From Streptococcus suis (GTDB taxonomy: Bacteria > Bacillota > Bacilli > Lactobacillales > Streptococcaceae), in contig NZ_CP082205.1 in the NCBI RefSeq assembly GCF_019856455.1, positions 1,426,001 through 1,490,000 on the forward strand: 64,000 nucleotides of DNA. The letters run 5' to 3'. The notes below the pieces were generated by a model. That model was given only the letters and a program-made list of their open reading frames with translations, had not been told where the DNA came from and did not search any database. A program made the position numbers and the translations under genes. This document shows positions 1-64,000 of this stretch, piece by piece (within the stretch, counting starts at the first letter, position 1; each line of letters starts with the position of its first letter).

Positions 1-1217
1 AATAGGTTCTGAAATTGTATTGTCAAATCAGACAATTCTTGTTTATAAAGTTCCCAGTTTTTAACACCATATAATAAAAAGTTTTTTATCTTAAAAATTA
101 AACCAAACCTTTTATTCTTTTTATAGAATTCCTCAAATTCATTCCAAAGCTTAAATAACTTCTTAGAAGAATAAAGGTTTAATTCTATAGGCGATATATC
201 TATGTGCTCAAAAAAATCTTTGAAATGGCGAAATTCCGTTTCTAATTCTGAAAGTTCTTGTCTCAGATTGGCCAGTTCTTCCTGAATTTCAAAAATACGA
301 GGAAGCCTACGAATCTTTTCATTTAATTCCTTATCAAGGCTTTCCATTCCATTATCTTTTAATCTCCAAGAAGAAAAATCAGGGTACATACTATGCTGAT
401 TGAGAATAAAATTATTTTTATTTTTTTCACTTCCAAGATAAGCCACGGGAAAGTCAAGACCATAGTTCTTTAGTTTTTCGTAAATATTATCAATGGCTGC
501 ATTATTATTAGAAACAATTAGAACCGTCTTATTCCGTATCACTATATTAGCTATAATATTCAGAATCGTTTGTGTCTTACCAGTCCCAGGAGGTCCTTGA
601 ATGACACTAAATTGATTTATTAAGGCATTTTTTGTTGCTTTATATTGACTATTATTACAACCAAAAGGGAAAATCAATTCCCCATGAAACGGCAAGTTAT
701 TCTTCTTACTGGGACTTAGATAGCTCGCTAAAGCAACTGTTTTGTCTACGTAATCCAATTCCTCATACCTTTTTAACAAGAGCAATTGATCAGTCCCAGA
801 GTTTCTCAGAGGATTCAGCTTAGATAGTTCCGTCAAATAACTAAAAACATGACGACTATTCGAATGTGTCAACTCATTTTGCCGTATTTCTAGGTCTCTC
901 CCCATATATAATTTTCCAGTGCCATTTTTGTAGCGGATGATATAAGCCCGTGAGTGCGTTCCATTGAATTCAAACATTGACTCAATATTATTTAATAAAA
1001 CCCCATCTTGCCTTCTATAAACTCCTATCTCTGAAGGATTCAACTGTTTGGAAAACTTCAGCACCTCAACTCTCTGCACATTGTAGCGATAAGGTTGGAC
1101 ATTATTTTTAAAATAAATTTCAAAGTAGAGCTTCCCTTTGTAACGAATCGATTGAAGCGACTCGATATTTTCTGACTTGTCCTCTCCATCAATCAAAATT
1201 ATTTTTCTATCTTTCAC
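1..1217 (-). CDS. Superfamily I DNA/RNA helicase, N-terminal part (cut by window edge)
   Basis: Reading the minus strand from a GTG at 1217 gives one open frame of about 405 codons with no stop up to the window edge, so the C-terminal part is outside. GGAG lies just upstream of the GTG. A Walker A motif, QGPPGTGKTQT, near residue 210 and a following NNNAAIDNIYEKL segment are typical of AAA_11/UvrD-like superfamily I helicases of the DNA2/Upf1 type. The stretch after the Walker box is rich in Glu and Lys and looks coiled coil. The substrate is unknown. It lies 25 bp downstream of the DUF2130 gene and is probably co-transcribed with it. Such helicases are sometimes linked to defence loci, but nothing here shows that. 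Confidence 0.75.
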   Translation of the reverse strand, partial: MKDRKIILIDGEDKSENIESLQSIRYKGKLYFEIYFKNNVQPYRYNVQRVEVLKFSKQLNPSEIGVYRRQDGVLLNNIESMFEFNGTHSRAYIIRYKNGTGKLYMGRDLEIRQNELTHSNSRHVFSYLTELSKLNPLRNSGTDQLLLLKRYEELDYVDKTVALASYLSPSKKNNLPFHGELIFPFGCNNSQYKATKNALINQFSVIQGPPGTGKTQTILNIIANIVIRNKTVLIVSNNNAAIDNIYEKLKNYGLDFPVAYLGSEKNKNNFILNQHSMYPDFSSWRLKDNGMESLDKELNEKIRRLPRIFEIQEELANLRQELSELETEFRHFKDFFEHIDISPIELNLYSSKKLFKLWNEFEEFYKKNKRFGLIFKIKNFLLYGVKNWELYKQELSDLTIQFQNL

Positions 1218-1242
1218 TATATCTCCACTCTCACTTTCAATC

Positions 1243-2502
1243 TTAATATTCCTCCTCCCTCAACGCCTCAAACTTGGCTTTCATGGTTGGGTTATTGCGG
1301 GTTAGTTTTTTGACGGAGACATCGTCTAGCTTATTATTGGCTAGGCGAAGCTGGTTTTCGCTGGTAGTCAGGGCTGCCTTGACAGCCTCCATCCGCTTGA
1401 TTGCCTTGTCGATTTCATCAATAGCTTTTTGGAAATTGTTGCTGGCCGATTGATAGTTTTTGGCAAAAGCATTCTTGAAAATTTCCAAATCTTCTTCAAA
1501 ATGAGTAATATCAATATTCTGCTCCTTAACCAAGGCTAACTCCTGCTGATATTGCAGACTATTGAGCGCAGCATTTCGTAAAATTCCGATTAATTGGATA
1601 AAGAACTGTGGTCGAATAACATACATCTTCTCATATTCATGACTAACATCCACAATCCCTGTATTGTAATAGTCATTGTCCGCCTCTAGCATGCTGACTA
1701 ATACAGCATATTCGCACTTTTTCTCCCGACGGTCCTTATCCAACTCCTTAAAGAAATCAGCGTTTTTATGCTTGGTCTTGGTCGTATCTGCCTCGTTTTT
1801 CATTTCGAACATGATGGAAATAAATTCCAAGCCCGACTCGTCAAAATCACGGAAGATGAAATCTCCTTTTGAACCGGACGCTGATACTTCGTTGTCCTTC
1901 GCAAATTTGGCACGTGGAAAAGCATAGGAACGAACCTTGTTAAACTCCGCCTCAGCAAATTGCTCCAAGCTCTCTCCAATTGCCTTAGTAGACTGCTGGG
2001 CCTTGAAATTTTTGTAAAATTCCACCTGCTCATCCGCCGCCTTGAGCCGTACTTCGTACTCCTGACGAGTGGTCGCCAGGGCTAACTCTTGCTTTTGTTC
2101 CTGCAAAACCAAAGCATTTTGTGCCGCATCCCGCTCTTTTTCCACCTGAGCTACCGCCTGCTGCAACTCCAAGTCCTTGGCGAGACCGATTTGCCCCAGC
2201 TGAGCCTTAAGCTCTTGGATTTCTTGGTCTTTTTGGGAAATAGCAGAGCTGATTTCCAGTTCCGTCTGACTAGCAAATTTATCAAGTTTTGCGGTCAGTT
2301 CCAGAATCTCCTTATCCTTATCACTCAATCTAGCCTGCAAATCATTTTCAGCCTTCTGGCTTAATAATTCCCGTTCCCGCTCCAATCGTTCATGGATTTC
2401 CTTGTCAAACTCCGCACCACGTACCTGGGCTAAAAGCTGACTATATTCTGTTTCATTGACCTGAAAGGCCGTCCCACAATGGGGGCAAGTAATTTGATGC
2501 AT
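1243..2502 (-). CDS. DUF2130 domain protein
   Basis: A 419-residue soluble protein. It opens with a zinc-ribbon-like CPHCG motif, continues with a long Glu/Gln/Lys-rich coiled coil (about residues 30-170), and then has the conserved DUF2130 core, containing GSKGDFIFRDFDESG and FEMKNEADTTKTKHKNADFF. The DUF2130 core resembles restriction-endonuclease-like folds, so a nucleic-acid role is often suggested, but no activity is established. The coiled coil suggests oligomers. It is followed by the helicase gene on the same strand. The family call is confident; the function is unknown. Confidence 0.8.
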   Translation of the reverse strand: MHQITCPHCGTAFQVNETEYSQLLAQVRGAEFDKEIHERLERERELLSQKAENDLQARLSDKDKEILELTAKLDKFASQTELEISSAISQKDQEIQELKAQLGQIGLAKDLELQQAVAQVEKERDAAQNALVLQEQKQELALATTRQEYEVRLKAADEQVEFYKNFKAQQSTKAIGESLEQFAEAEFNKVRSYAFPRAKFAKDNEVSASGSKGDFIFRDFDESGLEFISIMFEMKNEADTTKTKHKNADFFKELDKDRREKKCEYAVLVSMLEADNDYYNTGIVDVSHEYEKMYVIRPQFFIQLIGILRNAALNSLQYQQELALVKEQNIDITHFEEDLEIFKNAFAKNYQSASNNFQKAIDEIDKAIKRMEAVKAALTTSENQLRLANNKLDDVSVKKLTRNNPTMKAKFEALREEEY

Positions 2503-2508
2503 ATTCTC

Positions 2509-2766
2509 TCACTTTCTTCTTTTCAAATAAGATATTAATTTATGTAAAACCGTAGCTACTCCCAGCGCCAATAAAAAATAAAAGAAACGAACCGCATTTC
2601 TAGCATCTAGAAGTGATAGAGCCCAAAGGACAAAAATCGTTATGGCAGTCGGCCATCTCCAGCCCCAGGTCATCTTCCGTTTGATAAACCATTCCATCCA
2701 ATCTTCATTAGAATCAAACCGTGTTTCATAATATTCTTCTTTCAGTTGTTCCCACCACTTTTTCAT
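2509..2766 (-). CDS. Small membrane protein of unknown function
   Basis: An 85-residue protein. A charged N-terminal half (MKKWWEQLKEEYYETRFDSN) is followed by two short hydrophobic helices (about residues 38-55 and 58-75) and a basic tail ending KRRK, which predicts two membrane segments. A strong ribosome-binding site (GAAAGGAGG) precedes the ATG. It ends 6 bp before the DUF2130 gene, so the two are probably co-transcribed. I do not recognise the family. Confidence 0.6.
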   Translation of the reverse strand: MKKWWEQLKEEYYETRFDSNEDWMEWFIKRKMTWGWRWPTAITIFVLWALSLLDARNAVRFFYFLLALGVATVLHKLISYLKRRK

Positions 2767-2783
2767 AACAACCTCCTTTCAGA

Positions 2784-3254
2784 TCACAGACCTTCTAATT
2801 CAAGCTCCAGAAAAGTCTTCCACTTTTCCTGCAAGGGTTGACGCACAGGCGGCTCCTGACTTTCTAAGAATTTTTTGATACATTCATTTTGCACCAACCA
2901 TCCTGTCATGTCTTTTTGAGCATTCGCAAATTCATTACCAAAATCTTCTGGAATTCGTTCTTCAAAAGTAATCAAGGTCTGATTTTCTAGCTGAGACAGT
3001 GTAAATGAAACTATTGCTGAATCCCACGTGTAGGCAATTTTTTCATTTTTTCGATATTCCAGTAAATCCATGGTTTCACGGAAGTCTTCCATTTCAAATA
3101 TCAACTTGTCACCCTCAACCCTCAACTGCGGAAACCAGCGAACAAAGCCACTATTCTTTGCCAACAAATTCCATGCCTCCACCAAACTAGCCGACACAGA
3201 ATAGCAAATGCTTAGCAGGTAGTGCCCCGCCTCTTTCTTCACACTAATCTTCAT
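2784..3254 (-). CDS. SRPBCC/START-like domain protein
   Basis: A 156-residue soluble protein with the length and pattern of the polyketide-cyclase/AHSA1-like (SRPBCC) fold: an early helix with WNLLAKNSGFVRWFPQL, then alternating strands including FEMEDFRETMDLLEYRK and TLITFEERIPED, and a long C-terminal helix. These proteins bind hydrophobic ligands; the ligand here is unknown. AGGAG precedes the ATG. It is the first gene of a minus-strand group with the small membrane protein, DUF2130 and helicase genes. Confidence 0.6.
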   Translation of the reverse strand: MKISVKKEAGHYLLSICYSVSASLVEAWNLLAKNSGFVRWFPQLRVEGDKLIFEMEDFRETMDLLEYRKNEKIAYTWDSAIVSFTLSQLENQTLITFEERIPEDFGNEFANAQKDMTGWLVQNECIKKFLESQEPPVRQPLQEKWKTFLELELEGL

Positions 3255-3410
3255 ATCATACTCCTATTCTATACTTCTATTATACCAAAAAACACCAGTC
3301 TATAACCGATGTTCCATATATATTTATAATTTTTGACCATCAGTAAGCAGCCCATTCTCAATTTTTATACCGTATTTCTTCTAGCATTTCAATCCGTCCT
3401 CTCTCATTTT

Positions 3411-3420
3411 GTGCTATACT
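3411..3420 (+). promoter_or_regulatory. Extended -10 promoter for the HAD hydrolase gene
   Basis: TGCTATACT (TG-n-TATACT) lies about 28 bp upstream of the chosen ATG, with no good -35 hexamer at 17 bp, as expected of extended -10 promoters. Confidence 0.5.
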
Positions 3421-3447
3421 AGATGTATTGAAAACAAGGAGGTTTAT

Positions 3448-4263
3448 ATGATTAAACTAATCGCTCTTGATATGGACGGAACCCTTTTAAACGAGAAAAA
3501 AGAGCTGATGCAGCCACAGATTGATGCCATTCATCAGGCTGTTGAAGCGGGCGTCAAGATTGTTCTTTGTACTGGTCGGCCCTTGGCTGGTGTTAAACCT
3601 TTCGTAGAGCAACTCGGCTTTGACACCGAGGAAGAATTTATCATTGTCAATAACGGCTGTTCAACCCATTCGACAAAGGATTGGAGCCTGATTGACTGGG
3701 AAGAACTATCTATCTCTGATATTGATTATCTTTCCACTTTTATTGAAAATGATGATGTGCAAATTTCTCTCTTTGATGAGGAAGACTACTTCGTTCTTGC
3801 AGAAAAAGCCAATGCACGCGTTAATTTAGACGCAGGTTTAGTAGGAATGACTCCTCAACCAATTGATTTAAAAGAAGCCCAGTCAGGTCAGCATCGCTTC
3901 TTTGAAGCCATGTTCGTCGGTGAAAAAGAGCATATCGATGCCTTTGAAAATCAACACAATCCTATACTCAGCCAAGGCTATTCCACCGTTCGTTCACAGG
4001 ACTATCTGTTGGAAATTTTACCAAACGGTGCAAGCAAGGCAACTGGTTTGAAAAAACTGGCAGACCGCCTCGGTATCCTCCCAGAAGAAATCATGGCTAT
4101 GGGAGATGCCAACAACGACCTGGAAATGATTGAATTTGCTGGACTTGGTATTGCCATGGGAAATGCCAACGAGCAGGTCAAGGCTATCGCCCAGGACATC
4201 ACAGACACCAATGAAAACAACGGCGTTGCCAAAGCCATTGAAAAACATATTTTGAACAAATAA
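3448..4263 (+). CDS. Cof-type HAD-IIB family phosphatase
   Basis: 271 residues. HAD motif I is DMDGTLLNE (Asp8 nucleophile, Asp10), motif II is in LCTGRP, and the C-terminal GDANNDLEM supplies the magnesium-binding acidic residues. The C2B cap between them assigns it to the Cof subfamily, which dephosphorylates sugar phosphates or flavin and pyridoxal phosphates; the substrate cannot be told from sequence. A longer in-frame start exists at 3409, but AAGGAGG sits directly before the ATG at 3448. pepT follows after 9 bp, so the two probably form an operon. Confidence 0.88.
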   Translation: MIKLIALDMDGTLLNEKKELMQPQIDAIHQAVEAGVKIVLCTGRPLAGVKPFVEQLGFDTEEEFIIVNNGCSTHSTKDWSLIDWEELSISDIDYLSTFIENDDVQISLFDEEDYFVLAEKANARVNLDAGLVGMTPQPIDLKEAQSGQHRFFEAMFVGEKEHIDAFENQHNPILSQGYSTVRSQDYLLEILPNGASKATGLKKLADRLGILPEEIMAMGDANNDLEMIEFAGLGIAMGNANEQVKAIAQDITDTNENNGVAKAIEKHILNK

Positions 4264-4272
4264 GGAGATGCT

Positions 4273-5493
4273 ATGAAATACCCAACACTCTTAGACCGCT
4301 TTTTAGTCTATGTCAAAGAAAACACTCGCTCAGATGAAAATTCGACAACTACACCTTCTACCCAAAACCAAGTCGAATTTGCACAGAATATCCTTCTGCC
4401 TGAAATGAAACGCATCGGCTTACAGAATGTCCACTACCTACCAAACGGTTTTGCTGTGGGAACACTCCCTGCCAACGACCCGAGTTTGACACGCAAGATT
4501 GGTTTTATCGCCCACATGGATACGGCTGATTTCAACGCTGAAGGTGTCAATCCGCAAATCATCGAAAACTACGACGGCAACCCAATCGCTTTGGGAACTT
4601 CTGGCTACGAATTGCATCCAAAAGACTTCCCACAACTTGCCAACTACCATGGTCAAACCCTGATTACCACAGACGGTACTACCTTGCTGGGCTCTGATGA
4701 CAAGTCAGGAATTGCAGAAATCATGACAGCTATTGAATTCCTAGTCCAAAACCCCGACATCAAACACTGTGAAATCCGTGTCGGCTTTGGTCCTGACGAA
4801 GAAATCGGTGTCGGAGCAGACAAGTTTGATGTCGAAGACTTCGATGTGGACTTCGCCTACACTATGGACGGTGGACCGCTGGGCGAACTCCAGTACGAAA
4901 CCTTCTCAGCAGCAGGTGCCAAGATTGATTTCCTAGGACGCAATGTCCACCCAGGATCTGCTAAGGACCAGATGATCAACGCCTTCCAGATGGCTATTGA
5001 TTTCCACAATGCCCTTCCAGAGGCAGACCGCCCTGAAAAAACCGAAGGCTATGAAGGTTTCTTCCATTTGATGAACATGGAGGGAAGCGTTGATACTGCT
5101 TCTACCACCTACATCATCCGCGACTTCGAGGAAGAAGATTTCCAAGCCCGCAAACAGCTCATGCTGGACATCGCTGAAAAGATGAATGCCAATTTTGACA
5201 CTCCACGTGTCATTGTCAACCTACATGACCAGTACTACAACATGAAGAAAATCATCGAAAAAGATATGACTCCAATCAAGATTGCTAAGGACGTCATGGA
5301 AAATCTAGGTATCAAGCCACTGATTGAGCCTGTTCGCGGAGGAACAGACGGCTCCAAGATTTCCTTCATGGGCATTCCAACGCCAAATATCTTCGCAGGT
5401 GGCGAAAACATGCACGGTCGCTTCGAGTTCGTCAGCTTGGAAACCATGGAAAAAGCTGTTGATGTCATCCTTGGAATCGTCGCTTACAAATAA
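4273..5493 (+). CDS. pepT: Peptidase T (tripeptide aminopeptidase)
   Basis: 406 residues, the usual PepT length. This cytoplasmic M20-family zinc enzyme removes the N-terminal residue from tripeptides. Visible motifs are [12 protein letters not shown] (zinc ligand and catalytic Asp), [22 protein letters not shown] (catalytic Glu and zinc ligand), [11 protein letters not shown], and the C-terminal [11 protein letters not shown] with the last zinc-binding His. AAGGAG lies before the ATG. It ends at an intrinsic terminator and likely shares the promoter of the HAD gene. Confidence 0.95.
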
Positions 5494-5501
5494 AATTTCA
5501 A

Positions 5502-5529
5502 ACGGCTTTCAATAGAAAGTCGTTTTTTT
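5502..5529 (+). terminator. Intrinsic terminator after pepT
   Basis: Stem ACGGCTTTC/GAAAGTCGT with the loop AATA, followed directly by a T-run. Confidence 0.8.
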
Positions 5530-5560
5530 CTGAAAAAATTTTAAAAAATGCAATTTTATG

Positions 5561-5589
5561 TTGTATTATTGAACTAATACTGATATAAT
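5561..5589 (+). promoter_or_regulatory. SigA promoter of the DUF5684-like gene
   Basis: TTGTAT, a 17-bp spacer, then a perfect TATAAT, ending 30 bp before the ATG. Confidence 0.75.
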
Positions 5590-5619
5590 AGAACTATAAA
5601 AAAGAAATGGAGTTTTATT

Positions 5620-6018
5620 ATGACAGAAGAAACATTAGCACAGGGAATTCTCATTGGCATTTGGGGTACAACACTACTATTTTCATTTATTTGGTATATT
5701 CTTGTTGCTATTTCCAACTACATCCTCTTCAAAAAAGCTGGCTATGCTGGTTGGAAATCATTGATTCCAATCTACAATCTCTATATCCAACAATGCATCG
5801 CCTTTGGCTATGAAAAAAGATGGTTCATTCTATTCTTACTGATTCCACTAGCAGGACCATTATATGGCATCTATCTCGTTTACAATTTTGGTCGTAGCTT
5901 CGGTTTATCAGCTGTACAAGCTATCTTCTATGTTCTTCTTACACCTATCTTTAACCTCTACATCGCCTTTAATGATGGAAGTCGTTACCAAGGTCCACAA
6001 GAATTCTTTATTGATTAA
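5620..6018 (+). CDS. DUF5684-like integral membrane protein
   Basis: 132 residues with about four hydrophobic helices and the conserved pattern FKKAGYAGWKSLIPIYNLY, then GPLYGIYLVYNFGRSFG. This is characteristic of the DUF5684 small membrane proteins, which are sometimes found fused to signal peptidase I. The function is unknown. It stands alone between its own promoter and a strong terminator, so it is a single-gene transcript. Confidence 0.65.
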   Translation: MTEETLAQGILIGIWGTTLLFSFIWYILVAISNYILFKKAGYAGWKSLIPIYNLYIQQCIAFGYEKRWFILFLLIPLAGPLYGIYLVYNFGRSFGLSAVQAIFYVLLTPIFNLYIAFNDGSRYQGPQEFFID

Positions 6019-6028
6019 TATACAATCA

Positions 6029-6055
6029 AGCCCCCGCACACGCGGAGGCTTTTTT
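6029..6055 (+). terminator. Intrinsic terminator after the DUF5684-like gene
   Basis: GC-rich hairpin GCCCCCGC-ACAC-GCGGAGGC followed by six T. It overlaps the stop codon of the convergent AEC gene. Confidence 0.85.
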
Positions 6056-6968
6056 AAACGAATAGAAAAATAAGAAGAACCATCATGACTAGGCTGACCA
6101 AAATAGATAAGGAGTTAACATTGGCAGGTTCAGCTGAGCTACTACCTAACTTTAATGCATAAATTGGGGACATGACTGAAATCGGAGAGACTAGACAGAC
6201 CAGCAACATGATTTTCATCGTTTTATCAATAGGTAGAAGAAAATAAATGACTCCTGCTATTAGAATATTCGCACCCAGCCTCAAAGAGAGAAGATAGACC
6301 AATCGACTAATTTCTTGCCAATTCAATTTTAAATCAAGCAAGATTCCCAACATGAGCATGGCTAAAAAAGGATTAGCATTACTAGCTATCGTCAGCGCAG
6401 AGATAAGTTCGCGTGGAAGTTTGATAGAGCAGACTGCTAACGATAGGCTAACTAGATAGACTACTAGTGGAACTGAGCGTGAAAGATTCTTTATAAAAGT
6501 TGCAACGGTCATTCTTTCCTGCTCTTCATCCACACCAGCTGCGATACTGTAATTCCCACCTAGAACCATGATTGCATTCCCCGCATCAAATACGATGACG
6601 CTTAGTAGACTAGATAGCGGAAAAAAAGCTTGCACAAATGGGAGTGTAAAGGTTCCGATATTATAGCCTGATAACTGCATAAGACCGACGGAAGTCTGTT
6701 GACCAGACTTCTTCGCTTCCCAGTATCCCACCATATCCAAAAAAAGATTACAAAGAATCCCTAATATGAAGGGAACGTATAAATCTATAGATACTTGGGC
6801 TGTCGCTGAAGCTACAAGGAGAGAAGCTGGTAGCGTAATATTCATCACTAAGCTAGAAAAGATTCTTGCATCTTCCCTTCGAACAATCCCTTTGACTTTT
6901 AATGTATAACCTAAACCGATAACAAAGATAAAACCGAGAGCACGGGCTAATAATTCAAGTTCATTCAT
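6054..6968 (-). CDS. AEC family transporter (auxin efflux carrier type permease)
   Basis: 304 residues, almost wholly hydrophobic with about ten predicted membrane helices and a short hydrophilic centre (EEQERMTVATFIKNLSRS). The pattern VMNITLPASLLVASA near the N terminus and LVCLVSPISVMSPIYALKLG near the C terminus are AEC hallmarks. The family exports organic acids such as malate; the real substrate is not predictable. It is a single gene convergent with the DUF5684-like gene and divergent from the PadR operon. Confidence 0.8.
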   Translation of the reverse strand: MNELELLARALGFIFVIGLGYTLKVKGIVRREDARIFSSLVMNITLPASLLVASATAQVSIDLYVPFILGILCNLFLDMVGYWEAKKSGQQTSVGLMQLSGYNIGTFTLPFVQAFFPLSSLLSVIVFDAGNAIMVLGGNYSIAAGVDEEQERMTVATFIKNLSRSVPLVVYLVSLSLAVCSIKLPRELISALTIASNANPFLAMLMLGILLDLKLNWQEISRLVYLLSLRLGANILIAGVIYFLLPIDKTMKIMLLVCLVSPISVMSPIYALKLGSSSAEPANVNSLSILVSLVMMVLLIFLFV

Positions 6969-7004
6969 GAAACTAGTATAGCATATAGAAAAGAATTTTG
7001 ATGA

Positions 7005-7057
7005 TATATAAAAATTTTATATAATCGCTTGATTTTACTAAACAATAGGTATATAAT
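7005..7057 (+). promoter_or_regulatory. Promoter of the padR operon with an adjacent palindrome
   Basis: TTGATT (7029-7034), a 17-bp spacer, then TATAAT (7052-7057). Just upstream is a perfect 9-1-9 inverted repeat, TATATAAAA-A-TTTTATATA (7005-7023). PadR repressors usually bind such AT-rich palindromes near their own promoter, so this is a candidate operator. The binding is inference. Confidence 0.65.
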
Positions 7058-7098
7058 TTATATATAAAATAATTACATAAAGATAAAGAGGTGAGTTT

Positions 7099-7416
7099 AT
7101 GTACTACCCCGTATCCTCTATCTTGATAGAATTTCTGGTATTAGCCATCGTGGAAAAGCAGGATTCCTATGGCTATGAAATCAGTCAAACCATCAAGATA
7201 GTTGCTGATATAAAGGAATCCACACTCTACCCTATTTTGAAAAAATTGGAAAAGGCTGGCTATGTCATCACCTACACCCAAGAATTTCAAGGGAGAAAGC
7301 GGAAATACTATACCATTACTTCGAATGGTCGAGAACACCTCCCCTTCCTGCAGGGTGAATGGAATAGCTACAAAGACCATATTGACGGAATTATAGAAGG
7401 GAGCTTACGAAAATGA
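7099..7416 (+). CDS. PadR family transcriptional regulator
   Basis: 105 residues, typical of short PadR proteins. A winged helix spans about residues 8-85 with the family signature DSYGYEISQTIK followed by STLYPILKKLEKAGYV and the wing GRKRKYYTIT. PadR proteins are autoregulatory repressors of neighbouring genes. Its stop overlaps the start of the HAAS gene by 4 bp, so it is translationally coupled to the envelope-related genes it probably controls. GAGGTGAG precedes the ATG. Confidence 0.9.
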   Translation: MYYPVSSILIEFLVLAIVEKQDSYGYEISQTIKIVADIKESTLYPILKKLEKAGYVITYTQEFQGRKRKYYTITSNGREHLPFLQGEWNSYKDHIDGIIEGSLRK

Positions 7417-7748
7417 CACGCGCTGATTATTTGAACCAACTGGAACAAGCATTATTTCAACTTCATCCAAGTGCCAGACAGGAGGCTTTAGAGTACTTCA
7501 ATGAATACTTTGACGAAAAGGATAACGACGAGGAAGCTATTATAGAGCTAGGAACACCTGATGAAGCAGCAAAAGAAATCATTGCCAATCTACCTGAAGA
7601 TGCCCTAATCACCGAGAAAGACCAAGCAAGTCCACATTCATCTAAACCATTTGATTTCAACTTTGATTTTGATTTTCAATTTGACTGGGAGAATTTTTCA
7701 ACAATTTTAAACATTCAGCCTATCAAGCTAGGGAAAGAATTAAATTGA
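7413..7748 (+). CDS. HAAS/DUF1700 domain protein, short soluble form
   Basis: 111 residues. The N-terminal 60 residues match the HAAS (DUF1700) signature: YLNQLEQAL, then EYFNEYFDEKDNDEEAI and LGTPDEAAKEI. Unlike the second copy downstream it has no membrane domain and ends in an aromatic-acid tail with repeated FDF. The stop overlaps the next gene in the pattern TTGA, so it may be coupled to it or may be the front half of a HAAS-DUF4097 fusion split by a frameshift. The role is unknown; the family accompanies PadR regulators in Firmicutes envelope-stress loci. Confidence 0.65.
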   Translation: MTRADYLNQLEQALFQLHPSARQEALEYFNEYFDEKDNDEEAIIELGTPDEAAKEIIANLPEDALITEKDQASPHSSKPFDFNFDFDFQFDWENFSTILNIQPIKLGKELN

Positions 7749-8524
7749 CGTCGAAAATCGAAGCATTACCTGAGTTTTTAAATCTACAGATTTCTCTCGA
7801 AGATCAGGCTCTTAGTGTTCAAAGTTACGACGGAGAAGCTGTCTTATTGCACAATCCTGTTTCAGAAGATGGCAGCTATCAGGCTTTTGACTATCAACTG
7901 GTTCAGGATAGTTTGTACCTAACAAGCAAGCCTTCCCCTAATCACCTCTACTTCTCAAACAATCAAGCCAGCTCTGCTATTCTCAAAATCCCAAAAAGAC
8001 TCCTGCCCCTTACTAGTCTCAATCTGAAAACGACAGATAGTAGTCTGACAATAGTGGACACGCAAGTATGCGAACAGCTAGTCATCAATGCAGAAGATAG
8101 CAGTATCAGCATGACGAAAGTGAGCTGCCAAAGCTCTGCTCTACGGTTAGAAGACGCTACACTAACTATCTCAGATGGACAGCTGAGCGAGTTAAAATTG
8201 GAAGCCAGCGATGCTGTTATCACTCTCTCAAGCATGAGCCTTTCAGATGCAAGGATAACATTAGAAGACTGTGTCTGGAAGTTGAAGGATTTTGTCCTTG
8301 AAAAGAGCCTTAACTGTCAGGCTGAAGATTCTGTCTTAACCTATAAACCGAGTACGGACATCAGTTTGGACATCTGGGAGGAAGATTCTAGCCTTAAACT
8401 TCCAAAGGATAAGGCGTTTACAATGATGAAAGAGGATGACATCACTCATCTCAGCTATAGGCAAGAAAATAGCCCTGCTCAGTTGGTTATTCATTGTCAA
8501 GATTGCCAGCTTACTATTGGATAA
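7745..8524 (+). CDS. DUF4097-like beta-repeat protein
   Basis: 259 residues beginning with TTG overlapping the previous stop. The protein is a run of short beta-solenoid-like turns (SLTIVDTQV, SISMTKVSC, TLTISDGQL, VITLSSMSL), the pattern of DUF4097 putative adhesin-type proteins. No signal peptide or membrane segment is seen. There is only a weak ribosome-binding site (AGGGAAAG), so either translational coupling or a frameshifted fusion with the preceding HAAS gene is possible. Function unknown. Confidence 0.6.
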   Translation: MTSKIEALPEFLNLQISLEDQALSVQSYDGEAVLLHNPVSEDGSYQAFDYQLVQDSLYLTSKPSPNHLYFSNNQASSAILKIPKRLLPLTSLNLKTTDSSLTIVDTQVCEQLVINAEDSSISMTKVSCQSSALRLEDATLTISDGQLSELKLEASDAVITLSSMSLSDARITLEDCVWKLKDFVLEKSLNCQAEDSVLTYKPSTDISLDIWEEDSSLKLPKDKAFTMMKEDDITHLSYRQENSPAQLVIHCQDCQLTIG

Positions 8525-8535
8525 AGGAGGTTCCC

Positions 8536-9114
8536 ATGAATCGCAAGGAATATTTACAGAAACTCGAGAAATATCTCAAAAATTTACCAAAAGAAGATTT
8601 TCAGGATACCATAGACTATTTCAATGAATATTTTGACGAAAAGGAAAACGATGAGCAAGCCATTAAAGAATTAGGCAGTCCAAAAGAAGCCGCCCATGAA
8701 ATCCTAGCCAATCTCTATGATAAAGAGAAGACTGAGGATAAGCCAAATACCCGCAATATGGTCTGGCTTACCATCCTCTCTATCCTTGCCGCCCCAATCG
8801 GCGTCCCCCTAGCCATCAGCTTGGTCGCCCTCTTCATCACCCTTCTCCTAATCATCTTTAGCCTCTTTCTACTCCTTATCTCACTCTGGATCGTCCTCCT
8901 CAGCCTGGCGATAGCCCAGCTACTCCTCGCCTTTGACCTCTTCACACTATCATGGTCTACCTCCCTCCTCTTCACAGGCCTGGCCCTCGTCTGCTTGGCC
9001 CTCACTCTATTGGGTAGTAAATTCACTCTAGACCTTGGAAGCAAAACCTTCGTGCTTGTTTTACATTGGATACAAAGAAAAATCCGCAAAGGAGGCTACT
9101 ATGAAACAGATTAA
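8536..9114 (+). CDS. HAAS/DUF1700 domain membrane protein
   Basis: 192 residues. The N-terminal HAAS module (MNRKEYLQKLEKYL ... DYFNEYFDEKENDEQAI) is clearly paralogous to the gene at 7413. It is followed by about 110 very hydrophobic residues forming three to four membrane helices. An in-frame start exists at 8494, but AAAGGAGG sits before the ATG at 8536. It overlaps the next gene by 14 bp. Together with that gene it forms the second HAAS-DUF4097 module of the operon. Confidence 0.75.
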   Translation: MNRKEYLQKLEKYLKNLPKEDFQDTIDYFNEYFDEKENDEQAIKELGSPKEAAHEILANLYDKEKTEDKPNTRNMVWLTILSILAAPIGVPLAISLVALFITLLLIIFSLFLLLISLWIVLLSLAIAQLLLAFDLFTLSWSTSLLFTGLALVCLALTLLGSKFTLDLGSKTFVLVLHWIQRKIRKGGYYETD

Positions 9115-9955
9115 ACCATTTACGAAAATTAGTCTGAGCCTGTTCACTCTTGGAACAATTCTCAGTCTCATCGGATACCTTGCTGGCGGTTGGACAAATA
9201 TGAAAACTGTTGCAGAAAACTATTTTCAGCCCCAAACAGCCAGTTTTAGTAACATTAGGGCTATAGAAGTTGATGAAAAACTGTCCATTATGCCCTCGCC
9301 TGACAAACAATTTCACCTCCACTATTACCGAAATCAGCACAAAGGCATTGACCTCCTCAGCCACCAAGTTCAAGATGGAAAATTAACCATTTCTAGTGCC
9401 TATCAAGGCATCGTTACTTATGATGGTTTACTCGAACCTATCTTAAATCTTGTCAATTACCAGAATGTTGCCTACTACCAACCTGTCTTACAGGTCCCTA
9501 AAAATAGCACAATCGAAACACTCTCAGGGAGCATTCAAGGAGATGTCTATCTGGATAAAGTGACTATTCAAGATTTCCAACTCTTTGTTGAAAATGGTGA
9601 CATGTTGATTGAAAACAGTCACATCAGCCTTAGTAGGCTATTACACATCAATGGAGAAGTTACAATCAAGCAGTCCACATTAACAAGTCCAGAGGACATC
9701 ACAGATACTTTCGGGAGTATTCTAACTGTTGAGGATGGGGATTTTAAAGCAGAAAACCTAAAACTAGAAGGAAGACATAACATCAGTAATTACAATGGTT
9801 CCATTGACATTTCTCTTCATCCCAAAACAAAAACTGACATCCATATAGATGCCCGTCAAAATAATCTGGGAATTGACCTTCCAACCTATTCCAATCCCCA
9901 AGCCACTAATTACCTCTACATCTCTACACTAGATGGTGAATTGAGCATCCGGTAA
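9101..9955 (+). CDS. DUF4097 family membrane-anchored protein
   Basis: 284 residues. An N-terminal membrane anchor (about residues 8-30, ISLSLFTLGTILSLIGYLAGG) is followed by an extracellular beta-rich DUF4097 domain with repeating turns such as IEVDEKLSIMPS and GSIQGDVYLDKV. AAAGGAGG precedes the ATG at 9101, which lies inside the end of the previous gene. It is the last gene of the PadR operon before a terminator. Family call good; function unknown. Confidence 0.7.
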   Translation: MKQIKPFTKISLSLFTLGTILSLIGYLAGGWTNMKTVAENYFQPQTASFSNIRAIEVDEKLSIMPSPDKQFHLHYYRNQHKGIDLLSHQVQDGKLTISSAYQGIVTYDGLLEPILNLVNYQNVAYYQPVLQVPKNSTIETLSGSIQGDVYLDKVTIQDFQLFVENGDMLIENSHISLSRLLHINGEVTIKQSTLTSPEDITDTFGSILTVEDGDFKAENLKLEGRHNISNYNGSIDISLHPKTKTDIHIDARQNNLGIDLPTYSNPQATNYLYISTLDGELSIR

Positions 9956-9960
9956 TTACT

Positions 9961-9987
9961 AAAAGCCCTCCTGACGGAAGGCTTTTT
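9961..9987 (+). terminator. Intrinsic terminator of the padR operon
   Basis: Stem AAAGCCCTCC/GGAAGGCTTT (one mismatch) with a T-run, between two convergent genes. Confidence 0.7.
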
Positions 9988-9990
9988 AAC

Positions 9991-10350
9991 TTATTTAAAC
10001 AACAAAATAGAAATCAAGGCCAAGATTGCTGGTCCACCTTGGGTTAAGATGATTTTTGGACTTGCTGTAATAGCGCCATAAGCTGCTGCAGCAATAACAT
10101 ATAGAACAAAAATGCTTGTAATTTCTAAATTACCAGTAAAAATACCGTAGAACAAGAAAACCGCCAACAAGCCATTGTAAATTCCTTGATTTTTAAACAA
10201 GGCAGTCACAGACTTTCGTTGTAATTCTTCCTTCTCCATATTGAATACGCGACTAGTAGAGCCTGAATGGGTCGCAAAGGTTTCCAAATACATGATATAT
10301 AGGTGCTCAATAGCTACGATACTAGCTAGAATAGTGGTAAAAATAGACAT
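9991..10350 (-). CDS. DUF1304 family membrane protein
   Basis: 119 residues with four hydrophobic helices and the DUF1304 pattern: EHLYIMYLETFATHS in the first helix-loop, then KNQGIYNGLLAVFL. These small integral membrane proteins have no known function. GAGGAGA sits before the ATG at 10350; a longer frame to 10395 would overlap the marR gene and lacks such a site. It follows the MarR gene on the same strand and is probably repressed by it. Confidence 0.8.
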   Translation of the reverse strand: MSIFTTILASIVAIEHLYIMYLETFATHSGSTSRVFNMEKEELQRKSVTALFKNQGIYNGLLAVFLFYGIFTGNLEITSIFVLYVIAAAAYGAITASPKIILTQGGPAILALISILLFK

Positions 10351-10369
10351 AATGTCTCCTCTCAAAAAA

Positions 10370-10798
<429 letters not shown>

Positions 10799-10808
10799 CT
10801 ACCTCTTT

Positions 10809-10865
10809 TGATTGATTAATCAATCATTGATAAGTCAATTATACTGCAATCCGAACAATTTTCAA
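10809..10865 (-). promoter_or_regulatory. marR promoter with palindromic operator
   Basis: On the minus strand TTGAAA (10860-10865), a 16-bp spacer, then TATAAT (10838-10843). Between the -10 and the start codon is a perfect palindrome, TGATTGATTAATCAATCA (10809-10826), well placed for a MarR dimer to block transcription. The promoter and palindrome are seen; the binding is inferred. Confidence 0.7.
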
Positions 10866-10956
10866 CTATTTTGCCTATCTATTAAAAAAATATGTTGCCT
10901 ACACCTATATTTTGTTATAATTAAGAAAATAACTAGCAGAGGGATGAGACTTACTT

Positions 10957-11715
10957 ATGGAAAACACTCCTAGACTAAACTTGGTCATAGACGTGCTCAT
11001 GCTCGCTGGTGCCATTTTGGCACAAAGCGGTGCAGAAATTCACCGAGTTGAAGATACCATGATTCGGATTGCACATTCACAAGGAATTGAACAGGCCAAT
11101 GTCCTTGCCATCCCTGCTGCTATCTTTTTCTCCATCGACCATACAAATATTTCGCGTATGAAACGCATTGTCAATTCAAATTACGACATGCAGAAAGTTT
11201 GTGACGTCAACCAAATCTCCCGTTCCCTAGCCAATGAAGAAATCAGCCTAGAAGAAGCTTGGAACCAATTAAATGCAATCAAACAACAAAAGCCACCTTA
11301 TAACAATATCCAAATAACCTTAGCTGCCGTAGTAGCCGCACCATTTTTTACCATCATGTTCGGAGGTTCTCTTTTAGATGCAGCAGGTGCTGTCCTCGCA
11401 ACAGCTTTAGCTTTCCCTATCTCACTAATTGTCGATCGCTATATTGGAATTGATTTTGTCACCACCTTCGTTGGCGCCTTTGTCTTCTCACTCACCTCTT
11501 ATTTATTAAGCGCATCCACTACTCTCCCCATTAATCCTAACCTGATTAATGCAGGGGCAGTCATGCCTTTTGTACCAGGGATTGCTTTTACAAATGCCGT
11601 AAGAGACCTCATGACCAATCATATCAATACAGGGATGACCAAATTTTTCCAAACTGCGCTTATTATCTTATCGCTCGGTGCAGGTACAACTGTGGCCTTT
11701 ATGCTTGTGAGGTAA
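10957..11715 (+). CDS. Threonine/serine exporter, ThrE N-terminal-type subunit
   Basis: 252 residues. A soluble N-terminal region with the DUF1212 signature LAQSGAEIHRVEDTM is followed by about five membrane helices (from residue 115) and the PFVPGIAFTNAVRDLM motif. In Corynebacterium ThrE this and the next protein are one polypeptide; streptococci commonly split it. A weak GAGGGATGAG precedes the start. The partner gene follows after 3 bp. Export of Thr or Ser is a family-based inference. Confidence 0.82.
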   Translation: MENTPRLNLVIDVLMLAGAILAQSGAEIHRVEDTMIRIAHSQGIEQANVLAIPAAIFFSIDHTNISRMKRIVNSNYDMQKVCDVNQISRSLANEEISLEEAWNQLNAIKQQKPPYNNIQITLAAVVAAPFFTIMFGGSLLDAAGAVLATALAFPISLIVDRYIGIDFVTTFVGAFVFSLTSYLLSASTTLPINPNLINAGAVMPFVPGIAFTNAVRDLMTNHINTGMTKFFQTALIILSLGAGTTVAFMLVR

Positions 11716-11718
11716 TCT

Positions 11719-12171
11719 ATGACACCAGTTCACTTCTTATTACAGGCACTCGCCTCTTATATCGCTATCGCAGCTTTCTTAATTGTTCTCAATGTTCAAA
11801 GAAAAATGCTGGTCCCTGGTGGACTCCTAGGCATGCTTGTTTGGCTTATTTATCTTTTACTATTGGAACCAACAAATGTCTTGATTGCTACTTTTTTCGC
11901 GGCAATTATCGGATCCTGTGTCAGTCAAATCATGAGTATTTGGTTAAAAACACCCTCCGTCATCTTTTCATTGGCTATACTTGCACCGCTTGTTCCAGGC
12001 TATCGAGCCTACATGACCACGACTTATTTCGTTTCTGGGGACCACGCTCAAGCCCTAACCAATATCACTACCGTCTTAACTTTAGCCTTAGTCATCCCCA
12101 TCGGTATGGCCAGCGGAACAATATTATTACGCCTTTATAAGGTTCTTCGAACCGGCAAAAAAGCAGCCTAG
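11719..12171 (+). CDS. Threonine/serine exporter, ThrE C-terminal-type subunit (DUF3815)
   Basis: 150 residues with four to five membrane helices and the conserved ILAPLVPGYRAYMTTTYF motif, the counterpart of PFVPG in the partner protein. It matches the C-terminal half of ThrE. It begins 3 bp after the preceding gene and ends at a terminator, so the two subunits form one bicistronic transcript and presumably one complex. Confidence 0.82.
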   Translation: MTPVHFLLQALASYIAIAAFLIVLNVQRKMLVPGGLLGMLVWLIYLLLLEPTNVLIATFFAAIIGSCVSQIMSIWLKTPSVIFSLAILAPLVPGYRAYMTTTYFVSGDHAQALTNITTVLTLALVIPIGMASGTILLRLYKVLRTGKKAA

Positions 12172-12196
12172 CCCCTTGAAAATAAGGGGCCTTTTT
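12170..12196 (+). terminator. Intrinsic terminator of the exporter operon
   Basis: GCCCCTT-GAAAAT-AAGGGGC hairpin followed by TTTTT; the stem begins within the stop codon. Confidence 0.85.
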
Positions 12197-12227
12197 GTTA
12201 AAATGAAAACTTATCAAAGGAGATGCT

Positions 12228-13421
12228 ATGAACCAAAACGTAACCAATCTAAAACTTGCTGAACGTGGTGCCTTGCTATCTATCGGTGCCTATATTGTCT
12301 TATCAGGTATCAAACTCGCTGCAGGACAGCTCTTTCATTCGGATGCCTTACGAGCAGATGCCTTCAATAATATTTCTGATATTATCGGTAATATCGCTGT
12401 ACTTGTTGGACTAAAAATGGCACAGAAACCAGCTGATACCGATCATAAATTTGGACACTGGAAAATGGAAGACTTGGCAAGCTTGATTACATCCTTCATC
12501 ATGTTTGTCGTTGGTTTCCAAGTACTCTATGATACCCTCCAAAAACTAATCAGCAATTCTTCTATCGAAGTAGACATTATGGGGGCCATTGTCGGAATTT
12601 TTTCTGCACTAGTTATGTTAGCTGTTTATTTATATAATAACCGCTTGGCAAACAAAGTACGTTCCAAGGCCTTAGAAGCAGCTGCCAAGGATAATCTATC
12701 CGATGCAGTCACTTCCATAGGAACTTCTATCGCAATCTTTGCTGCGACTTTCAACTTCCCTATTGTCGATAAAATTGCAGCCATCATCATTACCTTCTTT
12801 ATCCTAAAAACAGCCTACGATATTTTTATGGAAAGCTTCTTTACCCTATCTGATGGATTTGATGAAAACTTATTGAAAAAGTACGAGGAAGATATTCTCA
12901 AACTCCCAAAAATCGTTTCTGTCAAATCACAACGTGGTCGGACTTATGGAGCCAATATCTACCTTGATGTTGTTTTAGAAATGAATCCAGACTTATCCGT
13001 TTATGAAAGTCATGAAGTGACTGAGCAGGTTGAGCAACTCCTAACACTCAAACATGGAGTTTTTGATGTGGATATTCACGTAGAACCATCTGAAATTCCA
13101 CACGATGAGATGTATGAGCATGTGTACGACAAACTCTTCCGTTTTGAAACAGAGATACAAGCACATGCTAATGGGTATGAAGAATTGATTGACGACCAGT
13201 ATCTCTTAATTGATGCCAAAGGCCGCTATCGAAATAAAACTCAGATGCTTGCCGACCACCCCATCCAAACCACGTATTTATCCAATTACCAAATGACCTC
13301 CATTAGCCAAAAATCAAAATTAGTTACGTTTGAAATTGGTAATTATGTTCATACGTCACTTTGGCGCCGTCATGAAAATTGGACGGTTATTTTCCACCAG
13401 ATTTCAAAGAAACAAGCCTAG
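12228..13421 (+). CDS. Cation diffusion facilitator family metal transporter
   Basis: 397 residues. Six membrane helices lie in the N-terminal half, with the CDF metal-site patterns HSDALRADAFNNISD and DHKFGHWKMEDLASL, followed by a cytoplasmic ferredoxin-like domain (about residues 215-290) and an extra C-terminal region of about 100 residues, also found in the MntE/YdfM-like branch. CDF proteins export divalent metals (Zn, Mn, Co, Fe) in exchange for protons. The metal cannot be assigned. AAAGGAG precedes the ATG; it is a single gene with its own terminator. Confidence 0.87.
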   Translation: MNQNVTNLKLAERGALLSIGAYIVLSGIKLAAGQLFHSDALRADAFNNISDIIGNIAVLVGLKMAQKPADTDHKFGHWKMEDLASLITSFIMFVVGFQVLYDTLQKLISNSSIEVDIMGAIVGIFSALVMLAVYLYNNRLANKVRSKALEAAAKDNLSDAVTSIGTSIAIFAATFNFPIVDKIAAIIITFFILKTAYDIFMESFFTLSDGFDENLLKKYEEDILKLPKIVSVKSQRGRTYGANIYLDVVLEMNPDLSVYESHEVTEQVEQLLTLKHGVFDVDIHVEPSEIPHDEMYEHVYDKLFRFETEIQAHANGYEELIDDQYLLIDAKGRYRNKTQMLADHPIQTTYLSNYQMTSISQKSKLVTFEIGNYVHTSLWRRHENWTVIFHQISKKQA

Positions 13422-13441
13422 TCGAATGACTGGCTTTTCCT
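13417..13441 (+). terminator. Intrinsic terminator after the CDF gene
   Basis: AGCCTAGTC-GAAT-GACTGGCT followed by TTTT, overlapping the stop codon. Confidence 0.7.
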
Positions 13442-13445
13442 TTAT

Positions 13446-13545
13446 AGTCGAATGAATTAGCTTTCAGACAAGGAACTGAGGCGCAGGCTATACTAAAGTA
13501 TGGCAAGACGAAAGTGACGATGTATCAAAGATAATTCAAATGACT
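13446..13545. repeat. 100-bp inverted-repeat (MITE-like) intergenic element
   Basis: A unit bounded by imperfect 19-bp terminal inverted repeats. The left end AGTCGAATGAATTAGCTTT matches the reverse complement of the right end in 15 of 19 positions. Inside are a small hairpin around CTATACTAAAGTATGG and no coding potential. It looks like one copy of a streptococcal small dispersed repeat; only one copy is in this window, so dispersal is not shown. The IS110 element begins immediately after it. Confidence 0.5.
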
Positions 13546-13920
13546 GATATGTAAAGCCCTTTGTCAAGTAAAAACAATCGAACTGATTAAAAAATGAAAA
13601 GTATCTAGAAAGAGCCTAGTTCTTAGCTTCGGGCATTGGCCACTCTGATATTCGTGGATTGGTTACCTACAGGTCAATGGTTCTGCCGCGAGTCCTACTC
13701 TCTATAAGCGTGGATCACAATTGTGCCACTTAGTCGTTTCGTAGATGACTCAAACCTTGAAGTCCTAAACTCCTTCAAGATACTTTCCATTCAAACATGA
13801 TTTCAATCCTTATTTCTGTCCAAATTCACCCAGTGATTTTGGATAGAAATAGGGATTCCTCATCGCTCTGCGATGATAAAACTTAATGGTCAAAAGTGTA
13901 CATGAAAACAAGCGCTAACT
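13546..13920 (-). ncRNA. Candidate bridge RNA / seekRNA of the IS110 element
   Basis: A 375-bp stretch downstream of the transposase with no gene but strong RNA structure on the transposase strand: a perfect 7-bp hairpin TCATCGC/GCGATGA (13860-13876), a long hairpin of about 20 bp (13805-13858, arms AATCCTTATTTCTGTCCAAA and its near complement), and CTTGAAG/CTTCAAG with a 10-nt loop (13756-13779). IS1111-type elements are known to encode the target-choosing RNA here. The guide loops have not been assigned; the RNA ends are unknown. Confidence 0.55.
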
Positions 13921-15042
13921 TCAAGCTATTCTTCCTGTCATCATCCCCCAAATAAAACCAGACAATTCTCGTGCAATAGCTGTTTTAGCAACATTTTGTT
14001 TCTTATTTTTTCCTAGAACAAGTGTGCGATAACGTCTTCTTAAGCGTTCATTAGCCTTATCCGCATAAGCAATCACCTCCACTCGGTTTCCACTTTGTCT
14101 CCTTTTCAATTCTTTGGATTTATACCCAATCGTCCCCTTAGCCAATGATTGTGCAGCTTCTATCAGAAGTCGTCTCACATGGCTATTCCCAGCTTTGGTG
14201 ATAGCACCTCTTCTCTCCTTGTCGCCGCTAGAATTTTCGCTAGGAGTTAGCCCAAGATAAGAAGCAAAATGTTGAGCTGTCGCAAAGCGATTAAAATCAC
14301 CGATTTCTGTCACAATGGAAAGAGCAGTTAGTGTTTTAATGCCAATAAAGCAAGAAAGCCGTGAGACCTTCTCTTGATAACTGTCGCTTTGACCCAGTTG
14401 CTCAATTCGTGCATCATACCGTTCTATTTGATCTACTAATTTCTCATAGGTCAATAGATATTCTGTCAAAATCTCTGCGTAAAGTCCCTCAGGTTTTAGG
14501 GAACGGAGCCAGCGAACATGTTTCTGTGTCCAATTACTGCTTCCCTCGGTATAGCGAAAATCATGTCGGAGACAGAAGGCAAGAATTTGTTGTTTGATTT
14601 TCTTCAGAGCCACTTTGTGGTCTGTTCTCATACGGATATATTCTTTGACTTGTTCATCCTCAGCAGTAGGAATATGAACAGGCTGATAGCTACGAAAGGC
14701 CAGAGCTTTTGCGAGCTGAGCCGCATCTTTCTTATCAGTCTTAACACGCTTAGATCCTTCCTTCATTACCGTTGTAGGTGCCATCACGATACAGGGAATC
14801 CCGTGAGCTTGTAGCTGGTGATATAGGGTAAATCCGAGGCATCCAGCTTCGTAGCCACATAACACTTCTGCATCTTGACCATATAAACGACGAAGCTCAT
14901 TCACATAGTTCACAATATAGCTAACATTTGGACCAACTTTAGTGCTATGTTTGAATTGATTCGCCATCATATCATAATAGCAGAGTGAAAAACTTTCTTT
15001 GTGAACATCCATTCCGATGAAAAGTGTGGTAAAATGAAACAT
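13921..15042 (-). CDS. IS110 family transposase (DEDD recombinase)
   Basis: 373 residues, intact. The N-terminal RuvC-like DEDD domain shows FIGMDVHKE (first Asp), CGYEAG (Glu) and KTDKKDAAQLAKA (two Asp). The C-terminal Transposase_20 domain has SYLGLTPSENSSGDKERRG followed by ITKAGNSHVRRLLIEAA, including the conserved serine region used for strand transfer. A coiled coil of about residues 185-210 joins them. In this family the protein recombines donor and target DNA under guidance of an RNA from the element's non-coding end. Confidence 0.93.
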   Translation of the reverse strand: MFHFTTLFIGMDVHKESFSLCYYDMMANQFKHSTKVGPNVSYIVNYVNELRRLYGQDAEVLCGYEAGCLGFTLYHQLQAHGIPCIVMAPTTVMKEGSKRVKTDKKDAAQLAKALAFRSYQPVHIPTAEDEQVKEYIRMRTDHKVALKKIKQQILAFCLRHDFRYTEGSSNWTQKHVRWLRSLKPEGLYAEILTEYLLTYEKLVDQIERYDARIEQLGQSDSYQEKVSRLSCFIGIKTLTALSIVTEIGDFNRFATAQHFASYLGLTPSENSSGDKERRGAITKAGNSHVRRLLIEAAQSLAKGTIGYKSKELKRRQSGNRVEVIAYADKANERLRRRYRTLVLGKNKKQNVAKTAIARELSGFIWGMMTGRIA

Positions 15043-15157
15043 ATAAGACCTCCAATTGAGTGTGGTAATTCCTGTTAGAAGTTGATTGTTTTTTTATTCT
15101 AGTGTACAGGTAAATCCACGAATTCTCAACTGGGGGTCTTTACATATTGTCTATACC

Positions 15158-16006
15158 TTAAATTTGGTTTTTTACTGCATCGGTTGCAACATCCTCACCA
15201 AACCATTTTTGGGAGATTTCTTGGAATTTACCTTCTTTATATAATTCAGCAAACGCCTTATTAATGTTTTCTACGAGCGTCGTATCTGATTTACGAGCAC
15301 CGACTGCGAAGGCTTCATTTTCAAAACCTGCATCAATGATGTTGTAATCTGCGATAATTCCCTCTTGTTGCAAGTAATAATTTGCATACACACGGTCAAT
15401 CAAAAGGCCATCAATACGATCGTTTTTCAAGTCAATCAAGGCTTCATTGAAGGTCGCATACTGACTTGCATCATTATTCTGAACGATGTCTTTCAAGATT
15501 GCAGGTTGAGATTCAAAGACTGAGTAACCAGAAGAACCTGCTTGCGCACCCAAAATTTTGTCCTTCATATCAGAAACTTGACTGATATTCGAAGATTTTT
15601 TCGTCACAAGTACTTGTTGGTTATCCATATACGAATCCGTAAAGAGTACTTTTTCCTTGCGCTCATCAGTTACAGAATAGCCATTCCAAATCAAATCAAT
15701 ATTGCCATTGTTTAATTCAGTTTCTTTCAAATCCCAGTCAATAGGTTGCCATTCAATCGCAATACCATATTTGTCAAAAACTGCTGTTGCCAAATCAATA
15801 TCAAAACCAGTATATGTACCATCAGCCTCTTCAAAGCCCATTGGGACAAAGGTCTTATCAAAACCAATAGTAATAGACTTCTCAGATTCATAAGTTGACC
15901 AATTGTCAGACTTAGTTGTTGACTGGCTAGAGCCACAAGCAACAAGAGCAAAACTGGTTACAAGAGCCGTAGCTCCAAGCATCATTTTTTTCATATTCAT
16001 CATCAT
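15158..16006 (-). CDS. Amino-acid ABC transporter substrate-binding lipoprotein
   Basis: 282 residues. A lipoprotein signal (MMLGATALVTSFALVACGSS, lipobox LVAC) is followed by an SBP_bac_3 domain: ITIGFDKTFVPMGFEEADGTYTGFDIDLA, then WNGYSVTDERKEKVLFTD. This fold binds polar amino acids or cystine at the cell surface. Several ATG codons are possible; AAAGGAAT fits the one at 16006. It is the last gene of a permease-ATPase-binding-protein operon. The IS110 element has inserted 11 bp past its stop and may have removed the native terminator. Confidence 0.9.
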   Translation of the reverse strand: MMMNMKKMMLGATALVTSFALVACGSSQSTTKSDNWSTYESEKSITIGFDKTFVPMGFEEADGTYTGFDIDLATAVFDKYGIAIEWQPIDWDLKETELNNGNIDLIWNGYSVTDERKEKVLFTDSYMDNQQVLVTKKSSNISQVSDMKDKILGAQAGSSGYSVFESQPAILKDIVQNNDASQYATFNEALIDLKNDRIDGLLIDRVYANYYLQQEGIIADYNIIDAGFENEAFAVGARKSDTTLVENINKAFAELYKEGKFQEISQKWFGEDVATDAVKNQI

Positions 16007-16019
16007 TTTATTCCTTTTC

Positions 16020-16652
16020 TTAATGTTTCGGTTCAATCTTGATGATTTCATCTGCTATATTTTCGGCAAACTGCATATCATGGGTGACCACAATTTGCGT
16101 GATTCCAGTAGCCCTATTTTCAAGAATCAGTTTTTCAACTTCTTTTCTTAATTCAGGGTCTAGGGCCGAAGTTGGTTCATCATAGCCGATAATCTCAGGA
16201 TCAATCATCATAGCACGCGCCAAAGCCACACGTTGCTTTTGTCCACCCGATAGTGAAAACGGATAGGCAGTAGCGTGGTTAGCCAGGCCAAGAGTATCCA
16301 AGAGTTTAAGGGCCTTGTCTTCCGCCTCTGAACGCGACATATTCTGCGTTTTCACAGGAGAGAGAACCAAGTTTTCCAAAACGGATAGGTGTGGGAAAAG
16401 CTGGAAGTCCTGGAAGACAAAGCCCAGCAGATGTCGTTTCCCCAATTCCTCAAGTGGCAGTTCTTGACCATTATAAATCAAGGTTCCTGAATCAATGGTT
16501 TCCAAACCTGCCAACATCCGTAAAAGAGTAGTCTTACCACCACCTGATTGACCGACGATGGCAATTATTTTCCCCTCTGGAATGACCAAATCATAGTTGG
16601 AGAAAATCTGTTTATTATCAAATCGTTTGGATAGATTGCGTAGTTCTAACAT
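16020..16652 (-). CDS. Amino-acid ABC transporter ATP-binding protein
   Basis: 210 residues with Walker A GQSGGGKTTLL, Q-loop FVFQDFQLF, signature LSGGQKQRVALARAM, Walker B IIGYDEPTSALDP and switch His in VVTHDMQFAE. It matches the polar amino-acid transporter (GlnQ/HisP) ATPases but is about 30 residues shorter than usual at the C terminus. It sits between the permease (9 bp) and the binding protein (13 bp). Confidence 0.92.
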   Translation of the reverse strand: MLELRNLSKRFDNKQIFSNYDLVIPEGKIIAIVGQSGGGKTTLLRMLAGLETIDSGTLIYNGQELPLEELGKRHLLGFVFQDFQLFPHLSVLENLVLSPVKTQNMSRSEAEDKALKLLDTLGLANHATAYPFSLSGGQKQRVALARAMMIDPEIIGYDEPTSALDPELRKEVEKLILENRATGITQIVVTHDMQFAENIADEIIKIEPKH

Positions 16653-16661
16653 GACTTCCTC

Positions 16662-17303
16662 CTATCTATAATAGTCAAATTTCTTTTCTACTTGTTTAGA
16701 AATAAGTGTAACAGCTCCAATCATCAACAGATAGATTGCTCCTGCAATAAACATAGGTGCCAGACTGGCATCACGGTTGGCCGCAGTTCGGCTAGCAAGC
16801 AAGAGGTCGCTAACACCTAAGGCATATACCAAAGATGTATCCTTGACCAAGGTCATTACTTCATTGAATACACTTGGCAAGACAATTTTCACCACCTGTG
16901 GCAAGACGATAAAACGAATGGTCTGAACGGGTGTAAATTTCAATACCTTAGCAGCTTCATACTGACCTTTTGGAATAGCTTCAATACCACCACGGAAAAT
17001 TTCAGAGAAATAGGCCGCATAGTTAAAAGTAAAGGCTAGAATGACTGCTGGCATACGGTCAAAAGTGATACCAACACTAGGTAAAACATAATAAACAAAA
17101 ATCAGTTGCAAAAGCAAGGGAGTTCCACGCATAATTAACACGTAGAAATGCAAAAGCCATTGCAAGGGTTTAAACTTAATCTGCATTAAAAAGGCAAAAA
17201 CAGCTCCCAGGGGCAAGGATAGTATCAAAACTAGAAAAAATACTTGCAGGGAAACTACCGCACCATTTAATAGACTGGGCAGAACTTCCAAAACATAATC
17301 CAT
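16662..17303 (-). CDS. Amino-acid ABC transporter permease
   Basis: 213 residues with about five membrane helices and the HisM/QEAA-type loop EIFRGGIEAIPKGQYEAAKVLKFTPVQ, which contacts the ATPase. First gene of the operon, with a good promoter upstream. Substrate not assigned: the same architecture serves glutamine, cystine and basic amino acids. Confidence 0.9.
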   Translation of the reverse strand: MDYVLEVLPSLLNGAVVSLQVFFLVLILSLPLGAVFAFLMQIKFKPLQWLLHFYVLIMRGTPLLLQLIFVYYVLPSVGITFDRMPAVILAFTFNYAAYFSEIFRGGIEAIPKGQYEAAKVLKFTPVQTIRFIVLPQVVKIVLPSVFNEVMTLVKDTSLVYALGVSDLLLASRTAANRDASLAPMFIAGAIYLLMIGAVTLISKQVEKKFDYYR

Positions 17304-17333
17304 AAAGTTCTCCTAAAAGAATGATTAGGTTCT

Positions 17334-17362
17334 AGTATAGCAGAAAATATCTTGTATTACAA
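17334..17362 (-). promoter_or_regulatory. Promoter of the amino-acid ABC operon
   Basis: Minus strand TTGTAA (17357-17362), a 17-bp spacer, then TATACT (17334-17339), about 30 bp upstream of the permease start. Confidence 0.75.
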
Positions 17363-17429
17363 AGAAAAGTTTTCAATTTTCTAATAATTTACCTATAAAT
17401 TGTATAAAATTGCAAAAGCAATCAAAATG

Positions 17430-17479
17430 AAAAGCGAACAAGGTTCATTTTCTGCAAAACAGAATAACTTGTTCGCTTT
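17430..17479 (-). terminator. Terminator-like hairpin after mtlD
   Basis: Arms AAAGCGAACAAGGTT and AACTTGTTCGCTTT with a 22-nt loop, a strong stem in the gap downstream of mtlD. The tract after it on the minus strand (TTTCATTTTG) is T-rich rather than a clean T-run. Confidence 0.6.
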
Positions 17480-17517
17480 AGTTCATTTGTAAACCTACCA
17501 CACACTAGAGGCGCAAT

Positions 17518-18654
17518 TTAGATGATAGCTACAATTTCTTCAATCAAGGCTGGTTCAGTCAAGCCTGTCACTTCTGCTACAACTTCTGGCAAGGATTTTT
17601 CCTGCAAAAGAGCTTGCAGTTGAACGGATTGCTCATCTGTTTCATCCTTGTAGCCAAAGATATAGCTGACAGTCGCAAGAAGGTTATCATAAGACAAGCC
17701 ACGTTCACGGAGTTCACGGATTGGGCGGATAAAGCGTTCGTCATAACCAAGCTTACGGATTGGCGTCCGAGCCACACGGGCAATGTCATCCACGATATAA
17801 GGATTTTCAAAACGGCTAATGATGACTTTATGGTAGTCCACCAAAGCTTGCTCGTCAAAGTTCCATTTGGCAATCAGAAGACTACGGATTTCTGCCAGCA
17901 CAGCTTCAACCTTGCTTTTCACCTCTGGATTTTGCAAGGCTTCTAGGATAGTAGTCGCCCCAAAATGCGCACCTGTGTAGGCAGAAGTCGCATGACCTGA
18001 GTTGACAGAGAAGAGTTTGCGTTCAATGAAAGGCTCCAAGTCCGCTTCATAGTGAACACCCTCTAGCTTCAAGTTTGGATTTTTCATGCCCTGGGTTTCA
18101 ACCACCCACTCATTGAAAGGCTCAACTACGACAAAGAGTGGATCTTCATGACTTTGGGCTGGGACAATGCGGTCCACCGCTGCATTTGGGAAGCCGATAA
18201 ACTCTGCTGCGTAAGCCAAACCTTCCTCTGACAAGTGTTTTTTGACTTCTTCGTAAAGAAAGGCAGAGCCACCAATCATATTCTCACAAGCCAAAACATC
18301 AAGCGGTTGGGTATTGCCTGCTTCTCGACGGGCTTCAATCCCTTGAGCTACAAGACCTGCAATGAAAGGCAGAATGTTTGATCCAATAGCTGTCGTTACA
18401 AAATCAGCTGTAGCAAGGGCTGTGACAACTTCTTCAGGATTAAGACGGTTGTTAATCCCACGCACCCCTGAAACTGCAATATGGCGTTGGCCTTCTTCTG
18501 CTATTTCAATCTCGTAAGCATGACGCTGGTTCAATGCATCAATAATGGTTTCATTAACATCGACAAAGGCAATCTCAAAGCCGTTTTCAAAGAGGATTTC
18601 CCCGATAAAGCCGCGTCCGATATTGCCTGCTCCAAAGTGAACTGCTTGTTTCAT
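17518..18654 (-). CDS. mtlD: Mannitol-1-phosphate 5-dehydrogenase
   Basis: 378 residues, the normal length. It oxidises mannitol 1-phosphate to fructose 6-phosphate with NAD+. The N-terminal Rossmann motif is [14 protein letters not shown]; the C-terminal half has the long-chain mannitol dehydrogenase segment [20 protein letters not shown] containing the catalytic Lys and neighbouring His. It is the last gene of the mannitol operon, 13 bp after the EIIA gene. Confidence 0.96.
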
Positions 18655-18667
18655 CTCTTCTTCTCCC

Positions 18668-19105
18668 TTATCCTACACTATTCAACAGGGTGATTACTTC
18701 ATCTTCTGACTGAGCATCTGCTAATTTGACAACGTTATCAACATCCGCACAGAAAATTGAGATTTTCTGAATAATTTCCAAATGCTCATCGCCCACACCT
18801 GCAATTCCAAAGAGGACAATCGCAATCTTCGGAGCTTCTTCTGTCCCAAAGTTGACACCTGCTGGCACCTGAACTATGGTAATCCCTGATGATAGGACTT
18901 CCTTTTTCGCGGCATCTGTTCCATGAGGAATGGCAATAAAATTGCCCATGTAAACAGACAATTCTTGGTTCCGCTCAATCATTGCCTCGATGTAGGCTTC
19001 ATTGACATGACCAGCTTGAACCAACTGATGTCCACAGTAGCGAATAGCCTCTTCTTTCGTTGTAAAGGCCTGGTTTAGTTTAATAAGGTTCTGTTGTAAT
19101 TCCAT
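18668..19105 (-). CDS. mtlF: Mannitol-specific PTS enzyme IIA
   Basis: 145 residues. The fructose/mannitol EIIA domain is clear, with the phospho-accepting His in [15 protein letters not shown]. It carries phosphate from HPr to the IIB domain of MtlA. The gene starts 1 bp after mtlR ends, so regulator and EIIA are tightly coupled in translation. Confidence 0.94.
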
Positions 19106-19106
19106 G

Positions 19107-21059
19107 TTATTTCTCCAATTTCTTGATAGTTTCGGTAAAGATTGAATTGAGCAACTGGTAAATGATTTCCTGATTGCCCGTCCGGTAAATCTCTGTATAA
19201 AGTTTGTTTTCGATAATGGATTGACTGATAGCTGTCATCAATTCGCGGACTTCTGCCTCCACGCCTAAAGGCGTCAACATGACCAAAATGCGTTGGACCG
19301 CTTCCTGCTGATTATTCATGGAGAGGGCGGAAACACTGTTTTCCAGTTCAACAATAACAAACTGACTATGTCTTACTTGACTAGACTGAGTATGTATAAG
19401 GGCCAGATTTGTCTGAGGAATGGCCAGCGGACTGACTGAAAAGCGGGTCAAGAGTTTGTCTGCCAAGTAAGCTCTATCAGCCACATGATCCAACTCTCCA
19501 ACAGTAGCGACTACTGCCTCATCAAAACTAGTCTGCTGACCAAGATGAATTAGGCGAAAGGATTGCAAGACTTGGCTACTGGCTTTTAAATAGGCCTGCA
19601 GATCGTAATGATTCTCCTCTTTGATGTCTTCCCGTATCAAGACCGTACGATTTTCCTGAATAGCTTGTAGAGTTTCCTGCAAGTCCAGAATTTCCTGGGT
19701 ATTTGGGAAGGTAGAAATCAAATCCAGTCCGTCTTGTCCGACAGGCTTTGTTGTCAAGCAATAATCATAGTGCTCTAAATTCAACTGTGACAGATTTGTC
19801 GTACTCTGAACATCAATCCATTCCACAAATGGTGCGATATTTTTGATTTTTGACACCAAAACACTTGTCGTCAGTGGTCTTTCGTCCGTCACCAAGAGCA
19901 AACGAATTGGATAAATGTCTGGACTTCTGCGCAAGCTTGATGCAAAGTGCAGGGTGACCAGTTCATACTCATATTCATTGTGTAAGTAGGTCGGGAAGAT
20001 ATCCTGTATAACCAAGCTGACCAGTCGATGTAGGAAGGGATTTTTCTGGGTAGCCAGATAAGCAACATTGGTCGTGGCATGATCTGGAAAGAGCATAGGC
20101 ACTGCCAAACTTAAACGAATGTGATTAAATAGCAGAGGAAAAAGAAGCCGATCCTTGATAAAATCAATTTTGGTAAAGCGTGATACCGAGTCAATCAGCT
20201 GGGAGATATTGTAGTAGAAGCTACTATCAAAGCTTTCTCGGAAGAGTGGCACTTCCTGTCGCTTGATAATTAACTCATCTAAAATACTTGCAAAGAAGAT
20301 AATTTCTTGGATATTGTAAAACCGTTTGCCAATCTTTGCTAGATCCATAAAGACTTTCTGCGAAAAATCCAGAGCCTCCTTGGAAACACCGACTCGACTC
20401 TCCAATTCTTCCTGATTGTCAGCTAGGCTCAAGAGAATGATCAGCAACTGCTTGAGTTTAGAATCAATATCACCCAAAACAGTTTGGTGACTTTCAAAGG
20501 CACGACGACTTTCCTCTACCACTTCCTTGTCCAAACTTGGATAGTTGTCATAATTATCCTGCCAGAAGTCTTGAATAGCAATCGCATTGGCTAAAAGGAT
20601 AGCTAAAAGTCGCCTTTTCTGACTATTTGTACCCTCTATTCCATAACCTTTGTGACGCACAAGGCACAGGTCAAAATCCGATAAGCGTTTTTCAATGACT
20701 GCAATATCTTGAATGACCGTCACATTGGAAACTAAGAACTGTTCTTGAAATTGTTCATTGGTTATCACTTCCTGACTGGTCAAGAGCTGATAGATCATGA
20801 GTTCCAAGCGTTGACTAGGAGAATAGGAATCCAAAGTCTTGTAGTCTTCCAGAGCCGACAAATCACCAGACAAATAATACTTCTTCCCGTCCTTAACCAA
20901 ATCGATTTCATGCTCGATCAAAAAATCTGTCAAATCAGACAAGGTCCGATAAACCGTTCGTGAGGACACCTGTAAAATATCAGCCATTTCTTTCAATGAA
21001 AGCTTCCCTACTTGGAGGAAAGCTTTCATCAATTGTTCTTCACGTTTTGTTAATAGCAT
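19107..21059 (-). CDS. mtlR: Mannitol operon regulator with PRD and PTS domains
   Basis: 650 residues. Domains in order: winged helix-turn-helix at the N terminus ([21 protein letters not shown]), a second HTH-like region, two PTS regulation domains (about residues 190-410), an EIIB-like domain, and a C-terminal EIIA-like domain with an EIIA-type motif region near [15 protein letters not shown]. In Gram-positive bacteria MtlR activates the mtl operon when its PRDs are phosphorylated by HPr and its EIIB-like site is not, coupling expression to mannitol flux. It lies between mtlA and mtlF. Confidence 0.9.
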
Positions 21060-21088
21060 AGCTTTATTATACTACATTGTTTCAAAAA

Positions 21089-22849
21089 TTACTTGTGCAT
21101 GCGAGCGACAATTTTGTCATACTCTGGTGTAGTCACTAGACTATCAACTACCAAGAGTTGTGCATTCGGTGCAACTTGTTGAACCTCTGCCTGTTGGGCA
21201 ATAGTGGTAACAACCAGAATATTTTTAGCATTGTGCTCTGTTAATTTATCATAAGGAACAGTGGCTACTGGAATACCAATCCCCTTATTTTTAAAGATAG
21301 CTGCTAGAGTTGCTTGACCCATTGTAGCAGAACCTTGGGCTTGACCGTAGGCAAAGACCACTTCGTCGATATAGTTCAAATCTACTTCTGCTTCTGCATC
21401 TAAACTTACTTGCCTGGGAGAAACCTCTTGGGCTTGACCGACTAGTTTCGCAACAATTTCATCATACTTTGGTGAGGTTAAGAAGTTGTCAACTGCGACA
21501 TGAATAGCGCGTGGTGTACGTTGAGCAGCACGGTCCGCCAATTCTTGCTGAGTAACAATCAAGGTATATTCTGTATCTTGCAAGTTGGCAATAGCCTTAT
21601 TGGTAACAGGAATGTCCAATCCAGCTTTTTTAACTTTATCACGGAGTAGCGAAGCACCCATAGCAGAGCTACCCATACCTGCGTCACAGGCGAAGATAAT
21701 TTGTTTAACAGAATTTGCTGAGATTTCTGCAGCGACTGTTTCAACCGCTTGACCTTTAGCAACAGCCTTTGCAGCTTTTGTAGCCGCTTGAGCAGCTTCC
21801 AATGATTCTCCTTCTGACTTGTCAGCTTTCAAGATGATAGAAGCTACCAAGAATGAAGCAAGAGCACCTGCGAATACACCAGCATATACGGCCAATGCAT
21901 TTCCAAATGTATTATCACCTTTTGGTAACATCAAGGTAACCGCAATGATTGAACCTGGAGAGGCAGCACCAGCAAGACCTGCACCCAAGGTTTGGAAAAC
22001 AAAGGTACCAGATACACCACCAGCAATAGCAGCAAGGAAAAGAGCTGGCTTCATCAATACGTATGGGAAGTAGATTTCATGGATACCACCGAGGAAGTGA
22101 ATGACCATTGCCCCCCATGAAGATGATTTAGCAGAGCCTTTTCCAAAGAAGGCATAGGCAAGTAAGATACCAAGACCTGGACCAGGGTTAGCTTCCAAGA
22201 GGAAGAGAACAGACTTGCCAGCTTCCAAGACTTGCTCTGTACCAAGCGGGGTAAAGATCCCGTGGTTGAGGGCGTTGTTGAGGAAGAGTACCTTAGCTGG
22301 CTCGATGATGATGTTAGCAAGTGGCAAGAGTTTCATATCGACAATCGCTTGTACACCATCACCAACCACGCCAGTCATGCTTTCAACGAATGGACCAACA
22401 ACTTTGAAGGTCACCAACATCAAGACAAAACCAATCAAACCAGCAGAGAAGTTGTTAACCAACATTTCCAAACCTGGACGGATTTTTGGCTGAATAGCTT
22501 GGTCAAATTTCTTGATAACCCAGGCACCGAAAGGACCCACGACCATGGCTCCAATAAACATTGGAACAGACGAGCCCTCGATGACCCCCATGGTCAAGAT
22601 GGCACCCATGACACCACCACGTTGACCATAAACATTATAACCACCAGTATAACCAATCAAAAGTGGCAAGAGATATTTTATCATCGGGCCAACAATAGTC
22701 GCAAAGGTTTCATTTGGCAACCAACCTGTTGGAATGAAGAGCGAGGTCAAGACACCCCAAGCGATAAAAGCACCGATATTGGGCATGACCATGTTAGACA
22801 GCGTTGTCCCCAGTTTTTGAAGACGAACACGAATTGAAGTATTTTCCAT
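21089..22849 (-). CDS. mtlA: PTS mannitol transporter subunit IICB
   Basis: 586 residues. The IIC membrane domain (about 1-345, with TPLGTEQ and FLGGIHEIYFPYVLMKP) is followed by a linker of Ala/Lys and a IIB domain with the phospho-cysteine in FACDAGMGSSAMGASLL. A second IIB-like copy follows at the C terminus (FAYGQAQGSATMGQATL) and lacks that cysteine. It imports and phosphorylates mannitol. A longer frame reaches 22921, but AGGAGG sits before the ATG at 22849. Confidence 0.94.
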   Translation of the reverse strand: MENTSIRVRLQKLGTTLSNMVMPNIGAFIAWGVLTSLFIPTGWLPNETFATIVGPMIKYLLPLLIGYTGGYNVYGQRGGVMGAILTMGVIEGSSVPMFIGAMVVGPFGAWVIKKFDQAIQPKIRPGLEMLVNNFSAGLIGFVLMLVTFKVVGPFVESMTGVVGDGVQAIVDMKLLPLANIIIEPAKVLFLNNALNHGIFTPLGTEQVLEAGKSVLFLLEANPGPGLGILLAYAFFGKGSAKSSSWGAMVIHFLGGIHEIYFPYVLMKPALFLAAIAGGVSGTFVFQTLGAGLAGAASPGSIIAVTLMLPKGDNTFGNALAVYAGVFAGALASFLVASIILKADKSEGESLEAAQAATKAAKAVAKGQAVETVAAEISANSVKQIIFACDAGMGSSAMGASLLRDKVKKAGLDIPVTNKAIANLQDTEYTLIVTQQELADRAAQRTPRAIHVAVDNFLTSPKYDEIVAKLVGQAQEVSPRQVSLDAEAEVDLNYIDEVVFAYGQAQGSATMGQATLAAIFKNKGIGIPVATVPYDKLTEHNAKNILVVTTIAQQAEVQQVAPNAQLLVVDSLVTTPEYDKIVARMHK

Positions 22850-22877
22850 ATTATTTTTCCTCCTATTTTGTAAGTTT

Positions 22878-22935
22878 ATTATACAAAACCTCTTGACACA
22901 ATAAAACTCAAATCTTGTCACAATTTTTGTGACAA
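22878..22935 (-). promoter_or_regulatory. mtlA promoter region with three MtlR-like half-sites
   Basis: A TATAAT -10 on the minus strand (22878-22883) has no good -35, as expected of an activated promoter. Upstream lies a perfect 9-3-9 inverted repeat TTGTCACAA-ttt-TTGTGACAA (22915-22935) and a further half-site TTGACACAA (22893-22901) exactly 22 bp, about two helix turns, away. TTGNCACAA resembles the MtlR boxes reported in other Firmicutes; occupancy is inference. Confidence 0.65.
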
Positions 22936-23006
22936 AGCAATCTTCAAAAACAAAAAGACCAATGCATTGGCAAGAAGCCAGCTACATTCGTCTTTATATC
23001 TATCTA

Positions 23007-24821
23007 TTATTCAACCGTAACTGCTTTTGCAAGGTTACGCGGTTTATCGACATCCAGACCACGTTGGAAGGATGCATAGTAGGCAATCAACTGAGTTGGG
23101 ATCACCATAGAGATGCTTGACAAGAATGGATGCACCTTGTTAACAACGATATCATCACCTTCACGGTCCAAGCCTTCTTCCACCACGACCAAAGTGTTCG
23201 CACCACGGGAAACTACCTCTGCGATATTACCACGCGTGTGAGCGGCAACTTTTTCATTGGCAGAAAGCAGAGCAATAACTGGAGTACCGTCTTCAATCAA
23301 GGAGATGGTTCCGTGTTTCAATTCTCCAGCCGCAAAGCCTTCTGTTTGAATGTAAGAAATTTCTTTTAACTTGAGAGCTGCTTCAAGAGTTACATAAAAA
23401 TCTGTACCACGACCGATATAGAAAGCATTGCGAGTGGTTGCCAGGAGTTTCTCAACCTTGTCTGCAATCAAGTCTTTCTCAGAAAGGGTTGCTTCGATAG
23501 ACTGGGCAACGATTGACAACTCATGTACCATGTCAAAGTCGATTGCCTCCTGCTTGCCATTGGCTTCACCGACAGCTTTTGACAAGAAGGCAAGGGCAGC
23601 CACCTGAGCAGTATAGGCCTTGGTTGAGGCTACCGCAATTTCAGGACCTGCATGGAGTAACATGGTGTAAGTCGCTTCGCGAGAAAGTGTTGAGCCAGGT
23701 ACGTTTGTAATAGTCAAACTTGGAATGCCCATTTCATTGGCACGCACCAAGACCTGACGGCTATCTGCTGTTTCACCTGACTGGGTCAAGAGGATAAAGA
23801 GTGGCTTCTTGCTAAGAATTGGCAAGTGGTAGGCCCATTCAGACGCCACACCCAACTCCACAGGGGTATCTGTCAAGGCTTCAATCATGTTTTTGGAAGC
23901 AAAACCTGCATTGTAAGATGTTCCCGCCGCCAAGATATAGATACGGTCTGCTTCTTGCACAGCTTTCACGATTGCAGGGTCAACTATCATCTTACCGTCC
24001 GCATCTGCATAGGTTGAAATCAACTTACGCATAACAGTCGGCTGCTCGTCAATTTCCTTTAGCATGTAGAACGGATAAGTCCCCTTACCGATATCAGACA
24101 AGTCCAATTCAGCCGTGTAGCTGCCACGCTCAATGGCATTGCCTTCGTAGTCAGTCACTTGAACACTGTCTTTGGTCACAATTACCAATTCTTTGTCATG
24201 GATTTCCATATATTCACTGGTTTCACGAATCATCGCCATGGCATCTGAGCAGACCATGTTGTATCCATCACCCAAACCAATCAAAAGCGGAGATTTGTTT
24301 TTAGCAACGTAGATGACATCAGGATTTTCAGAATCGATCAAGGCAAAGGCATAAGAACCTTGGATGATATGAAGAGCTTTTTTGAAGGCTTCCAATACAG
24401 ACAAGCCATCTTCTTCTACGAATTTCCCAATCAAATGAACAGCGATTTCTGTATCTGTCTGACCCTTGAAATCATGACCAGCCAAGTAGTCGTTTTTCAT
24501 TTCGAGGTAGTTTTCGATCACACCGTTGTGAACAAGTACAAAACGACCTGTTTGTGAGGTATGTGGGTGGGCATTGTCCTCAGTTGGTTTACCGTGAGTT
24601 GCCCAGCGAGTATGACCGATTCCTGTTGTTCCCTCAGTCTTATCGCCTACCTTAGCAGACAACTCTGCAATGCGACCTACTGCTTTTACCAAGTGAGCCT
24701 GCTCCCCACCCGTTACGAAAATACCTGCTGAATCATAACCACGGTATTCTAACTTTTCAAGACCTTGAATCAAAATATCAGTTGCGTTTGTATTACCTAC
24801 AACACCAACAATTCCACACAT
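23007..24821 (-). CDS. glmS: Glutamine-fructose-6-phosphate aminotransferase (isomerising)
   Basis: 604 residues, full length. It makes glucosamine 6-phosphate, the entry step to peptidoglycan and other amino sugars. The N-terminal glutaminase begins CGIVGVVGN (catalytic Cys after Met removal); two SIS sugar-isomerase domains follow (ILAAGTSYNAG, LTQSGETADSRQ), and the C terminus ends DKPRNLAKAVTVE with the conserved Lys. No glmS ribozyme was seen upstream; control seems to be by operators flanking the promoter. Confidence 0.97.
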   Translation of the reverse strand: MCGIVGVVGNTNATDILIQGLEKLEYRGYDSAGIFVTGGEQAHLVKAVGRIAELSAKVGDKTEGTTGIGHTRWATHGKPTEDNAHPHTSQTGRFVLVHNGVIENYLEMKNDYLAGHDFKGQTDTEIAVHLIGKFVEEDGLSVLEAFKKALHIIQGSYAFALIDSENPDVIYVAKNKSPLLIGLGDGYNMVCSDAMAMIRETSEYMEIHDKELVIVTKDSVQVTDYEGNAIERGSYTAELDLSDIGKGTYPFYMLKEIDEQPTVMRKLISTYADADGKMIVDPAIVKAVQEADRIYILAAGTSYNAGFASKNMIEALTDTPVELGVASEWAYHLPILSKKPLFILLTQSGETADSRQVLVRANEMGIPSLTITNVPGSTLSREATYTMLLHAGPEIAVASTKAYTAQVAALAFLSKAVGEANGKQEAIDFDMVHELSIVAQSIEATLSEKDLIADKVEKLLATTRNAFYIGRGTDFYVTLEAALKLKEISYIQTEGFAAGELKHGTISLIEDGTPVIALLSANEKVAAHTRGNIAEVVSRGANTLVVVEEGLDREGDDIVVNKVHPFLSSISMVIPTQLIAYYASFQRGLDVDKPRNLAKAVTVE

Positions 24822-24829
24822 ATTCTATC

Positions 24830-24852
24830 ACCTTCAATTCGAACGAATTGAA
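24830..24852 (-). promoter_or_regulatory. Hairpin abutting the glmS ribosome-binding site
   Basis: TTCAATTCG-AA-CGAATTGAA (24833-24852), a 9-bp stem. On the mRNA its 3' arm runs straight into GAAGGTGAT, the ribosome-binding site, so folding could limit glmS translation. The pairing is seen; the regulatory role is inference. Confidence 0.5.
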
Positions 24853-24871
24853 CTTTCTTAAAATTATCTTA

Positions 24872-24967
24872 AATTGGTATAGTCTGATTTTTTTGTTTAA
24901 AAATCAGTAAAATCAGTATATAACAACTTTTTGTACTTGTCAACATTTTAATTGGTATAGTCAGATT
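24872..24967 (-). promoter_or_regulatory. glmS promoter flanked by two NagR-like operators
   Basis: Minus strand TTGACA (24938-24943), a 17-bp spacer, then TATACT (24915-24920). Two direct copies of AATTGGTATAGTCNGATT lie at 24872-24889 (downstream of the start site) and 24950-24967 (upstream of -35), 78 bp apart. ATTGGTATAG is the left half of the GntR-family NagR/DasR-type operator known from amino-sugar genes. Two sites bracketing a promoter suggest repression with possible looping, relieved by an amino-sugar phosphate. Confidence 0.75.
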
Positions 24968-25013
24968 GTTGGATTTCAAATCCAAACAGTTCAACAATTA
25001 ATAAAAGCTGATT

Positions 25014-25556
25014 CTACTGAACCAGCCCTGTTTTTATAAATCCAAATTCTTTTAAGGGACTTAAGCGGAATGTTAGTCTCCCAATAATATCTTTTTCTGC
25101 AATCAATCCAAAACTACGACTGTCCTGATGATTTGTCCTCTTATCATTCAAAACTAAAATATAATCTTTAGGAATGGACTCGAATTGTCCATTCGTCAAG
25201 GTAGCAATTGTAAAATCTTCCGTATAACTTTCTTGTGTATGCGGTGCTTTTAGATAGGATTCTGTTACAATCACATTATCTCTATACAAGACATCATCCA
25301 TATAGGTTACAGTTTCATCAGTAACTGCAATGACTCGACTGACATACTCTTTTCCATCATGTTTATAAAGTATGAAATCACCATGTGTCAGTTTGGCATT
25401 GCGAACGGTAACAATAAAGTCACCTTCTTTGATATAGTCATTTGCCATCTGGGATGTGATGGTTACTGGTTCAAAGAACCATACTCTCAAACCAATCAAT
25501 CCTAAAATCAACAGAATGACCAAACTGATCTGCTTTACTAAATCTCTCTTTACCAT
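25014..25556 (-). CDS. Divergent signal peptidase I-like protein
   Basis: 180 residues: a short cytoplasmic start, one membrane helix (about residues 8-28), and an extracellular S24/S26-type domain. Box E is well kept (LVLNDKRTNHQDSRSFGLI). The usual catalytic serine motif SMxPT reads SQMAND here, and the Lys of the YVKRV-type box is replaced (EYVSRVIAV). So the standard Ser-Lys dyad is not evident, as in the SipA-type proteins of streptococcal pilus loci. It may be a specialised or non-catalytic relative. Start chosen at MVKRD. Confidence 0.72.
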   Translation of the reverse strand: MVKRDLVKQISLVILLILGLIGLRVWFFEPVTITSQMANDYIKEGDFIVTVRNAKLTHGDFILYKHDGKEYVSRVIAVTDETVTYMDDVLYRDNVIVTESYLKAPHTQESYTEDFTIATLTNGQFESIPKDYILVLNDKRTNHQDSRSFGLIAEKDIIGRLTFRLSPLKEFGFIKTGLVQ

Positions 25557-25594
25557 AATCTCTCCAATCAATACTATTATACCATAAACTCAGG

Positions 25595-26215
25595 CTATCC
25601 ATTGATAAGATGATGGTATATTTCCTCAGCTATCACTTGATTTCCAAGAGGTGTCAAGTGCAAGCCATCGCTATAATATTCCAAATGCCCCTTGGTTAAG
25701 AGATAAAGATTGATGACTGGCACATCCAATTCCTGACCAATTGCTGCAATAATGTCTTGTAATTCATCCTCGATAATCTGATTATTCAGTCCAAAACGGC
25801 TGGTTGGCACGAAAGGTGGAATAACCAAGTATAGATCTGGTTGACTAGGTAAACTCAAGTACCGCTCTGCCATTTCCCTATATTCGCTAATAAATCGCTC
25901 CTTATTCCAGTATGGACCACGGCTGTCATTGCTACCAATCATGATAATGACAATGTCCGCTTCGCTCTCAAGGGACAACTGGGCATTTTTCTCATTGAAA
26001 TAGGGATAATCCGACGTTGACTGAAGCGAACGTCCACTCAAACCGAAATTGGACACCTGATAAAGATGCCCCAGCTTCTCTGCTAAAATACAGGGATAGG
26101 CATCTTTTTCACGGTTCTCCAGTCCGTAACCGTAAGTCAGGCTATCGCCAACTGTTGCAACTTTTATGGCCCCACTTCCAACGGTTAGGACCTCTGGATA
26201 CATAATATCTGACAC
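25595..26215 (-). CDS. SGNH/GDSL family hydrolase
   Basis: 206 residues of the SGNH fold: block I VGDSLTYGYG (catalytic Ser), block III IGSNDSRG (Asn), and block V DGLHLTPLG (Asp-His pair). The family comprises esterases and lipases acting on acyl or acetyl groups. No signal peptide is visible, so it is probably cytoplasmic. The start is GTG at 26215, placed 5 nt after GAGGAG; the next ATG is too far from that site. Confidence 0.85.
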   Translation of the reverse strand: MSDIMYPEVLTVGSGAIKVATVGDSLTYGYGLENREKDAYPCILAEKLGHLYQVSNFGLSGRSLQSTSDYPYFNEKNAQLSLESEADIVIIMIGSNDSRGPYWNKERFISEYREMAERYLSLPSQPDLYLVIPPFVPTSRFGLNNQIIEDELQDIIAAIGQELDVPVINLYLLTKGHLEYYSDGLHLTPLGNQVIAEEIYHHLING

Positions 26216-26285
26216 GTGAACTCCTCTGTTTTTCTTATTTATCTATTGTACCATCTTGAAAAAAATAAATATACTTCTGAATTTG

Positions 26286-26294
26286 TGATATAAT
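26286..26294 (+). promoter_or_regulatory. Extended -10 promoter predicting a leaderless mRNA
   Basis: TGATATAAT (extended -10, TATAAT at 26289-26294) lies only 6 bases before the ATG at 26301, so transcription should begin at or next to the A of the start codon. No ribosome-binding site is present. Confidence 0.6.
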
Positions 26295-26300
26295 GAACAT

Positions 26301-27410
26301 ATGAAAAAAAACGTGATAATTATAGGCGGAGGGATTGTCGGCTCAACTGCCGCTTTCTACCTCTCCCAAGATGAAACTGTCAACTTAACCCTCATTGACC
26401 ATGGTGTCGGCACTGCTACTCGTGCAGCTGCTGGGATTATCTGCCCTTGGATGGCCCAAAAGAAAAATAAAGATTGGTATAAACTGACTTCCGAAGGCGC
26501 AGTCTTCTATCGCAAATTGGTCGCAGATTTAGAGTCTGCTGGAGCCAAGGACATCCCTTTCAAGCAAACTGGAACTATCGGCCTGAAGAGCAAGCCAGAA
26601 TTGCTAGAAAAAATCCAAAAGATTGCGGAAGACCGCCGTGTAGATACTCCCACCATTGGTCAAATTACAAGCTTGCAAGGCGAAGAAATCAGCGATTATC
26701 TCCCACCGCTCAAACCTGACTTTTACGGCATTCATTTAGAAGGAGGCGGCCGTATCGATGGTGGGCGTTTGATTGACATTTTGCAGGAAGAAGTTTTGAA
26801 AAATGGCGGAGCGCTTCTACAAGGACAGGCAAAATTGCTAGACGCTCACACTGTCGAACTAGATGGACAAGAGCTGACAGCCGACCACATCATCCTGGCT
26901 ACTGGAGCCTGGCTACCACATATCCTAGAACCACTTGGTTATCGGGTGGATGTCCGACCACAGAAAGGACAATTGTTAGAATTAGACACCAAACACGACA
27001 CCAACAACTGGCCAGTCTGCATGCCCTATGGGCAAATTGACATATTGCCTTTCGAAAAAGGTAAAATCATCGTCGGAGCTACACACGAGGATGATATGGG
27101 GTATGACCTGACACTTGACCCGGAAAAAATTCAAGCTATGCAAGTTAAGGCAGCCGAGTTTATGCCAGACCTAGCCAACTATTCCGTTGCCAGAACACGG
27201 ATCGGAACCCGTGCCTACACTTCAAACTATGCACCATTTTATGGCAATATCGAAGACATGAAGAATGTTTGGGTTGCTAGCGGTCTAGGTTCCTCTGGTT
27301 TGACAAACGGTCCATTTATCGGCTGGCAAATCGCCCAAGAAATCTTAGGGAAGGAAACCAGCTTCGACCGCTCTGCCTATTCTCCTACTAACTACATTAA
27401 AAAACAATAA
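26301..27410 (+). CDS. FAD-dependent oxidoreductase, DAO family
   Basis: 369 residues. The N-terminal dinucleotide-binding motif IIGGGIVGSTAAFYL is followed by the D-amino-acid-oxidase type pattern: ATRAAAGIICPW, RPQKGQLLELD, and the C-terminal FAD contact VASGLGSSGLTNGPFIG. The family oxidises amines or amino acids (glycine oxidase, DadA-like); the substrate is not predictable. It is a single gene with an apparently leaderless start and a terminator. Confidence 0.85.
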   Translation: MKKNVIIIGGGIVGSTAAFYLSQDETVNLTLIDHGVGTATRAAAGIICPWMAQKKNKDWYKLTSEGAVFYRKLVADLESAGAKDIPFKQTGTIGLKSKPELLEKIQKIAEDRRVDTPTIGQITSLQGEEISDYLPPLKPDFYGIHLEGGGRIDGGRLIDILQEEVLKNGGALLQGQAKLLDAHTVELDGQELTADHIILATGAWLPHILEPLGYRVDVRPQKGQLLELDTKHDTNNWPVCMPYGQIDILPFEKGKIIVGATHEDDMGYDLTLDPEKIQAMQVKAAEFMPDLANYSVARTRIGTRAYTSNYAPFYGNIEDMKNVWVASGLGSSGLTNGPFIGWQIAQEILGKETSFDRSAYSPTNYIKKQ

Positions 27411-27418
27411 TATAGCTG

Positions 27419-27448
27419 AAAGGCCACTCGCTCTGAGTAGCCTTTTTT
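27419..27448 (+). terminator. Intrinsic terminator after the FAD oxidoreductase gene
   Basis: AAAGGCCACTC/GAGTAGCCTTT hairpin followed by a T-run, ending just before the stop codon of the convergent protease gene. Confidence 0.8.
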
Positions 27449-30031
27449 CTATGACTTATCAACTTTAATCATCTTGTGAAAAAGTAACCAATAACCTACT
27501 GCCCCAATACCTAGCAGAGAAAAGGCTATTAAATAGGGAGTTTGGTCAGCCGTTTCTTTTTCTTGACTATCCGCCTCATCCCCCTTAGCTACTGCTTTTT
27601 CACTCCCTTTGCCCAGATTTTGATTGTTTGAACTGATACTTGTGGAAGGGGTGACTTGTTCCTTCTCCGAATCCTTTTCAAACTGAAAATCCGGTTCTGA
27701 TGACTGATTGAATGCCCTTGGTAAACCTGTACTATTAGCCTGACCAACTGTCTCTTGCTCCACGATTAGTTCGCTAGAAATGTTGGTATTTTTATATCCA
27801 TTCTCACGCATATTTAGTGTAGGTCTAATTGAAATTTTTCCTGAATACTCATTAGACAAGGAAATAATCTGGTTAAAGATTCCTCTTCCAGCCTGCTCTA
27901 TTTCCGTTTTTTCAGCAGTCACATGTTCTAACTTGTCGGCCACCAAATCCTCAGAACTTGACAAAGCTCCCACAGGCAACTCATGCGCGACGGAGCTTCC
28001 ATGAACGAAAACTTGACCGACGGGCAACTCATGCGTGACGGAGCTTCCATGAAGAGACAGGTGAGCAACTGGCAATTCATGGCTAACAGAAGAACCATGA
28101 AGGGACAAATGACCTACTGGTAATTCATGGCTGACCGAAGAACCGTGAAGGGACAAGTGACCAACTGGCTGCTCATGCGTGACGGAGCTTCCATGAAGGG
28201 AAACATGACCGACGGGCAACTCATGCGTGACGGAGCTTCCATGAAGAGATAGGTGTCCTAAAGGCAAGTCATATTTAACTGAGTCACCATGAATAGATAG
28301 ATGACCTAAGGGCAAATCATGTCGAACTGAATCACCATGAATAGATAGATGACCTAAGGGCAAATCATGTCGAACTGAGTTTCCATGAACAATAAGATTC
28401 CCAAACGGTCTATCGTAAGCTAGAGCTTGCCCAACAGATTTCATGGGAATCCGTAAACTTTGCAGAGCGGATTGCAAGATTTCTGATAGTTCCTGCTTTG
28501 CCATAGCTTGATTGATTTGCTTCAAACCTTCAAAATATTTTTCTTCAATTAGGGCAAGATAAGATCTTTCTTCCCTATCAGAAAACTCCTCTTGAGCATG
28601 GATCGCGTGAAGTAAGCCAAATTTAGCTTCTGAAAGTTTCTGTCTGGCAGTCTGTTTTTCATCTTCCAATCCATTAAAATAAGTTTCCCAATGCTTCCGA
28701 CCAAGATTGATGGTATGAACGTAGTCCAGATAAGAACCAACCGAATTTTTCACGACATTATTATTTAAACGAGGATTGCCAGAGGAATCCCGTGTGATCC
28801 CCATCCGCTTCAAGCCAATAGGATCATGTTGGTCATCCGAATCCGTAATATATACTGCTCGGATCAATCCCTTATCATCATACTCAGCCCCCCAGACCGT
28901 CACAATATGAGTAGTCGTTCCAAAAGTTCGATAGGTCAAGCCAAGTAAACCTTGATTTTCTAAGTTATTTCGAACCAAATTTCCAAAATAGAGATAATCT
29001 CCGCTGAACATCCTATCCGTCAGCATTTTCTCCTTAAATACTTCATGAAAAAAGCCACCGCGTTTATCAGGCACCAAATCAGGATTTTCTAAATTGACCC
29101 CTCCTTGACTCTTTGGGGGATAGCCATTGATAAATAGATCCACCAGGGCATCTGATACAAATCCATTTAGACGACGACCGTAATATGCCTTGAAAAGGTT
29201 AAAAATTCGGCTATTTTGCTGATTTTCAAAAGAATCTGTGTAACGTCTTATATCAGTCAAAGAATAGTCCTGCTGCCCTAAATCAGCTCCATATTTCTCA
29301 CTAATATACCGTTCTACATACTCCTTATTTTGTTCCAACCACCAGTGCAACATGTTGGAAGAAACTGCCGCAAAACACAAGTTCAAATCTTCTAAGGAAG
29401 CATCCAAGCTCTTATTAGCATCATAATAACCCTTTCCGGCTTCATAAGGCATGGTATACTCAATGAATTCTCCCGTTACTTCTTTTTTAAAATCACCACC
29501 TTGCCCCATGCTAGGAGGCGTTATACCTTGTGCCCAAATAATTTCTCTGTACTGACCATCTTCGCTAGTATAAAGACTGATAGGCTGTTCAACCATATCT
29601 TTCTGGACTGCTACTGGTAGATTAGAAGGGAGGCTACTATCTTCGTGCTCAGGAATGACCTTCTCTTCCATATCTGCATGGATCTCAATACTTGTAGACT
29701 CGAAAAGGTTATCAATTTTCACTTCAAGTAACTCATTTTTCAGCTCAGAAGGGCCTACTTCATTCTCACTCCCTTGAGCTAGGTTGTCACTTTCTACTAA
29801 TATATTTAGACCTGTAAACTCGCTATTATTCTTTTCCCCTTGTTCTTCTACATTTATGATTTCAAGCGATTGTGGTACCAAGTCTCCTTCCAACAGGGAA
29901 GTTTCTTCTTCTAGACTAGAAATCGTTTCTGCTTGGGCAGATAGAACAGACTGATTGGCTAGAAATAGGAAAGTCACTGGAACTAAACCAACTGCTAGTT
30001 TTCTCAACGAAAAACGAATGTGAATGTCCAT
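27449..30031 (-). CDS. IdeS/Mac family cysteine endopeptidase (IdeSsuis-like immunoglobulin protease)
   Basis: 860 residues. A YSIRK-like signal peptide (FSLRKLAVGLVPV, about residues 1-34) precedes an acidic linker, then a peptidase C66 domain (about 165-450): QGITPPSMGQGGDF, the catalytic Cys in LNLCFAAVSSNMLHWW (about C217), His in THIVTVWGAEYD (about H375), and Asp in ITDSDDQHDP. Nine 16-residue repeats follow (about 542-689), and a C-terminal membrane helix with a short basic tail. No LPXTG motif is seen, so it is membrane-held rather than sortase-anchored. S. suis IdeSsuis cleaves porcine IgM; this allele seems shorter than the form I recall. Confidence 0.88.
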   Translation of the reverse strand: MDIHIRFSLRKLAVGLVPVTFLFLANQSVLSAQAETISSLEEETSLLEGDLVPQSLEIINVEEQGEKNNSEFTGLNILVESDNLAQGSENEVGPSELKNELLEVKIDNLFESTSIEIHADMEEKVIPEHEDSSLPSNLPVAVQKDMVEQPISLYTSEDGQYREIIWAQGITPPSMGQGGDFKKEVTGEFIEYTMPYEAGKGYYDANKSLDASLEDLNLCFAAVSSNMLHWWLEQNKEYVERYISEKYGADLGQQDYSLTDIRRYTDSFENQQNSRIFNLFKAYYGRRLNGFVSDALVDLFINGYPPKSQGGVNLENPDLVPDKRGGFFHEVFKEKMLTDRMFSGDYLYFGNLVRNNLENQGLLGLTYRTFGTTTHIVTVWGAEYDDKGLIRAVYITDSDDQHDPIGLKRMGITRDSSGNPRLNNNVVKNSVGSYLDYVHTINLGRKHWETYFNGLEDEKQTARQKLSEAKFGLLHAIHAQEEFSDREERSYLALIEEKYFEGLKQINQAMAKQELSEILQSALQSLRIPMKSVGQALAYDRPFGNLIVHGNSVRHDLPLGHLSIHGDSVRHDLPLGHLSIHGDSVKYDLPLGHLSLHGSSVTHELPVGHVSLHGSSVTHEQPVGHLSLHGSSVSHELPVGHLSLHGSSVSHELPVAHLSLHGSSVTHELPVGQVFVHGSSVAHELPVGALSSSEDLVADKLEHVTAEKTEIEQAGRGIFNQIISLSNEYSGKISIRPTLNMRENGYKNTNISSELIVEQETVGQANSTGLPRAFNQSSEPDFQFEKDSEKEQVTPSTSISSNNQNLGKGSEKAVAKGDEADSQEKETADQTPYLIAFSLLGIGAVGYWLLFHKMIKVDKS
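27964..28405 (-). repeat. Nine tandem 48-bp repeats in the protease gene
   Basis: Each unit encodes a version of HGSSVTHELPVGHLSL. Copies near the N-terminal side read HGDSVRHDLPLGHLSI, later ones HGSSVSHELPVGHLSL, so two subfamilies have been amplified. The region is a likely site of length variation between strains. Confidence 0.85.
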
Positions 30032-30062
30032 ATGTCCATCTCTTTCAACTTAGTCACCTTAT

Positions 30063-30091
30063 ATTATATCAATACAATTTGAATTTTGCAA
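30063..30091 (-). promoter_or_regulatory. Promoter of the Ide-type protease gene
   Basis: Minus strand TTGCAA (30086-30091), a 17-bp spacer, then a perfect TATAAT (30063-30068), about 30 bp before the ATG. Confidence 0.8.
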
Positions 30092-30104
30092 AATCATACC
30101 ATAT

Positions 30105-30142
30105 ATTCAAAAAAGCCTATCATTCAAGCTAAGGAGCTTGAT
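30105..30142 (-). terminator. Intrinsic terminator after pyk
   Basis: On the minus strand TCTATC-AAGCT-CCTT-AGCTT-GAAT-GATAGG followed by CTTTTTTG: a stem with an internal bulge and a T-run. Confidence 0.7.
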
Positions 30143-30165
30143 AGAATAGAGTTTTTCTTTATACA

Positions 30166-31671
30166 TTATTTCACAGTGCGAATACGCATAGTGTTTGTTG
30201 AACCAGCAACACCTACTGGAACACCTGCAACGATAACGATATCATCTCCTGCTTCAACAAGACCTTGTTCTTTGGCAATGCGTTCAGCCAAATCAAACAT
30301 ATCGTCAGTTGAATCTGGACGGTTTGTTACAACCGGGATAACACCCCAGTTAAGCATCAATGATTTTTGTACTTTCTCAGTAAATGTTACTGCCAAGATG
30401 TCAGCATCTGGACGGTATTTAGAGATTGAACGAGCTGAGTAACCAGTTTCAGTAACTGTTACAACCAACTTGATGTTCATTGAGTGACAAGCATCTTTTA
30501 CTGCAGATGCAATAACTTCTGTTTTAGATGCACGGTTAAAGTGATCAGAGTTCAAACGACCGTATTCGTTAAGAAGAGTTTGTGCGTTTTTAGCAATAGT
30601 TGCCATTGTACGAACTGATTCAACTGGATATTTACCGTTTGCAGACTCACCTGAAAGCATTGTTGCGTCAGTACCGTCGATAACTGCGTTGAATACGTCA
30701 GATACTTCAGAACGAGTTGCACGTGGTTTTTCAGTCATTGTTTCCAACATGTTTGTTGCTGTGATAACTGCTTTACCAGCTGCATTCACTTTAGTGATAA
30801 TCATTTTTTGGTAAACTGGAACCATTTCAAATGGTACTTCGATACCCATGTCACCACGAGCAATCATGATACCATCTGAAGCTTCAATGATTTCATCAAT
30901 ATTGTCGATACCTTGTTGGTTTTCGATTTTTGAGAACAATTGAACGTGCTCATTACCAGTTTCTTTAAGAATGTTACGAACTTCTTCAACATCTTTTGCT
31001 GAACGAACGAATGAAATTGCGATGAAGTTCAAACCTTGTTCCAAACCGAAACGGATATCAGCGTTGTCACGGTCAGCAAGAGCTGGGAAAGGAATTTTAG
31101 TATAAGGAATGTTTACACCTTTTTGTTTAGCGATCACACCGTCGTTTTCAACTTCAACAACAAATTCACGTTTTTCAGCATCTTTTTCGATTACTTTAAG
31201 ACCTAATTTACCGTCGTCAACAAGAACTTGTTTACCAACTTCAACATCATCAAATACATCCAAACCACCTGCAACGTTCAATGCAATCACTTCGCGAGTT
31301 GACTTAATACCTTGTTTAGTTGCTACGCGGATTTTTTCACCAGTTGTGTATGAAAACTCTTTTGCATCGCCTTCAAACAATTCTGTACGGATTTCTGGAC
31401 CTTTTGTATCCAACAAGAATCCTACTTTTTTGCCAGCGATTTCTTCTGCACGGCGTACAGTTGCCATACGCTCACCTTGTTCTTGGTGGTCACCGTGTGA
31501 GAAGTTGAAACGGAATACGTTTGCACCTTCGGTAATCAATTGAGCAATTTTCTGTGCTGACGCTTCTACATCAAGGCTTTCACCCCAGTAACCATCATCA
31601 CCGAATTTTTTTCCACCACGGATTTCTACCGCAGGACCAAGGGTTGCAACGATTTTTACACGTTTATTCAT
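30166..31671 (-). CDS. pyk: Pyruvate kinase
   Basis: 501 residues. It transfers phosphate from phosphoenolpyruvate to ADP, the last step of glycolysis. Motifs: KIVATLGPAVE at the start, RFNFSHGDHQEQ, LLDTKGPEIRTE, the catalytic Lys region ISFVRSAKDVEE, MIARGDMGIEVPFE, and GTDATMLSGESANGKYPVE. Codon use is strongly biased, as for highly expressed genes. It lies 66 bp after pfkA on the same strand. Confidence 0.98.
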   Translation of the reverse strand: MNKRVKIVATLGPAVEIRGGKKFGDDGYWGESLDVEASAQKIAQLITEGANVFRFNFSHGDHQEQGERMATVRRAEEIAGKKVGFLLDTKGPEIRTELFEGDAKEFSYTTGEKIRVATKQGIKSTREVIALNVAGGLDVFDDVEVGKQVLVDDGKLGLKVIEKDAEKREFVVEVENDGVIAKQKGVNIPYTKIPFPALADRDNADIRFGLEQGLNFIAISFVRSAKDVEEVRNILKETGNEHVQLFSKIENQQGIDNIDEIIEASDGIMIARGDMGIEVPFEMVPVYQKMIITKVNAAGKAVITATNMLETMTEKPRATRSEVSDVFNAVIDGTDATMLSGESANGKYPVESVRTMATIAKNAQTLLNEYGRLNSDHFNRASKTEVIASAVKDACHSMNIKLVVTVTETGYSARSISKYRPDADILAVTFTEKVQKSLMLNWGVIPVVTNRPDSTDDMFDLAERIAKEQGLVEAGDDIVIVAGVPVGVAGSTNTMRIRTVK

Positions 31672-31737
31672 CTTAACAAAACTCCTTTTTATTTAATGGT
31701 CTTATGACCCTTAATAACACTTTAATGAAATGTCAAA

Positions 31738-32751
<1,014 letters not shown>

Positions 32752-32786
32752 TTAATGCTCCTTTAACTTTTCATTTTAACTGCCCT

Positions 32787-32795
32787 ATTATAACA
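32787..32795 (-). promoter_or_regulatory. Extended -10 promoter for pfkA-pyk
   Basis: Minus strand TGTTATAAT (TG-n-TATAAT) about 40 bp upstream of the pfkA start, without a clear -35. Confidence 0.6.
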
Positions 32796-32832
32796 TACTT
32801 AACCTAAACTTGCTTGACTTTTTGCTATTTTT

Positions 32833-35800
32833 TTATCGAAAAATCGTTTTCATAACAAATTCACTTAACTCTTCTTCTAATTGAGGCGTTTTCATAACCA
32901 TGTGGTGCTCAGCCTGAATTGTCTGATTACTATCTTGATAATGAAGTACTACTGGAATGCTTCCTCTATATTTATCCAAAATACGAGCAACAGCATAATC
33001 GTGTTCTCGATTTTCCAAAAGAATCCAAAATTTCTCCAAACTGACAGGCTCTAATTTTTCTAGAACTAATTGCAACTGTCCATCACGCTCTTGCACTCTA
33101 CCTGTGATGTACCCCATTCCCCCTTCTTCCAAAACAGAAGCGTATTGGCGATAAGATTCTGGGAAAAGAGTTACGTCAAGCGTCCTTTTGGTATCTGTCA
33201 CTCGAAGAAATGCCATCTGCTCCCCAGTCTTTTTGGTACGAATCAATCGAATAGCTTGAATCTGCACAAGAACGGTCGCTCGATTGCCAACCGCCAAATC
33301 AGCCAAATCTGTAAAACTACGCTTAGACTCTCGACAAATATTGACTAACGGATGCGGACTAATACCAACACCTAGCAATTCTTGCTCTAGCATAAATTTT
33401 TCGCTGTCGCTGTAATCTTCCACATCTGTCCAACTATAACTCTCCTCTGCAAAAAATGTACCAATTGCCTCTGCAAAGACAAAGAGATTGTCTAGATTTT
33501 CAATAATCTTTTTACGATTGGCGTCAAAATCATCAAATAAACCAATCTGAATAAGAGGGATTAGTAAATCTTTTTTCTTGAAATTATCTGGCAAGCGCAA
33601 AATAAAATCTTCTACAGACCCATAGGGACGATGATCCAATATCCATAAAGCTAAATCTTTAGGCAAACCTTTTAGTGTTTTTAATCCTAGGTAGACCTTA
33701 CTTTTATCAAACTTATCGTGATAAGGAATATTGTTAATCGTGAGTCGAGCTACCTCAAAGTCAAACTGCATCGCATCTTCAATATAAGCACTGCTAGAAT
33801 GATTGAGCATGACATCAAAAAAGACATCCGTATAGTGACTCTTGAAATAGGCCATTTGAAAGGCTAAGGCTGAATAAGCATAGGCGTGGCTACGGTTAAA
33901 ACCATAACCAGCGAACTTAGCCATCATGCCAAATATTTCCCTTGCATTCTCTTCAGCATGTCCGTTTTTCAGTGCTCCCTGTAAAAATTCCGCTTCCATT
34001 GCCTGCATTTCCTGGGCATTCTTTTTAGACATCGCCCTACGGAGTAAATCCGCCTTGCCAAGCGTAAATCCTGCATAAACCTGTGCAATCTGCATGACCT
34101 GTTCCTGATAAAGCATGATACCATAAGTCGGTTGTAAAATAGGAGCAATGGTTGGGTCCAACAAATCAACTGTCTCTTGTCTATGTTTGCGTTTTACAAA
34201 GTTATCAGAATAATCACTAGCTCCCGGTCTATTCAAACTCGTTGTTGCAACTATATCTTCAAATCGACCAGGTTTGACCCTTCGAAGCAGGCTAATCGCA
34301 CCAGGCTGTTCAAATTGAAAAATTCCCTTAGTCCGACCAACAGCAAAAAGCTCCAAGGTTTTCTTGTCTTCTAAATCAATCTTGGCAATATCAATTTCCT
34401 GCTGATAACGTTCACGTACTCCTTCTGCCATTTTTTGCACAAAGGTCAGATTTCGTAAGCCAAGGAAATCCATTTTCAACAGACCATTCGCCTCAACAGC
34501 ATGTGCATCATATTGGGTTACCAGCATGTCATCCCCTATTTTAAGAGGGATGGTATCTGTCAAGTCCTCATCACTCATCACTATCCCTGCTGCATGGATA
34601 GAAGTCTGTCGGGGTTGCCCTTCAATTTGTTGAGCAATCGCAAAAGCTTTTTGGTACTCTATCTTACTATTGATAATCTGACGAAAAGCGGCATTTCGCT
34701 GATAGGCAGAAGTAAGACTATCCCTAAATGAAATTTTCTTGGTAATATTACTTAACTCATATTCAGGTGTTCCGAAACGCTTAAATACATCACGAATAGC
34801 CTGCTTAGCTCCAAATGTCGAGTAGGTTACAATTTGCGCAGCATGGGTTGAACCATAACGATCTCGTACATAACGAATAAAATCTGCTCGATGAATATCT
34901 GGAATATCAATATCAATATCGGGCATTGAATAACGTTCAGCATTGAGAAAGCGTTCAAATAGAAGATTATGCTTAACTGGATCAATACCTGTGATATTTA
35001 AGGCGTAGGCAACTAGGCTTCCAACAGCTGAACCGCGCCCCATTCCCATGTAGTACCCTTGGCTACGTCCAAAACGAAGTAGGTCCCATACAATCAAGAA
35101 ATAATCATCAAAGCCCATTTGATGAATAATGGATAATTCCTTTTCCAAGCGTTCCTTATACAGTGAATTAGTCAAGCCCTTCTCTTCTAATCCTTGATAG
35201 GATCGCTCGTATAATTCTTCCACTGCAGGTCTGTCACGATTAAAACGCGGCAATTTTAAATCTGTATTTAATTGATAAGAAATCCCTGCAACCAAGTCAC
35301 GTAAATTATCAACTGCTTGCGGAAACCGATTAGAAAATAGATTGGTTAAGCTATCAGCCGATAAAAGCTTTTGTCGACTATCTATATCTGCAACTTGATT
35401 AAGTGGAATATTATCTCGAATAGCATGTAGAACCTGTAGACTTTCCAATTGTTCCTCTTCAAAAAAACGAACCGTATGAATTGGGAGTATTGCTTGCTTA
35501 AAGTCTTGAACTGGTGTATCAACCGTCACTCCGATATAATAGTTAACACCTAACTCAAGGTGCTCAATGCCAGAAAAATAAGGAACAACCACTGCTATGT
35601 CGACTAAATATTGACGAATAGTTTCAAAATCATCTTGTCCTGTCATCTTAGCAGTCGAAATTTTCAATAGATTGCGATAACCTCTGGTTGTCAGAGCAAT
35701 CAATTGAGTAGTGACGTTCTGCTCCCCTCCCTGTAATTTCCAGTCCAGTTCACAACCAATAATTGGTTGAAGCCCCATTTTGTTACAGGATTCCATAAAA

Positions 35801-35943
35801 CTATAGGCTGCATAAAGACTGTTTTTATCCATTATCCCCAATGCGTGGTAACCAAGCTCTTTAGCCTTGCCTACATAATTTTCTATCGTCACCATGCTAT
35901 CCATAAAGGTATAAACTGTCTTTGTATCTAATTGTGCCAGCAT
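32833..35943 (-). CDS. dnaE: DNA polymerase III alpha subunit, DnaE type
   Basis: 1036 residues, the short Gram-positive DnaE. An N-terminal PHP domain (MLAQLDTKTVYTFMDSM) is followed by the polymerase core, with GRGSAVGSLVAYAL and MPDIDIDIPD (catalytic acidic residues), a helix-hairpin-helix region, and a C-terminal OB fold (LVQIQAIRLIRTKKTGEQM). It acts with PolC, extending RNA primers at the fork. Gene order dnaE-pfkA-pyk is usual in streptococci. Confidence 0.97.
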   Translation of the reverse strand: MLAQLDTKTVYTFMDSMVTIENYVGKAKELGYHALGIMDKNSLYAAYSFMESCNKMGLQPIIGCELDWKLQGGEQNVTTQLIALTTRGYRNLLKISTAKMTGQDDFETIRQYLVDIAVVVPYFSGIEHLELGVNYYIGVTVDTPVQDFKQAILPIHTVRFFEEEQLESLQVLHAIRDNIPLNQVADIDSRQKLLSADSLTNLFSNRFPQAVDNLRDLVAGISYQLNTDLKLPRFNRDRPAVEELYERSYQGLEEKGLTNSLYKERLEKELSIIHQMGFDDYFLIVWDLLRFGRSQGYYMGMGRGSAVGSLVAYALNITGIDPVKHNLLFERFLNAERYSMPDIDIDIPDIHRADFIRYVRDRYGSTHAAQIVTYSTFGAKQAIRDVFKRFGTPEYELSNITKKISFRDSLTSAYQRNAAFRQIINSKIEYQKAFAIAQQIEGQPRQTSIHAAGIVMSDEDLTDTIPLKIGDDMLVTQYDAHAVEANGLLKMDFLGLRNLTFVQKMAEGVRERYQQEIDIAKIDLEDKKTLELFAVGRTKGIFQFEQPGAISLLRRVKPGRFEDIVATTSLNRPGASDYSDNFVKRKHRQETVDLLDPTIAPILQPTYGIMLYQEQVMQIAQVYAGFTLGKADLLRRAMSKKNAQEMQAMEAEFLQGALKNGHAEENAREIFGMMAKFAGYGFNRSHAYAYSALAFQMAYFKSHYTDVFFDVMLNHSSSAYIEDAMQFDFEVARLTINNIPYHDKFDKSKVYLGLKTLKGLPKDLALWILDHRPYGSVEDFILRLPDNFKKKDLLIPLIQIGLFDDFDANRKKIIENLDNLFVFAEAIGTFFAEESYSWTDVEDYSDSEKFMLEQELLGVGISPHPLVNICRESKRSFTDLADLAVGNRATVLVQIQAIRLIRTKKTGEQMAFLRVTDTKRTLDVTLFPESYRQYASVLEEGGMGYITGRVQERDGQLQLVLEKLEPVSLEKFWILLENREHDYAVARILDKYRGSIPVVLHYQDSNQTIQAEHHMVMKTPQLEEELSEFVMKTIFR

Positions 35944-36022
35944 GGTATTCTCCTTTTCATGTTTCTTCTATTATATCAAATATTTATCCAAAAATATTTT
36001 TTAAAAATTCAAAACATTTTTC

Positions 36023-36051
36023 TTGCTAATTTATATAGTTTGTTGTATTAT
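36023..36051 (+). promoter_or_regulatory. Promoter of the gntR-ABC operon
   Basis: TTGCTA, a 17-bp spacer, then TATTAT, about 45 bp upstream of the regulator's start. Confidence 0.6.
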
Positions 36052-36096
36052 TAAGATAAGACATAAACACGGTGTCATCCTAGAAAGGAAATGATT

Positions 36097-36471
36097 ATGG
36101 CTTGGAAATTTGATAATAACATTCCCATCTATATTCAAATCAGCAATACTATTAAATTGCAGATTGTGACTAATCAATTAAAATCTGGAGATAAACTTCC
36201 CACTGTTCGTGACTTAGCCGAAATTGCTGGCGTCAATCCAAATACCGTTCAGCGCGCTTTGTCTGATTTAGAAACGGAAGGCTTTGTTTATTCGGTTCGC
36301 ACAACAGGTCGTTTTGTAACAGATAATCAAGAATTGATTACACAAACTCGCCTACATTTAGCACAAAAAGAACTCGAGAATTTTGTGAACAATATGTTAG
36401 ATTTGGGGTTCAAACACGACGACCTCACTGGCCAGTTAGATGATTATTTGAAAGGAGTCACTTATGAATAA
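36097..36471 (+). CDS. GntR family regulator, YtrA subfamily
   Basis: 124 residues. The N-terminal winged helix spans PIYIQISNTIKLQIVTNQL, then SGDKLPTVRDLAEIAGVNPNTVQRAL and GFVYSVRTTGRFVT; the short C-terminal helical tail marks the YtrA subfamily. These repress a downstream ABC transporter operon. An ATG at 36091 is too close to the AAAGGA site, so the ATG at 36097 is preferred. It overlaps the ATPase gene by 8 bp. Confidence 0.88.
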   Translation: MAWKFDNNIPIYIQISNTIKLQIVTNQLKSGDKLPTVRDLAEIAGVNPNTVQRALSDLETEGFVYSVRTTGRFVTDNQELITQTRLHLAQKELENFVNNMLDLGFKHDDLTGQLDDYLKGVTYE

Positions 36472-37171
36472 CGCATATACTTTGGTTGAGCTACAACAAG
36501 TTTCAAAATCTTATGGTGGAGCTGTCGCCCTAAACAATGTCAATTTGAAGTTGACTGCTGGAAAAATCATAGGACTTTTGGGACCAAATGGTTCTGGTAA
36601 GACGACGTTAATCAAACTCATCAATGGACTATTGCAACCTGAGTATGGTCAAGTCCTTATCAACGGTCGCACTCCTTCACCTGAAACCAAGGCAATCGTA
36701 TCCTATTTGCCAGATACGACCTATCTTGATGAAAGCATGAAGGTTTCTGATGCTATCACCTTCTTTACTGACTTCTATGCTGACTTTGATAAAGAGCGTG
36801 CCCTCCATCTCTTGCAAGACTTAGGAATTGATTTGAACAGCCGCATGAAACACCTGTCAAAAGGGAACAAGGAAAAGGTTCAGCTGATCTTGGTAATGAG
36901 CCGTCAGGCACAACTCTATGTCTTGGATGAGCCAATTGGTGGTGTTGACCCTGCTGCTCGTGATTATATTTTAAAAACCATCGTCAATAACTATTCGCCT
37001 ACTGCCTCTGTTATCATCTCCACTCATTTGATTTCAGATGTTGAACAAATTTTGGACGAAGTAATTTTCCTTCAATATGGTAGCGTTATTCGCCATGAAA
37101 ACGTGGATGACCTTCGTATTGAAAGTGGCGAGTCTGTTGACGAACTCTTCCGCCAAGACTTTAAGGCTTAG
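36464..37171 (+). CDS. ABC transporter ATP-binding protein
   Basis: 235 residues with Walker A GLLGPNGSGKTTLIK, signature LSKGNKEKVQLILVM, Walker B LYVLDEPIGGVDPAAR and switch His in ISTHLISD. It groups with the ATPases of YtrA-controlled exporters. It overlaps the regulator gene and is followed after 16 bp by the membrane subunit. Substrate unknown; related systems respond to cell-wall-active compounds. Confidence 0.9.
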   Translation: MNNAYTLVELQQVSKSYGGAVALNNVNLKLTAGKIIGLLGPNGSGKTTLIKLINGLLQPEYGQVLINGRTPSPETKAIVSYLPDTTYLDESMKVSDAITFFTDFYADFDKERALHLLQDLGIDLNSRMKHLSKGNKEKVQLILVMSRQAQLYVLDEPIGGVDPAARDYILKTIVNNYSPTASVIISTHLISDVEQILDEVIFLQYGSVIRHENVDDLRIESGESVDELFRQDFKA

Positions 37172-37187
37172 TTAGAAGGAGATTGCT

Positions 37188-37970
37188 ATGTTTAAGAAAT
37201 TACTCAAATATGAATTTCAATCCGTTGGAAAATGGTATCTAGGAATTTATGCCGGGGCATTGGCCCTATCTATCATACTCGGGTTTTGGTTACAAGCTTT
37301 GAGCTTACGGGCACAAGCTGGAAGCACTGAACCTGGTGGTGCTGAAATGGTCCTTTTCGGTACTTCCTCCATGACCTTCGGTATCTTAATTGCAGCACTT
37401 GGTTTATCCACCTTTTTCATGGTTATTAACCGATTTAGAAAGAATGTCTATGGTCGTCAGGGCTATTTAACCATGACCTTACCGGTCTCCAGCCATCAAA
37501 TTATCCTCAGCAAACTCTTGGCATCATTGGTTTGGTACATATTAGCTGGAATTACCATTATTCTTTCTATTGGAATCATTTTAGCGGTCCTCATGCTCGG
37601 AAGTGAAGAATTCATGATTCCTGAATTGCATACTGTTGTACAAGCATTAGACTGGCCTGTCATATTTGCACATCTATTCTATATGCTGATTGAGTCAACA
37701 ATGGGAATCTTGCTGATCTACTTCTCCATCTCAGTCGGTCAATTGTTTAAAGACCACCGTCTTCTGTTTGCCATTTTGACCTATATTGGCATTTCAATTG
37801 TAGTTGGTGTGTTTGGAACTCTCGTTTTTACCAATTATCTAGAGAACCTTTATTATGCCGCGCTACCATTATACCCAAGTCCTATCTTGGCCTTGATCAA
37901 TATCATTCTGGCCTTTGCCTACTATTTTGGTACACACTTTATCATGACCAAGAAATTGAATTTGCAATAA
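37188..37970 (+). CDS. ABC transporter membrane protein
   Basis: 260 residues with six predicted membrane helices and no large extracellular domain. The motif RFRKNVYGRQGYLTMTLPVSS after helix 2 is common in the permease partners of YtrA-type systems. GAAGGAG precedes the ATG. It is the last gene of the operon, ahead of a bidirectional terminator. Confidence 0.82.
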   Translation: MFKKLLKYEFQSVGKWYLGIYAGALALSIILGFWLQALSLRAQAGSTEPGGAEMVLFGTSSMTFGILIAALGLSTFFMVINRFRKNVYGRQGYLTMTLPVSSHQIILSKLLASLVWYILAGITIILSIGIILAVLMLGSEEFMIPELHTVVQALDWPVIFAHLFYMLIESTMGILLIYFSISVGQLFKDHRLLFAILTYIGISIVVGVFGTLVFTNYLENLYYAALPLYPSPILALINIILAFAYYFGTHFIMTKKLNLQ

Positions 37971-37974
37971 GAAA

Positions 37975-38016
37975 AAGCTCTTTGCCGGTCGTTTTGACAT
38001 GGCCTAGAGCTTTCTT
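37975..38016. terminator. Bidirectional terminator between the ABC operon and add
   Basis: AAAGCTCT and AGAGCTTT arms with a 20-nt loop, flanked by T-rich sequence on both strands, between convergent genes. Confidence 0.75.
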
Positions 38017-38017
38017 T

Positions 38018-39025
38018 TTACAAATTATACTTTTGAGCTAGGACATCAAGTAAGTTCGCCTTTTCTTCTTCACTGGCAAAGCTTGCTTGAATAGCATTTC
38101 TGTTGAATTGATAAAATTCTTCCTTGGTAGTTCCAAAATACTCTACAAATAGCTGATATTCTCTATTAAGTGTAGTATTAGAAACGGTACGATTATCTGT
38201 GTTGATTGTGATGTTTGCTCCTGCCTCAACTAGCTCACGATATGGAAAATGTTCAATCGAATCAGCTGCACCAGTTTGAAGATTCGATGTTAGACACATC
38301 TCAAGCGTTGCTCCGCTATTGACAAAAGCTTGGATAGCTTCAGGATTGCGAGTAAGTGCTGTGCCATGACCAATTCTTCTAATCCCAAGTTCAAGAGCTT
38401 GAATCACATTGGTCACGCAACCACACTCACCAGCATGGAAGGTCATGGGATAACCTAAAGACTGAGTAAATTGAATAATATCCCGAAGTTCTTCCGTAGG
38501 ATAGTCTGCTTCATTTCCTGCGAAATCAAATCCCACAAGTCCTTTTGGTGCCAAATCAGCAATAGCCGAAAAGAGTTCCTTCGTTTGATTCGTATTCGTT
38601 TGCTTTAAACCACAAACCAGAAGTTTAGCAACCACTCCAAAATCTTCCTGTCCCCTGTTTAGTCCAACTAAAACTGCTGAGACTGCTTCTAAAATAGTCA
38701 AGTCTTGATCCGTCGATAGTTCAGGTGCAAAACGAACTTCAATGTAAATGACCTTATCACTTGCAGCTTGTCGTACAAGATCATAGGCTGCCAATTCTAA
38801 AGCTGTTGCAGTTTGTAAGAGTGGGCGAACAAAATCAAATAACTTTAAATAAGCCATTAAACTATCAACTTTTCCATGAACACTAACTAATTTTCTTAAT
38901 GCCTCATCTTCTGCAGGAATAGTAATCTTAGCCATCTGTGCCAATTGTCGAATGACTCCGAGGGACAATGAGCCATCCAAATGGCAATGCAATTCTGTCT
39001 TGGCTAATTCTTGTACATTCAACAT
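38018..39025 (-). CDS. add: Adenosine deaminase
   Basis: 335 residues. Zinc enzyme converting adenosine to inosine for purine salvage. ELHCHLDGSLS holds two zinc-binding His; FHAGECG has the third His with the catalytic Glu; RIGHGTAL has a catalytic His; INTDNRTVSNTTL has the Asp that binds zinc and water. A longer frame to 39112 exists, but AGAGGAAG sits before the ATG at 39025. Confidence 0.94.
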   Translation of the reverse strand: MLNVQELAKTELHCHLDGSLSLGVIRQLAQMAKITIPAEDEALRKLVSVHGKVDSLMAYLKLFDFVRPLLQTATALELAAYDLVRQAASDKVIYIEVRFAPELSTDQDLTILEAVSAVLVGLNRGQEDFGVVAKLLVCGLKQTNTNQTKELFSAIADLAPKGLVGFDFAGNEADYPTEELRDIIQFTQSLGYPMTFHAGECGCVTNVIQALELGIRRIGHGTALTRNPEAIQAFVNSGATLEMCLTSNLQTGAADSIEHFPYRELVEAGANITINTDNRTVSNTTLNREYQLFVEYFGTTKEEFYQFNRNAIQASFASEEEKANLLDVLAQKYNL

Positions 39026-39175
39026 CAACACTTCCTCTTTCGTAAGTAGATTGTTAACTATCATATCATATTTTTGACAAAATACAAGACAATATCCACA
39101 AAAAATGAACATTATTCTTATTAGATAATTTCAAGTGCAAGAAAAAAAAGAACGATTTTCATCGTTCTTGCCATA

Positions 39176-39263
39176 CGGAAGACATGGGATTCGAACCCAC
39201 GCACGCTGTTACACGCCTACCGCGTTTCCAACACGGCCTCTTGAGCCTCTTGAGTAATCTTCC
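39176..39263 (-). tRNA. tRNA-Ser (anticodon GGA)
   Basis: Minus strand, 88 nt. Acceptor GGAAGAT pairs with its 3' partner ending TCTTCC plus discriminator G; the anticodon stem CCGTG/CGCGG encloses TTGGAAA, giving GGA; a long variable arm (TAGGCGTGTAACAGCG) marks a serine tRNA; the T arm holds GGTTCGAATCC. CCA is not encoded. The element to its right adjoins the 5' end, so this is not a classic 3'-end integration site. Confidence 0.95.
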
Positions 39264-39808
39264 ATATATGGAGCTGGTGGGAGTTTTCAAAGTGTTTTCA
39301 AAACAGTTGTTTCAAGAATTGTTTCCACACTTTGGTTATCACTCTATAATTATTGTAACATAAAACTCCTGATTTAGTCAATACATTTTTGAGAATACCT
39401 ACTGGATTAGGTGTTCTTTTTATTCGCTTTTTGTGTATTTTTACACCATATTGACACCTTCAAAAATTTCAAAAAGGGAAAATTGTGCACGGAAGAGGGC
39501 GGCGTTGTGGAACCACGAACGAACCATGCCCCGTTCAAAAAAGTTGGGGGTATTTACGAATTTTATCGTCATCCCGCTCCCTTTATCGTCTGCTAGCGTT
39601 GTTTTAGGTTTACGTTATAATTGACAGAATAACATAAAAAACAGCTCAAACGCTTGATATTATGCGTTTTATTGCGTCAACCTGACAAACTTTCTACCAT
39701 TTAAAGCCAAAAAAATAAACCTATCCAAAAAGATAGATAGGTTTGACGCTTGTTTTTGATACTGTTCTGAGCGATTAAAAAATATTTTAAATTTTTTTAT
39801 AAAAATGC
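39264..39808. other. 545 bp without a supported gene, at the edge of the accessory strip
   Basis: The first 100 bp are AT-rich, with GTTTTCAAA repeated twice. From 39480 the base composition changes to a more GC-rich stretch (to about 39600) with no convincing frame; two overlapping 61-63 codon frames lack ribosome-binding sites. A hairpin AAACCTATC/GATAGATAGGTTT lies at about 39717-39745. The left boundary of the integrated DNA probably lies here, but no attachment repeat can be proved from one end. Confidence 0.5.
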
Positions 39809-39837
39809 TTGACATAGTTTTAACACTATGATAAACT
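39809..39837 (+). promoter_or_regulatory. Cassette 1 promoter with palindrome in the spacer
   Basis: TTGACA, a 17-bp spacer, then TAAACT. The spacer region contains CATAGT-TTTAAC-ACTATG (39813-39830), a 6-6-6 inverted repeat positioned to act as an operator. The same promoter recurs almost unchanged at 40346. Confidence 0.75.
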
Positions 39838-39912
39838 TAAACCATCGAAAGGGTGACAGACTTTCGAAATCCCCCGAGATTCTTAATCAAGGGTAGAAAG
39901 GGGGATGAACTT

Positions 39913-40050
39913 ATGGCTAAACATTTGTCTAGGCGGAAACGTTTAGAAAAAGAAAAAGAGCTGAAACGCTCTGAACGGATAAGCTTAGCGATTGCAGTCG
40001 CTCCGATTATCTGTATCGTTCTTGAGTTTGTTATCAAGCTCTTCGCCTAA
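39913..40050 (+). CDS. Small basic membrane peptide, Fst/type I toxin-like
   Basis: 45 residues: a highly charged N-terminal half (SRRKRLEKEKELKRSER) and one hydrophobic helix, ISLAIAVAPIICIVLEFVIK. The helix pattern with API and LE recalls the Fst toxin helix (VIAPIFVGLVLEMI), though the long basic start does not. The leader has a hairpin CGAAAG/CTTTCG (39846-39866), and ATCCCCC (39869-39875) can pair with GGGGGAT (39900-39906), covering the ribosome-binding site. A 9-bp inverted repeat, CAAGGGTAG (39888-39896) and CTACCCTTG (40081-40089), brackets the gene. Function is inferred, not shown. Confidence 0.55.
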   Translation: MAKHLSRRKRLEKEKELKRSERISLAIAVAPIICIVLEFVIKLFA

Positions 40051-40094
40051 GTTTTTTCAGGGCAAGCCGTGAGGCTTTCCCTACCCTTGATAAT

Positions 40095-40123
40095 AGTATA
40101 CCAAAGGAGGTATCAAAATGCAA
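40095..40123 (-). promoter_or_regulatory. Minus-strand promoter facing peptide gene 1
   Basis: TTGCAT, 17 bp, TATACT on the minus strand, just right of the peptide gene. The same TTGCAT-17-TATACT arrangement occurs at 40905-40933 in cassette 2, with a different spacer. It would yield an RNA antisense to the peptide mRNA. The -35 overlaps the ATGCAA start of the next gene, so chance is possible. Confidence 0.45.
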
Positions 40124-40327
40124 GAAAAAAAGCGTAAAGGATACGCAACGCAAGCCCAACAGCGTGAAGCAGATAGACGTTACTATCACGCAAGCGAAGA
40201 GAACAGACAGAAACGTCTATACTTACAAGCAAGAAGCACCGCTAGAAGTTTCATCAAGAAGCGTGCTACGCTTGAAGATTTAGACATGTTGAATGACTTA
40301 ATTTCAGAGGAAAGAAAAAAATTTTAA
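40118..40327 (+). CDS. Small basic protein of cassette 1, unknown function
   Basis: 69 residues, rich in Arg and Lys, predicted helical, with no membrane segment: KRKGYATQAQQREADRRYYHA followed by ARSTARSFIKKRATLEDLDMLNDLI. AAAGGAGG precedes the ATG. By position it matches the ribbon-helix-helix gene of cassette 2 and may likewise bind the operator palindrome of its cassette, but I recognise no domain. It begins MQE like its counterpart. Confidence 0.6.
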   Translation: MQEKKRKGYATQAQQREADRRYYHASEENRQKRLYLQARSTARSFIKKRATLEDLDMLNDLISEERKKF

Positions 40328-40345
40328 AAAAATTTATCTTTTCCC

Positions 40346-40374
40346 TTGACATAGTTTTGACACTATGTTATACT
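40346..40374 (+). promoter_or_regulatory. Second copy of the cassette 1 promoter
   Basis: TTGACA, 17 bp, TATACT. The spacer holds CATAGT-TTTGAC-ACTATG (40350-40367). The segment of about 40 bp matches 39809-39850 at nearly every base, including the downstream TTAAACCAT. It points into the region of the minus-strand RNA that follows. Confidence 0.7.
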
Positions 40375-40390
40375 TAAACCATAAAGAAAT

Positions 40391-40502
40391 AAAAAAAGCT
40401 CCTAACGTGACTAAGATTGGCGTCTGACACGTTAAGAGCTGAACACCCTACTACCAAGTAGCAAGATACTAATATTGTATCATGCGTGCTTGGTCTAGTC
40501 AA
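40391..40502 (-). ncRNA. Convergent small RNA A with its own promoter and terminator
   Basis: Minus strand promoter TTGACT (40497-40502), 17 bp, TACAAT (40474-40479). The predicted RNA starts near 40467, contains a small CTAC/GTAG hairpin, and ends at a terminator: AGCTCTTAACGTG and CACGTTAGGAGCT arms followed by seven T (40391-40440). Length about 75 nt. It is antisense to the 3' region of cassette 1 transcripts. A diverged homologue lies at 41091-41210. Confidence 0.65.
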
Positions 40503-40634
40503 GTACGCTTTTTGCGTACCTGATAAAGCCCTTTGACAACTAAACAGGTACACATGATATACAACAAAATCCCTGACCTTATGCGGTTTCTGAGTGTTTT
40601 AAAAAATTTTTTTTTAAAAATTGCAAAAAAACGC

Positions 40635-40663
40635 TTGACAATTAAACGGCTATGCCGTATAAT
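40635..40663 (+). promoter_or_regulatory. Cassette 2 promoter with palindrome in the spacer
   Basis: TTGACA, a 17-bp spacer, then TATAAT: a near-consensus promoter. ACGGC-TAT-GCCGT (40646-40658) fills the spacer and touches the -10, so a bound protein would exclude polymerase. The palindrome differs in sequence from that of cassette 1, implying a different repressor. Confidence 0.75.
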
Positions 40664-40743
40664 AATCTCGTAAGCTAGTTCAGGAGCTTACAAAACAAAT
40701 CCCCCTGAACGATGCCATGGGTAGAAAGGGGGTGAGGAAACTT

Positions 40744-40860
40744 ATGCGTAGGCGTAAGAAAAAAGAAAAAGAGTTCAACAGCTTATAACTGATTCAGCTA
40801 ATAACGGGAATTATTAACTTAATCATTATTGTTCTAGAACTAATTAAACTCTTCTTCTAA
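40744..40860 (+). pseudogene. Second basic membrane peptide gene, interrupted by an in-frame stop
   Basis: The frame reads MRRRKKKEKEFNSL, TAA, then LIQLITGIINLIIIVLELI and KLFF before the final stop. The basic start and the hydrophobic helix ending in LELIKLFF mirror the peptide of cassette 1. The leader is also conserved: hairpin GTAAGCT/AGCTTAC (40670-40691), ATCCCCC (40699-40705) opposite the GGGGG ribosome-binding site, and GCCATGGGTAGA (40714-40725) facing TCTACCCTTGGC (40890-40901). The stop codon probably disables the peptide, unless it is read through. Confidence 0.55.
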
Positions 40861-40927
40861 TTCCTCAGAGGTTGAGAAAACTCTCAGCCTCTACCCTTGG
40901 CATAAGTATAACATAAGGAGCAGAAAA

Positions 40928-41092
40928 ATGCAAGAACCGAAACGCCCAAGAGGACGACCGCCAACAGGCAGAGAAAGAAACAAGTTACTTAATATACGAG
41001 TAACAGAGGAAGAAAGAAACCAAATAAAACAATCGGCACATAATAACGGTATGACCGTAGCGGATTGGATAGTTTCGAAAATAGAAAAATAA
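40928..41092 (+). CDS. Ribbon-helix-helix DNA-binding protein of cassette 2
   Basis: 54 residues: a basic start with an AT-hook-like RPRGRPPTGR, then the ribbon-helix-helix pattern LLNIRVTEEERNQIKQSAH, helix 2 in NNGMTVADWIVSKIEK. Such Arc/CopG/MobC-type proteins bind palindromes as dimers and act as plasmid copy control, relaxosome or antitoxin repressors. The candidate target is the ACGGC-GCCGT palindrome in the cassette 2 promoter. AAGGAG precedes the ATG. Confidence 0.75.
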   Translation: MQEPKRPRGRPPTGRERNKLLNIRVTEEERNQIKQSAHNNGMTVADWIVSKIEK

Positions 41093-41210
41093 AAAAAGAC
41101 TTGAACGGCTCAAACTTCGACCCTCGAACCGTACCAAGTCCCGTCCCCATACTAATACCAAGGTACTAGCAAGGTATACATAGTATATCATGAAGTACCT
41201 GATTAGTAAA
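41091..41210 (-). ncRNA. Convergent small RNA B with its own promoter and terminator
   Basis: Minus strand promoter TTTACT (41205-41210), 17 bp, TATACT (41182-41187). Predicted start near 41175; the RNA has a CTAGTAC/GTATTAG hairpin with a CTTG loop and ends at a terminator with GACTTGGTACGG opposite CCGTTCAAGTC, followed by seven T (41091-41140). About 85 nt. Layout and several segments match small RNA A. It overlaps the 3' untranslated part of the ribbon-helix-helix transcript. Confidence 0.65.
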
Positions 41211-41229
41211 CCCCATCAGGTACTTTTTT
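41193..41229 (+). terminator. Intrinsic terminator of cassette 2
   Basis: AAGTACCTGAT/ATCAGGTACTT, an 11-bp perfect stem with an 11-nt loop and a T-run. Its stem overlaps the promoter of small RNA B. Confidence 0.85.
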
Positions 41230-41259
41230 AGTACCTCAAAAAAAGAAAGAAGGTACACC

Positions 41260-41685
41260 ATGAAACACTTAACACCCGAACTAATCGCAATGAATGAACG
41301 CATTAAAGCCTTTAATGCAAAACGCCAAGAAAGCTTGAAACCAGCAAAAACAAAAATCAAAGTTGAAACAAGTATCAATCAACACGGCGCCCTAGTTGGT
41401 GATGTGCTTTGCTCAACATGGGGATACGACCAAACCAACTACGATTTTTATAAAGTCATCAAAGTAACAGCCAAAACTATAACAATCGAAAAGTTAAACG
41501 GATACGACAAGGGGACTATTTTAAAAAATAAAAAAACTCAATGCTACATGAGAGACGGTTCAGAATACTGCATCACTTTAAACAGCTATTCCAGCGCATC
41601 ATGTCGTATTGCAGACCGATTCGCGGAAGGAATGTACAAACAAGCAGAAGACGAAATGAACAACCCTTACAGAAGCCAACACTAA
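41260..41685 (+). CDS. Hypothetical accessory protein
   Basis: 141 residues, soluble, basic N-terminal helix (MKHLTPELIAMNERIKAFNAK) followed by a beta-rich part with VGDVLCSTWGYDQTNYDFYKVIKVTAKTITI, a pattern seen in small proteins of streptococcal plasmids and prophages whose function is unknown. GAAGGTAC before the ATG is a weak ribosome-binding site. First of five small genes in the same direction after the cassette 2 terminator. Confidence 0.65.
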   Translation: MKHLTPELIAMNERIKAFNAKRQESLKPAKTKIKVETSINQHGALVGDVLCSTWGYDQTNYDFYKVIKVTAKTITIEKLNGYDKGTILKNKKTQCYMRDGSEYCITLNSYSSASCRIADRFAEGMYKQAEDEMNNPYRSQH

Positions 41686-41704
41686 CATAGAAAGAAGATA
41701 CAAC

Positions 41705-41926
41705 ATGACAAATCTAGAAAACATTAAAGCAAACAATAAATTAATCAAAGAATTAATCTCGCAAGGCTATCGCGTTGCGTGGAATCAAGAAACAAATGAG
41801 ACTGAAATATTTGCCAAGGTATCTTACAGCGATATCAAACGAGACTGTAACGGATTTGTTACTGGCGACATTTGGCAAAAAGTCGGGCATGTAAACCGAA
41901 ATTTAGCACAAACAATTATTTTGTAG
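41705..41926 (+). CDS. Hypothetical accessory protein
   Basis: 73 residues, soluble, helix then strands (LIKELISQGYRVAWNQETNETEIF). No domain recognised. GAAAGAAG is the only ribosome-binding candidate. It follows the previous gene by 19 bp and is itself followed by the first copy of a repeated hairpin spacer. Confidence 0.55.
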   Translation: MTNLENIKANNKLIKELISQGYRVAWNQETNETEIFAKVSYSDIKRDCNGFVTGDIWQKVGHVNRNLAQTIIL

Positions 41927-41946
41927 TTTGAAACGGTGACAGAATA

Positions 41947-41992
41947 GACAAATACAGAGCCGTCTACACGGCGGCTCAATTTATCAAAAAAA
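41947..41992. repeat. Repeated hairpin spacer, copy 1
   Basis: GACAAATACAGAGCC, the stem GAGCCG/CGGCTC, then AATTTATCAAAAAAA. It recurs at 42251-42297 with three or four changes, one of them in the loop (TCTACACGG versus TCTATACGG), ahead of the next gene. Confidence 0.75.
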
Positions 41993-42004
41993 GGAGTTAG
42001 TAAC

Positions 42005-42241
42005 ATGAGACAATTATCAGGATTGTATATCAACCATAAACAAGAAAACTACTGCATCCTATCTGATGCAGATACAGCCAGAGCCATCAAAAAACGTTGC
42101 AAAGGAAGTGAAGAAATCCCGAAAATTCTTCACTTCGGCAACTGCGATGTTGAGCTATTTGAGGTTGACTCCGCTGAGTTATCTCAAAGAATCATGGCTC
42201 TTGAGAATCAATTTTACGAAGATATAACAAAATACAACTAA
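42005..42241 (+). CDS. Hypothetical accessory protein
   Basis: 78 residues, soluble, mixed alpha-beta (LSGLYINHKQENYCILSD, then KILHFGNCDVELFEVDSAEL). No family recognised. AAGGAG precedes the ATG. It lies between the two copies of the hairpin spacer, suggesting that each spacer tunes expression of the gene after it. Confidence 0.6.
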   Translation: MRQLSGLYINHKQENYCILSDADTARAIKKRCKGSEEIPKILHFGNCDVELFEVDSAELSQRIMALENQFYEDITKYN

Positions 42242-42250
42242 ACAGAGAAC

Positions 42251-42297
42251 AGACAAATCCAGAGCCGTCTATACGGCGGCTCAATTTATCAAAAAAA
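42251..42297. repeat. Repeated hairpin spacer, copy 2
   Basis: Second copy of the spacer at 41947; the 6-bp stem GAGCCG/CGGCTC and the following AATTTATC are identical. Confidence 0.75.
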
Positions 42298-42313
42298 GAA
42301 AGAGGTAAATATA

Positions 42314-42589
42314 ATGGCAAATTATAAAAAAATTAAACAATTTGAAAATACAGGTATTTTAGTCAGTGATTGGATTACAAACAAAGAAACATTAAAATGT
42401 TTTAACTCAGAAAAACACTGTGTAGCTTACTACTCAGAAACTTTCAGAGGGGACACCACACACTACTACAAAATCGTACCCAAAGATCGGTTAAGTAGCA
42501 ACGGCTTTGAATTTGTCAGTGAACTACCAACACCTGCGGACCAAGACGCTATTTATAAACTAATCGACAAACATTATAACCATCGCTAA
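42314..42589 (+). CDS. Hypothetical accessory protein
   Basis: 91 residues, soluble, with Cys and aromatic residues (KHCVAYYSETFRGDTTHYYKIVPKD). No known domain. GAAAGAGG precedes the ATG. Its expression may depend on the hairpin spacer directly upstream. Confidence 0.6.
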   Translation: MANYKKIKQFENTGILVSDWITNKETLKCFNSEKHCVAYYSETFRGDTTHYYKIVPKDRLSSNGFEFVSELPTPADQDAIYKLIDKHYNHR

Positions 42590-42615
42590 TTTTAAACATA
42601 GAAAGAGGCAAAAAC

Positions 42616-42765
42616 ATGGAACAACTAACCAAGCAATTTGAAGCAATCGTATCACGTTATCACGAAAGTGATGGCGACCGAAACAACCTCGAAACGCTCA
42701 AGACTGACATTCAGGACTTACTTGGAAACATCACACTATACTACCCGATGAACTTACCGTTTTAA
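42616..42765 (+). CDS. Small hypothetical protein
   Basis: 49 residues, acidic and helical (MEQLTKQFEAIVSRYHESDG ... DIQDLLGNITLYYP). GAAAGAGG precedes the ATG with the same spacing as in the neighbours. Last gene of the series; a terminator begins at its stop codon. Function unknown. Confidence 0.55.
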   Translation: MEQLTKQFEAIVSRYHESDGDRNNLETLKTDIQDLLGNITLYYPMNLPF

Positions 42766-42790
42766 CTCTAGCAAACCGCTAGGGTTTTTA
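42764..42790 (+). terminator. Terminator of the small-gene series
   Basis: CTAGC/GCTAG stem flanked by AACT and GGTT, then TTTTT. Confidence 0.65.
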
Positions 42791-43103
42791 CTTTAATACA
42801 TAACCATTCTGAAAACGTCCTTATTTTGCGTTTTTAGGCACTTTATAGCACTCTGGTGCATTTACCCTACCAGGCAATTAAAACGCTATACAGGATAATT
42901 CTGAGCCACTAGGCAATATAAAACAAAAACACCCCCAGCAATCGCTGAGGGGTTTTGCTGTTTTGCACGTTTTGAGCAAATAGAAATCAATTCTAGCAAC
43001 CATTGTCGGCAAAAAACGGCAATTTTTAAAAACGTTCGAGATAAAAGTAAGTATTTTTCTATCAAATTTTGAAAAAACGCTATTTTTTTGAAATTCGGGT
43101 AAC
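42791..43103. other. About 310 bp without genes, with a bidirectional terminator
   Basis: A hairpin CCCCCAGC-AATC-GCTGAGGGG (42932-42952) with T-rich flanks on both strands could stop transcription from either side. Nothing else is evident; the rest is AT-rich and non-coding. It separates the plus-strand small genes from the minus-strand nuclease gene. Confidence 0.6.
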
Positions 43104-43134
43104 AAAAAAAAGCCCCAGCAAACGCTGAGGGGCT
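43104..43134 (-). terminator. Terminator after the PBECR4-like gene
   Basis: Minus strand AGCCCCTCAGC-GTTT-GCTGGGGCT followed by eight T, starting within the stop codon. Its sequence resembles the hairpin at 42932. Confidence 0.85.
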
Positions 43135-43648
43135 ACAACCAAACTATATCTGTTATTTTTGTTTTTCTAACTCTAGTATATTTTCTAGCCGAAGATTCAT
43201 GGAGTGTAACTAATCTATAAAATCCGCTCTTATCTCTTCTTAAGCCTAAAACCTTTACATTACGATTATCTCCCTCAAAGAAAACCAAGTCAAGATTCAT
43301 GCTATTCTTTGACAAATCTTTTCTAATGACGCAATATTCCGTCGCCTGCTTCATAAAAATTTCGGCGATAAATGGGTATAAGGCAACTCTACGAGTTACT
43401 TCTCTATAACTTGGCAAACTCTTAAAATCGGACAAATTAAATTTTCCGCTTTCAATCTGCGACAACGTCCGACTAGCATAGTCACTTGTTATTTTGTGCA
43501 AACCGAAAAGATGGTGCAAATCCGTCGCTTGAAAATGTACAATGAGGTTTGTTAAGTCACTATAATTAGTGGATACTTGGCATGATTTTCCGACAAAATT
43601 TTTCCGATAATCTTTAACAAGTTCTCTTAATTCCACACAAGACTCCAT
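43133..43648 (-). CDS. PBECR4-like phage nuclease domain protein
   Basis: 171 residues from the ATG at 43648 (a TTG at 43681 lies inside a terminator stem). The C-terminal part, LVFFEGDNRNVKVLGLRR then FYRLVTLHES, fits the PBECR4 group of the Barnase-EndoU-ColicinE5/D-RelE nuclease fold, which is found in phage proteins; the N-terminal part is helical (LIVHFQATDLHHLFGL). The likely role is an RNase-type toxin or host-takeover factor. There is no good ribosome-binding site, so expression may depend on read-through or be very low. Confidence 0.6.
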   Translation of the reverse strand: MESCVELRELVKDYRKNFVGKSCQVSTNYSDLTNLIVHFQATDLHHLFGLHKITSDYASRTLSQIESGKFNLSDFKSLPSYREVTRRVALYPFIAEIFMKQATEYCVIRKDLSKNSMNLDLVFFEGDNRNVKVLGLRRDKSGFYRLVTLHESSARKYTRVRKTKITDIVWL

Positions 43649-43652
43649 TATA

Positions 43653-43912
43653 AAAATAAAAAAGCGCTGAGCAAGTTTCAACCCTTGCTCAGGTTAACGA
43701 TTAGTGGTGGCAAGTCACTAACTCCCCTTAGTGCTTCTTAGGCTTATCACCAGGGAACAGTTTTAAAGCTCTGCCAAGCCATATAGAGCGCTTCACTATA
43801 TGTCTGTGTCACCACAGATAAAGCCGAGATGGTTAGAAAGGAGGTGATGAACGGAATTTCATCTATTTTCTTAACCACGTACATTATTTCACAACTTATC
43901 ATAACTTGTCAA
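43653..43912 (-). ncRNA. Antisense RNA over the 29-residue peptide gene
   Basis: Minus strand promoter TTGACA (43907-43912), 18 bp, AATAAT (43883-43888). Transcription from about 43876 would cross the ribosome-binding site and start of the plus-strand peptide gene and end at a strong terminator, CTGAGCAAG/CTTGCTCAG with a T-rich tail (43653-43692). RNA of about 220 nt. It matches the antitoxin RNA of type I systems in layout; the RNA itself is a prediction. Confidence 0.6.
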
Positions 43913-43936
43913 GAAAAATCTCGCAACCATTATTGA
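43847..43936 (+). CDS. 29-residue hydrophobic peptide, holin-like type I toxin candidate
   Basis: MNGISSIFLTTYIISQLIIT followed by CQEKSRNHY: a single membrane helix with a charged C terminus, the shape of the holin-like toxin (Hol_Tox/TxpA) peptides of Firmicutes prophages. An almost perfect AGAAAGGAGGTGAT ribosome-binding site precedes it, as is typical of that family. A minus-strand RNA covers its start. The sense promoter was not found with confidence. Confidence 0.55.
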   Translation: MNGISSIFLTTYIISQLIITCQEKSRNHY

Positions 43937-44058
43937 CAAAATGGCTATTTTGTCAATAATACACATGATATATTTATTTTCCATGTGCGAATCGAAATCA
44001 TGCAAACCGTTGATACGACTGCGTTTGTCTATTTTCCAAGCAAATTCCATGTGCGAAT
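43930..44058. repeat. 13-bp palindrome and 14-bp direct repeats
   Basis: TTATTGACAAAAT-GGCT-ATTTTGTCAATAA (43930-43959) is a perfect 13-bp inverted repeat. Downstream, TTCCATGTGCGAAT occurs twice (43979-43992 and 44045-44058), 66 bp apart. No gene lies here. These may be protein-binding sites or part of an attachment region at the lysis end of the prophage. Confidence 0.6.
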
Positions 44059-44089
44059 TAATGTGCGGTTCCATTCTATTTCAGCAAAC

Positions 44090-44116
44090 AAAAAAAGCCC
44101 AGCAGACCGCTGGGTT
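44090..44116 (-). terminator. Terminator of the phage late operon
   Basis: Minus strand CCCAGCG-GTCT-GCTGGGC followed by seven T, just after the endolysin stop. Confidence 0.88.
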
Positions 44117-44122
44117 GAAAAA

Positions 44123-44842
44123 CTATTTAAACGTACCATAAGGTACGACATTGCGCCGATTTGACTCCTCGCCTGCTGCTACATAGCGACGTACACCGCT
44201 ATGGCTAACATACGATACCCAAATGTATCCATCGGCAATATAGACCGAATCATAATTAAACTGCTCGCCATTCGTGTACGTTGCCACAACTTTACCGTCT
44301 ACACCAGGCTTGTCTCTGACATTGAGCAGAGATACTTTAACGGTCATTGTCCCCTGCTCGTCTTTGACCTTACCGAGATTGCCACTACTTGCCTGTGTTG
44401 CCACTGCAGCAGAGTCGCTATAAGGTGGATAAAACCAACCAACAAGATTGCTGATTTGCTGGCTAGCATATTGAGCAGGACCACCGACAGACAGATTACC
44501 AACAAGATTTTGCTCAATGGTTTGGACGGTATTGCCACTAACACCGATAATCAGACCAGTATGCCCATAGTTGATACCGTCACCTGCCCAGTAATTCTTG
44601 ACAAAGATAGCCCCTGGACGTGGACGTTCTGAGGTGGGCATGTAATGCACCTCAAAGTCGTGTTGTTTGGCTGACTTTATCAAATCAATGGCATTGCCCC
44701 AAAGAGCCTTGCCGAAGAATTTTCCGCAAATCCAGTTAGGTAGGTCTACACACTGCTTACCGTACCAACCATCATAGTCTACACCTTGTCCACGGTTGGC
44801 AAGGTCTTTGGCAAAATTAACTACTTCATTTACTGTTGTCAT
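44123..44842 (-). CDS. Phage endolysin with CHAP and SH3b domains
   Basis: 239 residues. The N-terminal CHAP amidase/endopeptidase has the catalytic Cys in WYGKQCVDLPNWI and His in NYGHTGLIIG, with the trailing IEQN. After a linker, an SH3b (SH3_5) cell-wall-binding domain (about 165-239) holds GTMTVKVSLLNVRDKPGVDG and ends YGTFK, close to the binding domain I recall from PlySs2. It degrades peptidoglycan at lysis. GGAAGGGAG precedes the ATG at 44842; the frame to 44866 is less likely. Confidence 0.93.
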   Translation of the reverse strand: MTTVNEVVNFAKDLANRGQGVDYDGWYGKQCVDLPNWICGKFFGKALWGNAIDLIKSAKQHDFEVHYMPTSERPRPGAIFVKNYWAGDGINYGHTGLIIGVSGNTVQTIEQNLVGNLSVGGPAQYASQQISNLVGWFYPPYSDSAAVATQASSGNLGKVKDEQGTMTVKVSLLNVRDKPGVDGKVVATYTNGEQFNYDSVYIADGYIWVSYVSHSGVRRYVAAGEESNRRNVVPYGTFK

Positions 44843-45176
44843 TTTCTTCTCCCTTCCAACTATCATTCATCTGTTTTACAGCTGATTCAATAAAGGTTTC
44901 CAACTGTGTTTCGGTCATGTAAATGTTGTATTTGGCAAGCTGGCTATTTATACGACGCTTAGCCATGTCTAACTTATCGACGTGCTTATCTTGGTCTAAT
45001 TTGGTAATCTGTTCAACAGCATTAACCGCATTGCGCGCCAAAATCTCTGTGATTTCAATGGCTCGCTTACCGCCCTTAGCAATCAGATACTTCTTGATTT
45101 CGTGGATTATTACACCAGCAACAATGCCGAAAATCCCAGTTGCTGTGCCTAAAATAAGCTCTGTTAAATGATTCAT
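44826..45176 (-). CDS. Phage holin, LLH type
   Basis: 116 residues. One N-terminal membrane helix (LGTATGIFGIVAGVIIHEI) and a long helical C terminus of the phage_holin_6_1/LLH family (AIEITEILARNAVNAVEQITKLD). It forms the membrane lesions that release the endolysin. It overlaps the endolysin start by 17 bp. Confidence 0.82.
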   Translation of the reverse strand: MNHLTELILGTATGIFGIVAGVIIHEIKKYLIAKGGKRAIEITEILARNAVNAVEQITKLDQDKHVDKLDMAKRRINSQLAKYNIYMTETQLETFIESAVKQMNDSWKGEENDNSK

Positions 45177-45177
45177 T

Positions 45178-45603
45178 CTACCCCTCCTTCATAGGCAATT
45201 GAATATAGATTTGGTACATAGTTTCAATCTCACCATTTCCGCCTAAAATTTTATAACTATCAAAAAGCTTGGCAATCTCTCGACGTTCTTCCAGCGTTGT
45301 CCAACCACGGGCAATTGCTGTGTCCAAATCCTTGTATAACGTATAACGACGGCTACTTCTACCGCTGTTTTTCAAAGTGTCCATTTCCTCTTGGACAGCG
45401 ACCAAACTGACTTGGTTGTCATCGGCGACTTTTTTTAAGTTGGACACATCATCCTTGATGTCTTCCATACCCTGCTTGAGTTCGCCGAATTGTGCCTTAT
45501 TTAGATTATTAGACCGTGCTGCAAGATAGCCAAAACCACCAGTAGCGATGACACCAATAGTAGGTGCCACCGCTCCGATGATGTGCAAGATTTGATCTGG
45601 CAT
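45178..45603 (-). CDS. Phage membrane protein, putative holin partner
   Basis: 141 residues. An N-terminal hydrophobic segment (HIIGAVAPTIGVIATGGFGYLAA) is followed by a coiled coil and a C-terminal soluble part (LYKDLDTAIARGWTTLEERREIAKLFDSYK) that recurs in streptococcal phage lysis cassettes. It starts directly upstream of the LLH holin. It could be a second holin or an antiholin. Confidence 0.65.
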   Translation of the reverse strand: MPDQILHIIGAVAPTIGVIATGGFGYLAARSNNLNKAQFGELKQGMEDIKDDVSNLKKVADDNQVSLVAVQEEMDTLKNSGRSSRRYTLYKDLDTAIARGWTTLEERREIAKLFDSYKILGGNGEIETMYQIYIQLPMKEG

Positions 45604-45606
45604 AGG

Positions 45607-45852
45607 CTACTCTTCCTTCGGCTCAAGTTCAGCCAAGATAGCATCTTCCACCTCGTAGCATTTTTCACGGAACTCAGCTTCTTGCTTGCGCATCTCTTTG
45701 CGGTTAGCCGCATAGAGTTCTTGATTGTACACAGTTTCGAAAATCTTCGATACGCCTTTATTATCGATATTGACTGTATAAGTTTTGACAATCTCATCAC
45801 CGATTTTTAAGTTTCCGATTAGTTGAGTAGTTTTCATAATTTCAAGTGTCAT
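45607..45852 (-). CDS. DUF1366-type phage protein
   Basis: 81 residues, ordered as IVKTYTVNIDNKGVSKIFETVYNQELYAANRKEMRKQE, the pattern of the DUF1366 proteins found between tail fibre and lysis genes of streptococcal phages. Function unknown. GAAGGAG precedes the ATG. Confidence 0.65.
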   Translation of the reverse strand: MTLEIMKTTQLIGNLKIGDEIVKTYTVNIDNKGVSKIFETVYNQELYAANRKEMRKQEAEFREKCYEVEDAILAELEPKEE

Positions 45853-45854
45853 GA

Positions 45855-46067
45855 TTATTCTCCTTCGATGATTTCTTCCGCTGGTTTAGTAGCTTCGTCC
45901 AGTTGCGTGTTCAATTCTGCAATCTCTGCTTGCAGTTGTGCGATAATCTGCTGTGCCTCTGTCAGCTGTACAGCTAACAGATTCTTAGTTGTCATCTCCT
46001 CTGACAGTTTTGTCACGAGGTCGTTATTAGTCAAGCGTAAAGCTTGTGTGATTTGTTCTTGGTTCAT
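45855..46067 (-). CDS. Small phage coiled-coil protein
   Basis: 70 residues, almost entirely one amphipathic helix (LSEEMTTKNLLAVQLTEAQQ ... IAELNTQLDEAT). It lies between the tail fibre and DUF1366 genes. GGAG is present upstream. Function unknown. Confidence 0.6.
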   Translation of the reverse strand: MNQEQITQALRLTNNDLVTKLSEEMTTKNLLAVQLTEAQQIIAQLQAEIAELNTQLDEATKPAEEIIEGE

Positions 46068-46075
46068 AATTTCTC

Positions 46076-49000
46076 CTATAAATTTAATTCAAATTTCCAG
46101 TTGTCCCGTCTAGCTTTTATGTGGGTACGAAGCGCTTCGTTAAACTCAAAGTTGTTGTAAATAATGTGATTCCATATGTCCCATAACGCTGCCACCGCTG
46201 TATCCAATCGGACAGGCTTCGAATTTTTATCTGGAGCCACAAAGTGCTTAGACCAAATTTCGGACTCTGCATTGATGTTGGCAGGGACTATACGTTGAGT
46301 AACAGAATTGATATTCCAACCGACATCACCTTGGGCGTGCCTGAATAGCGTGTTATCTCCATAGAGTCTTACATTATCTTCTGTGTTTATGTTGTTTGTG
46401 TTTTCCACAACAATCCCCGCAAATGTTGCAGAGTTAAAAACTTCTCCACCATTCCGATTGCTCCCGATGATTGTTCGCGAGTAATTCCCTTCAGTTTCGA
46501 ATTTTATAAATTGAGTAGGGTGTCCAGTATAGATACGTCTTATTGCAGCTACGTTTGTGTAAAAGTTAATTTTGCTTTCGTCGAAATTGACATCCATACC
46601 ACCGTTGAGAGCTTTAGCAATACCGCCAGCAATCTGCTTAGCTGACAAGTTCACAGCCTGTACCTGTGTGATGAAGGCATTCTTAGCAAATAGTTGTTTT
46701 AGTTTAGCCTCGTCAGCTGCGAATTTGTTAAAAAATGCTGAATCCATTACCAACTTATCACCCGTGATAGAGTCTGCTTGAAATCTATTGCTAGAAATGT
46801 ATCCTGCTGTTAGCTTGCCAGCATCTAAGCTACCAATCATAGCGTTCTTGATTACGCCATTATCAATCAAAGTCTGACCTGTGATATGCGTCAGTCGACC
46901 ATCGATTCTATTAGTACCATTAGCCAGTAAATTGATTTGGTTAAGCACTGTACCAGCACTAGTCAGATTTTTAATCGCGTACGAATTATTAAGCTGACTA
47001 ACCTGTGTAGCTGTACCGCTAATCTTATCCTTGACCTCGGTTAGAAATAGACTATCAGCCATGACCATACGAGCGACTTTGTCTTTGATACTAGTTTCCG
47101 TTGAGCCGATGATACGCTCGTAAAGATTGACCGTCTCACGTACAGTCTGCAAGTCTACTTGGTTAGCCTTCTGAGATTGCAAGGTCGCAAATCGCCCGTC
47201 GACCGTGGTCTTATATTCAGCGATTTTTGTGTCTGCGTAGGATTGTTGGTCTTCAGGAGCGGGCGACCAGTCAGTCGCAATCGCTCCGCGTTCAATTTTT
47301 GCTCGACGAATAATAGGTTTTACTCCCGTGCCGTAAGTGCCATAAAAGGCTAAGTAACTATTTGCTAAACTCATTGTTCCCTCGGTTGGAGTAAAGGTCA
47401 CATGGAACCTTTGCCACTCCGTTGTGACAGTCAACGATTTCCATAGACCCGAATATTTAGACCCTGACCCATTTTGCTGGTATACAACGACTTGTCCCGC
47501 TTGAGATGCTCTCAAGTCAAAACTTAAGGTATACTCAATCAGCCCATACTTATCAAAAACTGGGGCCAAGTCATAAGGTGTTCGCAGAAACTCTGCGTGA
47601 CTTTGTTCGCTGTTAAAGATTTCGGTGTATTCATCAGTGCCTGTCAATAGATTGGTACCGCCTACATACAGACTTTCAAACCGCTGTGTCACACCTCTAG
47701 CATCTTCCTCATACTTAGCCTTAGCTACATAGCCGTCTGTGACTGCTGTCCGTAAAGCGGTTACCTGACGGGCTGTTTCGTCACGGCTAGCAGTGAAATA
47801 CTGGCTAGCTCGTGTGCCTTCGCCGTCCTTGTAGGTTTCCAAGCTTTCAATTCGACTCTTGAAACCTTCAGCCGTCTGTTGAGCATAGGCTTTGGCATCA
47901 ACTGCCTTACCATCTGCAGTTTCAATCCGTCTAGATAGCTCTGTACTATCCTCTTCCGCATTTCGGACATAAGTAGCAAGCTCATGTCTAAAATCCTCCT
48001 CAGCAGGCACCCAATCGGTCGCGATATTCCCAATCTCGACCATGACCTTGTAACGGCTGAAAATCTTATCAAGCGTAGCTTGGTTTTTGGGATAAACAAC
48101 CAGTATCGGCCAGCCTGATATTGTTTTTTTAGCATTGTACAAAGTGCCATTTGATAAAAGCCATAGCGCACCTTGTTTTGCAAATTTATCTTTAAACAAG
48201 CCAAAGTAACAGCCAGATACATCGACAGACGTGTCCTTGTCAGTTACTGTAATCGTGATAGGCTGTGTTTCGCTGACAAGACGTATAGCATAAATACCAG
48301 ACGTGTCATAGTTTGCCAAGTACTGACTAAAGTAGTTCCTTGAGCCGATTTTTATGTTTTCGAACTTCTCTTTAACGCCATTAAGACCAGACTCGAGTTG
48401 AGCCGTTCTTTGATTAATGCTAGTAATTTGACCAGTCTGAGCGTTTACTTTTTGACTAATAGTTCCATAGCTATTTTTAACACCAACCAGACCATCTTCA
48501 ACAACCTTTGTCCGACTGGTAACACTAGCGATGTCTCCAGTCGCCTTAGAAACGGTTTTAGAGAGTTCTGCGACTGTTGACCTCGTTCCATCTGCCAGAG
48601 TTTCAACAGTTGATACACGGCTAGTCAATGCCGTCTGCGCTTGGGCTTGTGCCAAAATCTTGCTAGCTTGCAAGTTGAGGTCGTTTCGCAAAGCTGTAGC
48701 ACTTGCTTGGCTATCTCTAGCCTTTTGGTCAGCGTTAGCGATTGCCGTCTGTAGCTCAGACTTAGCAGTGTTTAAGGCTTGACTGACCGTTGCAACCTGC
48801 GCCCTTGCATCTGCGATAGCCTCCGTTTTGACCTGGTTAGCTCTAGCCAATGCACTAGCAGCATCCGACTTGGCTTGGTTGGCAAGCGATTCGATAGACT
48901 GGGTTTTGGACAATATATCTGCGACCTGTCTGTCGTGTTCCTGTGCCTGTGCTTGCATGGAGGTGTTGACTTGGGCGATTTCAGTATCAATACTTCTCTT

Positions 49001-50176
49001 GATATTGTCTGCATGCCTTTCAGCCTCCGCCCTTGACTGCTCGATGCCGTCATTGATTTCGGATTTGACTTTATTAATTTTTTCATCAAATTCCTTATCC
49101 TTATATTCCAGTTGCTGCTGTATTTCTGCATCGATTTGGGTAGACATCTGCTCAATTTGCTTGGTCAAAAAACCTTTGTAGCTATACTGAGTATCATTCC
49201 CAGCCTTACTGTCTGCGCTAATCTTAGACTTAAGACCGCCCTTGAAACTGAAAGATTGACTCAGGACAGGGACTTTGTAGGTCTCGTTTTTGTTTGTCTT
49301 GAGTGTTACCCATTGACCGACATCTAGCTTCAAATGCCCTTGCCAATCAAGCGAAAACGGGTAATACTTGATGTCTTTTAGCTCATAATACAATTCATCC
49401 AATAGATTCTGGTTCATGAAGCTATTTTCAAGCTCCAATGAACGTCCAGTTCGTAAGCCTACTGTCAGCGTTTCCTTGTCTTTCTTACAAGTAATACCAG
49501 CAATCTGATATTGGATTTCACTCTTGGTCAAACCATGCAAAAAATAATTATCAGCAGTGACAGTGATTCTTGATTCTGTCAGACCACGGACTTCAAGCTT
49601 CCCTTGTCGATTAAAAAAAGCAGAAAAGCCAAGTAACTGAATCGCTTGGCTTAACACTTCTCGGAAAGTAATGTCATTTTTATCTGCTTTCGCTTCGATA
49701 TGTCTCTGGATAGCTTTAAGACCTAGATTGTCCGTCTCTAGCTCTATTCCTGTCTTTACACAAATCTCACGAATAACATCCCGAATCTGCGCAGGATAAG
49801 TTAAATCAGAAACATAGGGCTGGTTTAGCTTGAACATCCCATCTATCAGGTCTAATTCTGTGGTATTCCTGTTGCGGTCGATGTTAATATCGTTGACAAA
49901 ATACTCACCCATTGCAACCCACTCGAAGGAATCGCCAACTTTTAGTCCTATCTCTGGATAAACTTTATCCAATTTGTTAAAGCTAGTAATGATAGATGTA
50001 AAGGTCAATTTAGCCGAACCAGCAACTGTTCCGCCAGGTTTGAAAGTATCACCGCTGATATATCCATAATTAAAACTGGCTTCTTTGATGTCGCTAGAAG
50101 TATAGGTGCCTGCACGAATAGCAAACACCCTATCTTTAGCTAACATAGCTTGGTTAAATGTTACCGTACCAACCAC
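46076..50176 (-). CDS. Phage tail tip protein / tail fibre with endopeptidase-like N terminus
   Basis: 1366 residues. The N-terminal 350 residues resemble siphoviral tail-associated (prophage_tail/gp18-like) hub domains. A long coiled coil (about 365-560) follows, then two beta-sandwich modules resembling carbohydrate-binding modules, each ending in the phrase NIATDWVPAEED or AIATDWSPAPED, and a C-terminal shaft with NLSAKQIAGGIAKALNGGMDV. It probably binds the host surface and sets host range. It is the largest gene in the window. Confidence 0.85.
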   Translation of the reverse strand: MVGTVTFNQAMLAKDRVFAIRAGTYTSSDIKEASFNYGYISGDTFKPGGTVAGSAKLTFTSIITSFNKLDKVYPEIGLKVGDSFEWVAMGEYFVNDINIDRNRNTTELDLIDGMFKLNQPYVSDLTYPAQIRDVIREICVKTGIELETDNLGLKAIQRHIEAKADKNDITFREVLSQAIQLLGFSAFFNRQGKLEVRGLTESRITVTADNYFLHGLTKSEIQYQIAGITCKKDKETLTVGLRTGRSLELENSFMNQNLLDELYYELKDIKYYPFSLDWQGHLKLDVGQWVTLKTNKNETYKVPVLSQSFSFKGGLKSKISADSKAGNDTQYSYKGFLTKQIEQMSTQIDAEIQQQLEYKDKEFDEKINKVKSEINDGIEQSRAEAERHADNIKRSIDTEIAQVNTSMQAQAQEHDRQVADILSKTQSIESLANQAKSDAASALARANQVKTEAIADARAQVATVSQALNTAKSELQTAIANADQKARDSQASATALRNDLNLQASKILAQAQAQTALTSRVSTVETLADGTRSTVAELSKTVSKATGDIASVTSRTKVVEDGLVGVKNSYGTISQKVNAQTGQITSINQRTAQLESGLNGVKEKFENIKIGSRNYFSQYLANYDTSGIYAIRLVSETQPITITVTDKDTSVDVSGCYFGLFKDKFAKQGALWLLSNGTLYNAKKTISGWPILVVYPKNQATLDKIFSRYKVMVEIGNIATDWVPAEEDFRHELATYVRNAEEDSTELSRRIETADGKAVDAKAYAQQTAEGFKSRIESLETYKDGEGTRASQYFTASRDETARQVTALRTAVTDGYVAKAKYEEDARGVTQRFESLYVGGTNLLTGTDEYTEIFNSEQSHAEFLRTPYDLAPVFDKYGLIEYTLSFDLRASQAGQVVVYQQNGSGSKYSGLWKSLTVTTEWQRFHVTFTPTEGTMSLANSYLAFYGTYGTGVKPIIRRAKIERGAIATDWSPAPEDQQSYADTKIAEYKTTVDGRFATLQSQKANQVDLQTVRETVNLYERIIGSTETSIKDKVARMVMADSLFLTEVKDKISGTATQVSQLNNSYAIKNLTSAGTVLNQINLLANGTNRIDGRLTHITGQTLIDNGVIKNAMIGSLDAGKLTAGYISSNRFQADSITGDKLVMDSAFFNKFAADEAKLKQLFAKNAFITQVQAVNLSAKQIAGGIAKALNGGMDVNFDESKINFYTNVAAIRRIYTGHPTQFIKFETEGNYSRTIIGSNRNGGEVFNSATFAGIVVENTNNINTEDNVRLYGDNTLFRHAQGDVGWNINSVTQRIVPANINAESEIWSKHFVAPDKNSKPVRLDTAVAALWDIWNHIIYNNFEFNEALRTHIKARRDNWKFELNL

Positions 50177-50177
50177 C

Positions 50178-50528
50178 CTACCTCTCTATTAAACTAAATT
50201 TTAAACCGCTCCAGGGTTTAAATTTTTCAGTAAATGAATACGCAGGCGCTGTCCTATCGCCGACATAAAACGTTTTGGACGTCTGCCCAAGTATAGGGTC
50301 TGGGTAAGACACTTCAAAAAATACAGGCTGAACAGCGTTTTGAATCTGTGCCATCTCAGCCTGTGTCAACATCCCCCAATCACATTCTAATTTGCGCTTG
50401 GTTGTAATCCTATCCCTGACCATGTCGCCGTTAGCGTTTCGCCCGGTTTCTCCGTCCACATCGTTGACAGAAACTTGAAAAGATTTAGGAGGTACAACTG
50501 TAACTCCATTGATAATCAATTGACTCAT
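50178..50528 (-). CDS. DUF6711-like distal tail protein
   Basis: 116 residues, beta-rich, with the DUF6711 pattern MSQLIINGVTVVPPKSFQV and LECDWGMLTQAEMAQI. It sits between tape measure and tail tip genes, where the distal tail (Dit-like) component normally lies; structure-based function is inferred from that position. It begins 9 bp after the tape measure gene. Confidence 0.75.
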   Translation of the reverse strand: MSQLIINGVTVVPPKSFQVSVNDVDGETGRNANGDMVRDRITTKRKLECDWGMLTQAEMAQIQNAVQPVFFEVSYPDPILGQTSKTFYVGDRTAPAYSFTEKFKPWSGLKFSLIER

Positions 50529-50537
50529 GTTTTCCTC

Positions 50538-53500
50538 CTAAATGTTAAGCAAGAGCTGTCCCGCTTCTGCTTGAGCTCTATTAATCTCGTCAATAGTAAA
50601 GCGGCCAAACTCTCTACTTCCAATCACAATAACGATATCTCCGCTTGGCAAACCAGATGATTGTGGTAAGCCGCCACCCAAAGCATTGACTACCGCACCA
50701 CCGACCACACGGCCCATGGTTTGTAAGAAACCTGTATTTTCCAATGGCATAACCACTTCTTTACCAGCTTCACCAATCATGGCGACAGTTGGGCTATCCA
50801 CGATACCACCACGGGCAAGGCGTGGAAGATTGACATAACCGATGCGCCCAATATTGACACCAGGGATTTTGTTGATTAAGCCGATTGCGCCATTTATCAA
50901 TCCGATAAATCCGTTGACGACATTTTCAACTGTTGCAATTGCACCGTTCATACCGGACTTAAATGCACCCGAAACTGCATCTCCGACCGCTCTGCCAATA
51001 TCTGTGAACCAACCCACAATGCTATCGAATATTCCTTTAAAGAAACCAGCTACATTGCTAAAGGCATTTGTAATACCATTCCAAGCCTCGGAAAACTTCT
51101 GACCAAACCAGCTACCGACTTTAGAGAAGATGTTTTCGATATCTCTCCAACGGTCGCCAAACCACGGGCCTATACCTTGGAAGATTCGAACAATCGCATC
51201 CCAACCAGCCTGCAATATAGCAACTATGGTATCCCAAACGCCTTTCAGGAAAGAAACAATGGCATCCCAAACGAACTTGAAGATGGAGCATAACATGTCC
51301 CATAACCCTTCGGCAATCTGAACAATCCCATTCCAAGCCTTCTCCCAATCGCCAGTAAATACACCGACAAGAAATTCGATGATTCCACCTAGGATTTTTA
51401 AAACAGCCCCCACAACATCAAAAACCACAGTCCAGGCTTGGACAAACCAGTCAGCTAATGTCTGGAATGTCGGGACAAGGATAGGCAAAATATTCGCAGC
51501 TATCCAATCAAATAGCGGTACCAAAATGGTATCCCAAAGTAGCTTTAAGAAGTCCATAATTTGTCCGAACGCGTATAGAAAATTATCGATAAACGGTTGA
51601 ATATGATTGTCGAATAAATCAGCAAACTTTTTCCCGATATCATCCAACACTGGTTGAACATCATTGTTCCAGCTATCTAGCAAAGTTCCAAAAATAGAAC
51701 TAAAACCTTCATTGAACGAATCGAAGAATGGCTTTACATGCTCATCGTAAGTTGTGTTCAACCCCTCAAATGTATTCTTGAATAGGTTTTTGATAGATTC
51801 GAAAGTAGGTTCAAGGGCAGAAAGCAATCCAGTTAAAGCAGTAGTTATTTTATCTTGGTTATCAACTAGCGCTTGTTCTATACCGCTTAGTATATCGCGA
51901 CCTAATTTTAAACCAACTTCAACAATCCCCATTGTCCCATAGGTTATCGCTGAAAGAATATCTGCACCGATGTTTGTTGCAGCTGCACTTGTAAATACGT
52001 CATAAAACGTTTGACCGAGCATTTGAGCGATATTTCCAATGCTTGCGACTGCATCGCCTGCTATATCGAACTGACGTATCAGCCAACCTTTTATATCCAA
52101 CTTGGTGTCGTTTAGTGATTTATTTAAACTTTCGGCAATAAAGACTGCAATGCCCATCACGACATTTGCGACAGCTCCCATCCCTTGACCTAGAGCGTAG
52201 GATAATTTCTCGCCAAACCTTGCTGCTGCTTGCAAGACAGTTCCGTCTGCAAAGATGTCTTTTAGAGATTGCCAGATACCTGCTAGAGCAGTTTTAAAGC
52301 GGTCAAGACTATCAGCTCTAAACGACATGTTAAAACCGTCTTTAAACAGGTCTTTTAATTTTGAGAGGTAATCAAAAAGAGGTTGTAGAGTCTTATCCCA
52401 TCCGTCAAATATGGACTTAAACTGGTTGTCCATATCAGTCAATTCTATTTCTGGCAAGATGTCGGCTCCGCTTCCTGAGCCTCCGCCTTTACTACCCTTG
52501 CCTCCGCCTCCAGAACCACCGCCTGAACCCGCTCCACCTGCTCCGTCATCTTTATTTAGATTGAGGGTCGTGATTTCATCAAAACCAGCCAATCCCATCA
52601 GCTCTTTTGCTGCCTTCTTAGCTGATTTAGCAGTATCATCTAGATTGCCTGCGGTGCCTCCAGAAGCATCATCGACACCGTCCATGGCATCGCCTAGACC
52701 ACCTACTGCATCATTTGCATTTTGTGCACCCTGAGCAAGGTTTCCAACTGCGCTATTCTTCACATTGGCTTTTTTGTTGAACATCAAGCCGATAAACTCA
52801 GCGAGTTTAGCAGTGACATTTTTCAAGACCATAGCAAAAGAATTAAGTACAGGCATCATAGCGTTGATAATCGGCAACATAGCATTACCGATGTTTAATG
52901 CTGCATCGCTTAACAGCGACTTGAACATGCTAATACGACCGTTTACAGACTGTTGTAAGGTATTTCCGTACTTGGCTGTTGCTTGCTCCAAAATTGCCAT
53001 CAAGCGGATTTGTTGCTGGGTGTTGTAGTCTAATTGTTGCCAAGATTGCCCATTCGCAAAACGTTTGAATGCGTTGGTTGATTCAATCATAGCAACATTG
53101 ACATTTATTCCGAGGTCTTCGATAGCTTCGGTATTCCCCAACAAGCCCGAACGAATACGCTCCATAACATCGGTCATGGTCCGTCCGCTACCTTGCGCAA
53201 TCACAGCGGATGTCTGTAACATCTTACCTGTATAAGCGCTCAATTTGTTAGAATCCTTGATAAAGTTGGAAAACAGGTTGGAATAGACCGCTCCATACTT
53301 AGTAGCTTCACCTACGCTCATGTTCATAGCGTTGGCATTGTTATCAATCCATTTTAAAAATGCTTGGGAACTTTCGCCCATCTGTCGTTTGATTTGATTG
53401 ACCGAAGCACTGACTTCAAGAGCCATCTGGGTAGAATACATGCCCAACTGAACCATTTTTTGCCCTAGATAAGCCAAAGCAGCAATTTTCCCTAAACCAG

Positions 53501-53678
53501 CCAATGCCGAAGCGATACCGTTCGCCTGCTTAGTAACGCCTGCTCTCAAGCCTTTTGTACTGTTTTCAATCTTGTTTTGAGTCTGTTTCATTTGAGATTC
53601 TAACTGCTTCATCTTCTTCTGAAACGGTGCTATCTCACCTTCAACAATAACTCTCAACTCTTCTAACGTAACAGCCAT
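50538..53678 (-). CDS. Phage tail tape measure protein
   Basis: 1046 residues. It sets tail length and spans the tube lumen. The N-terminal part is coiled coil; ERIRSGLLGNTEAIEDLGI and the Gly-rich GAGGAGSGGGSGGGGKGSKG linker are near residues 180 and 385; several hydrophobic segments and Trp-rich repeats (WDAIVSFLKGVWDTIVAIL) follow; the C-terminal ARGGIVDSPTVAMIGEAGKE motif is widely shared in tape measure proteins. Confidence 0.93.
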   Translation of the reverse strand: MAVTLEELRVIVEGEIAPFQKKMKQLESQMKQTQNKIENSTKGLRAGVTKQANGIASALAGLGKIAALAYLGQKMVQLGMYSTQMALEVSASVNQIKRQMGESSQAFLKWIDNNANAMNMSVGEATKYGAVYSNLFSNFIKDSNKLSAYTGKMLQTSAVIAQGSGRTMTDVMERIRSGLLGNTEAIEDLGINVNVAMIESTNAFKRFANGQSWQQLDYNTQQQIRLMAILEQATAKYGNTLQQSVNGRISMFKSLLSDAALNIGNAMLPIINAMMPVLNSFAMVLKNVTAKLAEFIGLMFNKKANVKNSAVGNLAQGAQNANDAVGGLGDAMDGVDDASGGTAGNLDDTAKSAKKAAKELMGLAGFDEITTLNLNKDDGAGGAGSGGGSGGGGKGSKGGGSGSGADILPEIELTDMDNQFKSIFDGWDKTLQPLFDYLSKLKDLFKDGFNMSFRADSLDRFKTALAGIWQSLKDIFADGTVLQAAARFGEKLSYALGQGMGAVANVVMGIAVFIAESLNKSLNDTKLDIKGWLIRQFDIAGDAVASIGNIAQMLGQTFYDVFTSAAATNIGADILSAITYGTMGIVEVGLKLGRDILSGIEQALVDNQDKITTALTGLLSALEPTFESIKNLFKNTFEGLNTTYDEHVKPFFDSFNEGFSSIFGTLLDSWNNDVQPVLDDIGKKFADLFDNHIQPFIDNFLYAFGQIMDFLKLLWDTILVPLFDWIAANILPILVPTFQTLADWFVQAWTVVFDVVGAVLKILGGIIEFLVGVFTGDWEKAWNGIVQIAEGLWDMLCSIFKFVWDAIVSFLKGVWDTIVAILQAGWDAIVRIFQGIGPWFGDRWRDIENIFSKVGSWFGQKFSEAWNGITNAFSNVAGFFKGIFDSIVGWFTDIGRAVGDAVSGAFKSGMNGAIATVENVVNGFIGLINGAIGLINKIPGVNIGRIGYVNLPRLARGGIVDSPTVAMIGEAGKEVVMPLENTGFLQTMGRVVGGAVVNALGGGLPQSSGLPSGDIVIVIGSREFGRFTIDEINRAQAEAGQLLLNI

Positions 53679-53697
53679 CGTTCCCTCCTTTTCCTTC

Positions 53698-54057
53698 TTA
53701 TTCGGAAGTTGTGAACCTTCCTCTCATTCTCTCTGCGTAAGCTCTCATCTGCTCCTGATGGATTTTCAAATCACGCTCAATACGAGCTTGTTCAATCTGA
53801 ACCCTATCCTCTTCAAATAAAGTAGGATAGAACTCCCAAATGTCCGGCGCTTCACCTTTTTCCTGAAACATCAGAGAAACAAAGCGAGCTATCATCTGCG
53901 ATTGAATAAAATGATGAGAAGCTATTTCCTTCTGCTTCTGGAATTGTTGCCTGTTGTAACTCTCAACCAACTCTTTCAATTCCAAAAGAGTGTATTCCCA
54001 AAAAGAAAACGGGTCTATCCCTGCATCTAATGCCGTAGGATAAAAACCGTTAATCAA
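53698..54057 (-). CDS. Second part of the tail assembly chaperone (-1 frameshift product)
   Basis: 119 residues as an isolated frame beginning at a TTG (54057) with no ribosome-binding site. The same frame is open upstream through the end of the preceding gene (encoding ...SRVGSGPCSVAELINGFYP), so it is best read as the C-terminal domain of a fusion made by -1 frameshifting at 54135-54141. The domain GFYPTALDAGIDPFSFWEYTLLEL is typical of the T part of G/GT-type chaperones. It recruits the tape measure protein during tail assembly. Confidence 0.75.
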   Translation of the reverse strand: MINGFYPTALDAGIDPFSFWEYTLLELKELVESYNRQQFQKQKEIASHHFIQSQMIARFVSLMFQEKGEAPDIWEFYPTLFEEDRVQIEQARIERDLKIHQEQMRAYAERMRGRFTTSE

Positions 54058-54083
54058 TTCTGCGACCGAACAAGGACCAGAAC

Positions 54084-54458
54084 CTACTCGACTACTGTCA
54101 ACGTCGGTTCTTCCTTCTCCTTGTTCCGAGGAATAAAACCCGATACTTCGAACAATGGTACGATGATATCAGTCATCAATTCAGTTTGTCCATAACCTTC
54201 GTCAATGTAATCATCGAACAAGTCATAGACATCATCCAATTTGATACCATGATGGAACTTCTGCAAAGCACCTTGAACAACCAACAACATGACCTTCAAA
54301 GGTGGTAGATTGAACTGTTCGTCTGGTTTGGGCATGAAAATCTTGAGCAAATTAACGCCCAATTTTTCTTCAACCTCACAGGCTTGGCGAGTGCTAAGAC
54401 GCAATTTATAGTCTGTTCCCTTGATTGTCCAAACGATATATGGTTTACGTGTTGTCAT
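54084..54458 (-). CDS. Tail assembly chaperone, first part (DUF6096-like)
   Basis: 124 residues. KPYIVWTIKGTDYKLRLSTR then ACEVEEKLGVNLLKIFM match the DUF6096/gpG-like chaperones located between tail tube and tape measure genes. Normal translation stops after TVVE; a minority of ribosomes should slip to give the longer form. GGAGGAAT precedes the ATG. Confidence 0.8.
   Translation of the reverse strand: MTTRKPYIVWTIKGTDYKLRLSTRQACEVEEKLGVNLLKIFMPKPDEQFNLPPLKVMLLVVQGALQKFHHGIKLDDVYDLFDDYIDEGYGQTELMTDIIVPLFEVSGFIPRNKEKEEPTLTVVE
54135..54141 (-). other. Programmed -1 frameshift slippery heptamer
   Basis: Minus strand G GGT TTT in the reading frame TCG-GGT-TTT-ATT, a valid X XXY YYZ site. Slipping back one base enters the frame that stays open to 53698. 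Confidence 0.7.
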
Positions 54459-54468
54459 CTATTCCTCC

Positions 54469-54885
54469 TTAAAGTACGGTTGGGTCCGTGAATTCCAAAT
54501 CTGACTGCAGAGCCAATTTCAATGTAAATTCGATAGCAGAGTTGACACCGCCACCGCCCAGCTTGACAGCAATCTGAGCTGAGAAGCGGACAGTAGTACC
54601 GTCTGGATACTCTTGCTCAAAGTGACGGATAGCTTTTGAATCAGACAACTTGCGCAAAGTACGATAACTAGAAGTTGTTTTGGAATTCTCGTACTTGAAT
54701 TTATATTCCAATTCACCAGCATCACCAATACCAAATTCATACTGCTTAATGGTATCCGCAAGGGTCGTATTCTCAACTTTCTCAGGGTCAATACCAAGTT
54801 CCGGAACTTCTTTCAAACCCTCGATAACTGTATAGCTAGACCCTTGGGTCTCGCTCATTTTTAATTTAATTCCGTTTGCTAACAT
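54469..54885 (-). CDS. Phage major tail tube protein
   Basis: 138 residues, beta-rich: ANGIKLKMSETQGSSYTVIEGL, PDGTTVRFSAQIAVKLGGGG, and EFTLKLALQSDLEFTDPTVL. Length, position and pattern fit the TP901-like tail tube protein, polymerising to form the tail. AAGGAT is the weak ribosome-binding site. Confidence 0.82.
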   Translation of the reverse strand: MLANGIKLKMSETQGSSYTVIEGLKEVPELGIDPEKVENTTLADTIKQYEFGIGDAGELEYKFKYENSKTTSSYRTLRKLSDSKAIRHFEQEYPDGTTVRFSAQIAVKLGGGGVNSAIEFTLKLALQSDLEFTDPTVL

Positions 54886-54888
54886 GTT

Positions 54889-55257
54889 TTATCCTTCCAT
54901 TCTGTATTGGTACACGATTCGGGAGTTTAAGTCTAAAATCCCTTCAAATCGCATGACTTTGTGTCGTAAGTGCGTTGGGTCGGGTGTATCCACGCTGGAT
55001 GTACGTTTTAGCCCGAGAGATGCAAAAATCGCATCAATCGCTACTGCTAATTCTGACGTGCTATCATTGTGGAAAATATCGACCTTGTAGCGCAAATAGG
55101 ACATCTGTTCTGTATCATCTGTAATCTCGTAAGGCTTGTTTTCCTCTTCTAAGTAGATGATAACGGGGAAATTCTCCCAATCTTGCGGATAAGTATCTGT
55201 CACATTATCCGTAACCTCTTTCAATTTCTTGTAAATGATGGGCTTAATATTTATCAT
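54889..55257 (-). CDS. Phage tail terminator / minor capsid-type protein
   Basis: 122 residues, alpha-beta: MINIKPIIYKKLKEVTDNV, NFPVIIYLEEENKPYEI, YRYKVDIFHNDSTSELAVAI-like stretch. Size and position after the HK97 gp10-like gene fit the tail completion/terminator protein that joins head and tail. Start overlaps the previous stop (ATGA). Confidence 0.72.
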   Translation of the reverse strand: MINIKPIIYKKLKEVTDNVTDTYPQDWENFPVIIYLEEENKPYEITDDTEQMSYLRYKVDIFHNDSTSELAVAIDAIFASLGLKRTSSVDTPDPTHLRHKVMRFEGILDLNSRIVYQYRMEG

Positions 55258-55766
55258 TTGCTGACCTCTTCAACTAACTTCCGTTTGACAAATCTATTGA
55301 TGTTCTTCGTGACTCGCTCTTCATTATCCTTGAGGGCTGGATAAAGATAAGGTTGGGCGACTTGACCAAACATCTTGTAAAACTCACCGAGCTTTTGAAA
55401 CCGATAGGGACCAACATCAATCTGGGACTCATGGACATACCAAGGTGTACCGCGATAAGACACGCTGACATTTGGAGAAATACCTGCGTGGTTTGCAGCA
55501 CCTTTTGGACCAGTACCAAATTCAACAAATCCGCCATGGTCTGATGTACTAACCACTTCAGCTCTCGGATTCCCAGACTTAGACATCCGAACTTTGATAC
55601 CTGCTCGCAAATCACCATTGTTTGCAGGTGCCCGCAAAATTGCATCTGCCTGGACAACGTTTTTGGCAGAGTTGTGTACAGCTTTTGCCATGATTTCGGT
55701 CTGTCGTTGACTAGACAATCGTTTGAGCTTCGAGATTAACCTATCAGCACCTATCAATCGCGACAT
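55254..55766 (-). CDS. HK97 gp10-like head-tail protein
   Basis: 170 residues. AVHNSAKNVVQADAILRAP then GDLRAGIKVRMSKSGNPRAEV and HGGFVEFGTGPKGAANHAG are classical for the HK97 gp10 family. It acts at the head-tail joint. It overlaps its neighbours by 4 to 13 bp, as in a tightly packed structural operon. Confidence 0.87.
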   Translation of the reverse strand: MSRLIGADRLISKLKRLSSQRQTEIMAKAVHNSAKNVVQADAILRAPANNGDLRAGIKVRMSKSGNPRAEVVSTSDHGGFVEFGTGPKGAANHAGISPNVSVSYRGTPWYVHESQIDVGPYRFQKLGEFYKMFGQVAQPYLYPALKDNEERVTKNINRFVKRKLVEEVSK

Positions 55767-56077
55767 TGCTCTAACTCCAAGACTTGATGATTTGTATATC
55801 GCTTTATGGATATGACTTTATGGGTTACTTTATCGCTATTGATGCAAAAGCCATCACCTTCATCTATAAGAGTCTCACGGTCTACCAAGCAATTCAAAAT
55901 ATAGGTCAACCTCTGACCGTATATCTCAGCTTGTAAACGACCACTAGCAGGCCATATCTCAGCCCGTATCTCAGCAGCAACATCGCTATAAGTAGCTTTC
56001 TTGATACCCTCATCACTCGTCACTATGACAGCTTTACGGATCAGATACGGCTTCAGTCGGTTTCGCTTCAAACGCAC
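55754..56077 (-). CDS. Head-tail closure (stopper-like) protein
   Basis: About 107 residues, beta-rich: LIRKAVIVTSDEGIKKATYSDV, then EIWPASGRLQAEIYGQRLTYILN and HKVISIKRYTNHQVLELE, as in gp16/stopper-type head closure proteins. The frame extends to an ATG at 56116, but that would overlap the previous gene by 83 bp; the GTG at 56077, after AAGGG, is preferred. Position supports the call. Confidence 0.68.
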   Translation of the reverse strand: MRLKRNRLKPYLIRKAVIVTSDEGIKKATYSDVAAEIRAEIWPASGRLQAEIYGQRLTYILNCLVDRETLIDEGDGFCINSDKVTHKVISIKRYTNHQVLELEQCRD

Positions 56078-56363
56078 GACCTGCCACCCTTGCGAGTCTA
56101 TAGCTTCGGATACCATTCAAAATAGTATCTGACAGCCCGTCTTTATAAGACACAGACACGCCCCCTTCACTTCGCGATGTTTCGCCCTCGCTTCCTTGAC
56201 GATTGAACAACTCGAGTGCCACTTCCAGTTGCAAACATTCCAGCGCTGGCGTAAGCTGACTTCGATTTGTCTCAGTCAAAATGATATTTTTTGCCCTCAA
56301 AAGCAAAGACGAGAGGATTTTATCATCACTCTCGCCTGTCAAAGTTTTTAATTCTTCTAGCAT
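56034..56363 (-). CDS. Phage head-tail connector protein
   Basis: 109 residues, helical: MLEELKTLTGESDDKILSSL, then ALECLQLEVALELFNRQGSEG and the SVSYKDGLSDTILNGIRSYR tail. This is the gp6/phage_connect_1 adaptor pattern, which docks beneath the portal. It is followed by the closure protein. Confidence 0.8.
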   Translation of the reverse strand: MLEELKTLTGESDDKILSSLLLRAKNIILTETNRSQLTPALECLQLEVALELFNRQGSEGETSRSEGGVSVSYKDGLSDTILNGIRSYRLARVAGRAFEAKPTEAVSDP

Positions 56364-56372
56364 ATCCGCCCC

Positions 56373-56561
56373 CTATTTTGCAGGAGCTTCTGCTCCTTTG
56401 GTCTTGATTTCTTCAATGTAATCAGCCAAATTTACATCTTGCAATTTAGCGTTTTTCTTCATCTGCTCATGACGTTCCTTGGTTAGTTCGATGACATCAT
56501 CAACACGATGAACAAAACCAAGCTCGTCATCAGTAAACTCTTTTAAAACCTTAACGCGCAT
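56373..56561 (-). CDS. Small phage protein of unknown function
   Basis: 62 residues: RVKVLKEFTDDELGFVHRVDD then VIELTKERHEQMKKN, charged and partly beta. Proteins like this often lie between the major capsid and connector genes of streptococcal phages. No role assigned. Confidence 0.65.
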   Translation of the reverse strand: MRVKVLKEFTDDELGFVHRVDDVIELTKERHEQMKKNAKLQDVNLADYIEEIKTKGAEAPAK

Positions 56562-56571
56562 TTAGGACCTC

Positions 56572-57588
56572 CTAGACAATCTCTTTCCAGTTGGCTGAAT
56601 CGCTACCAGGAGCTGTTGAGGATGAAGTTACTTTCTTAGTGGCTTCAAACAGCTTGCCTTCGTTTTGTACACGGGCACCAGCTTCATAAGTTGAACCAGA
56701 TACCCACTGATCTGCACGGATGTTTAATTTGCCTTGTGCGCTTGGCTTCGCTCCTGGTTTAGAGGTCGCAATAGAAATGATGTATTTCTGGTCAAAATCA
56801 AAGACAAATGCACCAGTATACAGCAATTGCTCTACCAATTCACCAAAACGACCTGGGATGTTGTTGTTATATTTCGTTTCATCTACTTGGATAGGCGAAA
56901 CGACTACCCCGCCGATTGTCGCAACAGCTTGGACGCCTTTGAGATACTTAGATGGCACTTTGTAAACCGTGAATGTATCCAACTGACCGACATAACCTTT
57001 GTAAAGCACAGTTTGATTGGTGTCCCCTTGTGGAAGGTTGACAATTTCTGACTTAATCGCTTTATAAAACGCTGGTGTCACAAACAACAAGCGGTTTTCC
57101 ACTACGTCCAATTCATCCAACTTCTCAGAAACATCCAAGACAGCCTGGTAAGAATTGTTAGCGTTTTTTGTGTTAGCTGGTACAACATTGTCGCTGACAT
57201 TACCAAGCAGAGCATCGAAACGAAGATGATCTAGGTAAGGTGCAACGACTTCAGCAGCCTGACGAGCGACAACATAATTGACATTGACTTCGCCGTTTGA
57301 ATCGCGCTCATCTAGACGATCTACAAAACGCCCCCAGTACTTTTCTTGGTCCAGAGTGTATGTGCGTTCTTCTGTTTGCGCATGGTCGAACTCATTGTCA
57401 GCATTACGTTTGTAATCTTTGAGTTCTGTTGTGTCAGATTTTGTAACAGTAAATGAACGCCCGTTCATTTCCACTGCGTCATTCGACAACAAGAGTGGCG
57501 CAGAGTAAGATTTTTTAGCAACAACTTTCTCGATAATTCCTAAGAATTTTTCACGGGATGTTGCGGTGTTAATATTTTCAAATGGCAT
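56572..57588 (-). CDS. Major capsid protein with C-terminal carbohydrate-binding-like domain
   Basis: 338 residues. The N-terminal 285 residues carry an HK97-like capsid pattern (RSFTVTKSDTTELKDYKRNA, EVNVNYVVARQAAEVVAPYL, VDETKYNNNIPGRFGELVEQ). The last 50 residues (DQWVSGSTYEAGARVQNEGK ... APGSDSANWKEIV) match the short CBM5/12 chitin-binding-like fold, a decoration displayed on the capsid surface. It follows the scaffold gene, as usual. Confidence 0.88.
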   Translation of the reverse strand: MPFENINTATSREKFLGIIEKVVAKKSYSAPLLLSNDAVEMNGRSFTVTKSDTTELKDYKRNADNEFDHAQTEERTYTLDQEKYWGRFVDRLDERDSNGEVNVNYVVARQAAEVVAPYLDHLRFDALLGNVSDNVVPANTKNANNSYQAVLDVSEKLDELDVVENRLLFVTPAFYKAIKSEIVNLPQGDTNQTVLYKGYVGQLDTFTVYKVPSKYLKGVQAVATIGGVVVSPIQVDETKYNNNIPGRFGELVEQLLYTGAFVFDFDQKYIISIATSKPGAKPSAQGKLNIRADQWVSGSTYEAGARVQNEGKLFEATKKVTSSSTAPGSDSANWKEIV

Positions 57589-57605
57589 ATTTTATTTTTC
57601 CTTTC

Positions 57606-58127
57606 TTATTTCAAAAAATCACGTTCCCACTTTTCAACGGTTGGTTGTTCTTGTGGCGCTTTCTTCATCGGTGCACTTCCTTTGGTCTTGTCAGCAACAC
57701 CTTTTAAGACTGCTGCTTCCCAAGTCTTTTGAATAGCATCAATGGAATCACGTACACTATCAGCGTCAGCAAGATTAACCACGTCTACTAACTCGATTGG
57801 TAAGCCACGTTCGCTTAAAATCGTCTTAGCTTCAGCGGTTAGCTCTCGGCGTGTGATTTCCGCTTCACGGTCAGCAAGGTCCTGTTCACGCTTATCAAGC
57901 TGGTACTTCTGCTTGTCTTCGGCGTTCATCTTGGCTAATTTCTTAGCTTCTGATTCAGCTTTTTCCTGTTCTGCCTTCCATTTAGCGAATTTCTTGTCAA
58001 TGATGGCATCGACATCGGCATCGGTGTACTTCTTTTCGTCTTTCGGGTCTGTTGTGACTTGTTCAGGTTCAGCTGCTACCTGTTTGTCATCTTCGACCAC
58101 TTCGACTGTTTGTGTTTCTTCGTTCAT
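57606..58127 (-). CDS. Phage capsid scaffolding protein (DUF4355)
   Basis: 173 residues, acidic and helical: VEVVEDDKQVAAEPEQVTTD, a coiled coil YTDADVDAIIDKKFAKWKAE and onwards, then EAKTILSERGLPIELVDVVNL. This is the DUF4355 scaffold pattern; it shapes the procapsid and is removed. AGGAGG sits before the ATG at 58127; the longer frame to 58217 begins inside a terminator region. Confidence 0.85.
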   Translation of the reverse strand: MNEETQTVEVVEDDKQVAAEPEQVTTDPKDEKKYTDADVDAIIDKKFAKWKAEQEKAESEAKKLAKMNAEDKQKYQLDKREQDLADREAEITRRELTAEAKTILSERGLPIELVDVVNLADADSVRDSIDAIQKTWEAAVLKGVADKTKGSAPMKKAPQEQPTVEKWERDFLK

Positions 58128-58200
58128 TGCGAACCTCCTATTTTTAAAGTCGTCCCCGACTGTTTTTCCATAGCTTTTACCGTCTTCAATGCTTGGACCA

Positions 58201-58232
58201 AAAAGAAAACTGGTCAATTTCGACCAGTTTTA
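58201..58232 (-). terminator. Terminator upstream of the scaffold gene
   Basis: Minus strand AAACTGGTC-GAAATT-GACCAGTTT followed by TCTTTTT. A strong hairpin inside the late operon. Confidence 0.75.
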
Positions 58233-58293
58233 AGTATTTTAGAGTAGTTTCAAGCAGTCTTTCCTGCTGTCAAGATGTGGGATTACCTCCTTG

Positions 58294-58536
58294 TTAACGA
58301 CTAAACCAAGATTTCTTGGACAGCTTGTCAGCTACTTTCTTTTCAAGATAATCAAATCTCGAATTAGTAGCCTGTGCATTGCGTTCGACGATTGAACGTA
58401 GCTCAGAAATTTCATTTGCCTGTTTGGCGTTTTCATCAAGTAGACTTTTAATGATGTTCAATGCAATATCAACAGCTTCTTTAGTTCCCTGAACTTGTTC
58501 AATCAGTTCACGTTTTTTCTTAATACGCTTGTTCAT
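58294..58536 (-). CDS. Small phage coiled-coil protein
   Basis: 80 residues, nearly all helical with heptads (IIKSLLDENAKQANEISELR, SRFDYLEKKVADKLSKK). AAAGGAG sits before the ATG at 58536, so the longer frame to 58623 is rejected. It lies between two terminators in the head gene cluster. Function unknown. Confidence 0.65.
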   Translation of the reverse strand: MNKRIKKKRELIEQVQGTKEAVDIALNIIKSLLDENAKQANEISELRSIVERNAQATNSRFDYLEKKVADKLSKKSWFSR

Positions 58537-58549
58537 AGCGATCTCCTTT

Positions 58550-58660
58550 CTATTTTTTTGTATCTTTATATAATTTATAGAGTTTGTATAACACAAACGG
58601 AAATCCAATGATAAACACAACACTCTCTATAATCAACCTAAAACGAAAATACAAGTCCAT
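58550..58660 (-). CDS. Small phage membrane peptide
   Basis: 36 residues, MDLYFRFRLIIESVVFIIG then FPFVLYKLYKLYKDTKK: one membrane helix with a basic tail. AGGAGAATGGT precedes the ATG, and the stop lies next to the ribosome-binding site of the coiled-coil gene, suggesting coupling. Too short for most gene callers. Function unknown. Confidence 0.55.
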   Translation of the reverse strand: MDLYFRFRLIIESVVFIIGFPFVLYKLYKLYKDTKK

Positions 58661-58682
58661 ACCATTCTCCTGTTTTTGAACA

Positions 58683-58712
58683 CGAAAAAAGCACTCGATT
58701 ACTTGAGTGCTT
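58683..58712 (-). terminator. Terminator after the CPCC gene
   Basis: Minus strand AAGCACTCA-AGTAAT-CGAGTGCTT followed by TTTT, directly after the CPCC stop codon. Confidence 0.82.
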
Positions 58713-58714
58713 AT

Positions 58715-58921
58715 TTAAATAATTGGTCTGCCTTCTGCAAATGCTATTTTTGCTTCAGCTAACGTCATCTTATTTGGACCGCCGTCAATGTTAACAGGTC
58801 CAGTATTTTGCCATTTACAGGTGTCACAAATATCATAGTCCATAACATCATGACCGCAAACAGGGCAATGTAGCCATACATAACCATCAACTACCCAAGT
58901 CTTTTGCAACTTCTCTGTCAT
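58715..58921 (-). CDS. CPCC-type cysteine-rich protein, candidate immunity protein
   Basis: 68 residues. Two Cys pairs (CPVCGHD and CDTCKWQ) make a zinc-knuckle unit close to the CPCC family (PF14206-like), and GPNKMTLAEAKIAFAEG is the usual C-terminal part. CPCC proteins occur beside polymorphic toxins as likely immunity proteins. It overlaps the end of the toxin-tailed MuF gene by 35 bp, in keeping with that role. AAGGGAG precedes the ATG. Confidence 0.72.
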   Translation of the reverse strand: MTEKLQKTWVVDGYVWLHCPVCGHDVMDYDICDTCKWQNTGPVNIDGGPNKMTLAEAKIAFAEGRPII

Positions 58922-60386
58922 AGTAAGCTCTCCCTTCATCTGGTTTCATCATTGTCGTGATTGTTGCTTTTCCATTATTTCCTAGAACGTAGATATTATT
59001 TTTTACATCATACCTAACACGACGAGAATCTGTGTCATACCCAAGAATATTATCTTGTATAGGATTTGATAAAAGCTCTTGTCCTAATTTCAGATAATCT
59101 GATTTGGAAATGTTCCCAAATTCATGACTGTGTTTCTCAAAATGACCATTAAAAGACTTCTCAGACGGGAATTTTGCTTTTATCCATCTAGCTCGGTCCT
59201 TCAACTGCTCTAATCCTTCTCTGTCATTATACTTCAAATCAATATAGTCTTCAAGCGATTTAGGCGCCTTATCTCCAAGAATTGACTTGTACTTTTCATA
59301 CTGGTTATTAGCACGTTCAATCTTCCAAATGTCCAAGTTATCCGCCTTGTATTTTGGTTTAACATACTTCTCATACCAGTCTTTATACGTCATATTGGCA
59401 GGCACCTGGATGGTCTTGCCTGTCACTGGGTCTCTGGCGCTTCTGGTCGCTTTAGCTAACCATTCATCATCATCTAGCGCTATAGTGACCGTCCTACACC
59501 AAGGATGTAAAGGCGGGTAGTTCCTCCCTTTCACTCTTTCGCTGACCAAGTAGACTTCTCCATCATGCTCCCTGCAGACGCTAGATGTCCTCAAGTCCAG
59601 TACAGCCACAAGCCTGTAACGCTCAACTTCTGCTTCTTCATACGCCAGAGCTTCCATTTCAGCGTGGAAATGACTGGCCTCTGTCCGCACCAGCCTGCGT
59701 GAGTTGTAACTACCTTTTCCGAATTGGGCATTTATGACTTCTGCAGTCTCGTGCGCTGACCGACCTGTTAACAGACTGACTGCTAACTGCTTTTGTAGTT
59801 CATTTGCTAAGGCTTGAGTATTGCCCCAAATCCTTTCAGAGTAATTCGCCCCCAGCCATGGCGTTTGCTGGATAGTTCTGATTTCCTCTGGGTCAATCCT
59901 GTTAAAAGCAAATGCCACACCAGACTGCTGTTGCAAATCAAAAATAGAATGGTAGTAAGCATCTGGAATGAATTCATCATAGAAGACTCTAGATGCCTCA
60001 TTTTCGGCTTTATACAGTCGGGTGGGTAAATTATCCACCTCACGTTGTAAAGCCTCGTATCGCTCAATTCTGGAAGCGTAGGGAGCCGAATCGAGTAAGA
60101 TAAGCAACTGCTGTATCTCTTCACTGTCCGTGGTATTCTGTAAAGCTAATTTTAACTCCCGAATATCGGATAAATCCTTGACACTAGCCAGTACCCTCTT
60201 AGCTTCATCTTCCGTCAGTCCGTGGTCTCTGCGGTAACTTTCAAAGATTTGGTCAATCTTGGATGTGATATGCCTACTTGCTAGCTTGTGAATTTCGTCG
60301 AGTTGCTTTGCGGTTTGCTCTGTCTGGTTCATCGCCTGAACCATCCTCTGAGCTTTCCGCTTCTCCCAATACTTCTGATTGTCCAT
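58887..60386 (-). CDS. Phage minor head protein (MuF) with C-terminal toxin-like domain
   Basis: 499 residues. YWEKRKAQRM at the start and the MuF core (about 205-310), with RRLVRTEASHFHAEMEAL, RTSSVCREHDGEVY and PPLHPWCRTVTI, are typical of SPP1 gp7/Mu gpF minor head proteins. The last 85 residues, FNGHFEKHSHEFGNISKSDY then NILGYDTDSRRVRYD, do not belong to the head domain and resemble a polymorphic toxin type 50/BECR-fold RNase. It may be packed in the capsid and injected. It overlaps the portal gene by 113 bp, unusually long. Confidence 0.82.
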   Translation of the reverse strand: MDNQKYWEKRKAQRMVQAMNQTEQTAKQLDEIHKLASRHITSKIDQIFESYRRDHGLTEDEAKRVLASVKDLSDIRELKLALQNTTDSEEIQQLLILLDSAPYASRIERYEALQREVDNLPTRLYKAENEASRVFYDEFIPDAYYHSIFDLQQQSGVAFAFNRIDPEEIRTIQQTPWLGANYSERIWGNTQALANELQKQLAVSLLTGRSAHETAEVINAQFGKGSYNSRRLVRTEASHFHAEMEALAYEEAEVERYRLVAVLDLRTSSVCREHDGEVYLVSERVKGRNYPPLHPWCRTVTIALDDDEWLAKATRSARDPVTGKTIQVPANMTYKDWYEKYVKPKYKADNLDIWKIERANNQYEKYKSILGDKAPKSLEDYIDLKYNDREGLEQLKDRARWIKAKFPSEKSFNGHFEKHSHEFGNISKSDYLKLGQELLSNPIQDNILGYDTDSRRVRYDVKNNIYVLGNNGKATITTMMKPDEGRAYYDREVAKDLGS

Positions 60387-61743
60387 CTGTCACACTCTCT
60401 TTATAAGGCAAATTCTGGCTAAATGTAGGCTCTTCCTGCGCTGTCTCTTTTTCTTTCTCAAGCGCCTTAATCTCTGCATCTGGGTCTTCCACAAACGGCA
60501 AGAGCGAAATAAGCTGACGCAGACTAACCTTGTCTTTGAGATTGCTGATGATTTGGGAAAGCTCCAACAAATTCTTAGGCAAGCCACGGCTAAATTGCGG
60601 AATGATTGCCTTAGCGTTTTCGTAAATCTGTGACCAGTTGTAATAACGCGCAAAAATCTGTATGCGCTTGTGCAGGGATTTGGTATAGTATCGCTCTTTG
60701 GTCTTGGTAATCATTTCAAGCCCCAAAAGCTTAAATTCCATAGCTACCCCTGATGTATTCCCAGCGAAATTCTCATCTGACAGATTGGGAACATGGCTAA
60801 ACGTGTAAATATCCTCTTTCAACGACTTGCGCAATACTTCCACAGACGCTTCATCCAAAACATTCTTCAAAAATTCTGCGCTTGCGTCTTTTGGCAATTC
60901 CAACAAGCCTTCTTCACGCAATATCTCCATGGCTTCCCTTGCTTCCTCTGGTGTGTCCGCAAGTGTTGCACCAGATAAGACCAAAATAGACTCAATAGCT
61001 TGTTCCTTGTCGTTCACACGGTTGCCCATCAGAGAATTATACGCATCTATCAAGCTAATCTGTTGCTCATAATCTCCGACCATATAGCGATTGTTTCGAT
61101 ACTCGATAATTGGCAATCCTTCAAGATTATGTGGAACAGCTTCTTCTGATTCTTTCTTCTGCTCCCGCAAAGACATGCTATATTGCAGGTTCTCGGTCAA
61201 TACCTGGGCCCGATAATAACTTTCTTCTGTCACGTCGTCCTTTGTTTGGTAATAATAAACTGCAAACAAGGGCTTCTGCTCAATCGAATCATCGTAAACG
61301 ATAAACGTGTTCTCTGGTTCTAAACTACGTGTTACCAGCTCATTTTCACCTTCTTTGACATAGATGTACTCATAAGCCCTGCCATAGATCGCCATGTTCA
61401 AAGCGTTGTCTGAGTCTGTCGAATCAACATCTGCATTATCAAAAGCTTCTAACAGGTCTTCAATATCCACATCGTCGGTCTTAGGATAACGGATAGCATT
61501 GCCCATAAAGTAACCTGTGGCGGTATCCGCAATGTCCTTGGCGTGATTGGCGACTGTCTTAAAGTTTGGCAGGTTGCTTCTGCGTGTGTGATTTTCGATT
61601 GCGTGCTTACCCAAGTAGTAATCTTTTAGCTTCTTGAGCTTACTACTGGTCTGGTCGTGCTTTAATATCAATTTGTAAATGATATCTTTATCCAAATTCT
61701 GCTCATTGTACAACGAGCGACTATAGACTAATGTTTCTTCCAT
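60274..61743 (-). CDS. Phage portal protein (SPP1 gp6-like)
   Basis: 489 residues. KLKKLKDYYLGKHAIENHTRR, NHAKDIADTATGYFMGNAIRYP and NTSGVAMEFKLLGLEMITKT fit the SPP1-type portal family, the dodecameric ring through which DNA enters and leaves. The C-terminal tail is acidic then basic (ANRKATRRNSQASK). It starts 11 bp after the large terminase. Confidence 0.92.
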   Translation of the reverse strand: MEETLVYSRSLYNEQNLDKDIIYKLILKHDQTSSKLKKLKDYYLGKHAIENHTRRSNLPNFKTVANHAKDIADTATGYFMGNAIRYPKTDDVDIEDLLEAFDNADVDSTDSDNALNMAIYGRAYEYIYVKEGENELVTRSLEPENTFIVYDDSIEQKPLFAVYYYQTKDDVTEESYYRAQVLTENLQYSMSLREQKKESEEAVPHNLEGLPIIEYRNNRYMVGDYEQQISLIDAYNSLMGNRVNDKEQAIESILVLSGATLADTPEEAREAMEILREEGLLELPKDASAEFLKNVLDEASVEVLRKSLKEDIYTFSHVPNLSDENFAGNTSGVAMEFKLLGLEMITKTKERYYTKSLHKRIQIFARYYNWSQIYENAKAIIPQFSRGLPKNLLELSQIISNLKDKVSLRQLISLLPFVEDPDAEIKALEKEKETAQEEPTFSQNLPYKESVTDGQSEVLGEAESSEDGSGDEPDRANRKATRRNSQASK

Positions 61744-61754
61744 TTTGCTCCTTT

Positions 61755-62987
61755 CTACAAACCAAATAGTGATTTACGTTTGACTTTAGCTTTGGGTTTA
61801 GCCATATGCGAATAGATTGCATAACGAAGTGCATCCAGTACATCATCATTCTTCTTTTCTGGCTCGCCCGTTTTCTCATTCCAGACATACTGATAGACCT
61901 CATCCTTGAATTTTTCAACCTTTTCTGAACAAACAAAAAAGCGACCTTGCTTCATCAGCTTAGCCACTTGTTCAATTCCGCTCAGAACAGATTTATCAGC
62001 ATTCACACATTTTAGATGTTCTCGTTCAAATCGGGCGACATGTTCAGGACGGGCGGAGTCTGCATAGAAATAGATATTTCCGTACTGGGATTTGATATCT
62101 TTAGCGATTTCCACCCAGTAATCAATTTCTTGGTACTGCGCCGAGTGTTCTTCCAAGAGATAGACTCTACCATCTGCCGTCTGTCCACAAACAACGATAG
62201 ACCCATGGTGTTCATATCCCCAGTCAACACCAGCATAATAGATAGTGATGTCGTCTGTTGGAATGTCCTTGCTAGATATGAGCATGTCTTCCTTGAAATC
62301 ACGATAGACAGCCCCTTCCCCGCTGACCCAACGGCCGTAGATACCACGTTCTGTAAACATACCACTCGGCGTTGTTGCGATAAGGTTCTCAATGTAACGC
62401 TGATTTAAGAAGGTATTATCAAATATCGTAAAATGATTAGCGATAATGCTCTTGTCATCTGCTTTGTCGATATAGTCTTTCTTCAACCAGTGGTTGGGAT
62501 GGTCTGGGTTAGTGTCGCAAATGATACGAGCGCCAAACCCTGAGCAACGCTTGCGGATTTCATCAAAGACTTCCTTGTTGGCCAGTGTCGCTTCGTTGAT
62601 ATAGGCTCCGTACGCCGTCATACCACGGATGGCACGCAAACCAGCTACTGAACCTGTGAAGGTCGTAACCACATACACACCGAAGAGCGTAAAGTTCCCA
62701 TGCTTGTCAAACTTGAAATCTATTCCGTACTTTTCTGATAGCTCTTGCAAGATGTTAGTCCGCAAAGTACCAGCACTAGTTGCTCCAAGTATATACATAG
62801 GATTATCAACACCGCAAGACTTAGCGTTTTTCTTTGCCCTGCGTAATTCCATTAAGAACAAATCATTATCCAACTGGGTCTTACCTGCACGGACAGCCCC
62901 ATGGTTAATCATCATGTACCAATCTTCACGCAAGGCCCGTTTTAAAATGCTGAGTTGCTTATCGTGGTATAGTCTATCAATTCCCAT
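61755..62987 (-). CDS. Terminase large subunit
   Basis: 410 residues. The ATPase Walker A-like NHGAVRAGKTQLDNDLFLM is at about residue 30 and Walker B region YINEATLANKEVFDEI at about 135; the C-terminal nuclease has the acidic site in YYAGVDWGYEHHGSIVV. It matches PBSX/SPP1-type (Terminase_6) motors that cut and package DNA. It overlaps the small subunit by 11 bp. Confidence 0.93.
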   Translation of the reverse strand: MGIDRLYHDKQLSILKRALREDWYMMINHGAVRAGKTQLDNDLFLMELRRAKKNAKSCGVDNPMYILGATSAGTLRTNILQELSEKYGIDFKFDKHGNFTLFGVYVVTTFTGSVAGLRAIRGMTAYGAYINEATLANKEVFDEIRKRCSGFGARIICDTNPDHPNHWLKKDYIDKADDKSIIANHFTIFDNTFLNQRYIENLIATTPSGMFTERGIYGRWVSGEGAVYRDFKEDMLISSKDIPTDDITIYYAGVDWGYEHHGSIVVCGQTADGRVYLLEEHSAQYQEIDYWVEIAKDIKSQYGNIYFYADSARPEHVARFEREHLKCVNADKSVLSGIEQVAKLMKQGRFFVCSEKVEKFKDEVYQYVWNEKTGEPEKKNDDVLDALRYAIYSHMAKPKAKVKRKSLFGL

Positions 62988-63510
62988 TTATTCCCTCTTC
63001 CAACTTGTCAAATAGCTTTTCTAGGGCTAGTTCTGTTCGATTGACGTTCTCGCTGTCAGACAGCATTTTAACCAAGCTATCTGCTGATTTTTGTCTTTCT
63101 TTGATTCTCGGAGGGACTTCTTCAATACTGGCAGTGCCATCAACCGAGGTCACGACTTCGAAATCAGTTTCTTCCCCTCGCAATACTCTTGTGTGGAATT
63201 GCTTTATTTCGACCAAGGATGCAATGGATAGTTCTGTACTACGTTTTTCAAAGTTTTCCTTTAATATTTTAACAACTTCTTGGACGTGAAAAAAGTTAGC
63301 TTTTGTTAATAGCTCTGACGCTTTAACATTTGCTGACTTATCCGAATATCCTGCCTGCCGTGCCGCTTCCGTAGCGTTCTTAAAACCACTTGAAACATAC
63401 GCTAGTATAAACTGCTTCTGCTTTTCTCTTGCTGATGGCCAATCTGACATCAGCTTGATTGCATCGCTAGTTAGCTCGTCAATAATTTGTTGATGTCTAT
63501 CAATGACCAT
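62977..63510 (-). CDS. Terminase small subunit
   Basis: 177 residues from the ATG at 63510. A helix-turn-helix (KQKQFILAYVSSGFKNATEA, ARQAGYSDKSANVKASEL) gives DNA recognition; the C-terminal part is helical for oligomer formation. It binds the packaging start site. The start is ambiguous: GGAGGTG sits only 2 bp from this ATG, and a TTG lies at 63519. The iteron array upstream is its candidate target. Confidence 0.88.
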   Translation of the reverse strand: MVIDRHQQIIDELTSDAIKLMSDWPSAREKQKQFILAYVSSGFKNATEAARQAGYSDKSANVKASELLTKANFFHVQEVVKILKENFEKRSTELSIASLVEIKQFHTRVLRGEETDFEVVTSVDGTASIEEVPPRIKERQKSADSLVKMLSDSENVNRTELALEKLFDKLEEGINGN

Positions 63511-63561
63511 CACCTCCAATCAAAAAAGCCACACGATTGTGTGGGAAAAATATAGGAGAAA

Positions 63562-63635
63562 GACCCCTAGCGGAATCAAACCACCCAGCTTATAACTTAC
63601 CTAGGATATAAGTAGCTGTGCAATCATGCAGGGCC
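63562..63635 (-). tRNA. Degenerate tRNA-like sequence (possible anticodon CCT)
   Basis: 74 nt on the minus strand. The end GGTTTGATTCCGC resembles a T arm; CTTAT-ATCCTAG-GTAAG resembles an anticodon arm with CCT; GGCCCTG can partly pair with AGGGGTC. The D arm is not convincing and there are several wobble pairs. Probably a decayed phage tRNA-Arg or a chance resemblance. Confidence 0.3.
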
Positions 63636-63724
63636 TAGTCGCATCCGCAACCATTTCAAAGTTAATGAGTGATATATGAGTTCTCGTCCAACGACTTACC
63701 CCATTCTGGGACACAAACACTCAA

Positions 63725-63814
63725 AGGAGAGTGTGGGATTCGAACCCACGGACCGCACGTAGGCGGCCACCCGTCTAGCAAACGAGCGCATTCGACCAAC
63801 TCTGCCAACTCTCC
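63725..63814 (-). tRNA. Phage-encoded tRNA-Ser (anticodon GCT)
   Basis: 90 nt. Acceptor GGAGAGT/ACTCTCC, D stem GCA/TGC, anticodon arm CTCGT-TTGCTAG-ACGGG giving GCT, long variable arm GGCCGCCTACGTGCGGTC, T arm GTGGG-TTCGAAT-CCCAC. All stems close. The discriminator base reads T rather than the usual serine G, and CCA is not encoded. It lies inside the late operon between the regulator and terS. Confidence 0.88.
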
Positions 63815-63876
63815 ATAACAGGCAAGGCTTACTACCTTACCCTTATTTCTTGATACTACCATTCTAGCAGATTAAA

Positions 63877-63926
63877 ACTGCCATGCACTGACAATTACTG
63901 CCAAAAACTGCCATTTACTGCCAAAC
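63877..63926. repeat. Five iterons with exact 10-bp spacing upstream of terS
   Basis: ACTGCCA or ACTGACA begins at 63877, 63887, 63897, 63907 and 63917, each unit 10 bp long. The periodicity places each motif on the same DNA face. The last unit overlaps the end of the upstream gene. Candidate packaging-start or regulator-binding array. Confidence 0.75.
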
Positions 63927-64000
63927 TTGCTCCAATTCTTTCCTGGCAATCCTTAGCAATCTGTAGTATGTCCTATCACTAATTCTCATTTCGTCCATCA
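63915..64000 (-). CDS. C-terminal end of a phage late-gene regulator (ArpU/RinA-like), cut by window edge
   Basis: Only the last 28 or so codons are inside, ending MDEMRISDRTYYRLLRIARK followed by ELEQVWQ. A sigma-region-4-like helix with ISDRTYYRL and then an amphipathic tail is the usual end of ArpU/RinA-type activators of late phage genes, which normally lie just upstream of terS. The family call rests on this short piece and on position. Confidence 0.55.
   Translation of the reverse strand, partial: MDEMRISDRTYYRLLRIARKELEQVWQ

Follow-up and report, generated by a model that had tools for sequence, protein, structure and literature searches.

Two tandem cassettes within a prophage

Is a phage unit that joins a short hydrophobic peptide, a small DNA-binding-type protein and predicted antisense RNAs a toxin-antitoxin locus, a plasmid relic or a device controlling other genes? 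Positions 39809-41229 of the window (the whole 64,000-nucleotide stretch of Streptococcus suis DNA analysed here) hold two tandem cassettes, diverged from each other, within a prophage nearest Streptococcus suis phages (Table 1). All parts named in the preliminary description are in place; it overlooked a second promoter (P2), two plus-strand terminators at 40484-40508 and 41193-41225 and a predicted nested minus-strand RNA (asRNA1), and did not mention that a series of small genes follows the unit. Each cassette follows one plan: an operator palindrome in the promoter, a peptide gene with a sequestered ribosome site, a bracketing repeat and a regulator starting MQE. The parts, their recurrence, the excess folding, the agreement of operators inside a cassette, the joint exchange of regulator and operator and the homology of MQE1 with the C-terminal part of PDB chain 'A32' are evident at the level of sequence. 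From these features, each cassette is probably a phage control unit composed of an autorepressor, a plasmid-type antisense attenuator before small genes, and a silenced hydrophobic peptide.

The plan is also present in 5 named phages and in at least 15 differently named IMG/VR contigs (a lower bound, some contigs possibly being the same phages as the named ones), with one triplicate occurrence. Conservation of the whole unit elsewhere, proposed earlier as a check, is thus found in related phages and viral contigs, and the view of a conserved plan under diverging sequences is supported. A strict leader pattern, which fits the cassette 1 form only, reports 1/284 Streptococcus genomes, the genome of origin itself. 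A loose leader pattern returns at least 120 stretches, most of them devoid of a cassette according to the cassette detector. Seven terminator-like sites are observed against 1.2 (sd 1.3) in shuffles, and seven promoters against 3.8 (sd 2.0), a modest excess. A plasmid origin was considered and rejected, as positions 39700-41300 do not match any plasmid record.

Table 1. Coordinates of the cassette features and of the genes that follow them
Feature	Position	Strand	Remarks
Cassette 1 P1	39809..39837	+	TTGACA-17-TAAACT, operator dyad inside the 17-nt spacer
Cassette 1 leader hairpin of mRNA	39845..39867	+	read by eye
Cassette 1 anti-SD/SD helix	39871..39904	+	CCCCC (39871-39875) / GGGGG (39900-39904); loop holds LR5' (39886-39896)
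Peptide 1, 45 aa	39913..40050	+	basic N-terminus, then hydrophobic helix; both strands fold strongly
Cassette 1 asRNA1, ~138 nt, predicted	39951..40088	-	extended -10 40103-40095, terminator 39972-39957
Cassette 1 intercistronic hairpin, then LR3'	40060..40091	+	LR3' (40081-40091) pairs with LR5'
MQE1, 69 aa	40118..40327	+	phrog_2277 / Aca13-type regulator
Cassette 1 P2	40346..40374	+	nearly the P1 operator, 2/17 spacer positions different
Cassette 1 asRNA2, ctRNA-like, ~76 nt	40392..40467	-	promoter 40502-40474; sense-strand UUGGCG loop
Cassette 1 predicted antiterminator segment	40452..40463	+	pairs with 5' arm of + terminator
Cassette 1 intrinsic terminator (attenuator)	40484..40513	+	
Cassette 2 P1	40635..40663	+	TTGACA-17-TATAAT, spacer dyad unlike that of cassette 1
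Cassette 2 leader hairpin, anti-SD/SD helix, LR5'	40670..40732	+	hairpin 40670-40691 (by eye); LR5' 40714-40725
Cassette 2 CCCCC/GGGGG	40701-40705/40728-40732	+	anti-SD/SD
Peptide 2, 14 aa after in-frame stop	40744..40788	+	truncated in this genome
Cassette 2 asRNA1, predicted	40764..40898	-	strongly folded, z -5.9
Cassette 2 LR3'	40890..40901	+	pairs with LR5' 40714-40725, one mismatch
MQE2, 54 aa	40928..41092	+	AT-hook-like tail and ribbon-helix-helix domain (NikA-like)
Cassette 2 asRNA2, ~83 nt	41093..41175	-	promoter 41210-41182
Cassette 2 predicted antiterminator segment	41149..41168	+	
Cassette 2 terminator (attenuator)	41193..41229	+	ahead of small-ORF run
Small-ORF run (141, 73, 78, 91 aa)	41260..42589	+	presumed regulated cargo

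Operators and exchangeable regulators

Both cassettes possess the strong promoter with a palindrome in its spacer seen earlier. Within a cassette, the P1 and P2 spacers differ at 2.5 positions on average (13 pairs), and spacers of cassettes with different MQE proteins at 10.6 (0/20000 permutations). The P2 operator matches that of P1 in 11/13 pairs, the remaining two being promoters of the next cassette. P2 is absent in 9/22 cassette rows, window cassette 2 among them, and read-through from P1 would have to do the work there. A similar spacer dyad lies near the gene in 9/17 loci with MQE1 or a relative, including GBS, S. uberis, S. salivarius, S. equinus and Listeria phages; the same scan reports no similar dyad at L007, L008, L151, L155, L156 and L158, and one present in part only at L011. 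The MQE protein is therefore likely to repress its own promoter through the spacer operator, as judged from these dyads.

A small MQE protein is found in each cassette as first described, with kinship limited to the first residues, since one is Aca13-like and the other a ribbon-helix-helix protein. The MQE1 profile (residues 12-67) matches PDB 8ye6_B, named 'A32' (residues 89-141, E 4e-14). From its name, its length and PMC8934645, which describes AcrIIA32 as a fusion with Aca13, we infer that 'A32' is AcrIIA32 and that the matched part is Aca13. The MQE1 model does not return any PDB match in the fold search, and it has one BFVD match below E 0.001, of unknown function. Relatives of MQE1 occur in 5/98 genomes, its own included, and the genome-wide scan for them reports 5 loci. 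MQE2 is assigned the Pfam NikA-like family (37.5 bits against a cut-off of 27), and its model resembles Arc, CopG and NikA (Foldseek probability near 1, but E 0.16-0.5); it does not match the phage collection at E 0.1. Judged by these comparisons, the regulators are swappable among units, the regulator being exchanged together with its operator.

A predicted plasmid-type attenuator ahead of small genes

The second predicted minus-strand RNA, asRNA2, was compared in 17 distinct forms from 22 cassettes, the 17 units being related. In 17/17 forms, the promoter is of the sigma-70 type and has TG preceding the -10, and the folds compared exhibit a 5' hairpin and a second, mostly longer hairpin, followed by a U-rich tract (fold z -4.8 and -5.1 for the two window forms). 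UUGGCG hairpin loops, as carried by the loop-loop plasmid regulators that PMC3753616 employs, are found in 12/17 forms and a pT181-type loop in 4/17, hence 16/17 with a plasmid-type loop; the asRNA2 of window cassette 2 is the sole form with neither. Rfam ctRNA_pT181 is reported at relaxed thresholds in 4/11 scanned loci (L006, 46.1 bits; L107, 40.7; L020, 39.6; L019, 33.9) against a cut-off of 56 bits, every ctRNA match falling below its curated cut-off, and the scan lists no ctRNA family in the other 7/11 loci. The best Rfam match of window cassette 1 is ctRNA_pND324 (24.3 bits, cut-off 45, E 0.89).

In 17/17 leaders, a segment within the asRNA2 target pairs in silico with the 5' arm of the plus-strand terminator. 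These arms comprise four sequences, and each duplex exceeds in strength the average of its shuffled versions. Taken one at a time, the antiterminators often do not stand out, being equalled by 0 to 59 of 300 shuffled leaders (59/300 for window cassette 1, 7/300 for window cassette 2). Taken together, asRNA2 resembles plasmid copy-control RNAs and lies opposite a leader predicted to form an antiterminator or a terminator, with small genes beyond it. The convergent minus-strand RNA of the preliminary description has its promoters in both cassettes and does not overlap the peptide gene; the predicted nested asRNA1 does.

Could these be segments of plasmid copy control that recombination brought in and that persist without present function? 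The ctRNA-like loops occur with no rep gene recognised (no Rep domain among the downstream ORFs tested), the peptide of window cassette 2 is truncated and P2 is dispensed with in many rows, all of which would fit such a relic. That operators agree inside a cassette, that antiterminator and bracket pairs change, and that regulators are repeatedly swapped along with their operators argues instead for upkeep, and makes a relic very unlikely.

The downstream ORFs do not contain any recognised anti-CRISPR gene; there is one weak AcrIIA4-family match (E 0.055), and no known Acr is recognised. One family model reports no Cas9 in this genome. Among 110 S. suis genomes, PMC12813430 places 5/167 anti-defence systems inside prophages. 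Because the regulator is of the Aca13 type, anti-defence cargo would be the most likely purpose of the unit, and the downstream ORFs are candidates for such a function.

The peptide gene and its predicted nested antisense RNA

The features seen earlier upstream of the peptide gene, a leader hairpin and a CCCCC run opposite the GGGGG ribosome-binding site, were located in both cassettes. Both pairs of the inverted repeat bracketing the gene were also found, and their pairing exceeds in length that of shuffled sequences: the sum for 9 cassette rows is 71 against a shuffle mean of 45.4, with 0/2000 shuffles reaching 71 (the SD helix of L021, where a later G-run is present, was read by eye). Covariation of the bracket is partial (matched mean 8.2, mismatched 6.6), the motif being common to some types.

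The basic membrane peptide expected in each cassette stands in cassette 1 (45 residues), whereas that of cassette 2 ends after 14 residues at an in-frame stop; intact cassette-2 versions are present in phi30c and phi5218. Across 8 types, the basic start and the hydrophobic helix are kept. Only the comparison of type A with A0 gives a clear sign of coding selection (pN/pS of pA/pA0 0.19 and 0.27); the other usable pairs give 0.15 (the near-identical pA pair), 0.57 (pB/pC) and 0.71 (pC/pG), four pairs out of register by at least one codon having been left out and two identical D sequences being uninformative. Searches of Pfam, NCBIfam and PHROG with peptide 1 return nothing at E<=1, so that the Fst-like character of its helix finds no backing and Fst membership, judged by whether any model of a known toxin family matches, is rejected. 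The phage collection returns 15-residue fragments in 2 records and nothing longer.

Of the two cassettes of the window, the second counts against the best explanation, with its broken peptide and its lack of a canonical loop.

Compared with synonymous recodings, the peptide ORF folds better both as mRNA (z -1.5 to -5.2, 9 rows) and as the antisense strand (z -2.7 to -6.6, 9 rows). The same comparison reports no excess folding for ten MQE and downstream ORFs, one excepted, nor for the GBS peptide, and the hairpin trait is therefore not general among Aca13-linked peptides. An extended -10 lies on the minus strand at a fixed place in 25/25 cassettes. The asRNA1 terminator scores are reached by 27, 82, 19, 88, 0, 8, 7 and 400 of 400 recodings, and taken alone these terminators are weakly supported; type F has none by the rule applied, and an independent terminator scan lists only that of cassette 1. 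The peptide gene is thus folded far beyond coding needs and conceals the predicted asRNA1, the layout of which resembles that of a type I antitoxin. Such a peptide would be expected to act as a type I-like membrane toxin or as a membrane effector, freed upon loss of control.

In ColIb-P9-type plasmids, repY and a pseudoknot control repZ. The peptide could likewise be a leader ORF, its translation and the pseudoknot-like long-range pairing controlling translation of the MQE gene rather than yielding an effector. The peptide gene does lie directly ahead of MQE, LR3' stops some 10-15 nt short of the ribosome site of MQE among the sequences compared, the ORF is strongly structured and UUGGCG loops occur in the same locus. 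However, these loops sit at the attenuator, away from the peptide leader, the basic start and hydrophobic helix persist across the 8 types and one type pair has a low pN/pS (0.19-0.27), and other hydrophobic peptides precede the Aca13-like gene in Listeria, GBS and S. equinus phages. We consider this alternative unlikely.

It is also improbable that the locus is a tandem type I toxin-antitoxin (addiction) system, with a peptide toxin, antisense antitoxins, MQE proteins as accessory autoregulators and no control of cargo. Type I traits are present, namely a small basic and hydrophobic peptide, a ribosome site that is locked, pairing over a long range between 5' and 3' sides and a predicted antisense RNA nested in the gene. 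There is a prophage precedent in YonT/SR6, whose antitoxin is described as overlapping both the 3' end of the toxin and the gene after it (PMC5848175). An addiction locus, however, has no need of asRNA2, which does not overlap the peptide gene, or of an antiterminator/terminator pair in the leader, and the peptide lacks a family match to known type I toxins.

Proposed mechanism and significance

For the phage control unit favoured here, we infer the transcripts, binding events, toxicity, timing and cargo role alike. When the phage genome enters a cell, repressor and antisense RNA would be absent, so that P1, and P2 where present, would fire; the leader antiterminator would fold and yield a burst of downstream small-gene expression. 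As the MQE protein builds up, it would close P1 and P2, and asRNA2, made in proportion to genome copies, would bind the leader and sequester the antiterminator, allowing the terminator to form. The unit would be nearly off in the lysogen. Meanwhile, the anti-SD helix would lock the ribosome site and keep the peptide untranslated, the long-range pairing would close this helix into a pseudoknot-like fold, and asRNA1 would cover most of the ORF.

Attenuators of plasmid copy control, autorepressors of the anti-CRISPR type and type I-like peptides are already known singly; the open-access titles and abstract openings searched gave no account of the three combined in a phage. If the scheme is true, a phage would use antisense RNA to gauge how many copies of its genome are present and thereby time accessory genes, and the swapping of regulator and operator under an unchanged peptide would provide orthogonal parts of natural origin. 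With a peptide gene and its predicted antisense RNA within one hairpin, the locus would be a tight case of two-strand coding. More tentatively, streptococcal temperate phages may have rebuilt plasmid copy-number control as an anti-defence timer, in which swappable autorepressors, either Aca13-type or AT-hook plus ribbon-helix-helix, and a pT181-like attenuator count genomes and shut the cargo after its burst, while a hairpin-encoded membrane toxin with its antidote RNA on the opposite strand guards the module.

Comparison with known systems

The likeness to type I toxin-antitoxin and plasmid copy-control loci noted at the outset is borne out by the layout of asRNA1 on the one hand and by the asRNA2 loops and predicted attenuator on the other; the combination of a peptide, a DNA-binding-type protein and antisense RNAs, the latter predicted from sequence, likewise holds. 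At the par/Fst locus of pAD1, the ribosome site of a short membrane peptide is locked, the RNAs converge, and toxin and antitoxin share a bidirectional terminator. The cassettes resemble it in peptide, locked site and convergent RNAs, but no Fst family match or shared bidirectional terminator is seen. TxpA/RatA and BsrG/SR4 are type I systems of Gram-positive prophages. With these and with YonT/SR6, the cassettes share a small hydrophobic peptide, a structured mRNA and a predicted antisense RNA on the 3' side; in contrast, most of their antisense gene falls inside the peptide ORF, the peptide has no sequence family match, and the unit further includes a repressor and another predicted antisense RNA.

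MQE1 is homologous to Aca13, the C-terminal part of AcrIIA32, and shares with it dyad operators in its own promoter. It differs in having no proven adjacent acr gene and in being partnered by a hidden hydrophobic peptide and antisense RNAs. The pT181/pIP501-type attenuators (RF00242, ctRNA_pT181) have in common with asRNA2 a short two-hairpin antisense RNA with a kissing-type loop, facing a leader with a mutually exclusive antiterminator and terminator, predicted in our case. Unlike them, the phage locus stands behind a repressor/peptide unit, has no recognised rep gene downstream and scores below the Rfam cut-off. Lastly, plasmid pMV158 is described with a control circuit of CopG and RNAII (PMC4485353), and as there, a small ribbon-helix-helix repressor (the MQE2 type) and an antisense RNA are predicted to act on one transcript. 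Here, however, RepB is absent, the putative RNA target is attenuation instead of rep translation, and the regulator type is swapped among units.

Prophage setting and recurrence of the cassettes

In the 2.56-Mb chromosome carrying the 64-kb window, ORF reading places a prophage in the right part of the window. Its late genes are on the minus strand: terminase-like genes near 62-63.5 kb, then tail-like genes and finally a lysin at 44.1 kb, to which domain search assigns CHAP and SH3 domains. Phage records matching positions 39300-44100 number 111, every one from Streptococcus and none covering more than 80% of the query length. Among these records, the S. suis phages phi30c and phi5218 carry the cassette island at the same place, and in Javan565, Javan584 and the S. 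anginosus phage Javan64 it adjoins the terminase, again on the opposite strand. Neighboring RNA and protein genes are listed in the table.

A detector requiring a leader, a peptide, the bracket (a long-range inverted repeat around the peptide gene) and an MQE regulator gene was applied to five named phages and to loci from viral-contig scans, L021 being added separately from its sequence. The two tandem cassettes with a repeated plan announced in the preliminary description are real, the plan recurring in the five named phages and in at least 15 IMG/VR contigs, with three cassettes in tandem in L020. Peptides of eight types are combined in many ways with several types of MQE protein; type D is paired with four different regulators and type B with three. 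The cassette is a real, recurrent and unusual unit. Every part has a known counterpart, and their combination did not appear in the titles and abstract openings returned by searches of open-access literature.

Features in the window and in related loci (L-numbers, loci in viral contigs or phages)
Feature	Location	Strand	Remark
tRNA-Ser	window 39175-39264		cassettes (+) lie between it and the lysin
Dyad ACGGTATGACCGT	window 41046-41058		inside MQE2 coding region; resembles operator of MQE2's own promoter (ACGGCTATGCCGT)
PBECR4 (Barnase/EndoU/ColicinE5-like) nuclease-domain protein, phrog_3446	window 43133-43645	-	adjoins island
Bacilli-1 RNA (RF02931)	window 43756-43819	-	score exceeds cut-off (68.7 bits); lysin on one side, island on the other; overlapping matches in phage records of S. 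suis, S. equinus, S. agalactiae, S. dysgalactiae
tRNA-Ser	window 63725-63814	-	beside genes read as terminase; perhaps phage-borne
Complete GOLLD RNA	L005:1187-1577	-	>256 bits; adjoins tRNA genes
Complete GOLLD RNA	L107:2248-2638	-	>256 bits; adjoins tRNA genes
tracrRNA-like RNA, full length (RF02348)	L005:7846-7937	-	59.6 bits, E about 4e-7, cut-off 70; in phage island, downstream of cassettes
tracrRNA-like RNA	L017:6372-6463	-	as L005
tracrRNA-like RNA	L021:6491-6582	-	as L005
110-residue ORF	L005:8056-8388		beside tracrRNA-like RNA; residues 47-105 weakly match PADLOC Csn2, E 0.0028
60-residue acidic protein	L148:1307-1489		S. salivarius phage YMC-2011; replaces peptide before Aca13-like gene, behind same kind of operator; candidate anti-defence protein

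The predicted leader lock and the peptide gene

The two arms of the leader anti-SD/SD helix change in step, being CCCCC/GGGGG in most cassettes and CCCCTT/AAGGGG in type D; L020 has CTCCC/GGGAG and L021, read by eye, CCTCC/GGAGG. The 5' half of the bracket is located in the loop of this helix, and its pairing partner lies immediately upstream of the MQE ribosome site. The inverted repeat described earlier around the peptide gene withstood comparison with shuffles, none of 2000 reaching its summed pairing length, while single rows give p up to 0.09 and the motif is common to several peptide types. A partner involving no more than one G-U pair exists for each of the segments ATCAAGGGTAG, TCAGGGA, TATCAGGAG, GGGTAGA, ATACAAGG and GTAAGGG.

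In 25/25 cassettes, which are not independent of one another, the minus strand has an extended -10 at 14-15 nt upstream of the MQE start. From there, the predicted asRNA1, nested in the peptide gene, would traverse the intercistronic hairpin and then the greater part of the peptide ORF. In 9 of 10 rows it ends at a U-rich tract supplied by lysine-rich codons, the remaining one ending earlier at an internal T-rich run. An independent scan reports this terminator for cassette 1 and not for cassette 2; taken alone, the terminator is the weaker evidence. Measured against synonymous recodings, peptide ORFs show excess folding (mRNA z -1.5 to -5.2; antisense z -2.7 to -6.6), the antisense strand being the more stable in six of nine rows, as compared with z -1.8 to +3.6 (mRNA) and -0.8 to +1.6 (antisense, except one at -3.1) for ten MQE and downstream ORFs. 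Outside the cassette family, Listeria and S. equinus peptides reach antisense z -3.9 and a Fusobacterium peptide z -2.9 (mRNA) and -1.6 (antisense); the GBS peptide shows no excess fold over its recodings.

Regulators and operators

MQE1, the regulator of cassette 1, and its relatives (phrog_2277) align as a family of short basic proteins. With the family profile, search hits chain B of PDB 8ye6, named A32, over residues 89-141 (E 4e-14); name and length suggest AcrIIA32, described in its discovery paper as a fusion with Aca13, one of the three Aca families named there (PMC8934645). The AlphaFold model of MQE1 has two helices (mean pLDDT 88.8, pTM 0.55), and fold search returned no match in the PDB. 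The other MQE proteins share the start MQExKRPRGRP, invariant in 8/8 aligned sequences, which is likened to an AT-hook from a weak HMG-I/Y match (E 0.48), and possess a ribbon-helix-helix domain, which in MQE2, the cassette 2 regulator, is NikA-like by Pfam and resembles Arc, CopG and NikA by Foldseek.

In the 13 distinct cassettes with a good second promoter (P2), its spacer differs from that of the first (P1) at a mean of 2.5 of 17 positions, against 10.6 differences between cassettes with different MQE proteins, and 0/20000 permutations match the within-cassette likeness. Two poor pairs (12 and 6 differences) are explained by a 'P2' that is P1 of the next cassette. P2 is absent in 9/22 rows; the regulators there are all of ribbon-helix-helix types, the types found in Javan584 and Javan64 not among them. 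Cassette 2 of phi30c and cassette 2 of the window have near-identical leaders and one peptide type in common; their regulators and operators differ, the two being exchanged together. The dyad within the MQE2 gene may be a second, internal operator of cassette 2, which is devoid of P2.

Of the 17 loci that encode MQE1 or one of its relatives, nine carry a comparable dyad in a promoter spacer close to that gene (window, L003, S. equinus L147, S. salivarius L148, S. uberis L149, GBS L150, Listeria L153, L157 and L010); the same scan found none in L007, L008, L151, L155, L156 and L158 and part of one in L011, L020 being beyond its threshold. Another small hydrophobic peptide precedes the MQE1-like gene in 5/14 loci outside the cassette family (L147, L150, L153, L010 and L011).

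The predicted second antisense RNA and attenuator

The predicted asRNA2 lies on the minus strand after MQE (and P2), with its own predicted promoter. Its 17 distinct forms among 22 cassettes each have TG ahead of the -10 and fold into a 5' hairpin followed by another that ends in a U-rich tract. The hexamer UUGGCG, the loop that the plasmid regulators of loop-loop type studied in PMC3753616 have in common, makes up a hairpin loop on one strand or the other in 12/17 forms; a pT181-type loop occurs in four, the sole form with neither being that of window cassette 2. A plus-strand terminator follows this region, and in 17/17 units a stretch of the leader inside the asRNA2 target is able to pair with the terminator's 5' arm, one unit adding four pairs further upstream. 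Single duplexes are equalled by 0 to 59 of 300 shuffles, depending on the unit; viewed together, their unchanging position and the four arm sequences argue for selection. Beyond the terminator, most printed units have a conserved GTACCTC...AAAGAAGG stretch and then the first small ORF, and in first units of tandem arrays the next cassette follows.

Presumed downstream cargo

Family and profile searches returned no recognized function for the small ORFs downstream, the best matches being weak: DUF7834 (E 0.003), Csn2 (E 0.0028), Csx1 (E 0.012) and the AcrIIA4 family (E 0.055). One family model found no Cas9 in this genome, and prophages are reported to hold only 5/167 anti-defence systems across 110 S. 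suis genomes (PMC12813430). The tracrRNA-like RNA downstream in three relatives is possibly an RNA decoy against Cas9; its presence there fits an anti-defence island and proves nothing.

Comparison with known systems

Relaxed Rfam scans list ctRNA_pT181 in 4/11 loci (33.9-46.1 bits, under the cut-off of 56) and no ctRNA in the other seven; scanned alone, the window cassettes return ctRNA_pND324 (24.3 bits, E 0.89). By that cut-off the cassette falls outside the pT181 family and, unlike pT181 plasmid control, it comes without rep. Its sequence predicts a mode of action like that of an attenuator in plasmid copy control, combined with an Aca-type autorepressor and with a peptide of type I-like character.
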